In this document: positions 1 through 24,764 of the stretch, one piece after another
How positions within the stretch are numbered: position 1 is the first letter of the stretch
Layout: every line of letters starts with the position of its first letter
Source: a virus
IMG/VR virus record: IMGVR_UViG_3300036402_000229
Location: 1 to 24,764 of that record
Length of the DNA: 24,764 nucleotides
Direction: 5' to 3' (one strand)
The notes under the pieces: generated by a model
Database searches by the model: none
The model's input: only the letters and a program-made list of their open reading frames with translations
Told to the model about the DNA's origin: nothing
Position numbers and translations under genes: made by a program

Positions 1-66
1 ACCCTCGACGCCGCCACGCGCGTCGACGACCTTCTTCGCCTGTGCCGCGAGCCGCTTGAAGTTCAT
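1..66 (-). CDS. N-terminus of a small helical protein, probably chromosomal (cut by window edge)
   Basis: An ATG at 66 reads leftwards for 22 codons to the edge without a stop. The peptide starts MNFKRLAAQAKKVVDARGGV and is Lys/Arg/Ala-rich and helical. The pattern A-x-x-A-K-x-V-V-D-x-R-G-G resembles the start of small actinobacterial proteins I recall with a KxxVDxRGG motif; this is memory of a pattern, not a search. No clear Shine-Dalgarno precedes the ATG, and the frame stays open further upstream towards 124. It lies on the tRNA side of the att fragment, so it is probably host DNA flanking the prophage. Function unknown. Confidence 0.4.
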   Translation of the reverse strand, partial: MNFKRLAAQAKKVVDARGGVEG

Positions 67-125
67 CGCGAGAGCGTACGCGGTCGCCAGGCAGATGCCC
101 CGAGTGCTCGGGACGGCGTAGCTCA

Positions 126-166
126 AGCCCTCTATCGGACTCGAACCGATGACCCCTTCCTTACCA
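126..166 (-). other. 3' fragment of tRNA-Thr(GGT): probable prophage attachment-site core
   Basis: Read on the minus strand from 166 to 126 the sequence gives U33, anticodon GGT, A37, A38, the 3' anticodon strand GGAAG, a variable loop, a perfect 5-bp T-stem (ATCGG/CCGAT) around TTCGAGT, then the 3' acceptor strand AGAGGGC and discriminator T. CCA is not encoded. The 5' half (D-arm, 5' acceptor strand GCCCTCT) is absent: 5' of U33 the bases do not pair with GGAAG. A 3' tRNA remnant of this kind is what tyrosine-integrase elements leave at one junction. By that logic host DNA lies left of 126, the element right of 166, and an intact tRNA-Thr at the far right end. Confidence 0.7.
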
Positions 167-277
167 TGACGGTGGGGACGGGCCGGGAAGCGTCGCCGAT
201 GCCGTAGCCATCGGGATTTGGCATGTGGGCCGGGATGGGGCGCGTGGGGGGTCAGGCCCGCTGCGTGTTCGCGGTGG

Positions 278-305
278 GTTCGCACGGCGTGCGAACATGC
301 GTTCG
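278..305 (+). promoter_or_regulatory. Nested inverted repeats including an SOS-box-like operator
   Basis: GTTCGCACGGCGTGCGAAC (278-296) is a perfect 8-bp inverted repeat with a 3-bp centre. Its right arm is shared with CGAAC-ATGC-GTTCG (292-305), which fits the Gram-positive LexA consensus CGAACRNRYGTTYG at every position. A further GTTCGC half-site lies just upstream (from 268 with its leading G at 267). The sites sit immediately before the first gene of the element and overlap its proposed GTG start. No convincing -35/-10 pair was found in 167-277; TTGGCA at 218-223 has no matching -10. LexA or phage-repressor binding is inferred. Confidence 0.45.
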
Positions 306-658
306 TGTCGATCAAGGGCAGCCCGAGCAGTTGGTTCGAGGCGTCGGTCCGCCAGGGCGACCTGCTCACCGCGCGCTCCGAGGTCTACGAGCTCACCCGC
401 CCGCTGCACCTGCGCTACGCGCTCGGCCTCCTGGTCCTCTACGTCGAGCACGACGACGACCACGCGCCCGTCGCGACGGCACTGTGGCTGGCGCGCTTCG
501 CGCTCGAGCGCCGCCCTCACGTCGACGTCGACGACCTGGTCGACGTCATCGACGCGCTCCAGGTGCTCCGCGACGACCGCGCCGAGGGGCGACGCCAGCT
601 GGTGGAGATCGTCGCGCGCCACGGGCTCGACATGCGCGGCCTGCTCGTCGAGAGGTAG
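305..658 (+). CDS. Unrecognised 117-residue protein, first gene of the element
   Basis: The frame is open with strong GC3 from a GTG at 305 to TAG at 658. The protein is acidic and probably all-helical, with a run of Leu/Val-rich helices (around residues 38-52) and a His/Asp cluster (EHDDDH, about 53-58). I recognise no family. The only upstream alternative in frame is a TTG at 218, which would add a Trp/Cys-rich 29-residue stretch that does not look coding and would place the SOS-like repeats inside the gene. The GTG itself has no obvious Shine-Dalgarno, so the start is uncertain. It is followed after 24 bp by the next gene, with which it is probably co-transcribed. Confidence 0.55.
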   Translation: MSIKGSPSSWFEASVRQGDLLTARSEVYELTRPLHLRYALGLLVLYVEHDDDHAPVATALWLARFALERRPHVDVDDLVDVIDALQVLRDDRAEGRRQLVEIVARHGLDMRGLLVER

Positions 659-682
659 CCACACCAACGGGAGGACGATGCC

Positions 683-1480
683 ATGACGCACACGCCGAAC
701 GCGGACCTGGTCGCGCACGCTCGAGAGCTCGGGCTCACGCTCACCGTCCGCGGCGCCCAGAAGATGCGCGCTGGCCGCGGCGAGCAGGCCGCGCGCGACC
801 GCGTCGAGGCGATCGCGTCGCTCATCGACCTGGCCAGCGCCCTCGGCCGCACCCTCACACTCCTCGCAGGTGCGCGGCGCCTCGACGCGGCCGGCGACTA
901 CGACGGCGCATCGACCGCGCTCATCGCCGAGGTCCGCGCCCGCCGCAACCGCGTGTTCGACCGCGAGTGGGAGCGCCTCGAGGCCGAGCTCTACGCCAAC
1001 GACGCGCACGCCCGCCACGCCACCCTGCTCGGCCAGCTCGCTGGCGGCAGCCTCGGGTGGCGCACGACGATGCTCCTGATGGCCGCCCACGACGCCGGCC
1101 TCCAGGCGCCCAACGCGGACGCCTACCAGGCCAAGGTCGTCGCGATGGTCGGCGCGGAGATCGAACGCCGCTACCCGATCCGTCGCGAAGAGGAATGGCA
1201 GGTGGTCGACCCCGACAGCCACCACCCCAAGGTCCTCGAGCGCGCCATCCTCGACGAGCGCCAGGCCCGCGACATGGTCCTCAAGCGAGTCCCCGAGCTG
1301 CAGCAGCGCATCGACGAGCTCTCCGCCTCCAGCCGCCTACGCAGCGACATCGAGCGCCTCCTCGGCCAGATCCAGAAGCGCCTGACCCAGCAGGTCGACG
1401 ACGGCTGCTGGCACCCCAACCCCGACCGCTACCGCCGCGAAGTCGCAGACGCCGCGGCAGACGCCGCGCGCGCGGCATGA
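683..1480 (+). CDS. Unrecognised 265-residue helical protein
   Basis: ATG at 683 follows GGGAGG (669-674) at a good spacing, so the start is well supported. The product is rich in Ala, Arg, Glu and Asp and predicted almost entirely helical. A likely coiled coil lies in the C-terminal third (about 185-240, around the ELQQRIDEL segment), followed by a short Trp/His/Pro patch (CWHPNPDRY) and an Ala-rich tail. There is no signal peptide, membrane segment or catalytic motif that I can see. Its position between the att fragment and the HNH/terminase block suggests an early-late or packaging accessory role, but nothing in the sequence fixes a function. Confidence 0.7.
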   Translation: MTHTPNADLVAHARELGLTLTVRGAQKMRAGRGEQAARDRVEAIASLIDLASALGRTLTLLAGARRLDAAGDYDGASTALIAEVRARRNRVFDREWERLEAELYANDAHARHATLLGQLAGGSLGWRTTMLLMAAHDAGLQAPNADAYQAKVVAMVGAEIERRYPIRREEEWQVVDPDSHHPKVLERAILDERQARDMVLKRVPELQQRIDELSASSRLRSDIERLLGQIQKRLTQQVDDGCWHPNPDRYRREVADAAADAARAA

Positions 1481-1494
1481 GGAGATGACGAGCC

Positions 1495-1803
1495 ATGGAT
1501 GATCGCGCGCGCCATCGCACCATGCGACCCGTGACGTTGAGCCCGAGCATGCTGCTGTATCTGCCCGATTGGCGGGTCGCTATCGCCCGCAACTGCCCGC
1601 CGCTGTTCGTCACGCTGGCGCGCATGGCTCAGCGCTACACCCACGACGACGCATTGGCGCTGCAGATGTACGCCTGGGCCCGCCACGTCGAGCGGGTGTG
1701 GCTCGAACGCGCGGCCGGACCAGCATTGGTCGTTCCGTCCGGCGGGATCGGCACAGTACCCCCGAACGTGCCCGCGGCACGTCTTTCGTCGTTCGTGGGT
1801 TGA
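1495..1803 (+). CDS. Unrecognised 102-residue protein
   Basis: ATG at 1495 follows GGAG within the end of the previous gene's downstream gap (14 bp between genes). A second in-frame ATG lies at 1522 and could be the real start, since the first nine residues (MDDRARHRT) are unlike the rest. The middle is hydrophobic/aromatic (LYLPDWRVA, MYAWARHVERVWLE) and probably helical; the C-terminus is Pro/Gly-rich. No membrane segment is strong enough to call and no family is recognised. It lies directly upstream of the HNH gene with a 7-bp gap, so it is likely part of the same transcript. Confidence 0.55.
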   Translation: MDDRARHRTMRPVTLSPSMLLYLPDWRVAIARNCPPLFVTLARMAQRYTHDDALALQMYAWARHVERVWLERAAGPALVVPSGGIGTVPPNVPAARLSSFVG

Positions 1804-1810
1804 TGTCCCG

Positions 1811-2140
1811 ATGGCGATCTGCGCCGAGCCGGGTTGCCCTGAGATCGTGCAGCGCGGCTACTGCGAACGGCATCGGCCTCATGGTCGAGCGAGCAGGTCG
1901 CCCTCGACGCAGGCGCAGGATCCCGAGTACCGACGCAACCGTCTCATCGTGCTGGCCGGCGACCCGCCGTGCCACTGGTGCGGCAAGTCTCGCGCCACGA
2001 CGGTCGATCATCTCCTCGCCGTTGTTCACGGTGGATCGAACCGCCTGACCAACCTCGTGCCGGCCTGCGTGAGCTGCAACTGCAGCCGGAAGGCCAATCC
2101 GGACTGGACGCCGCCCGCGAGGCGCGACAGCCGGCGCTAG
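1811..2140 (+). CDS. HNH endonuclease, packaging-associated
   Basis: A 109-residue protein with a compact HNH (beta-beta-alpha-metal) nuclease. Zinc ligands are visible as C54-x-x-C57 and C86-x-x-C89. The catalytic core is D66-H67 in VDHLLAV, N81 in LTNLVP, and N90 following the second Cys pair. An extra N-terminal cluster (C4, C9, C18, H21) may bind a second zinc. HNH proteins encoded next to terminase genes are known in HK97-like and many Gram-positive phages, where they assist terminase in cos cleavage and packaging. The immediate context here (cos-like gap, TerS, TerL) fits that job rather than a homing endonuclease. Start codon choice is moderately sure because no strong Shine-Dalgarno is present. 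Confidence 0.9.
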   Translation: MAICAEPGCPEIVQRGYCERHRPHGRASRSPSTQAQDPEYRRNRLIVLAGDPPCHWCGKSRATTVDHLLAVVHGGSNRLTNLVPACVSCNCSRKANPDWTPPARRDSRR

Positions 2141-2225
2141 GCGCCTCAGCGCGCCTCATACCCCCGGGGGGTGGGTTCATCACGAGCCCGACCCCTGGGG
2201 GATCTGTGCGTGGGGGGGGTCTCTC
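2141..2225 (+). other. GC-palindromic non-coding gap, candidate cos region
   Basis: The gap between the HNH and TerS genes (2141-2262) holds a tandem GCGCCTCA at 2141-2148 and 2151-2158, a perfect palindrome CCCCCGGGGG at 2161-2170, a related CCCCTGGGG at 2192-2200, and a run of eight Gs at 2212-2219. The two palindromes are imperfect repeats (A-CCCC-C/T-GGGGG) 31 bp apart, about three helical turns. In HNH-bearing cos phages the cleavage site usually lies just upstream of terS. The cos assignment is inference; a transcription or repressor site is the main alternative. Confidence 0.4.
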
Positions 2226-2262
2226 GAATTGTGTACGGGTTTCCAACTTCCCTAGGCCGGCC

Positions 2263-2796
2263 ATGGCACGTGGACCTCTTCCCAAGCCCAACGCGGTCCG
2301 CCGCAACGCCCCGACCATCACCTCGACGGTCCTTCCGGCCGCCGGTCGCAAGGGCCGCGCGCCCAACGTGCCGAAGGCCTACGACCTCGGTGCCGCGGGA
2401 ACCGCGTGGTGGACCTGGGCGTGGAAGCTCCCGCAGGCGACGCGCTGGGATAAGGGGTCGCTCTACACCGCCGTCCGTCGCGCGCAGCTCGAGGACGAGC
2501 TCGCCGCGCTGACCTTCGACGACTACGTCCACCTCGAGGACCTGCTCGCCGGCGCCGACCCGGAGGCGATCAAGCGAGTCGAGTGGGCGCTCTCGACGCT
2601 CAAGCGCTCGGCTACCGGATCGGTCACGCTGATGAAGGAGATGCGCGAGCTCGACGGCAAGCTCGGGCTGAACCCCAAGGCGCTCGCCGACCTGCGCTGG
2701 ACGATCGAGGACGAGCCCGAGGAGAAGAACGAGGCGGCCAAGGGCGCGAGCGTGACGCGGCTCCGAGCCGTCGACCCGGGCGCCGTCGCGAGCTAA
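2263..2796 (+). CDS. terS: Terminase small subunit (P27-like)
   Basis: A 177-residue protein that recognises phage DNA and recruits the large terminase. It begins MARGPLPKPNAVRRNAP, a basic Pro/Asn-rich start typical of P27-type small terminases of actinophages. This is followed by a Trp-rich motif (AAGTAWWTWAW, about residues 46-56) and a central helical region with LEDLLAGADPEAIKRVEWAL. The C-terminal segment (about 120-160) is acidic and would contact TerL. ATG at 2263 was chosen because the preceding 98 in-frame codons overlap the HNH gene and the palindromic gap. TerL starts 2 bp after its stop. Assignment rests on motif resemblance and on position. Confidence 0.8.
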   Translation: MARGPLPKPNAVRRNAPTITSTVLPAAGRKGRAPNVPKAYDLGAAGTAWWTWAWKLPQATRWDKGSLYTAVRRAQLEDELAALTFDDYVHLEDLLAGADPEAIKRVEWALSTLKRSATGSVTLMKEMRELDGKLGLNPKALADLRWTIEDEPEEKNEAAKGASVTRLRAVDPGAVAS

Positions 2797-2798
2797 CC

Positions 2799-4403
2799 AT
2801 GCCGTGGCGTGGGCCCGAGGCCCCGGGCGAGTTCCCGACGCTCGGGTACCTGGTCGCCGACTGGATCGAAGCCCACTGCGTCATCCCCGATGGCGATCAC
2901 GCCGGTGAGCCGTACCTGCTCACCGACGAGATGCTGCGGTTCCTGCTCTGGCACTACCGGGTCAACCCCGACGCCAAGCTCGACAAGCAGCACAAGGTCT
3001 GGCGCGGGGTCTTCACCTACTTCCGCGGCTCCCAGCTCACGCGCCCCCAGAAGTGGGGCAAGGGACCGTTCGCCTCGTCCATCGTCTGCGCGGAGTGCGC
3101 GCCCGACGGACCCGTCCTCTTTGACGGCTGGGACGCCGACGGCGAGCCGGTCGGCCGGCCATGGGCTACCCCGTGGTGGCAGATCACCGCCGTCTCAGAA
3201 GACCAGACCGACAATGTCTGGCGCTCGCTCAAGCCGATGATCGAGCTCGGCGCCCTGGCCGCCGAGATCCCCGACACCGGCCTCTCCCGGATCAACCTTC
3301 CCGGCGGCGGCATCATCGAGCCGGTCACCTCGTCTGCGTCCTCTCGCCTGGGCCAGCGCATCACCGGCTCGGTCCAGGACGAGACGCACGATTGGCGCGA
3401 GGCCAACAAGGGCCGCAAGCTCGCCGACACCCAGCGCCGCAACCTCGCCGGCACCGGCGGCCGGTTCCTCTCCACGACGAACGCGTGGGATCCCGCCGAG
3501 AATTCCGTGGCGCAGACCACGGCCGAGGGCGGCGAGCCCGGCGTCTACCACGACGATGTCGAGCCCGGGGCCGGCTCGGTCCGCAACGCCCAGCACCGCC
3601 GCCGGATGATCAAGAAGGTCTACGGCGACTCCTGGTGGGTCGATCCCGACCGGATCGATGGGGAGATCGTCGCGTTGCTCCCGCGAGACCCAGCGCAGGC
3701 CGAGCGCTTCTTCCTCAACCGCAAGCGCGCCGGCGAGGCCGCGGCCTTCGACATCGACGCATTCAAGGCCCGCGCCGACACCTCCACGCGCGTCGCCGAT
3801 GGCGCGATGATCACCATCGGGGTCGACGGCGCGCGCTTCGGCGACGCGCTCGGGATCCTCGCCACCGAGGTCATCACCGGCCACCAGTGGCCGCTCGGAA
3901 TCTGGGAGCGCAAGGAGTCCGCGCCGAAGGACTATGAGCACCCGTTCGACGAGATCGACGGGCGCATGCTCAGTGCGTTCGAGACCTTCGACGTGCGGCT
4001 GCTGTACATCGACCCGCAGTACATCGACTACCTCGTGCATCTCTGGCAGGGGCGATGGGGCGACAAGGTCGTCCACAAGTGGTTCACCAACCGCAACAAG
4101 CCGATCGCCCACGCCGTCCGCTCCTACACCGAGGCGATCAACGCGGGCGACCAGTCGCACAGTGGTGACGAGACGTTCACCCGCCACATCGGCAACTCCA
4201 AGAAGCAGAAGCTCCCCATCTTCGACGACAAGCGTGTGCAGATGCACACGCTCACGAAGGATCGCCCCGGCGCCTACATCGACGCGGCCATGGCCGGCAC
4301 CCTCTCCTGGGAAGCGCGCCAAGACGCGATCGCAGGCGGCGCGCTCGAGGTCGAGCCCACGCGCCCGTTCGATCCCGACGACTACCGAATCGAGACGCTG
4401 TGA
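2799..4403 (+). CDS. terL: Terminase large subunit (ATPase-nuclease)
   Basis: A 534-residue packaging motor. The N-terminal ATPase carries a Walker-A-like RPQKWGKGPFAS segment (about residues 82-93) and a Walker B with catalytic Glu in VQDETHDW (D194-E195). The C-terminal RNase H-like nuclease is marked by Asp343 in IGVDGARFGD, Asp405 in LYIDPQYID, and a late Asp in YIDAAMAG (about 490), the usual acidic triad pattern. The length is normal for the HK97/P27-associated class. ATG at 2799 lies 2 bp after the TerS stop; translational coupling is likely because no strong Shine-Dalgarno is seen. No frameshift or missing catalytic residue is apparent. Confidence 0.93.
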   Translation: MPWRGPEAPGEFPTLGYLVADWIEAHCVIPDGDHAGEPYLLTDEMLRFLLWHYRVNPDAKLDKQHKVWRGVFTYFRGSQLTRPQKWGKGPFASSIVCAECAPDGPVLFDGWDADGEPVGRPWATPWWQITAVSEDQTDNVWRSLKPMIELGALAAEIPDTGLSRINLPGGGIIEPVTSSASSRLGQRITGSVQDETHDWREANKGRKLADTQRRNLAGTGGRFLSTTNAWDPAENSVAQTTAEGGEPGVYHDDVEPGAGSVRNAQHRRRMIKKVYGDSWWVDPDRIDGEIVALLPRDPAQAERFFLNRKRAGEAAAFDIDAFKARADTSTRVADGAMITIGVDGARFGDALGILATEVITGHQWPLGIWERKESAPKDYEHPFDEIDGRMLSAFETFDVRLLYIDPQYIDYLVHLWQGRWGDKVVHKWFTNRNKPIAHAVRSYTEAINAGDQSHSGDETFTRHIGNSKKQKLPIFDDKRVQMHTLTKDRPGAYIDAAMAGTLSWEARQDAIAGGALEVEPTRPFDPDDYRIETL

Positions 4404-4738
4404 CCCTTCCGCTGATCCTCGCGGCGCTCGTCGCCCTGGCCGCCATCTTCGCCCTGGCCGTCCTCACCGCGCAGTCGCGCGCGATGCCCGGGCCAAGCAT
4501 GGCCGGGAAGACGGTGGTCGTCAACACCCGCCGGCCCGACGATCAGACCTTTCGTGGCGTCGTCGTTGGCGACCACGCCGATCGCCTCATCCTCCGCGAG
4601 GCTGTGGTGCTTCACAGCGGCGGCGGCACCGACCTCGCGGGCCTCGTGCACCTCGACCGCATCGGCATCTCGACCGTCGTCGAGATCGAGCCGGCGCTCG
4701 AGCCGCGCGCCGTGACGGCCACGGTGCTCGACGAGTGA
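4400..4738 (+). CDS. Small single-pass membrane protein between terL and portal
   Basis: 112 residues beginning at a GTG in a 4-bp GTGA overlap with the TerL stop. Residues 2-25 (TLPLILAALVALAAIFALAV) form one transmembrane helix. The remainder is a soluble, beta-rich domain of about 75 residues (VVVNTRRPD, FRGVVVGDHADRLILREA, VHLDRIGISTVVEIE) whose strand pattern resembles a small Sm-like or SH3-like barrel. Small proteins in this slot are common in actinophage genomes, but I know of no settled function. It might tether capsid assembly or packaging to the membrane; that is speculation. Confidence 0.75.
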   Translation: MTLPLILAALVALAAIFALAVLTAQSRAMPGPSMAGKTVVVNTRRPDDQTFRGVVVGDHADRLILREAVVLHSGGGTDLAGLVHLDRIGISTVVEIEPALEPRAVTATVLDE

Positions 4739-6024
4739 GCCCGATCTACATCAACCAGGACGGCGAGCAGGTCGAGCTCGGCGAGGGTCGCGGCGATCTG
4801 CGCTCCTCGTCGATCCCCTTCGCCGACTGGGACGGCGGCCCGTGGTGGGAGGGGCGCCCGGTCTCCTACGCCAAGGTCTTCGCCACCCAGCCGTGGGTCG
4901 CGATCGCCGTCATGCGGCTCCTGACCTGGTGCGTCCGGGTGCCGCTCAAGGTCTATGAGCGGACCGACAGCGACGGTGGCCGCCGCCGCCTCACGCCGTC
5001 AGAGCATCCGCTCGCCGCCGCCGTCAAGTCGCCATGGGACCGCGGCTGCATGGCCGACCTCGTGACCGGAATCCTCGGACCCCTCTGGGTGCACGGCAAC
5101 AGCATCACCGACGTCCAGTCAGGCGCCGGCGACAAGCTGCAGTTCGAGGCCATCGACTGGCGCACCATCTGCCCGCTGCGGTTCGACGACACCGACCCGA
5201 ACGGCGAGATCGTGGGCTGGCGAATCAACCACCCGTCCGGCGGCACCGACGATCGCTCGGCCACCACCGTCATGCATCTGCGGTGGTGGAGCCCGCTCGG
5301 CCAGCTCGGCATCAGCCCGCTGCGCCAGCTCGGCTCCACGCTCACCGCCGAGACGGCCGCGATCGAGTGGACCATCACCAACCTGGCCAACGCCGCCCGC
5401 CCGTCCGGGCTGGTCAAGGCGAGCGACGGATGGCTCGGCCTGGACAAGACCGAGCGCCAGACGCTGCTCAACCAGGCCCGCGACGATCTCCGCAAGGCCT
5501 ACGGCGGCCCGCGCAACGCCGGCAAGCTGCCCGTCCTGCCGCCCGGCCTGGAGTGGACAGCGGTCAACCACACCACCGCCGTCGAAGCGGAGCTCATCGC
5601 GCAGCGCACCGTCAACCGCAACGAGGTCTCGTCCGTCTACATGGTCCCGCCGCCCATGATCGGGATCCTCGACAAGGCGACCTACGCGAACATCCAGACC
5701 CAGCGGGAGATGGCCTACACCGACGGGCTCGCGCCGCCCCTCATGCTCGCCGAGCAGACGATCAACGCACACGTCATCGAGGGCCTGCTGCGCGAGCCCA
5801 ACGTCTTCGTCGAGTTCGACTTCTCCGGGATCCTCCGCGGCGATCGACTCCGCGAGATCCAGGCCATCCGCGAGGCGATCTCGACCGCTGCGCTGACCCC
5901 CAACGAAGGGCGCGACATCCTCAACATGCCGCGCTCCGACGCGGCCGAGGCCGACAAGCTCTACCTGCCCAAGAACAACCTGCGCGCGATCGACGACCCG
6001 GTCCCCACCAAGGCGGCACGATGA
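4735..6024 (+). CDS. Portal protein (HK97 type)
   Basis: A 429-residue portal, which forms the dodecameric ring at the capsid vertex through which DNA is packaged. Family features are visible in order: an N-terminal VAIAVMRLLTWCVRVPLKVY segment, LTPSEHPLAAAVKSPW, the LVTGILGPLWVHGNSIT block, the DRSATTVMHLRWWSPLGQLGISPL motif typical of HK97-family portals, and near the C-terminus VYMVPPPMIGILDKATYAN with QREMAYTDGLAPPL. Length matches the family (about 400-450). Translation starts at GTG 4735 in a GTGA overlap with the preceding membrane-protein gene, and it ends in an ATGA overlap with the protease gene, so the head genes are translationally coupled. Confidence 0.93.
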   Translation: MSPIYINQDGEQVELGEGRGDLRSSSIPFADWDGGPWWEGRPVSYAKVFATQPWVAIAVMRLLTWCVRVPLKVYERTDSDGGRRRLTPSEHPLAAAVKSPWDRGCMADLVTGILGPLWVHGNSITDVQSGAGDKLQFEAIDWRTICPLRFDDTDPNGEIVGWRINHPSGGTDDRSATTVMHLRWWSPLGQLGISPLRQLGSTLTAETAAIEWTITNLANAARPSGLVKASDGWLGLDKTERQTLLNQARDDLRKAYGGPRNAGKLPVLPPGLEWTAVNHTTAVEAELIAQRTVNRNEVSSVYMVPPPMIGILDKATYANIQTQREMAYTDGLAPPLMLAEQTINAHVIEGLLREPNVFVEFDFSGILRGDRLREIQAIREAISTAALTPNEGRDILNMPRSDAAEADKLYLPKNNLRAIDDPVPTKAAR

Positions 6025-7049
6025 ACCCCGACACGCAGATCAATCGCGCCGATCACGGTGCCATCTGGGCGATCCAGCCCGAGACGATGCCGATTCTCGC
6101 CAGCCTCATGCGACGCGGGCTCAACGAGATCAGCGCCGAGGAACGCGAGGCCATGCTGCGCCGCGCGGCCACGGGCGACACGCGCGCTGTCACCGGACAG
6201 GTCGCTGTCATCTCGCTTCGCGGCATCATCACGCCGCGCGCGTCGTTCCTCAGCCTCCTGTTCGGCATCGGCGGCGGCGGCCTGGTCAGCTTCCAGCAGC
6301 TGCTCACAGATGCCGTCAACGACGGCGACGTCGGCGCGATCGTCATCGAGGTCGACTCGCCCGGCGGGCGCGTCGACCTCGTGCCCGAGACCGCGGCGAT
6401 GGTCCGCGAGGTCCGCGCCGTCAAGCCGATCGTTGCCGTGGCCAACACCCTGACCGCATCCGCGGCGTACTGGATCGCGTCGCAGGCCGACGAGCTCGTC
6501 GTCACGCCGAGCGGCCAGGTCGGCTCGATCGGCGTGTTCGTCGCGCACGAGGACTGGAGCCGCTTCGACGAGCAGATGGGCATCCGCACCACGCTCATCA
6601 GCGCCGGCAAGTACAAGACCGAGGGCAACCCCTTCGAGCCGCTCACCGCCAGCGCCCGCGAGGCATTCCAGCAGATGGTCGACGAGACCTACGACCTGTT
6701 CGTCGCCGATGTCGCAGCCGGGCGCGGCGTCGACGAGGCCGCCGTCCGCGCCGGCTACGGCGAGGGGCGCGTCCTGAACGCCTCTCGCGCCGTCGAGGAA
6801 GGACTCGCCGACAGCGTCGAGACGCTCGACGAGGTCATCTCCCGGCTGGTCGGCGGCGACGGTGGTACGCCGGCGCGTGCCCTCTCTGCCGCGACCGCGA
6901 TCCCCGCTCCCGGCGCCGACGCGCCCGGCCCGACCCCCGAGGCCGAGGCCGAGACGGACACGGAGACGGAGACGGACCCCGTCAGCCCGAGCGCCGACGA
7001 GATGACCGACGAGGACCGCAGTCGCATCGCCGCGGTCTTCCTCGGCTGA
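6021..7049 (+). CDS. Prohead protease, S49 (SppA/ClpP-like) family
   Basis: A 342-residue serine protease that would mature the procapsid by cutting the capsid protein's delta domain and scaffold. The ClpP-like fold is shown by VIEVDSPGGRVDLVPE (about 108-123), the nucleophile Ser147 in TLTASAAYWIASQADE, GQVGSIGVF (165-173) and the general-base Lys in SAGKYKTEGNPF (K197 or K199). Residues about 270-330 are a Pro/Ala then Glu/Thr/Asp low-complexity linker (repeated ETD) ending in a short acidic helix. In lambda-like phages such C-terminal tails overlap or act as scaffold, a role that is possible here. ATG 6021 overlaps the portal stop. Confidence 0.9.
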   Translation: MNPDTQINRADHGAIWAIQPETMPILASLMRRGLNEISAEEREAMLRRAATGDTRAVTGQVAVISLRGIITPRASFLSLLFGIGGGGLVSFQQLLTDAVNDGDVGAIVIEVDSPGGRVDLVPETAAMVREVRAVKPIVAVANTLTASAAYWIASQADELVVTPSGQVGSIGVFVAHEDWSRFDEQMGIRTTLISAGKYKTEGNPFEPLTASAREAFQQMVDETYDLFVADVAAGRGVDEAAVRAGYGEGRVLNASRAVEEGLADSVETLDEVISRLVGGDGGTPARALSAATAIPAPGADAPGPTPEAEAETDTETETDPVSPSADEMTDEDRSRIAAVFLG

Positions 7050-7143
7050 CGCACCGAGCCACGCCACTTCATCCCTGACTGGGCGCCCCGGGGCGTCGCG
7101 GTCTCCATACCCCGACCCCCGGATAACCGGAGGAGGAATCCCC
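7050..7143 (+). promoter_or_regulatory. Leader of the capsid gene: GC palindrome and strong ribosome binding site
   Basis: This 94-bp gap holds a perfect 12-bp palindrome CGCCCCGGGGCG (7084-7095) and a very strong Shine-Dalgarno GGAGGAGG (7129-7136) placed 7 bp before the capsid ATG, next to a small CCGG-ATAA-CCGG inverted repeat (around 7119-7130). It is the strongest ribosome binding site in the window, as expected for the most abundant virion protein. The palindrome may protect or pause the transcript. No promoter hexamers were recognised. Confidence 0.5.
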
Positions 7144-8478
7144 ATGCCCGACCAGACCATGCGCGACCAGCTCGCATCGATCCGCGAGTCGCTCACCACG
7201 ACCCGTGACCTGAAGGTCGAGAAGGTCAAGGAGCGCGACGCGGCCAAGCAGGCGTTCGCGAAGACCGACCTGACCGACGTCGAGAAGGTCACCGAGTCGG
7301 CGGAGTTCAAGGCGGCCGAGCAGGCCGTCGCGGCCGTCGGCGAGCTCGACGACAAGATCAACGACCTCACGGTCGCCGAGGCCAAGGTCATGGCCATGCT
7401 CGGCGAGCCCGCGGCGGCGCCCTCGAGGGACGGCAACGGCCCCGAGGACGCCATCGCGGCCAAGGCGGCCATGGGCCGCTGGAACCCCGACACCGTCCTC
7501 CAGGGCGACAAGTACAAGGCGTTCATCGAGTCCGGTCTCGCCAACAACTCCAAGGCGAAGTTCGGCGCCATCCAGCTCGGGCAGCTGGCCACCCGCGAGC
7601 AGGTCGCGGCGTTCATGTCGCCGCGAGCCGACGTCGGCTCCGACAACATGGTCGGCGCGACGGCAGCCGATCGGCGAGGGTTCGTGCTGCCGAACCTGAA
7701 GCCGCTCACGCTGCTGGACCTCGTGCCGGTCGGGACCACGGACTCGGACATCGTGCAGTACGTCCAGATCCTCACGATCCCGGAGGCCGCGGCCGAGACG
7801 GCGCCGGGCGCCCTGAAGCCCGAGGCGTCGTTCACGACCGAGGACAAGGACGCCCCGGTCCGCACGATCGCCGCGTGGCTGAAGGTGCGCAAGCAGGCGC
7901 TCCGCGACATCGGCACGCTGCGCGCGATCCTCGGGCAGCTGCTGCCCTACGACGTGCGCCGCCGGATCGAGTCGCAGATGCTCGCCGGCAACGGCGTCGG
8001 GCAGAACCTCGAGGGCATCTACAACATGGACGGCGTCCACCACGCGGACTTCGTGGCTGGCGACAACACGGCCGACTCGATCCTTCGGGCGATGACGCTG
8101 ATCATCCTCAGCGACGGCGACCCGAACTTCACGGCGCTGCACCCCCTCACCGGCCAGGACCTCATGCTCATGCGCGAGAACCAGTCCGCGCGGACGGGCC
8201 AGTACCTGTACGGGTCGCCCGCCGTGATCGCCGCCCCGTCGATCTGGGGCCTGGCGATCACCAAGAACCGCGTGGTCCCCGAGGCCGAGCCGCTCGTCGG
8301 CGACTCGATGGCCTCGACGCTGCTGTTCCGCGAGGGCGTCAACACCCTCGTCAGCGACAGCGACCAGGACGACTTCGTCCGCAACCGCGTGACGATCCTG
8401 GCCGAGGCCAGCGTCGCCTACCCGGTCTGGCGGCCGACGTCCTACGCCATCGGCGCCACCGACGAGAGCGCGTCCTGA
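7144..8478 (+). CDS. Major capsid protein (HK97 fold) with N-terminal delta-like coiled coil
   Basis: 444 residues. Residues 1 to about 90 are a charged helical coiled coil (LASIRESLTTTRDLKVEKVK and onward), the usual delta domain that acts as a built-in scaffold and is removed by the prohead protease encoded just upstream. The HK97-fold body follows: DRRGFVLPNLKPLTLLDLVPVG, EDKDAPVRTIAAWLKVRKQALRD (spine/E-loop region), LPYDVRRRIESQMLAGNG and the C-terminal FREGVNTLVSDSDQDDFVRN with AYPVWRPTSYAI. The cleavage site probably falls in the linker around residues 90-125. Start is fixed by GGAGGAGG seven bases upstream. The gene is followed directly by the glycosyltransferase cassette. Confidence 0.93.
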   Translation: MPDQTMRDQLASIRESLTTTRDLKVEKVKERDAAKQAFAKTDLTDVEKVTESAEFKAAEQAVAAVGELDDKINDLTVAEAKVMAMLGEPAAAPSRDGNGPEDAIAAKAAMGRWNPDTVLQGDKYKAFIESGLANNSKAKFGAIQLGQLATREQVAAFMSPRADVGSDNMVGATAADRRGFVLPNLKPLTLLDLVPVGTTDSDIVQYVQILTIPEAAAETAPGALKPEASFTTEDKDAPVRTIAAWLKVRKQALRDIGTLRAILGQLLPYDVRRRIESQMLAGNGVGQNLEGIYNMDGVHHADFVAGDNTADSILRAMTLIILSDGDPNFTALHPLTGQDLMLMRENQSARTGQYLYGSPAVIAAPSIWGLAITKNRVVPEAEPLVGDSMASTLLFREGVNTLVSDSDQDDFVRNRVTILAEASVAYPVWRPTSYAIGATDESAS

Positions 8479-8568
8479 CGCCACCAACCGGCCCTGCCGC
8501 CGCGCTCCGTTCAACCCGGGCTGAGTCCCGTGGTGCGGGGCGCGGCGGCCGCCGATTGGCCCCCACGC
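8479..8568 (+). promoter_or_regulatory. Short GC-rich gap after the capsid gene with palindromes
   Basis: The 90 bp between capsid stop and the first glycosyltransferase carry CGGGCTGAGTCCCG (an imperfect hairpin near 8517-8530) and a perfect 12-bp palindrome CGGCGGCCGCCG (8543-8554). They could form a stem that attenuates transcription or separates high capsid expression from the downstream cassette. There is no T-tract, so an intrinsic terminator is not convincing, and no promoter was recognised. Confidence 0.3.
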
Positions 8569-9228
8569 ATGGGCTTCACTTCGCGCTCCTCCGTCGCCGT
8601 GCTCATCCCGGTGCTCGCGCGTCCGCATCGCGTCGCGGCGCTACTCGAGTCGCTGGCCGCTGCGACCCGTAGCCCGTACCGGGCGCTGTTCATCTGCGAC
8701 CCGCACGACCACGCCGAGCAGCAGGCCGTGCGCGACGCCGGCGCCGAGGCGCTGATCGTCGCCGGCAACTACGCCCGCAAGATCAACCAGGGGGTCGCGG
8801 CGAGCACCGACCCGCTGATCTTCCTCGGCGCCGACGACCTGCACTTCCACCCCGGCTGGCTGGCCCACGCTCGCCAGCATCTCGCGCCCGGGATCGGCGT
8901 CGTCGGCACCAACGACCTCGGCAACCCGCGCGTCGTCTCCGGCCGGCACGCCACCCACTGCCTCGTCACCCGTGCCTACGCCTCGCTCGGCTGCATCGAC
9001 CAGCCAGGCCAGCTGCTGTGCGAGGCGTACGCCCACAACTTCGTCGACGACGAGCTCGTGGCCACCGCCCGGAGGCGCGAGGCCTGGGCGTTCGCCCGCC
9101 AAGCCGTCGTCGAGCACCAGCACCCGCACTGGGGCAAGGCCGACATGGACGCCACCTACGAGACCGGACTCGCCAGCTTCGAGGCCGACCGTGAGCTGCA
9201 CCGCACGAGGATCCCGCTGTGGACGTGA
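8569..9228 (+). CDS. Glycosyltransferase-like protein 1 (GT-A fold, GT2-like)
   Basis: 219 residues from ATG 8569; a GTG at 8530 would add 13 residues that look non-coding. The N-terminus SSVAVLIPVLARPHRVAALL is the first Rossmann strand and helix of GT2-type glycosyltransferases. The metal/nucleotide-sugar site is a DxD-like ADD at D89-D90 in FLGADDLHFHPGW. C-terminal residues include a histidine-rich stretch (VVEHQHPHWGK) and a short helix. There is no signal peptide or membrane segment, so it would act in the cytoplasm on a soluble acceptor. It overlaps the next gene by 10 bp. Donor and acceptor are unknown; a virion protein is suggested by context only. Confidence 0.8.
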   Translation: MGFTSRSSVAVLIPVLARPHRVAALLESLAAATRSPYRALFICDPHDHAEQQAVRDAGAEALIVAGNYARKINQGVAASTDPLIFLGADDLHFHPGWLAHARQHLAPGIGVVGTNDLGNPRVVSGRHATHCLVTRAYASLGCIDQPGQLLCEAYAHNFVDDELVATARRREAWAFARQAVVEHQHPHWGKADMDATYETGLASFEADRELHRTRIPLWT

Positions 9229-9815
9229 CCGTCGTCGTGGCCACGTTCGGCGGCGCCGAGTGGACCGAGCTCGCGCAGTCCCGCGCGATCCCGTCCGGTG
9301 CGCTGCAGGCGCCTGTCGTCTACGAGCACGGCGAGACCCTCGCCACGGCGCGCAACGCGGGCGCCGAGCGGGCCACCAGCGAGTGGCTGTGCTTCCTCGA
9401 CGCCGACGACGAGCTCGCCCCCGGCTACATGAGCGCCATGGCCGCGGCCGACGGCGACCTCCGCGCTCCGGCCGTGACGTACGTCCGCAACGGCCGACCG
9501 GGCACCCCGAAGGTGTGGCCAGCGATGCCGCTGACGGAGGGCAACTACCTCGTCATCGGGTCGCTCGTGCGCCGCGAGATGTTCCTCGCCGTCGGCGGCT
9601 TCCGCGAGTACAGCCTCTACGAGGACTGGGATCTCTGGCAGCGCTGCTGGCTCGCCGGCGCCGAGATCGTCCAGGTCCCCGACGCCGTCTACATCGCGCA
9701 CGTCCGGCCGCAGTCGCGCAACCGCGCACCCACCCACGCCGAGCAGACCGCGATGCACCACGAGATCCGGCGCGCGAACTTCCCGGAGCTCTACGAGGCG
9801 GAGGCCGCGGCGTGA
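9219..9815 (+). CDS. Glycosyltransferase 2 (GT2 family)
   Basis: 198 residues starting at GTG 9219 inside the end of the previous gene. It is a near-minimal GT2 domain: first strand VTVVVATFGG, the nucleotide-binding ETLATARNAGAERATSEW helix, and a canonical DxD in FLDADDELAPGY (D61-A62-D63-D64). The acceptor-side motif GGFREYSLYEDWDLWQRCW follows, whose E-D pair is typical of the catalytic base region in GT2 enzymes. No membrane segment is present. It ends in a GTGA overlap with the next gene. This is the most canonical glycosyltransferase of the cassette and gives the best support for an active sugar-transfer role. Confidence 0.9.
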   Translation: MDVTVVVATFGGAEWTELAQSRAIPSGALQAPVVYEHGETLATARNAGAERATSEWLCFLDADDELAPGYMSAMAAADGDLRAPAVTYVRNGRPGTPKVWPAMPLTEGNYLVIGSLVRREMFLAVGGFREYSLYEDWDLWQRCWLAGAEIVQVPDAVYIAHVRPQSRNRAPTHAEQTAMHHEIRRANFPELYEAEAAA

Positions 9816-10489
9816 GCACCTGTCTCGTCGTCGTCACCGATGGCCGCCGCGACTGCCTCGCGCAGACCATGCGCAGCGCCACCGAGGCGCTCGGCCTGGC
9901 CACCTTCGACGAGCGGATCATCGTCAACGACAGCATCGACCACGACTACGGACGCTGGCTCGAGCTGCAGTTCGGGGGCGGCTTCCGGATCCTGCACCCC
10001 GACGCGGGCAAGCGCGGGTTCGCCGGCGCCGTTCAGGCCGGCTGGGCGGCGATCCGGGCCATCCCCCGCGCCGAGCTCGTGTTCTGGCTGGAGGACGACT
10101 TCACCTTCAACGCGCCGCTCGACCTCACCGCGATCGCCCAGGTCCTCGACCAGCAGCAGCACCTCGCTCAGATCGTGCTCAAGCGCCAGCCGTGGAGCAC
10201 CGCGGAGATCGCCGCGGGCGGCATCGTCGAGATGCACCCCGACGACTACATCGAGCGCACCGACGGCGCCCGCGTGTGGACGGAGCATCGCCGGTTCTGG
10301 TCGACGAACCCGTCGATGTTCCGTGCCGACACGTGCTGGCGCGACTGGCCGGCTGGGCGACAGAGCGAGGGGATCTTCACCCACGAGCTGCTCGCCGACG
10401 CGGACACGCGCTTCGCGTTCTGGGGCGCCAAGCACGCCGAGCCGCTCGTCACCCACATCGGCGACATCAGGGCCGGCCATGGCTACTGA
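9812..10489 (+). CDS. Glycosyltransferase-like protein 3
   Basis: 225 residues from GTG 9812 (GTGA overlap). The fold is GT-A-like: STCLVVVTDGRRDCLAQT strand-helix, IIVNDSID second strand, RGFAGAVQAGWAAI helix, then FWLEDDFTFN with E94-D95-D96 where the DxD normally lies. Later segments SMFRADTCW and a C-terminal GAKHAEPLVTHIGDI fit an acceptor-binding half with a His near the end. The divergent EDD motif makes the exact family less certain than for its neighbours. It overlaps the methyltransferase gene by 11 bp in another frame. No membrane helix is seen; it is probably cytoplasmic and acts with the rest of the cassette. Confidence 0.72.
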   Translation: MSTCLVVVTDGRRDCLAQTMRSATEALGLATFDERIIVNDSIDHDYGRWLELQFGGGFRILHPDAGKRGFAGAVQAGWAAIRAIPRAELVFWLEDDFTFNAPLDLTAIAQVLDQQQHLAQIVLKRQPWSTAEIAAGGIVEMHPDDYIERTDGARVWTEHRRFWSTNPSMFRADTCWRDWPAGRQSEGIFTHELLADADTRFAFWGAKHAEPLVTHIGDIRAGHGY

Positions 10490-11114
10490 CACCTACGGTC
10501 ACGAGTTCTTCGACACCATCCGCCACGGCTGCCAGCGCTCCGCCGCGGCCGTCGCGCCCATCGTTTATCGAGTCGCACGGCCCAGCGCCGTCATTGACGT
10601 CGGCTGTGGCGAGGGATGGTGGGGCGAGGCGTTCGCGGCAGCCGGCGGCTGCCTCGTCCTCGGCGTCGACGGCGCGTACGCCAACCCCGTCATCCCCCAC
10701 GAGACCGTCGACCTCGAGCAGCGCATCCCCGAACTCGGCCGGTTCGACCTGGCCGTCTGTCTCGAGGTCGCCGAACACCTGCCGCCCGAGCGCGCGGCGA
10801 CCTTCGTCGAGGATCTCTGCGAGCTCGCGCCCATCGTGCTCTTCTCCGCCGCGATCCCTGGCCAGGGCGGCACCGGCCACCTCAACGAGCAGTGGCCCGC
10901 CTACTGGGTCGAGCTCTTCGCCCGCCACCACTACGCCTGCTCCGGCGCGCTGCGCTGGTCGATCTGGGACGACGACCGCGTCGAGAACTGGTACCGCCAG
11001 AACCTCATGGTCGCGGCCGCGGACCCCGCCGCTCTGCCCGAATGGTTCGACACGCCCCTGGCCCCCATGTGGCCGGTCGTGCACCCGGTGCTCTACGACG
11101 CGCGGCGGTCATGA
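10479..11114 (+). CDS. SAM-dependent methyltransferase (class I)
   Basis: 211 residues. Motif I is VIDVGCGEGWWGE (residues 38-50), the glycine-rich SAM loop. The acidic residue at the end of strand 2 is in LVLGVDGAYA, and the strand 4 motif is FDLAVCLEVAEHLPPE, typical of Methyltransf_11/23-type small-molecule or sugar methyltransferases. The segment GQGGTGHLNEQWPAYW is also seen in methyltransferases of polysaccharide clusters as I recall them. It lacks the NPPY or DPPY motif of adenine-N6 DNA methyltransferases, so DNA is an unlikely target. Sandwiched between glycosyltransferases and coupled to both, it probably O-methylates a sugar of the glycan they make. Confidence 0.85.
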   Translation: MATDTYGHEFFDTIRHGCQRSAAAVAPIVYRVARPSAVIDVGCGEGWWGEAFAAAGGCLVLGVDGAYANPVIPHETVDLEQRIPELGRFDLAVCLEVAEHLPPERAATFVEDLCELAPIVLFSAAIPGQGGTGHLNEQWPAYWVELFARHHYACSGALRWSIWDDDRVENWYRQNLMVAAADPAALPEWFDTPLAPMWPVVHPVLYDARRS

Positions 11115-11866
11115 GCACCATCGCGATCGCGATGGTCAAGGACGAGGCCGACATCATCGAGCACACCGTCACCCGGATGCTCGACCAGGTCGACGCCGTG
11201 ATCGTCTCCGACAACGGCTCGACCGACGGTACCCGCGAGATCCTCGAGCGCCTCGACGTCACCGTCCTCGACGACGCTGACCCCGCCTACTACCAGTCGG
11301 CGAAGATGACCGCGCTCGCCGCCATGGCGCGCGAACACGGCGCCGACTGGGTGATCCCGTTCGACGCCGACGAGGTCTGGTACTCCCCGTTCGGCCGGAT
11401 CGCCGACGTCCTCCCCTCCCTGCCCAGCGCTGCGGCCGCCGCCGCCGTCTACGACCATGTCGCGACCGGCGAGGACCCCACCGGCCTGGACCCGATCGAG
11501 ACGATGGGCTGGCGCCGGCGCGATCCCGTCCCGCTGCCGAAGGTCGCATGCCGGGCGGCTCTGCACGTCACGATCCGCCAGGGCAACCACGGCGCGAGCT
11601 ACCTCCCGGCCGAGCCGGTCGACGGGCAGCTGGTGGTCAGGCACTTCCCGTATCGGTCGGTCGAGCAGTTCGTCTCGAAGGTGCGCAACGGCGCCGCCGC
11701 CTACAAGGCCACCGACCTGCCCGAAGACCACGGCGCGCACTGGCGGCAGTACGGGCAACTGCTCGACGCGCACGGGCCCGCGGTGATCGAGGAGATCTTC
11801 CACACCTGGTTCTGGGCGGCCGAGCCCGCCGGCGACGACACGCTGATCTACGACCCCTGCCCGTGA
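11111..11866 (+). CDS. Glycosyltransferase 4 (GT2-like, Glyco_tranf_2_4 type)
   Basis: 251 residues from ATG 11111 in an ATGA overlap. The first strand is STIAIAMVKDEADIIEHTV, the characteristic opening of this glycosyltransferase group, followed by VIVSDNGSTDGTREILE (the nucleotide-binding SDNxSTDGT motif, about residues 33-47). The DxD is in VIPFDADEVWY (D85-A86-D87-E88). A C-terminal HFPYRSVEQFVSKVRNG segment is also typical of this group, where it precedes an Arg/Lys-rich helix. There is no membrane helix. The next gene starts in a GTGA overlap. Donor sugar cannot be told from sequence. Catalytic motifs are complete, so it should be active. Confidence 0.9.
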   Translation: MSTIAIAMVKDEADIIEHTVTRMLDQVDAVIVSDNGSTDGTREILERLDVTVLDDADPAYYQSAKMTALAAMAREHGADWVIPFDADEVWYSPFGRIADVLPSLPSAAAAAAVYDHVATGEDPTGLDPIETMGWRRRDPVPLPKVACRAALHVTIRQGNHGASYLPAEPVDGQLVVRHFPYRSVEQFVSKVRNGAAAYKATDLPEDHGAHWRQYGQLLDAHGPAVIEEIFHTWFWAAEPAGDDTLIYDPCP

Positions 11867-12552
11867 GCGTCGCCGTCGTCGTGCCGTGGCGCGGCGGGTG
11901 CCCGCACCGAGAACGCGCGCTGGAGTGGATCACGGCCCGATACCAGGCCGAGCATCCCGCATGGCATCTCGTGGTCGCCGACGGGCCGCGCGGCACCCCG
12001 TGGGTCAAGGCCGAGGCGGTCATGCCGGCGGCCCTCGCGACCAGCGTCGAGCTCCTCGTGATCGCCGACGCCGACGTCTGGTGCGACAGCATCGCCGACG
12101 CCGTCCGCGCGGTCCGCGCCGGCTGGGGCTGGGCGATCCCGCACCGGCAGGTTCACCGCCTCACCGAGCCCGCCACCACCCTGCTGCTCGGAGGCGCCGA
12201 CCCGCTCACGCTCGCCGTCACCGAACCGCTCTACCGCGGCACCCCTGGAGGCGGCCTCGTCGTTCTCCCCCGCTCCACGCTCGAGCGTGTTCCGCTAGAC
12301 CCGCGCTTCGCTGGCTGGGGCGGTGAGGATCAGGCCTGGGGCGCGGCGCTCACCACGCTCGCAGGGCCGGCTTGGCGTGGAGCACAACCCCTCATCCATC
12401 TTTGGCACCCGCCGCAGCCGCGCATGAGCCGAGAGCGCGGCAGCGACCGCAGCGAGCAGTTGCGTGACCGCTACCTCGCGGCCCGCAACAGGCGAAGCGC
12501 GATGCGCGCCCTCGTCAACGAGATCCCCGCCACGCCGCACGTCGGCGTCTAA
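11863..12552 (+). CDS. Glycosyltransferase 5 (GT2/GT7-C-like)
   Basis: 229 residues from GTG 11863. The first strand is VSVAVVVPWRGGCPHRERAL. DxD is D69-A70-D71 in VIADADVWCDS. The strongest family marker is FAGWGGEDQAWG (G151-W152-G153-G154-E155-D156), matching the GWGxED acceptor/catalytic motif of polypeptide GalNAc-transferase and beta-4-galactosyltransferase C-terminal (GT7-C) domains. After it comes HLWHPPQPRMS, a His-rich metal-binding stretch seen in the same group, then an Arg-rich tail. No membrane segment. It is the last enzyme of the cassette; the fibre-associated gene starts 17 bp later with its own ribosome binding site. Confidence 0.88.
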   Translation: MSVAVVVPWRGGCPHRERALEWITARYQAEHPAWHLVVADGPRGTPWVKAEAVMPAALATSVELLVIADADVWCDSIADAVRAVRAGWGWAIPHRQVHRLTEPATTLLLGGADPLTLAVTEPLYRGTPGGGLVVLPRSTLERVPLDPRFAGWGGEDQAWGAALTTLAGPAWRGAQPLIHLWHPPQPRMSRERGSDRSEQLRDRYLAARNRRSAMRALVNEIPATPHVGV

Positions 12553-12569
12553 ACCAGGAGCAAGACCTC

Positions 12570-12980
12570 GTGGCCACACGCCTCGTCTTGATGATCCAGC
12601 CCGAGGGCGAAGACCCTCGTCCGATGGAGCCAGGCGACTACCAGGATCTCGTGGTGGCCGCCATCGCCGCGCTTGCGGCCGAGCTGCCCGCCTCGCCCGA
12701 AACCGGCCTCGCCAAGGACAGTGTCCTCCAGGCCGTACGCGATCGGCTCCCGGCCGCTCTCGCAGGCGGCCGCCTCAAGGCCGAGGTCGTCAACCCAGCC
12801 GGCGTGCCGGTCTCCGTGGAAAGCAGCAGCGTCGACTACACGCAGACGCTCGTCAGCTCGGGCGCCGCGGCCGGGCTGCCCGCGACCCGCACCTACACCT
12901 CCGGGCCGGAGGCGGGCAAGACGACGACCTGGACCTACGACCCGAGCACGGGCGGCGTGCTGGCGAAGGTGACAGCGTGA
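12570..12980 (+). CDS. Small fibre-associated structural protein, unrecognised
   Basis: 136 residues from GTG 12570, preceded by AGGAG (12556-12560) at a 9-bp spacing. The N-terminal half is acidic and helical. The middle LPAALAGGRLKAEVVNPAGV resembles a short linker motif frequent in phage virion proteins, and the C-terminus (TRTYTSGPEAGKTTTWTYDP) is beta-rich, Thr/Ser-rich and ends in a small domain typical of fibre-adjacent proteins. A stop-start GTGA overlap couples it to the SGNH fibre, so it may be an adaptor or chaperone for that fibre. The Ser/Thr-rich C-terminal half is also a plausible O-glycosylation acceptor. No homologue is recognised with certainty. Confidence 0.7.
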   Translation: MATRLVLMIQPEGEDPRPMEPGDYQDLVVAAIAALAAELPASPETGLAKDSVLQAVRDRLPAALAGGRLKAEVVNPAGVPVSVESSSVDYTQTLVSSGAAAGLPATRTYTSGPEAGKTTTWTYDPSTGGVLAKVTA

Positions 12981-14569
12981 TCGACGACGTCGACATCCTG
13001 GCCCAAGCGGGTGTTCGGGCTCGTCGTGATCTGAAGGCGATGCGCGCCTCCGTGATCGACGGGTACGGCTCCTCGCTGCTGCAGTCCTCGGACTCCGGCA
13101 CCGTGTATGTGCCGCGGCTGAGCGAGCGGTTCATGAGCCGCCTGGCGGCCGCGTTGGGTAACGCGCAAGAGCGCAACTTCGGGGTCGGGTCGACGGAGTT
13201 GATCCACGACGGTGCGACGCAGGGTTGGCCGCTGGCGTGGAAGCACACCGTCACGAATCTCCCGGGTTCCTCGACCGGGTACGCCCTGAAGAACGCCGGC
13301 CTGTTCCGGCAGCTGTGCCTGCTCAAGCACGCGTTCAACGACTGGCAGAAGAAGGGCAGTGACACGGCGATGGCCGGCACCTGGCGGGAGGGTGTGCGGG
13401 CGTGGATCGAGATGATGCGCGCGCAGTACGCGTTCCAGGCCAGCGACGCGATTTTCTCTGGTGGGCTGTCGGGCTGGACGGCGCAGGGCGTCAACGCCAG
13501 CTATGGCGGCTACTTCTACTCCCGCGGCACGGCGGGGTCGGTGGTCGCGACGCTCGGGTCTACGAATCCGGGGGGCCGGTTCACGTTCTACGCCCTCGTG
13601 AAGTCCGATGAGCGGTGGAGGGGCCGCGCGAAGATCGGCGCCGGCGCGTACGTCTCCACGCTCGACGCGACCGTGCTGGGTGTCGCGGGGTGGCTGACCG
13701 CCGTGTGCATCCCCGTCGACATCCCGGCTGGCGCCACGACCGTCACGCTGGACATCGACAACGTCACGGGCGGCATCCGGTTCCTCGGCGCCACCCTCAA
13801 CGCGACGGGCCACGGCCTCGAGCCGCTCGTGGTCATGATCGGGTCTCCGGCGACACCGTCGATGCCGTGGAATGGCGACGCGACTGGCTGGACGACGGCG
13901 CACAAGAACACCGCGAATCAGACGATGAGCGACCTGGCCGCCAGCTACGACGCCCGGGTGCGGTTCGTGTCGCTCGACTCGCTGGAGTCCGGCGGCGTCG
14001 GACGCCCCGAGCTCTTCGCCGATGACGTCCACTACGACTCGACGGGCAACGGCGAGATCGAGGAGCTGCTGCTCGCCGAGATCGCGCGGGCCGGCATCCC
14101 GCAGAACATCGGGTCGCCGTCGCGGATCTCGGCGGCGTCGAACACGTGGCCGGAGTGGAGCGAGCCGCGCGGCAAGGTCGCGATCGACTCCGCCGGCGGG
14201 GTGGCGTACTTCGCGAACGGCATCGACTACACCACGAAGGTGGCGTTGTGGGTGCCGGTCGGCGCGCCCGTCCCGGTCACGAAGACCGCGGATTACACGT
14301 TGGTGTTGCAGGATCAGGGCGGCCTGATCGAGATGAACTCCGCGTCCGCGCATGTGGTCACGGTGCCGCCGAACAGCTCGGTGGCGTTCCCGATCGGGAC
14401 GAGCATCGATCTCGTGCGCTACGGCGCGGGGACGCTCACGGTGACGCCGGGCGCCGGAGTGACGATCGACTCGCCGGCGGGGGTGCTGACGGTCGGCCCG
14501 CAGTATGGGCGCGCGCGGCTGTACAAGCGCGCGACGAACGAGTGGGTCCTGACCGGGAACCTGGCGTGA
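12977..14569 (+). CDS. Tail fibre / receptor-binding protein with SGNH hydrolase domain
   Basis: 530 residues from GTG 12977. An SGNH/GDSL-type hydrolase is indicated by the block I equivalent GYGSSLLQSSDS (probable nucleophile S33) and the C-terminal DxxH motif D349-D-V-H352 in FADDVHYDSTGNGEIEELL. Between them, about residues 150-280, is a beta-sandwich insert (GWTAQGVNASYGGYFYS, TTVTLDIDNVTGG) that looks carbohydrate-binding. Residues about 435-530 form a Thr/Val-rich beta module (DYTLVLQDQGGLIEMN, FPIGTSIDLVRYGAGTLTV) common at phage fibre C-termini. The likely role is to bind and de-esterify host surface glycans. Its place between head genes and tail genes is unusual; fibres normally follow the baseplate. 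Confidence 0.8.
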   Translation: MIDDVDILAQAGVRARRDLKAMRASVIDGYGSSLLQSSDSGTVYVPRLSERFMSRLAAALGNAQERNFGVGSTELIHDGATQGWPLAWKHTVTNLPGSSTGYALKNAGLFRQLCLLKHAFNDWQKKGSDTAMAGTWREGVRAWIEMMRAQYAFQASDAIFSGGLSGWTAQGVNASYGGYFYSRGTAGSVVATLGSTNPGGRFTFYALVKSDERWRGRAKIGAGAYVSTLDATVLGVAGWLTAVCIPVDIPAGATTVTLDIDNVTGGIRFLGATLNATGHGLEPLVVMIGSPATPSMPWNGDATGWTTAHKNTANQTMSDLAASYDARVRFVSLDSLESGGVGRPELFADDVHYDSTGNGEIEELLLAEIARAGIPQNIGSPSRISAASNTWPEWSEPRGKVAIDSAGGVAYFANGIDYTTKVALWVPVGAPVPVTKTADYTLVLQDQGGLIEMNSASAHVVTVPPNSSVAFPIGTSIDLVRYGAGTLTVTPGAGVTIDSPAGVLTVGPQYGRARLYKRATNEWVLTGNLA

Positions 14570-14769
14570 GTCGCTGCGACAAATGCGGCGATGAGGGACC
14601 CATTCTGATCGAGGGCCCACGCGATGCGGCGCGTATCGAGGTTCCGTGCTCCTGCCATATCGGAGTCGGCGGCTCGCTACTGGTCCCGACTCTGCCGCCG
14701 CTGTCTATCCGATGGTGTCGGCGAAGAAGTTCTCGAACTGCTCCACGGCGCGCGGGACGCTGCGCTTGA
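14566..14769 (+). CDS. Small zinc-ribbon-like protein, uncertain 3' end
   Basis: A GTG in a GTGA overlap with the fibre stop opens a 67-codon frame. The first 31 residues carry C4-x-x-C7 and C28-x-C30-H31, a plausible zinc-binding ribbon. The last 22 or so residues (Arg/Ser-rich) run antisense over the 3' end of the minus-strand gene that ends at 14705 and look like shadow coding, so the original gene may have been truncated when the minus-strand island was acquired. An inverted repeat CGGCGGC/GCCGCCG (14667-14673 and 14694-14700) lies inside it. Function unknown. Confidence 0.45.
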   Translation: MSRCDKCGDEGPILIEGPRDAARIEVPCSCHIGVGGSLLVPTLPPLSIRWCRRRSSRTAPRRAGRCA

Positions 14770-14899
14770 GGACCGGAATGCCGTTGCGCCGGCACTCCTT
14801 CGCCTCCTGAGCCGTCACCTCCCGGGCGGTCTGATCGTTGTCCTCGACCAGCGCCCACGACACGTAGCCATCGCTCATCCACACCCGCTCAAGATGCAT
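14705..14899 (-). CDS. Unrecognised 64-residue protein, third gene of antisense island
   Basis: ATG at 14899 reading leftwards to TAG at 14705. It starts MHLERVWMSDGYVSWALVED and continues as an acidic/amphipathic helix-rich protein with an aromatic end (VEQFENFFADTIG). Its start overlaps the end of the upstream minus-strand gene by 11 bp, so the two are co-translated. A longer frame from 15067 exists but overlaps most of the neighbour and has Ser/Arg-rich shadow composition. No family is recognised. Gene density, overlap and coding composition are what support it. Confidence 0.65.
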   Translation of the reverse strand: MHLERVWMSDGYVSWALVEDNDQTAREVTAQEAKECRRNGIPVLKRSVPRAVEQFENFFADTIG

Positions 14900-15161
14900 C
14901 GCTGACCCCCGGTGCCTCTTCCTCATCGTCGGCCTCGCGGAGCATGCCGTCGAGGAACGCATCGATCTCTTCGGCCGGGACGTCGCCCCGGAGGGCATTC
15001 GCCACCGATCGTGCGCGGCCAGCGAGGCGCTGCAGCTCGTCGGTTCGCTTGGTGATCGCGCCGCCATCCATGATCGCCGCCGCGACGACGATCTGATCAG
15101 CGGCGCTGTCCAAGATGTTGAACGCGATGACTGTGCGCTCTCGTTGGCCGGGAGGCTTCAC
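14889..15161 (-). CDS. Unrecognised 90-residue acidic helical protein, second gene of antisense island
   Basis: Begins at a GTG (15161) in a GTGA overlap with the preceding minus-strand gene. The product opens MKPPGQRERTVIAFNILDSA. Its centre is hydrophobic and helical (ADQIVVAAAIMDGG), followed by TDELQRLAGRARSVANALRG and a strongly acidic tail (EADDEEEAP). It looks like a small helical regulatory or structural protein rather than an enzyme; the TKRTDELQRLAG region could form a coiled coil. No membrane segment is convincing. I recognise no family. Confidence 0.68.
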   Translation of the reverse strand: MKPPGQRERTVIAFNILDSAADQIVVAAAIMDGGAITKRTDELQRLAGRARSVANALRGDVPAEEIDAFLDGMLREADDEEEAPGVSDAS

Positions 15162-15394
15162 TGCGCGACCGGATCGGGGTCCGCGACATCGGGCTCCTGG
15201 TCATCCTCAGACGGTGATCCTGTGATCAGGGCGACGTAGCGCGGGTTGATGAAGACCAGCTCGTCGCCGCGACGGGCCTGGACGAGACTCCCATCCGTGT
15301 CCTTCGTGTCGGTGAGCCTGTGAGCGATCTTCTTCACCGATGCGTCGACGGTGATCTCGGCGCCATCGGCGAAACGGATCGTGGTGGTGGCCAT
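15158..15394 (-). CDS. Unrecognised 78-residue beta-rich protein, first gene of antisense island
   Basis: ATG at 15394 is preceded on the minus strand by GAGGA at about 8 bp. A longer frame to 15562 adds a Ser/Arg-rich shadow and was rejected. The protein starts MATTTIRFADGAEITVDAS and carries a Gly/Asp-rich turn then ELVFINPRYVALITG, a strand pattern of a small beta-barrel (SH3- or Sm-like, similar in style to FlbD-type or LytTR-like small domains). The tail is Asp/Pro/Glu-rich. It heads a three-gene operon opposing the late operon, so it is probably expressed separately, perhaps in the lysogen. Function unknown. Confidence 0.7.
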   Translation of the reverse strand: MATTTIRFADGAEITVDASVKKIAHRLTDTKDTDGSLVQARRGDELVFINPRYVALITGSPSEDDQEPDVADPDPVAQ

Positions 15395-15545
15395 GACGGG
15401 GTCCTCGTTTCCTTCGGCGTTCGAATCGGCGCGAGCATCGTACGTGACTAAACCGCTATGCGTGAGTAGCAGCCCCCCGCTCGGCGCCGCATCCGCTTCC
15501 CATCCGTCCCGATGCCGCCCGCTTCGTTGGGCGCGGAGATGACGC
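15395..15545. promoter_or_regulatory. Divergent intergenic region with candidate minus-strand promoter
   Basis: The 151-bp gap separates the leftward island from the rightward connector gene and includes an unusually AT-richer stretch (about 15436-15470). On the minus strand TACGAT (15442-15437) makes a fair -10 hexamer about 45 bp upstream of the island's first ATG. No good -35 is present at 16-18 bp (TCACGC is the best), so activation or an extracytoplasmic-type sigma factor cannot be excluded. On the plus strand GGAG of GCGGAGATG (15533-15541) serves the next gene. No terminator was recognised. Confidence 0.35.
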
Positions 15546-15971
15546 ATGTCAGAGATCTTCATCGAGCTGCCCGAGTCCAGCCCCGTGTGGGCGCCTTCTG
15601 CAGACCAGGTCGCGCGGGTGGTGCCGAACTACACGCGCGGGGGGTTCGACGACGACGGGCCGCAGGCGGGTGCCGAACAAGGTGGCTTCACCGACTCGAC
15701 ATCACCGCCGCTGGATCACGTGGAGGCGCTGATCGCGACCGTCTGCGAGGAGATCATCGGCCTGGTGGTCGTCGAGATCCCGACGCGCTGCCACGGGCTG
15801 GCGCGCAGCTGCGCTATCCACGGCGTGGCCGCCGCCATCTCGACGGGGAAGATCCCGGCCCAGACCGACGACGCGCGCGGCGAGACACAGGGGCACGTCG
15901 CCGCGTACCTTCGGGACCTGGAGATGCTGCAGAAGACGGCGCCGCAGCCGACCGCGCTGCGTGTCACCTAA
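15546..15971 (+). CDS. Head-tail connector (adaptor) protein
   Basis: 141 residues from ATG 15546 with GGAG about 8 bp upstream. The segment GGFTDSTSPPLDHVEALIATV (split here as GGFTDSTSPP then LDHVEALIATV) matches the GxFTDxTxPTxxxVExLI signature common in small head-tail adaptors of actinophages, and the rest is a four-helix pattern (HGLARSCAIHGVAAAI). Such proteins dock on the portal ring and present a surface for tail attachment. It restarts the structural operon after the antisense island. The start MSEIFIELP is nearly repeated at the start of the sheath gene. It ends in a TAATG overlap with the next gene. Confidence 0.72.
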   Translation: MSEIFIELPESSPVWAPSADQVARVVPNYTRGGFDDDGPQAGAEQGGFTDSTSPPLDHVEALIATVCEEIIGLVVVEIPTRCHGLARSCAIHGVAAAISTGKIPAQTDDARGETQGHVAAYLRDLEMLQKTAPQPTALRVT

Positions 15972-16474
15972 TGCCCGGCGCGATCACCGGCAACCGCCGC
16001 AGCGCGCTGCTGCAGGTCGACGGGCTGCGCGAGACGATGACGCGCCTTGATGCGATGGGCGAGCGCGCGCGACGGCCCGAGCCGGCGCTCCGTGCACGTG
16101 GAACGCAGACGGACCTCGAGCAGTCCGAAAAGCGACGGTTCGACAAGCAGAAGGGCTGGGCGAAGCTCAGCAAGCGGTGGGTGCGCGAGAAGCGCCGGCG
16201 TGGCCTGAAGTCGGGGACCCTGCGTGCGACGGGCCGCCTCGAGCGGGCGTTGACGAACACGGTCAAGTCCCTCGGCGTCCGGCTGAACGTCTTCAACTCG
16301 GTGCTCGAGTTCGGGGTGCGCCGCGGCCGCAGTGACATCTACTACGCCCAGCCGCTCGCAACGGGCACGAGCCGCATGAAGCCGCGGCAAATGGTGGTCA
16401 TCGACGAGATCGCCCAGATCGGCATCAGCGAGAGGGTCCGCCTCTACATCGTCGACAACGCCCTGGAGGGCTGA
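15971..16474 (+). CDS. Phage virion morphogenesis protein (Mu gpG / P2 gpS-like)
   Basis: 167 residues from ATG 15971, overlapping the stop of the connector gene. The family hallmark is the conserved central region with a basic WxxLS motif then a GRL motif: KGWAKLSKRWVREKRRRG followed by TLRATGRLERALT (about residues 61-95), typical of Phage_tail_S/virion morphogenesis proteins. The C-terminal half has the strand-helix pattern VLEFGVRRGRSDIYYAQ and PRQMVVIDE. In Mu and P2 these proteins are needed for tail completion and tail-to-head joining, consistent with its place between connector and sheath. N-terminal about 45 residues are Arg/Ala-rich helix. Confidence 0.78.
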   Translation: MPGAITGNRRSALLQVDGLRETMTRLDAMGERARRPEPALRARGTQTDLEQSEKRRFDKQKGWAKLSKRWVREKRRRGLKSGTLRATGRLERALTNTVKSLGVRLNVFNSVLEFGVRRGRSDIYYAQPLATGTSRMKPRQMVVIDEIAQIGISERVRLYIVDNALEG

Positions 16475-16476
16475 TC

Positions 16477-17133
16477 ATGCCCGACAGCCGCCTCGTCATC
16501 CCCGACGAGATCGAGGACCTCGTCATCGGCGTGCTCCGAGACTGCCACGCCGAGCATCTCGCCAAGGTCGAGCGGGTCCGCGACAAGCAGGCGGAGACGT
16601 TCGAGCGCTTCAAGACGATCTCGCATCTCAGCGACACCGACCTTCGGGTCAGCGGCGACAGCCTGCCGGCGGTCCTGCTGATGGTCTCCGGGACGGCCGA
16701 CGCGCCCACGCAGAACGAGGACGGCACGCTCGACGCGCAGCTCGAGCTCGTCGCCCAGGTGACGGTGCTCGGCCAGAAGAAGCGCGACACGCTGCGCCGG
16801 CGTGATGTGATGGCGTGGACGACGATCGAGTGTCTCCTGCAGCGGGTTCCGCGCGGGTCCGACGGCCTGATCTCGGAGATCGCGCTCCTCGACTACGAGC
16901 CCGTGGCCGAGGCCGACACCGAGCGCATCCTCGCCGACGCGCGCATCGTCTTCCAGCTCGGCGTGGCCAGCATGGTCAGGGTCGTCGGCGGTCTCCCGAC
17001 CACGGCCACCCCGTGGCCCGCAGGCGGCCCAGGCGGTGCGCCGCCGGCCGGCGCGCCGTACACGCCTCCGCTCGATCCGCCCACCGCGTCGAGCGTCACG
17101 TTCCAGCTCGAGCGGGAGCCGATCGTCGAGTAG
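16477..17133 (+). CDS. Tail terminator-like protein with proline-rich tail
   Basis: 218 residues from ATG 16477, with GGAGGG (16465-16470) six bases upstream. The fold region has an N-terminal helix, then beta strands (LPAVLLMVSGTA, TLDAQLELVAQVTVLGQ) and a helix-rich part (MAWTTIECLLQRVP), which fits the alpha/beta tail terminator proteins that cap the tail tube. The order connector, gpG-like, this gene, sheath also argues for it. Residues about 175-200 are a Gly/Pro/Ala low-complexity linker, followed by a final strand. The assignment is positional plus fold-like pattern only. Confidence 0.6.
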   Translation: MPDSRLVIPDEIEDLVIGVLRDCHAEHLAKVERVRDKQAETFERFKTISHLSDTDLRVSGDSLPAVLLMVSGTADAPTQNEDGTLDAQLELVAQVTVLGQKKRDTLRRRDVMAWTTIECLLQRVPRGSDGLISEIALLDYEPVAEADTERILADARIVFQLGVASMVRVVGGLPTTATPWPAGGPGGAPPAGAPYTPPLDPPTASSVTFQLEREPIVE

Positions 17134-17149
17134 GGAGCGAGCCGACCCC

Positions 17150-18373
17150 ATGCACGACGAGATCTTCATCGACGTCCCGAAGCACCTTCGAGACCGCGGT
17201 CCGCTGCCCAGCGGCGCGCTGTTCATCACCCTCCCGACCCAAGGAGACCAGTACATGGCACCCCCGGACCTGGGCGTGGACGTCGAGATCGTCGACGAGC
17301 TGCCGCCCGCGATCGCCCCGACGCAGACCGACACCTGCTTCCTGCTGCACACCGCGGCGACTGGGGCGGATCTCGTCGACACGACCGACATCACCGACCT
17401 CCGCGACGAGTACCCCGCGGAGACGGGTCTGCTCGCGCACGCCGACGCGTTCTTCAACGAGGCCGGCGGCGGCCGCGTGATCTTCAGCAAGATCGACGAG
17501 GACTACGGCGACCTCGACATCGACGGTGCCACGGCCCGGCTCACGCCCGAGCATGGCCCGGGCCAGCTGGTCGCGCCGGAGGCGGTCACCGCCAACGACC
17601 TCGTCGCTCTCGCCAGCTACGGGTGGGCGAAGAACCGCATCGCGCTGCTCAACGGGCCCGATGGCGCCACGTCCGGGGCGCTCCAGGCGCTCGCGGCCGC
17701 GGTCATCGCCAGCACGGGCGGCCGGTTCGCGGGCCTGGAGTCCGACACGATCATCATCCCCGGCACCGCGTCAGGCCAGACGCGGGAGGTGTCCGCCGCG
17801 ATCATCAAGGCGGGCCTGATCGCTCGCAACGACCTCGCGCCGCCGCACAACCCGAACCTCGCCGCCGCCGGGTCGCAGGGGCAGTGCCGGTACGCGATCG
17901 GCATCAAGGCCGAGCGCACCCTCGATCAGATCCGCAGCCTCGCCGCGCTGCAGGTCAACGCGTTCCGGATCATCAACTCGAGGATCCGCGCGTACGGCTA
18001 CCTGACCCTCGCCGATCTCGACGAGCAGGCGCACTGGTGGGACCTCTCCGGGTCGCGGACGATGATGGCCGCCCGGGCGCGGGAGGCCGCGGTCGCCGAG
18101 GAAATGCTGTTCGGCAACATCACCGCCGACGGCAACTTCCAGCTGCGCTACGAGGGCGGGCTGCGCGGCGAGCTGTCCGAGCTTCAGAAGGTCGGTGCGC
18201 TGTTCGGCACCGCCAACCGCCCCGGCTACCGGGTCGACGTGTCCGACGTCGTCAACCCCATCAGCCAGCTCGCCACCGGGCAGGTCAAGGCGAGGATCAC
18301 GCTCAAGACGTCGCCGCACGCCCGGGCGCTGTCGGCGTCCATCATCCGCCGCCGGATCGACCAGGAGGCCTGA
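17150..18373 (+). CDS. Contractile tail sheath protein (two possible starts)
   Basis: 407 residues from ATG 17150. Sheath features include a Gly-rich N-terminal arm (PPDLGVDVEIVDELPP, matching the PGVYVEE-type opening), FFNEAGGGRVIFSKI, NDLAPPHNPNLAAAG, AYGYLTLADLDEQAHW and a C-terminal domain ending SASIIRRRI. The sheath identifies the particle as a myovirus-type contractile tail. A second in-frame ATG at 17255 has a much better ribosome binding site (AAGGAG, 17241-17246, spacing 8) and falls exactly where the canonical sheath start is expected, giving 372 residues. The upstream 35 codons have strong GC3 and look translated, so both forms may be made. GGGAG at 17133 is 12 bp from the first ATG. 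Confidence 0.9.
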   Translation: MHDEIFIDVPKHLRDRGPLPSGALFITLPTQGDQYMAPPDLGVDVEIVDELPPAIAPTQTDTCFLLHTAATGADLVDTTDITDLRDEYPAETGLLAHADAFFNEAGGGRVIFSKIDEDYGDLDIDGATARLTPEHGPGQLVAPEAVTANDLVALASYGWAKNRIALLNGPDGATSGALQALAAAVIASTGGRFAGLESDTIIIPGTASGQTREVSAAIIKAGLIARNDLAPPHNPNLAAAGSQGQCRYAIGIKAERTLDQIRSLAALQVNAFRIINSRIRAYGYLTLADLDEQAHWWDLSGSRTMMAARAREAAVAEEMLFGNITADGNFQLRYEGGLRGELSELQKVGALFGTANRPGYRVDVSDVVNPISQLATGQVKARITLKTSPHARALSASIIRRRIDQEA

Positions 18374-18379
18374 TCGAAG

Positions 18380-18784
18380 ATGCCGTACACGAAGCGCAAC
18401 TGGATCTGGCATCTCCTGGTCGACGGCATCGACTACGGGTTCTGGGCCGGCAAGGAGGGCGGCGAGTCCGACTCCGACGGCGACATCTACCCGGACTGGG
18501 ACGGCGACGTCACGCTCGGCGGCAAGCCGACGCGCGGCGACATCACCCTCAAGAAGCTCTACCGGGAGCAGGTCCACGCCCAGTTCCGCGACCTTGACAG
18601 TCGCACCGCCACCGGCAAGTTCGTGCTCACGGGCACCCCCACCGGTGACGACGGCGTGGCGTGGGGCAACCCGATCGTCTACACCGGCACGCTGAAGGGC
18701 GTCAAGCCGCCCGACACCGACAAGGGCTCCAGCGATGGCGGCGAGCTCGAGCTCACGCTCAAGCCCGACACCCGGCTCGCCTGA
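18380..18784 (+). CDS. Tail tube protein
   Basis: 134 residues from ATG 18380; AGGAGG (18363-18368) sits 11 bp upstream. The protein starts PYTKRNWIWHLLVDG and is beta-rich with the Gly/Asp-rich loops of tube proteins. Motifs include DGDVTLGGKPTRGDITLKKLYREQ (loop and strand pair) and GELELTLKPDTRLA at the C-terminus. Its place directly after the sheath is the universal order in contractile tails. It forms the inner tube through which DNA passes. Residues 26-45 are very acidic (GGESDSDGDIYPDWDGD) and may bind calcium. Its stop overlaps the chaperone ATG. Confidence 0.85.
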   Translation: MPYTKRNWIWHLLVDGIDYGFWAGKEGGESDSDGDIYPDWDGDVTLGGKPTRGDITLKKLYREQVHAQFRDLDSRTATGKFVLTGTPTGDDGVAWGNPIVYTGTLKGVKPPDTDKGSSDGGELELTLKPDTRLA

Positions 18785-19293
18785 TGGAAGGCCTGCCCGC
18801 GAACATCACGGTCGACGGCGACGACGAGTCGCCGTCGATCCTTCCGCCCGGGCCCGCGGCGCCCGCGGCCACCCCGGAGCAGGTCTCCGAGGCGGTCGAC
18901 GGGTCGCTGACGGGGCGCCTCCGCGCGGTCGGCGCGCAGCTGCGCAAGACCAAGACGGAGGACTTCCCGATCCCGGAGACCCCGCTCGTGCTGCGCGCAC
19001 GCGCGATCCGCGACAGCAAGTCGGACAACATCCGCAACGAGCTGCTCGTGATCAAGGCGACCGCCGGGCTGTACCTCGCCGACGAGGACGATCCCGACGA
19101 CCCCGAGAAGTACACGCCGATCCCCGGGTGGGGCAAGGAGCTCGCCGACCTGCTCGACATGCGCGTCGAGAAGGCCACCGACCTGGTGAAGCTCGTGTTC
19201 GACAACCCGGTCCGGCTGCAGGTCTTCTCGCTCGAGCTCGTCGCATGGATGGCCGGGCGCTCGAAGGAGGACGAGCAGGCCCTGGGGGAATAG
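18784..19293 (+). CDS. Tail assembly chaperone, short (0-frame) form
   Basis: 169 residues from ATG 18784 in an ATGA-type overlap with the tube stop. The N-terminus is Pro/Ala-rich and disordered (residues about 15-50), followed by a helical body (RAIRDSKSDNIRNELLVIKA) and an ELADLLDMRVEKATDLVKLV segment. It lies between tube and tape measure, the conserved place for tail assembly chaperones, which bind the tape measure during tube polymerisation. It ends with the sequence CTG GGG GAA TAG, and a second coding frame continues through and past this stop. The protein is the equivalent of lambda gpG or P2 gpE. Confidence 0.82.
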   Translation: MEGLPANITVDGDDESPSILPPGPAAPAATPEQVSEAVDGSLTGRLRAVGAQLRKTKTEDFPIPETPLVLRARAIRDSKSDNIRNELLVIKATAGLYLADEDDPDDPEKYTPIPGWGKELADLLDMRVEKATDLVKLVFDNPVRLQVFSLELVAWMAGRSKEDEQALGE

Positions 19294-19472
19294 CGGAGGC
19301 GGCCCCGGAGGTCACCGAGGCCGTCAACGCCGTCCGCCTGCAGATGGACTACCGGCCCCTCGTGGGCCTCACCCCCGATGACGTCGGCACGCTCGTCGAG
19401 CGCGTGATCGCGCGCGTCGTCCTCGAAGCCGCCGTCGTAGCGCACAACGACGACGTGCGCGCCTCCTCCTAG
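18784..19472 (+). CDS. Tail assembly chaperone, -1 frameshift extended form
   Basis: A -1 slip at 19284-19290 would join the 0-frame protein to a second frame that encodes GIAEAAPEVTEAVNAVRL, then MDYRPLVGLTPDDVGTLVE, RVIARVVLEAAVVAHNDD and ends at the TAG at 19472, adding about 60 residues for a 229-residue product. This matches the G/GT pair of lambda and the E/E' pair of P2. The downstream frame has no start or ribosome binding site of its own but has strong coding bias, which is why a fusion is preferred. The exact junction residue (G-G) is inferred from where the heptamer slips. Confidence 0.75.
19284..19290 (+). promoter_or_regulatory. Programmed -1 ribosomal frameshift site GGGGGAA
   Basis: The 0-frame codons are CTG GGG GAA TAG; the heptamer G-GGG-GAA can re-pair in the -1 frame as GGG-GGA. 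The 0-frame stop follows immediately. A possible stem CGGCC/GGCCG with a 14-base loop lies a few bases downstream (about 19303-19326). The site separates the short and extended chaperone forms. It is not the textbook G-GGA-AAG of lambda, so efficiency is unknown. Confidence 0.65.
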
Positions 19473-19503
19473 CCGCCCAAATCCAACCCCGGGCAGGTGC
19501 CCC

Positions 19504-21684
19504 ATGGGCAACGACTCGAAGGTCCTGATCCGGCTGAAGATGCTCGGCGCCGCGCTCGCGGCGCGCGAGACGAAGAAGGTCACCGACGCCGAGCGCGCCC
19601 TTGATCGCCAGAGCGGCAAGACGGGCCGCTCGCTGGGTGTGCTGCGCCGCGGGTACGTGTCGGTCGGCGGAGCGCTGGGGAAGGTGACGCGCGCCGCGCG
19701 CTACGGGGCGATCGCGCTGGCCAGCGTCAGCGGCGTGATCAGCAAGCAGGCTGTCGACCGGACCGTCGACCTCGCGAAGGCGACGGCGGCGCTCGCCCGC
19801 AACTTCGGATTGACCGAGGTGCAGGCGTCGCGCCTGGCGGGCGTGGCGTCGGTGCGCGGCATTGATCTGAAGTCGCTGCAGATGTCGTTCACCGCGCTGT
19901 CCAAGCAGCAGCAGGCAGCGGTCGGCGGCAACAAGACGTCGATCAAGTACTTCGAGCAGCTCGGGCTCACGACCGACGACCTGGTCGCCGGCCAGCACAA
20001 TTTCCAGGGGCTGCTGTTCCAGGTCGCTGACGGCCTCGGCCGGCTGCCCGGCGGAGCGCAGCGCGCCGCGCTCGCGCAGAAGCTGCTCGGTCGCGGCTCC
20101 CAGACGCTGATCCCGCTGATGAAGCAGGGCTCCAAGACCCTCAAGGACCAGCTGGCGCTCGCGAAGAAGTACGGGGTCACGCTCGCCGGCAAGCCGCTGC
20201 AGAGCGCCCTCGACCTGGTCGCCGTGCAGCGCGAGCTCAAGTTCGCGCAGCTCGGCTTCCAGATCCAGCTCGCGACGAAGGTGATCCCCACCCTGCTGAA
20301 GGGGTGGAACTTCGTGCTGCGCCTGGTCAACGCGTACCGCCGGCTGTCGCCGGCGATCAAGGACACGATCCTCGTGGTCGGCGCCGCGCTCGCGGGACTC
20401 GCGTTCGGGCCGATCGGCGCGATCGTGATCGGTCTCGCCGTCGCCGGGGTGATGATCCGCAAGCACTGGAAGGAGATCGCCCCGATCTTCGACCGGGTCA
20501 ACACGGCCCTGCACGGCATCCCCGTCAGCGTCTTCAACACCCTGAAGGCGGCGGCGTTGGGGGTGTGGGCGGTGATCCGCCGGGTCGGGCCCAAGGTCGC
20601 GCACTGGCTCGGCAGCGCGATCCCGAAGGCCGCTGGCGCGCTGGTGACCGGGGTGCGTGCCGTGAAGTCGGGCGTGCAGTCCGCGATCGGTCCCGTCGTG
20701 CGGACTTTCAACACCGTCAAGGACGCGGTCACCGGCTTCATCGGCGGGCTCATCGGCCAGATGCGCCTCGGCGGGAAGGACGTCGGCGCGTTCGGTCACG
20801 CGCTCGGGAACATCGGCAAGGCCCTGCTGTTCGCCGGGAAGGTGGGCGTCGGGGCGCTGCTGGTCCTCGCCCGCATCTGGCGGTGGGTGTTCATGAACGT
20901 GATGCTCCCGGTCATCCGGCGTGTCCTGCCCGGGATCGTGCAGATCATCCAGGGCGTCTTCCGCGTGATCGGCGGCATCGTCAAGGTGTTCGCCGGCGTC
21001 TTCACCGGCGACTGGCGGCGCGCGTGGCGCGGCGTCAAGCAGATCTTCTCCGGCCAGTTGAAGATCCTCGGCGGCGTCGTGCGCGCTGGCACCGCTCCGC
21101 TGCGCGCCGCCGCGGCGCTCGTTGGCCGCGGCATCTCCGGCGCGTTCTCCGGCGCCTGGGGCCTGCTCAGGGGCGCCGCCCGCGGCGCGTTCTCCTACGT
21201 GCGCGGACGCTTCGACGCGCTCATCGGCTTCTTCCGCGGCATGCCGGGCCGGATCACGGGCGCCGCGAGCGGCATGTTCGCCGGAGTCAAGGACGCTTTC
21301 CGCAGCGCGATCAACTGGATCATCGGCAAGTGGAACGGGCTGACGTTCCACATCGGCGGCACCGACCTCGGGCCGCTCGGGCACCTGCCCGACATCAACA
21401 TCGGCACGCCCGACATCCCGATGCTCGGGACCGGCGGCACGGTCAGGCGTGCCGGCGCGGCGATCGTCGGCGATCGCGGCCCCGAGCTGCTCAGCCTGCC
21501 TGCGGGCGCGCACGTGACATCAGCCCGCGAGACGCGCCGCCTGATGGCCCGGCGTGAGCCGCGCGCCATGACGAAGATGCTGCCGGCGGCGCCGCTGTTC
21601 GCGCACATCATGCTCAAGAGCGACGTCGGTGTGGTGCATGAGGGCATCTACCGCCTCGAGCGCCGCGGCCAGGAGGCCCGGTGA
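19504..21684 (+). CDS. Tape measure protein
   Basis: 726 residues, the longest gene in the window, located directly after the chaperone. It measures tail length and is ejected with the DNA. Residues 1-90 are basic and helical. A region around 90-260 resembles phage tail tape-measure core repeats (FGLTEVQASRLAGVASVRG, FQGLLFQVADGLGRLPG). Hydrophobic, membrane-competent stretches lie at about 289-319 (DTILVVGAALAGLAFGPIGA) and 438-500 (KVGVGALLVLARIWRWVFM). The C-terminus has the typical GTGGTVRRAGAAIVGDRGP tail segment. At about 1.5 angstrom per residue the tail would be near 100 nm. ATG 19504 has GCAGG six bases upstream. Confidence 0.92.
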   Translation: MGNDSKVLIRLKMLGAALAARETKKVTDAERALDRQSGKTGRSLGVLRRGYVSVGGALGKVTRAARYGAIALASVSGVISKQAVDRTVDLAKATAALARNFGLTEVQASRLAGVASVRGIDLKSLQMSFTALSKQQQAAVGGNKTSIKYFEQLGLTTDDLVAGQHNFQGLLFQVADGLGRLPGGAQRAALAQKLLGRGSQTLIPLMKQGSKTLKDQLALAKKYGVTLAGKPLQSALDLVAVQRELKFAQLGFQIQLATKVIPTLLKGWNFVLRLVNAYRRLSPAIKDTILVVGAALAGLAFGPIGAIVIGLAVAGVMIRKHWKEIAPIFDRVNTALHGIPVSVFNTLKAAALGVWAVIRRVGPKVAHWLGSAIPKAAGALVTGVRAVKSGVQSAIGPVVRTFNTVKDAVTGFIGGLIGQMRLGGKDVGAFGHALGNIGKALLFAGKVGVGALLVLARIWRWVFMNVMLPVIRRVLPGIVQIIQGVFRVIGGIVKVFAGVFTGDWRRAWRGVKQIFSGQLKILGGVVRAGTAPLRAAAALVGRGISGAFSGAWGLLRGAARGAFSYVRGRFDALIGFFRGMPGRITGAASGMFAGVKDAFRSAINWIIGKWNGLTFHIGGTDLGPLGHLPDINIGTPDIPMLGTGGTVRRAGAAIVGDRGPELLSLPAGAHVTSARETRRLMARREPRAMTKMLPAAPLFAHIMLKSDVGVVHEGIYRLERRGQEAR

Positions 21685-22334
21685 CCCCGGTTCCCGGCGG
21701 CATGGTCCGCCTCGACCCGTCGCGCGGCTCCACCCTGACGTTGATCCTCGCCCAGCCGCCCGACCGGTCTGGCGGCGTCGGCGGATGGCAGGCGACGCAG
21801 CGCACGGGCCGGGCCCCCGGGAAGTGGTGGCTGGAGCAGCCCGACAGCGCCATCTCGCTGGAGTGCATCCTCGACCTCGACGCGATCGCCGGGCCGAGCA
21901 TCGAGCGGCGCCTCGACGTGCTGTACGCGATGGGCCGCAAGGGCAAGGCTGACGCGCCGCCGATCATCCGGCTGCTCGGCGACGTCGACCCTGAGGACCG
22001 GCGCACCAGGTGGGTGCTGCAGGACATCGCGAAGGGCGGGCGCCTCTTCACGCCCAACGGCCTGCTGCGTCAGCAGCGCGTCACGCTGCAGCTCGAGGGC
22101 TACGACGAGATCCCGACGATCAAGCCCGTCCAGATCAAGCGGACCCGCAACCAGCAGGGCAGGCGCCGCCGCCGGCAGGTCACCACCCACAAGAACGACA
22201 CGCTGCGCGCGATCGCGGTCCGCGAACTCGGCGCGTCGAGCGCCTGGCAGGACATCGCGTCATGGAACGAGCGCTTCAAGGGCGTCGACCCGGACGCGCC
22301 GCTGCGCGCCGGGATCAAGGTCACGCTGCGGTGA
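21681..22334 (+). CDS. LysM-containing tail/baseplate hub protein
   Basis: 217 residues from GTG 21681 in a GTGA overlap with the tape measure stop. The first about 145 residues form a beta-rich domain (STLTLILAQPP, PGKWWLEQPDSAISLECIL, RVTLQLEGYDEIP) similar to the tube-like initiator of contractile tails. A basic linker (QGRRRRRQ) leads to a LysM domain (about 160-217: HKNDTLRAIAVRELGASSAW ending LRAGIKVTL), which binds peptidoglycan or caps the hub. Equivalent proteins, such as P2 gpX or T4 gp53-type, connect the tape measure and tube to the hub. LysM at the C-terminal end is typical. Confidence 0.85.
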   Translation: MTPVPGGMVRLDPSRGSTLTLILAQPPDRSGGVGGWQATQRTGRAPGKWWLEQPDSAISLECILDLDAIAGPSIERRLDVLYAMGRKGKADAPPIIRLLGDVDPEDRRTRWVLQDIAKGGRLFTPNGLLRQQRVTLQLEGYDEIPTIKPVQIKRTRNQQGRRRRRQVTTHKNDTLRAIAVRELGASSAWQDIASWNERFKGVDPDAPLRAGIKVTLR

Positions 22335-22867
22335 GCCGCGACACGCCGGCCAAGCGCGCGCGGGCGCGCCGCGACGCGGCGCTGATGGCGCCTCCGAAGC
22401 GCGTCAAGCCACGCACCGACATCAGCGCGCTGAAGCTCGAGGCCGCCGGCCGCACCTACCCGATCGGGGAGAACATCGACGGTGATCATCCGTGGGAACT
22501 GACGCTCGAGGGCGCGGCCACGGTGGCAATCCCGATCAGGTCGCCAGACGCGTCGCTGCTCGACGTGCTCGCCGATGAGGCGCTGATCCAGGAGCAGGGC
22601 GTCCGGGTGGTGATCGACGGCGTCGTCTACGCGGTCGCGTCGGTCAACAGCGACGGCACGGGCCTCTACACACTCACGCTCGAGGACGAGGTCGCATGGC
22701 GGCTACGGCAGTTCTCCAGGTTCATGTCGGCCGACCGGCGATCCATCAACCGGGCTGGCTTCATCTATCGGATGGTGCAGGAGGCGTCGCGCCCGCCGCT
22801 CGCGCCCATGCCGGCGTTCATTCCGGAGATCAACGACAAGCAGCCCGTCGCCCGGACGAGCTCGTGA
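22331..22867 (+). CDS. Baseplate hub N-terminal part (gpD-like), split gene candidate
   Basis: 178 residues from GTG 22331 in a GTGA overlap. After a basic N-terminus (about 25 residues, SRDTPAKRARARRDA) it has the beta-barrel pattern of a hub protein's first domain: LEAAGRTYPIGENIDGDHPW, WELTLEGAATVAIPIRSPD, VRVVIDGVVYAVASVNSDG, LYTLTLEDEVAWRLRQFSR, then INRAGFIYRMVQEA. In P2 or Mu a single gpD-like hub covers this and the following gene's central region. Here the two parts are separate but translationally coupled, the stop overlapping the next GTG. The role (tail tip trimer ring) is inferred from order and fold-like pattern. Confidence 0.68.
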   Translation: MSRDTPAKRARARRDAALMAPPKRVKPRTDISALKLEAAGRTYPIGENIDGDHPWELTLEGAATVAIPIRSPDASLLDVLADEALIQEQGVRVVIDGVVYAVASVNSDGTGLYTLTLEDEVAWRLRQFSRFMSADRRSINRAGFIYRMVQEASRPPLAPMPAFIPEINDKQPVARTSS

Positions 22868-24267
22868 CCCTCAAGCGCCCGAATGCGCCGGCGCGCAGGG
22901 TCACCGCTACGGCCGCAGCCAAGCAGGGGGATGCCGGCCGCGCCCACGGCCTCGGCGAGGGGTCGAGCATCACCGTGAAGGGAGCGCGCGCGACCAGCGC
23001 GCAGCGCGCGGTGATCGACGGCTGCCTCAGCGAGGCCAAGCAGGCGGGCGCCTCTCAGCGCGTGATGGTCGCCGTGGTGATGGCCATCACCCAGGAGTCG
23101 GGCGCATCGACCGGCGCGGTCAACGGCAGCCACATCGGCCCGTTTCAGCAGGACCCGGCGTGGGGGTCCTCGTCGGATCGCACCGATCCCGAAGCGTCCA
23201 CCCGCCTGTTTCTGCGTGGCGGCAAGGCTGGCCAGTCCGGATGGCAGCAGACCCAGGGGGGCCTGAAGGCCGCGCCGGGCGATCTCTCGCTGGCGATCGA
23301 GGCGGTGCAGCGCAGCGGCCGGCCGAGCGCGTACGCGCAGTGGGAGACTGAAGCCACGGCCACGGTCAAGGCCTGGCTGGGATCCGACGGGTTCGGCACC
23401 AGCGCCACCACCAAGAAGCGCTACACGTTCACTCGCGGCGAGCGCGGCGGCCAGCGCGAAGACTCCTGGGAGGCGACCGGCCGCCTCGCCGAGGAGGTCG
23501 GCCGGCGCCGCTGGGCGGCGGGCAACGTCTTCGGCTACGCCAGCGACGAGGAGCTGCGCGCCGCGGCGCCGAGCTTGGTGATCCACGGCGACGAGGGCTG
23601 GCTGCTGTCAGATCCCGAGTGGGACTGGGGCCAGGCCCGGGCGGTGTCCGAGGTCACGCTGCGCGTCGCCGCCGACCGGTGGGGCGTGATGCCCGGCGGT
23701 GTCGTGATCATGGCCACGGGCGGCGTCACGGACGGCCGGTTCGAGGTCAAGAGCGTCTCCGGCGCACGCCTCGACAGCCCAGAGGCGGACGTCGTGCTCA
23801 TCCGCCCCACGCGGTCGAAGGCCGAGCCGCCCGCTGAGGCGGCCAGCGACTCGGGAGCGGGCAGCGCGAGCGGCCTGCGCGCCGCGTGCCAGAAGATCTC
23901 CGACCAGCACCGCGCCTACCTCTTCGGCGGCGGCCACAAGGCACTGTCGGCGATCACCGACCACGAGCCGCTGGACTGCTCGAGCGCAGTGTCGCTCGCC
24001 CTGTGGCTCGCCGACATGTTCCCGGGCAGCGCCGCGCTGACCAGCGGCGCCCTCGCGGCGGCGTGGGGCAAGGCGGGCAAGGGCCAGGAGTTCACGGTGT
24101 GGGCGAACGACGGGCACTGCTGGATCGAGGCCTACGACGGGGACGGCAAGTTCGCGTGGCGCTTCGACACCCGACCCGTGGCCGGCGAGGACCGCGGGCC
24201 ACGGGTCCGCACCAGCCTGATCGCCGACCAGGGCCGCTTCAGCGGACGGCACTGGGCCGGCCACTAG
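22864..24267 (+). CDS. Baseplate hub/tail lysin: lysozyme-like, hub and NlpC/P60-like domains
   Basis: 467 residues from GTG 22864. Residues about 50-175 resemble the transglycosylase-like domain frequent in actinobacteria: AVVMAITQESGAS with candidate catalytic Glu78, HIGPFQQDPAWGSSS, and SLAIEAVQRSGRPSAYAQWE. About 185-325 is hub-like (YTFTRGERGGQREDSWEATG, WDWGQARAVSEVTLRVAADR, DGRFEVKSVSGA). About 340-467 is NlpC/P60-like: YLFGGGHK, Cys372 in LDCSSAVSLAL, His418 in VWANDGHCWIEAY, WRFDTR. It would sit at the tail tip and cut both glycan and peptide bonds during DNA entry. All three catalytic residues are present. It begins in an overlap with the preceding gene. Confidence 0.82.
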   Translation: MTLKRPNAPARRVTATAAAKQGDAGRAHGLGEGSSITVKGARATSAQRAVIDGCLSEAKQAGASQRVMVAVVMAITQESGASTGAVNGSHIGPFQQDPAWGSSSDRTDPEASTRLFLRGGKAGQSGWQQTQGGLKAAPGDLSLAIEAVQRSGRPSAYAQWETEATATVKAWLGSDGFGTSATTKKRYTFTRGERGGQREDSWEATGRLAEEVGRRRWAAGNVFGYASDEELRAAAPSLVIHGDEGWLLSDPEWDWGQARAVSEVTLRVAADRWGVMPGGVVIMATGGVTDGRFEVKSVSGARLDSPEADVVLIRPTRSKAEPPAEAASDSGAGSASGLRAACQKISDQHRAYLFGGGHKALSAITDHEPLDCSSAVSLALWLADMFPGSAALTSGALAAAWGKAGKGQEFTVWANDGHCWIEAYDGDGKFAWRFDTRPVAGEDRGPRVRTSLIADQGRFSGRHWAGH

Positions 24268-24270
24268 CGC

Positions 24271-24567
24271 ATGCCCCGCAAGGCCCCCCTCACGCGGCTG
24301 TCCGCGGACACCGCCCGTAGCGAGACTGTCCTCGAGCTGCTCGAGGCGACCGTGCTCTCTACGCCGGCCGCTGGCGAAATGCTCCGCGTCGAGATCGACT
24401 CGCAGCCCGGGCACGTCCGCGACTGCCCATGGGCGCCGCGATTCCAGACGGTGGTGACGGTCGACGGACCAGTCGTCGTTGAGCAGCTTCCTGAGCCAGA
24501 TGACGCGGCCCTTGTGGCCGAGAGCGACGAAGGCAACGCCTGGGTGGTGATGTGGTGGCCGCAGTAG
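24271..24567 (+). CDS. Unrecognised 98-residue baseplate-region protein
   Basis: ATG 24271 lies 3 bp after the hub stop. The N-terminus is basic and helical (PRKAPLTRLSADTARS, then TVLELLEATVLS), followed by beta strands (GEMLRVEIDSQPGH, FQTVVTVDGPVVVEQL) and an acidic-then-aromatic end (AWVVMWWPQ). Its place between hub and the gp25-like wedge gene is where a spike or small baseplate protein (such as P2 gpV) is often found, but no PAAR or OB-fold signature is visible. The next gene's start overlaps its 3' end. Confidence 0.6.
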   Translation: MPRKAPLTRLSADTARSETVLELLEATVLSTPAAGEMLRVEIDSQPGHVRDCPWAPRFQTVVTVDGPVVVEQLPEPDDAALVAESDEGNAWVVMWWPQ

Positions 24568-24764
24568 ACGAGGTGCCGCACCTGCGCTGGCCGCTGCGCG
24601 GTGCCGCGCACCGGCTGCAGACCGTCGAGCAGGACACGATCGACGATGTCCGCCAGTGCGTCCGGGTGCTGCTGGTCACCCCGCTCGGCGCGCGGCCCCT
24701 GGCACCAGAGATCGGCGTGGAGGACCCGACGTTCACGGCAGGGGTCGACGCCGAGGTCCTGGCG
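24555..24764 (+). CDS. Baseplate wedge protein, gpW/gp25-like (cut by window edge)
   Basis: GTG 24555 (or 24552) opens a frame overlapping the previous gene by 13 bp and running to the edge, 70 codons. The protein has HLRWPLRGAAHRLQTVEQ followed by TIDDVRQCVRVLLVTPLGA and RPLAPEIGV, matching the FPF-R, V-E, I-x-x-I-x-x-L-L-T-x-x-G-x-R signature of T4 gp25/P2 gpW, where the R-P-x-F-G segment closes the lysozyme-like fold. These proteins nucleate sheath assembly on the baseplate, in line with a contractile tail. Only the N-terminal half is in view and the rest is beyond the window. Confidence 0.82.
   Translation, partial: MAAVDEVPHLRWPLRGAAHRLQTVEQDTIDDVRQCVRVLLVTPLGARPLAPEIGVEDPTFTAGVDAEVLA

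Follow-up and report, generated by a model that had tools for sequence, protein, structure and literature searches.

The window, i.e. the whole stretch of DNA that was analysed (24,764 nucleotides, IMG/VR record IMGVR_UViG_3300036402_000229), contains a cassette of six overlapping genes that begins 90 bp downstream of the gene of an HK97-type major capsid protein (MCP; Table 1). The initial annotation had described the region 8569-12552 as five GT-A-like glycosyltransferases and one methyltransferase, with DxD-type motifs, gene overlaps of 4 to 11 bp and no membrane helix, placed right after the major capsid gene. This description is confirmed. The open reading frames, Pfam, PHROGs and two structure models agree with the assignments, the consecutive genes overlap by 10, 4, 11, 4 and 4 bp, and exactly the same six genes were called by a codon-usage gene caller. 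In the alignment of the relatives of each transferase, the DxD-like motifs show little or no variation. No clear membrane helix was found in the cassette proteins, the highest 19-residue hydropathy being 1.64 (GT6).

Table 1. Features of the capsid gene, the glycosylation cassette and the downstream genes in the window.
Feature	Coordinates	Strand	Description
MCP	7144..8478	+	HK97-type, PF05065 2.7e-24, phrog_10; predicted glycan acceptor; ends ...GATDESAS
Ala-Ser codons at the MCP C-terminus	8470..8475	+	Predicted acceptor tag -[GA]-Ser-COOH
GT1	8569..9228	+	GT-A glycosyltransferase, cassette signature gene; phrog_14945 1.7e-7; AlphaFold2 mean pLDDT 93.9
GT2	9219..9815	+	Family-2 glycosyltransferase, DADDE motif; PF00535 1.2e-9
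GT3	9812..10489	+	GT-A glycosyltransferase, EDDF motif, conserved C-terminal G-x-G-Y (alignment); phrog_3047 4.6e-17
MT	10479..11114	+	SAM-dependent methyltransferase, motif VDVGCGEG; PF13489 (Methyltransf_23) 1.1e-8; optional cassette member
GT5	11111..11866	+	Family-2 glycosyltransferase, DADE motif; PF13704 9.4e-14
GT6	11863..12552	+	Galactosyltransferase-like GT-A enzyme; phrog_1721 3.1e-10; B4GALT7 1.2e-6 by profile
Small 136-aa ORF	12570..12980	+	No homologue in any locus compared; not conserved with the cassette
Fibre-like protein	12977..14569	+	SGNH/GDSL region PF13472 5e-4, below cut-off; C-terminal phrog_18179, phrog_8780

The Pfam curated cut-off is exceeded by GT2 and GT5 (glycosyltransferase family 2) and by MT (Methyltransf_23), and no Pfam family passes it for GT1, GT3 and GT6. 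All five transferases match phage glycosyl- or galactosyltransferase families in PHROGs (GT2 with 4.6e-7 and GT5 with 1.5e-10). The GT-A fold is assigned from structure models for GT1 and GT3 and by profile only for GT2, GT5 and GT6. The AlphaFold2 model of GT1 matches the solved GT-A enzymes WrtF, GpgS and SpsA, and that of GT3 (mean pLDDT 94.4) matches TarP and SpsA. Among PDB structures, the best profile matches of GT5 are the flagellin O-GlcNAc transferase GmaR (8e-10) and the SPbeta glycosyltransferase SunS (6.5e-4), both over the GT-A core of about 100 residues only. GmaR and SunS modify proteins or peptides, and GT5 resembles such protein glycosyltransferases.

The fibre-like protein encoded downstream of the cassette carries a C-terminal module of a type found in virion and tail proteins, and its one other match among the loci compared (L280) is restricted to this module. 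A search of the window record for a phage integrase gave no hit, which leaves this fragment without support for a temperate life style.

At least 134 relatives of GT1 were detected in IMG/VR and none among 50,697 cultured phage records. The order GT1-GT2-GT3-(MT)-GT5-GT6 is kept in 57 of the 61 non-redundant loci with at least three cassette genes. All six genes are present in eight of these 61 loci, and complete five-gene transferase cores were found in 40 loci. In several contigs MT is likewise placed between GT3 and GT5, and its status as a fixed member was rejected because it occurs in only 16 of 77 GT1 loci. The cassettes adjoin different MCP families and are preceded by scaffold, MCP and head-tail adaptor genes and followed by head closure, tail terminator and major tail protein genes.

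Two roles outside the virion were considered. Phage glycosyltransferases often modify the surface polysaccharide of the host, and the cassette could act in this way on the envelope of the host or lysogen, with serotype conversion or superinfection exclusion as the outcome. By fold or profile, GT3 and GT2 do show similarity to enzymes of teichoic acids and lipid-linked glycans, and distant relatives of GT5 are found in chromosomal loci with other glycosyltransferases. We nevertheless consider this role very unlikely. The proteins look soluble and the block has no flippase, polymerase or membrane-anchored transferase; concerning the partners of Gtr-type serotype conversion (flippase and membrane glucosyltransferase genes), no membrane gene was detected in the block. 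In dozens of phages the cassette is embedded in the series of head-to-tail genes, and a cell-envelope role leaves unexplained the C-terminal tag described below. Homologous cassettes in non-phage loci had been named in the initial annotation as evidence that would speak for such a role; the loci in which the intact cassette was seen belong to phages or prophages, and the chromosomal loci with distant GT5 relatives lack the remaining cassette genes. One cassette locus, L038, is a prophage of Parafrankia soli NRRL B-16219. The second role, the glycosylation of modified DNA bases, has a precedent in phage glycosyltransferases that add diverse glycans to DNA (Pyle et al. 2024, cited in PMC12619734). 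It is the least credible of the readings considered, as the cassette is positioned among virion genes and a gene of the thymidylate synthase/hydroxymethylase family was found in 0 of 24 cassette-bearing records, several of which exceed 60 kb and any of which may be partial.

The 13 phages whose MCPs are closest to that of the window phage (45-50%) have no cassette. In the cassette-less loci L196 and L198, the MCP gene is followed by two small genes and then by the neck genes. Since the MCP gene leads nearly straight to the neck genes in these closest relatives, the cassette was gained as a block in the lineage of the window phage, as the initial annotation had proposed to survey. Among 36 records of cassette-less relatives, a PF00535 enzyme is encoded in a single one, and the MCP of that phage ends in -AGS.

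The MCP and the major tail protein of cassette phages almost always end in -[Gly/Ala]-Ser, an observation that is new here. A terminal serine is present in 45 of 46 cassette-linked MCPs, where it is preceded by glycine (30) or alanine (11). The entropy is 0.15 bits at position -1 versus 2.4-3.5 bits at positions -3 to -12, the sequence being variable from position -3 upward. In two comparisons of MCPs with and without cassette, terminal serine was counted in 26/27 versus 8/27 and in 18/19 versus 3/31, and for the major tail protein in 26/27 versus 7/23, with Fisher tests that ignore relatedness. Among the controls, scaffold proteins end in serine in one case of 31 and the other genes of the same contigs in 15% of cases. 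For each MCP family the trees contain only 4-5 changes in cassette presence that are independent, and the pair tests are all concordant (0.9 to 0; 2.9 to 0) but not significant. An artefact of overlapping stop/start codons was rejected, as the 60 tagged MCPs examined for it all end in TCC, AGC or TCG plus stop, with no start overlap. Ser/Thr-rich tails were rejected as the signal, since the Ser/Thr content of the C-terminal 30 residues is unremarkable. Terminal serine also occurs in some cassette-less phages. In the MCP family of the window itself, three of six cassette-less relatives end in serine and the tag is uninformative there. The tail tube and the sheath of the window phage end in -RLA and -QEA, respectively; within the window the tag is therefore on the MCP only.

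From these features, we consider it likely that the six genes form a virion glycosylation cassette directing an O-glycan to the serine at the C-terminus of the capsid protein, on which the enzymes probably build a methylated sugar chain. The core proposal of the initial annotation, a dedicated pathway by which a virion protein receives a methylated oligosaccharide, is strongly supported by the synteny with capsid genes, the gain as a block, the serine tag and the homology to Che8/Corndog-type genes. The cassette would probably be expressed late, together with the capsid genes. The soluble GT-A enzymes would then use nucleotide sugars to assemble a short O-linked oligosaccharide on the newly made capsid protein, at the terminal serine of the -[Gly/Ala]-Ser-COOH tag, and the methyltransferase would cap or decorate one sugar. 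The major tail protein may be a further acceptor, likewise through its C-terminal serine, in those relatives whose tails are non-contractile. We infer the activity of the enzymes, serine as the linkage residue, the identities of the sugars, the order of transfer and the benefit, which may be the shielding of the particle. GT3 or GT6 is favoured as the initiator of the chain, since the tag persists where a reduced cassette is built on this pair. GT5 is an alternative candidate from its likeness to GmaR, but was rejected as the sole initiator: the GT3+GT5 loci L022, L027, L029 and L031, without GT1 or GT6, have no tag, and L036 and L037, without GT5, have kept it.

The glycan might instead be placed on the adjacent fibre or on another surface protein, the terminal serine of the capsid protein serving in assembly or being simply inherited. 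Fibre-like genes do directly follow the cassette in the window, terminal serine exists in some cassette-less relatives and the independent changes are few. The fibre itself was rejected as substrate, and the link to an SGNH fibre suggested in the initial annotation is not retained, since neither ORF of the interval 12570-14569 has a homologue beside any other cassette; the predicted target is the capsid protein. Moreover, the tag is found on the unrelated MCP and major tail protein of the same genomes, in at least three MCP families, and agrees with the C-terminal glycosylation reported for mycobacteriophages such as Che8 (PMC12619734). A fibre or other surface target is consequently improbable, although less so than the envelope and DNA roles. 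Returning to the capsid protein as acceptor, we are inclined, with some reserve, to regard -[Gly/Ala]-Ser-COOH as a dedicated acceptor signal. Phage-encoded glycosyltransferases would read it on virion proteins that are otherwise unrelated, and it would travel through many uncultured phages with a mobile cassette of five transferases, with or without the methyltransferase, so that virion glycosylation could be predicted from sequence.

So far, phage virion glycosylation has been documented for just a few mycobacteriophages. If the proposed reading is true, it is common among uncultured phages, in the form of a swappable cassette beside the capsid genes, and glycosylated phages, along with the particular proteins modified in each, could be recognised in the sequence by a two-residue C-terminal tag. 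A simple mutational test would then suffice to address the acceptor signal. For enzymatic protein labelling, a serine acceptor at the C-terminus would be both unusual and useful.

Among mycobacteriophages, capsid and tail tube proteins are reported to bear glycans at their C-terminal ends (PMC12619734), and Che8, Corndog and Myrna are named as glycosylated (PMC12363180). The MCP of Che8 ends in -KTGS and its tail protein in -SDGS, like the tag of the cassette phages. The MCP and tail proteins end in -GS and -DS in Catdawg, -AS and -GS in Brujita, and -SA and -GS in Kudefre. The F1 phage DeadP keeps -GS though it has no more than a remnant of gp109 left. The Myrna region examined contains no -GS ends, and the capsid gene was not located in that region. 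Che8 gp108-110 and Catdawg gp33-36 (Catdawg, with gp36, being taken as proxy for the Corndog genus) combine transferases and a methyltransferase as in the window. Che8 gp109 (E 7e-20; profile 99.2%) and Catdawg gp35 are homologues of GT6. The N-terminal half of Che8 gp108 matches the GT2 profile (85%), and its methyltransferase half is homologous to the annotated O-methyltransferase of Catdawg. The glycosylation genes are located in the capsid region in Catdawg, as in the window, whereas those of Che8 are at the far end of the genome. Both phages have three transferases versus five here and no clear homologue of GT1, GT3 or GT5. Their methyltransferases and the window MT have no profile match to each other. 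No homologue of Che8 gp110 (Corndog gp38), an enzyme reported to be essential in Che8, was found in the window cassette, the best hhalign match being 9% with GT3. In GX15bay (Caudovirales, MK557849), GT2-GT3-GT5 homologues (43-46% identity) are part of a transferase run with a methyltransferase; unlike in the window, this run is upstream of the terminase, lacks GT1 and includes other transferases. The initial annotation had judged the cassette more elaborate than known for such phages, which is not supported: the cultured mycobacteriophage Redno2 (Omegavirus) encodes in gp14-22 five transferases and a methyltransferase directly after the MCP gene, like the window. GT6 has a homologue in Redno2 gp19 and GT2 one in gp17 (profile 96%), and gp22 is weakly GT5-like. 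The locus differs by its gene order, an additional kinase and protease and the lack of GT1, and the Redno2 MCP ends in -APSF, with no terminal serine despite the five transferases. The cassette of the window is a variant of the known mycobacteriophage virion glycosylation.

The window, a 24,764-base IMG/VR virus record with a GC content of about 70%, encodes a terminase, a portal, an S49 protease, an HK97-type capsid protein, a tail sheath, a tail tube and a tape measure. This gene set makes it a contractile-tailed phage, of which the record is probably a fragment. The six overlapping genes following the capsid gene were found exactly as described in the initial annotation (overlaps of 10, 4, 11, 4 and 4 bp). 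Family searches, PDB profile searches and AlphaFold2 models of two proteins agreed with it on five GT-A-type transferases (GT1 to GT3, GT5 and GT6) and one SAM methyltransferase (MT). In the PDB profile search, GT5 resembles SunS and GmaR, the flagellin O-GlcNAc transferase. Elsewhere in the window, the HNH endonuclease-small terminase arrangement is one shared by many cos-type phages, and the gene and small ORF 5' of the tape measure resemble a pair of tail assembly chaperones, possibly expressed with a frameshift.

Coordinates of the features discussed (window unless a locus is named)
Location	Strand	Feature	Remark
1811-2140		HNH endonuclease gene	PF01844; immediately 5' of probable small terminase gene
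8569-9228		GT1	
9219-9815		GT2	
9812-10489		GT3	
10479-11114		MT	
11111-11866		GT5	
11863-12552		GT6	
12570-12980, 12977-14569		Two fibre-like ORFs	
14705-15562	-	Three short leftward genes	Break rightward late operon between fibre-like gene and neck genes
18784-19293		Gene just 5' of tape measure	Followed by small ORF ending 19472
L008:6570-6917, L008:6920-7333		Head closure/tail terminator examples	With homologues
L370:5288-5782		Annotated Ser/Thr kinase (Redno2)	Within post-capsid glycosyltransferase run

Viral contigs were scanned with the GT1 alignment, which detected at least 134 relatives; 80 loci were kept, and gene calling on these and on GT5- and GT3-related loci gave 77 non-redundant GT1 loci. 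At least three different cassette genes are present in 61 of the 77, and 57 of these 61 keep the gene order of the window. The five-transferase core is complete in 40 loci and all six genes occur in 8, window included. The methyltransferase is optional (16/77), its recurrent slot being between GT3 and GT5. GT1 had no match at 1e-5 among 50,697 cultured phage records. Since the cassette was seen in a Parafrankia soli prophage and in one actinobacterial metagenome assembly, the nameable hosts are actinobacteria.

In the relatives, GT1 is preceded by scaffold, major head protein and head-tail adaptor genes, and GT6 is followed by head closure, tail terminator, neck and major tail protein genes. 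The adjoining head proteins span PHROG families 283 and 10 (1328 beside a reduced cassette), so the position is conserved on a phage backbone that is not. The exception is a group of loci (L139, L145, L152, L168 and others) where the cassette lies after portal/MuF-type genes; in the four named, extra unidentified ORFs sit among the transferases. Gain of the cassette as a block is reflected in the 13 closest relatives of the window capsid protein (45-50% identity), which lack it wherever downstream DNA is present. Two loci with the sheath, tube and neck genes of the window, L196 and L198, have two small genes after the capsid gene and then a homologue of window gene 15546-15971; the corresponding window interval contains the six cassette genes, the two fibre-like ORFs and the three leftward genes. 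The latter have no homologues among the compared loci. The fibre-like ORFs were found next to no other cassette in these loci and thus seem to have been acquired separately.

An unexpected C-terminal tag, -[Gly/Ala]-Ser-COOH, came to light when the ends of adjacent structural proteins were read. In this first reading, terminal Ser was found in 38/40 capsid and 18/19 major tail proteins adjacent to the cassette, compared with 15% of the other genes of these contigs and with 1/31 scaffolds, which do not stay in the capsid. Two more scans took in both main capsid families: terminal Ser, with versus without cassette, occurs in 26/27 versus 8/27 capsid proteins of one family and in 18/19 versus 3/31 of the other. 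For major tail proteins the counts are 26/27 versus 7/23. These comparisons are subject to kinship: trees show just 4-5 cassette-state changes per capsid family, and pair tests of tag against cassette were all concordant, yet below significance. For the capsid family to which the window belongs, it carries no information on the tag (3/6 cassette-less relatives end in Ser). Of 46 cassette-linked capsid proteins, 45 have Ser at position -1 and 41 have Gly or Ala at position -2, whereas positions -3 to -12 vary freely. Cassette-bearing proteins are often just 25-30% identical, yet their terminal residue is strongly conserved, a conservation that is independent of the with/without comparison. Overlapping start codons were checked and do not cause the tag. 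In cassette phages, terminal Ser is likewise commoner than background in head closure proteins (12/28) and in tail terminators (11/29), which may be secondary acceptors.

In the simplest model, the terminal Ser of the capsid subunit would be O-glycosylated in the cytoplasm, further transferases would extend the sugar chain and methylation would cap it. GT5 would suit the initiator role by its resemblance to GmaR and SunS; GT3 or GT6 is the favoured candidate, because the tag is retained beside reduced cassettes that have no GT5 (L035, L036, L037) and is missing where GT3 and GT5 occur without GT1 or GT6. A nucleotide-sugar epimerase-type enzyme is encoded in just 6/24 cassette-bearing records, so the sugars are probably host-derived in most cassette phages. 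Modification of the cell envelope would explain neither the cassette position nor the tag, and its usual membrane partners are missing; modification of DNA is opposed by the finding of a hydroxymethylase-type gene in 0/24 cassette-bearing records. A third alternative is glycosylation of a virion protein other than the capsid. We regard the cassette as real, widely distributed and capsid-linked, a predicted glycosylation cassette that would be a variant of known virion glycosylation, and the tag is a sequence signature that brings the acceptor question within direct test.

Mycobacteriophage capsid and tail tube subunits are reported to bear glycans at their C-termini (PMC12619734). Virions of Che8, Corndog and Myrna are reported to be glycosylated, with gp110 of Che8 and gp38 of Corndog both essential for this (PMC12363180). 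The capsid and major tail proteins of Che8 end in -NKTGS and -YSDGS, whereas its scaffold, adaptor and stopper have no such end. The corresponding capsid and tail protein ends are -LVGS and -KGDS in Catdawg (Corndogvirus), -ETAS and -EAGS in Brujita, and -DTSA and -AAGS in Gordonia phage Kudefre; in Redno2 the tail protein ends in -VGLS but the capsid in -APSF. In profile comparisons, the Che8 gp109 family matches GT6 (99%, 7e-20) and gp108 matches GT2, whereas gp110 has no counterpart in the window cassette. The C-terminal half of gp108 is homologous to the stand-alone O-methyltransferase of Catdawg. In the F1 phages DeadP (L366) and Flathead (L365), the gp109 gene is a mere remnant and the capsid and tail proteins still end in -GS. 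The complexity that the initial annotation held to be unprecedented is not so, since the cultured phage Redno2 already carries, like the window, five transferases and a methyltransferase directly 3' of its capsid gene.

Follow-up and report, generated by a model that had tools for sequence, protein, structure and literature searches.

Two neighbouring plus-strand genes, at positions 22331 to 22867 and 22864 to 24267 of a 24,764-nucleotide viral sequence, were assigned with good confidence as together encoding the baseplate hub of a contractile-tailed, probably actinobacterial phage, in which a muramidase is placed between the two hub halves and a peptidase at the C-terminus. The sequence, referred to here as the window, is the viral record IMGVR_UViG_3300036402_000229 over its 24,764 bases, and is probably a fragment.

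Two adjacent genes probably encoding one baseplate hub

The region was recognized as that of a contractile-tail baseplate because homologues of sheath, tube and tape-measure genes (PHROG profiles) lie upstream of ORF 22864-24267, together with the gene for a GpU/LysM-type baseplate protein (21681 to 22334, plus strand; Pfam Phage_P2_GpU, E 2.3e-6, LysM weak), which adjoins the hub genes and is itself GTGA-coupled to the gene starting at 22331. On the contractile tail and on the location of ORF 22864-24267 (plus strand), a preliminary description of this DNA was correct. The portal and capsid proteins resemble HK97-type families, the portal falling below the curated cut-off. The phage's host is probably among the Actinomycetota. 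Those prophage relatives described below are located in Actinomycetota genomes, and their hosts are therefore Actinomycetota, a name that follows the title of an Amycolatopsis record and general taxonomy.

Several other genes of the window deserve mention. A cluster of glycosyltransferase-like ORFs (8530-12552) lies between the capsid and connector genes and includes 10616-11866 (Pfam Glyco_tranf_2_4, E 2.3e-13) as well as 8972-10489 and 11548-12552, both with matches to PHROG galactosyl transferases, and a methyltransferase-like ORF (9840-11114) in another frame; the prophage of genome G080 has only ~1 kb at this site. A 701-residue ORF (12464-14569), also between capsid and connector genes, matches PHROG virion structural, minor tail and tail fibre families over its last 100 residues. 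On the 3' side of the hub, the small gene 24271-24567 matches the beginning of a far longer protein of the related contig L009 (5850-7490), which carries collagen-like repeats (Pfam Collagen, E 5.8e-12) and a CBM_5_12-like stretch below the cut-off, and which is resembled, as judged by eye, by a long protein of contig L038 (4251-6161). In the window, this gene may encode a short spike that lacks the fibre.

To the first hub gene (22331-22867, plus strand, GTG start, 178 residues) we assigned the N-terminal half of the hub, based on a profile match between its product and the front part of undivided hubs (hhalign probability 95%, E 2.4e-8; the three hubs L015, L016 and L017, which have no muramidase inserted). 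It is 57% and 61% identical to its counterparts in L009 and L014. The second gene (22864-24267, plus strand, GTG start, 467 residues; 55-57% identity to L009 and L014) begins within the tetranucleotide GTGA (22864-22867, plus strand), where its start overlaps the stop of the first gene. Its residues 185-320 (23416-23823, plus strand) correspond to the rear half of the same undivided hubs, with identities of 35% (L015), 27% (L016) and 23% (L017). Judged by this homology, ORF 22864-24267 contains the second hub half only. The hub core that had been described within it was thus correct for the rear half, but a complete hub in this one ORF was rejected, the front half being the separate upstream gene 22331-22867. 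It follows from the separate first half that the muramidase is placed between the hub halves, leaving the peptidase as the sole terminal lytic domain, and the previous view of two enzymes flanking the hub in a single chain was abandoned.

ORF 22864-24267 had no matches in Pfam or NCBIfam, and its PHROG matches were to tape-measure, virion-structural and endolysin profiles, with none to a hub profile, a pattern that would also suit a free tail lysin encoded beside the hub and forming no part of it. Such a lysin is highly improbable, however, since the undivided hubs whose rear half resembles residues 185-320 carry the front half, this rear half and the peptidase in a single chain. For the hub itself, a gp27-like fold is suggested by homology to hubs identified mainly by gene position and by one weak match in the PDB: the rear-half hub profile matched 3d37 ("Tail protein, 43 kDa") at E 0.13 and nothing else, and the whole-hub profile A16, built from three distant hubs, found no hub there. 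AlphaFold2 models of ORF 22864-24267 with three sequences (pLDDT 40.1) and of the C-terminal domain (pLDDT 49.2) were too poor for their active sites to be judged, and a Foldseek search with the low-quality C-terminal model gave no match at E <= 0.001 and no NlpC/P60 protein among the 50 matches listed.

The split is conserved in three relatives. A 57.8-kb virus contig (L009) has the same two ORFs, at 57% and 55% identity to those of the window, and the same two-gene arrangement was found in a bacterial chromosome (L014) and in another virus contig (L038). In the L014 chromosome the locus is surrounded by genes homologous to those for the portal, capsid, sheath and tube of the window, which identifies L014 as a prophage. 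The junction sequence varies among the four: GTGA in the window, ATGA in L009, TAG and then GTG in L014, and TGATG in L038. We considered whether a single chain is nevertheless made, the apparent split being due to an error in sequencing or being overcome by programmed frameshifting or by readthrough of the stop, as relatives with one unbroken gene exist and three of the four split members have their second gene in the -1 frame. However, the break falls at an identical place in four separate records, each with its own junction sequence, and no X XXY YYZ slippery heptamer is present in the hubN frame of any of them. In addition, the second gene of L014 is in the same frame as hubN, directly behind an in-frame TAG, and its frame is closed ahead of the start codon, such that a frameshift cannot join the two, although readthrough of the TAG could. 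Programmed frameshifting was rejected on the basis of the missing heptamer and the L014 arrangement, and a one-chain hub by any of these routes is considered improbable. Our favored interpretation is a hub of two chains, which would co-fold.

The predicted muramidase and peptidase domains

The domain at 22969-23382 (plus strand, residues ~36-173) was assigned as a GH184-like muramidase. Profile A14, made from five hub domains and searched against 177,635 distinct PDB sequences, gave two clear matches, 8b2h (E 4.8e-10) and 8b2e (E 1.4e-7), with the match to these structures spanning most of the domain and aligning the catalytic Glu; both entries are in the table of GH184 structures in PMC10394673. 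Residue 78 of the 467-residue translation is indeed the Glu reported previously (23095-23097) and, by our own count in the A14 alignment, it is aligned with residue 125 of 8b2h_A. Presumably the residue numbers of 8b2h are those of TtGH184. The Glu125 of TtGH184 is given in PMC10394673 as the equivalent of Glu41 (Ks), which mutation showed to be essential, and of Glu45 of phi29 gp13. Supporting the importance of Glu78 was that it is one of 10 invariant columns and is kept in nine of nine muramidase-like domains, including one from a tape measure protein and one of cellular origin. The domain had previously been termed transglycosylase-like. Its glycan-cutting nature and conserved Glu78 were borne out, but an SLT lytic transglycosylase was rejected, as neither SLT nor any other Pfam family was identified in this domain and the profile match was to GH184 instead. 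On profile homology, therefore, the glycosidase is a GH184-related muramidase, whose activity is predicted, rather than an SLT transglycosylase.

This domain also occurs away from hubs. By tblastn it was found in actinophage tape measure proteins, with 75 of 50,697 phage records matching at E 0.01 or better and, among the 40 matches listed of those 75, all falling within residues 27-192 of the product. A plasmid search matched 22 records, and the 20 listed cover the muramidase region alone. Scanning genome contigs yielded two Amycolatopsis loci; the one that was read, L007, has a muramidase-like domain in a 263-residue cellular ORF without a hub. A separate observation is that a single virion-protein profile, phrog_2810, matches the muramidase of L002 (220-316) as well as the NlpC/P60 domain of L016 (472-565), which suggests that the two may also be paired in other virion proteins.

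The C-terminal domain (23872-24261, plus strand, residues ~337-466) was designated NlpC/P60-like using profile A15. Cys372 (23977-23979) and His418 (24115-24117) were read from the translation at the positions previously reported and are invariant in 11 of 11 C-terminal domains, and Asp435 (24166-24168), which from its position alone is probably the third catalytic residue, is present in 10 of the 11, with Glu in the remaining one. Against the PDB, A15 (10 sequences, cellular rows included) matched 8idc (E 5.1e-6), 8er5 (E 9.8e-6), LytE and CwlO, and weakly the diffocin hub-hydrolase 8v3w (E 0.019). The assignment depends in part on the cellular rows of A15, as profile A13, made from four phage and prophage sequences only, reached CwlO at E 0.43, ranked behind unrelated agroavidin matches. 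In Pfam the window domain had no match and did not reach the cut-off of PF00877 (NLPC_P60), which was passed by the fused relative L002 and by one of the five cellular relatives scanned (L033; 23.7 versus 23 bits). BLASTP did not align the window domain with the classic NlpC/P60 domain of L002, and the window-type family profile matched the classic NlpC/P60 profile around the Cys only (probability 28-36%). The NlpC/P60-like designation of the preliminary description is consequently upheld by the profile with cellular relatives, where Pfam alone is blank. Among 149 actinobacterial genomes, relatives of the domain gave 12 matches in four, one of these being the L014 prophage itself, and some cellular relatives have coiled-coil-like fronts that are CwlO-like by eye. 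The actinobacterial genome G123 has five copies (L026, L029, L032, L034 and L036) of a related cellular NlpC/P60-like subfamily.

Catalytic residues present by chance were excluded by the invariance described above. It is also conceivable that one or both domains are inactive and have a wall-binding or structural role instead, given that, in our reading of the A14 alignment, Asn87 stands where the fungal GH184 enzymes have a second acidic residue, and that the C-terminal domain diverges too far to be recognized by Pfam. Nevertheless, Glu78, Cys372 and His418 are kept without exception, the second acid is less conserved in gp13 as well, according to PMC10394673, and relatives exchange the peptidase for other peptidase-like domains (by eye) rather than lose it. 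Inactivity was thus judged unlikely, and both domains are regarded here as predicted enzymes.

Undivided relatives, probable history and occurrence

Fifteen complete hubs were compared: four are split and bear the muramidase, eight are fused and bear it at the same place (L002, L024, L044, L047, L050, L051, L053 and L055), and three are fused and lack it (L015, L016 and L017). In the eight, the N-terminal half, muramidase and rear half are in one ORF. L054, which is cut at the locus edge, was left out of the complete fused hubs, and L003, L004, L010, L013, L023, L037, L039, L040 and L045 were left out as repeats or copies of L002, L009 or L024. Behind the hub, Pfam identified SLT in L015 (E 1.8e-26) and NLPC_P60 in L016 and L017. 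In L016 (535-1038) there are also 168 N-terminal residues ahead of the undivided hub that are lysozyme-like by eye, with no Pfam match.

When the 12 hubs that bear the muramidase were placed in a tree, the split members (four) and the fused members (eight) fell on opposite sides of a branch with a bootstrap of 100, and the separation of split from fused was retained (bootstrap 96) in a nine-taxon tree that included uninserted hubs. Since the uninserted hubs are undivided, the simplest order is insertion first and one later break. It is likely, with few taxa and no certain root, that an undivided hub gained the muramidase and was subsequently broken once, at the insertion.

The C-termini of the fused hubs are diverse. 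From motifs read by eye (H...D...HxH), we take those of L024, L044, L050 and L055 to be LAS-like and those of L051 and L053 to be M23-like; the L024 C-terminus had no Pfam match and no phmmer match in the PDB. L047 and L055 are sisters (bootstrap 100) whose C-termini nevertheless differ, being NlpC/P60-like and LAS-like, respectively (both by eye), and therefore the peptidase has been exchanged between relatives. As read from these sequences, the pair is a natural swap of the C-terminal peptidase-like domain.

Searches by tblastn with the hub N-terminal half, the rear half and the C-terminal domain gave no matches for any of the three in 50,697 annotated phage records, among which the split hub is therefore unseen. 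In bacterial genomes, sampled in sets that overlap (phylum, order and class), the rear-half profile was found in four of 396 from the phylum of an Amycolatopsis genome and in two of 42 from the order of G080, both already found, the N-half profile in three of 299 from the class of G080, and the whole second-gene profile, at E 1e-20, in nine of 399 from that class. The arabinosyltransferase family PF04602 is absent from all four host genomes of the relatives and present in the one Amycolatopsis comparison genome, which agrees, as a correlation, with arabinogalactan-free walls in those hosts, a link from such walls to the paired lysins, as raised in the preliminary description together with heavy cross-linking, being conjectural.

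Proposed mechanism and comparison with known hubs

We infer that the two hub genes would be translated in succession via stop-start coupling, and that both chains would co-fold as a trimer, forming a gp27-like adapter beneath the tail tube, with the second chain carrying the GH184-like muramidase between the hub halves and the NlpC/P60-like cysteine peptidase (Cys372, His418 and probably Asp435) at its C-terminus. Contraction would then drive the hub into the wall, where cleavage of glycan strands by the muramidase and of stem peptides by the peptidase would create a local opening through which the tube could pass. A two-lysin function in the hub is plausible because the diffocin hub-hydrolase provides a functional precedent. 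A bolder and rather unlikely proposal is that the hub is detachable: the first half would stay as the tube adapter and the lysin-bearing half, held solely by non-covalent contacts within a single folded domain, would be released or re-oriented upon contraction, leaving both lytic domains free to swing into the wall, the break having been enabled by the muramidase insertion and the interchangeable peptidases being tuned to host wall chemistry. The relatives constitute a natural series (a hub without an inserted lysin, a hub with the muramidase in one chain, and a hub broken at the insertion, with the second lysin exchanged). With this series one can test in what way phages infecting thick-walled bacteria construct and readjust the hubs that pierce the wall, and whether a hub ring can be assembled from two chains.

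The closest comparison is the diffocin hub-hydrolase CD1368, which combines a hub, a lytic transglycosylase and an NlpC/P60 domain within a single chain of 581 residues (PDB 8v3w, PMC11329794). Like the window hub, it belongs to a contractile tail aimed at Gram-positive cells and joins a gp27-like hub to a glycan-cutting domain and an NlpC/P60 endopeptidase, and the image of scissors for a thick Gram-positive wall was already used in PMC11329794. A glycosidase and a peptidase on a contractile-tail hub, both of which had been proposed for the window and are supported by homology, are accordingly not as unusual as was then thought, also in view of a 2017 review that lists five two-lysin virion proteins, all from Gram-positive phages, and offers the thick wall as explanation (PMC5380687). 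The differences lie in construction. CD1368, as described in PMC11329794, is one undivided gene with its lytic domains in tandem behind the hub (338-458 and 465-581) and a glycan-cutting domain named as a lytic transglycosylase with Tyr-Asp-Asp, whereas the window hub comprises two genes, with a GH184-like muramidase between the hub halves. Hub, glycan-cutting and NlpC/P60 domains, which define the diffocin type in a single chain, are therefore not all in one chain here, the front half of the hub being a separate gene. By analogy, the window hub may work like the diffocin hub-hydrolase while being built differently.

In T4 the hub ring and the lysozyme likewise come from two genes, gp27 and gp5, but there the cut falls between hub and spike-lysozyme, and in the window inside the hub itself. 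The T4 gp5 trimer is located in the hub in the account of PMC5380687. CwlP of prophage SP-beta also combines a muramidase and an endopeptidase in one virion protein, but is a 252-kDa protein for which section 12 of PMC5380687 mentions no hub. The phi29 tail-tip lysin gp13 similarly pairs a muramidase-like with a peptidase-like domain, the second being M23-like where that of the window is NlpC/P60-like. We take gp13 to be a chain without a hub, and its phage to be a podovirus. It is the nearest structure to GH184 according to PMC10394673, which also indicates that the characterized GH184 members are fungal enzymes, most of them with an SH3-like wall-binding domain, whereas the window domain lies inside a phage hub. 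Full-text searches of open papers found no muramidase inserted inside a hub with a gene break exactly there. The two-lysin hub is not a new idea, because the structure of diffocin CD1368, with glycosidase and NlpC/P60 in one chain, was already solved; what appears new is a hub of two neighbouring genes with the muramidase at the break.
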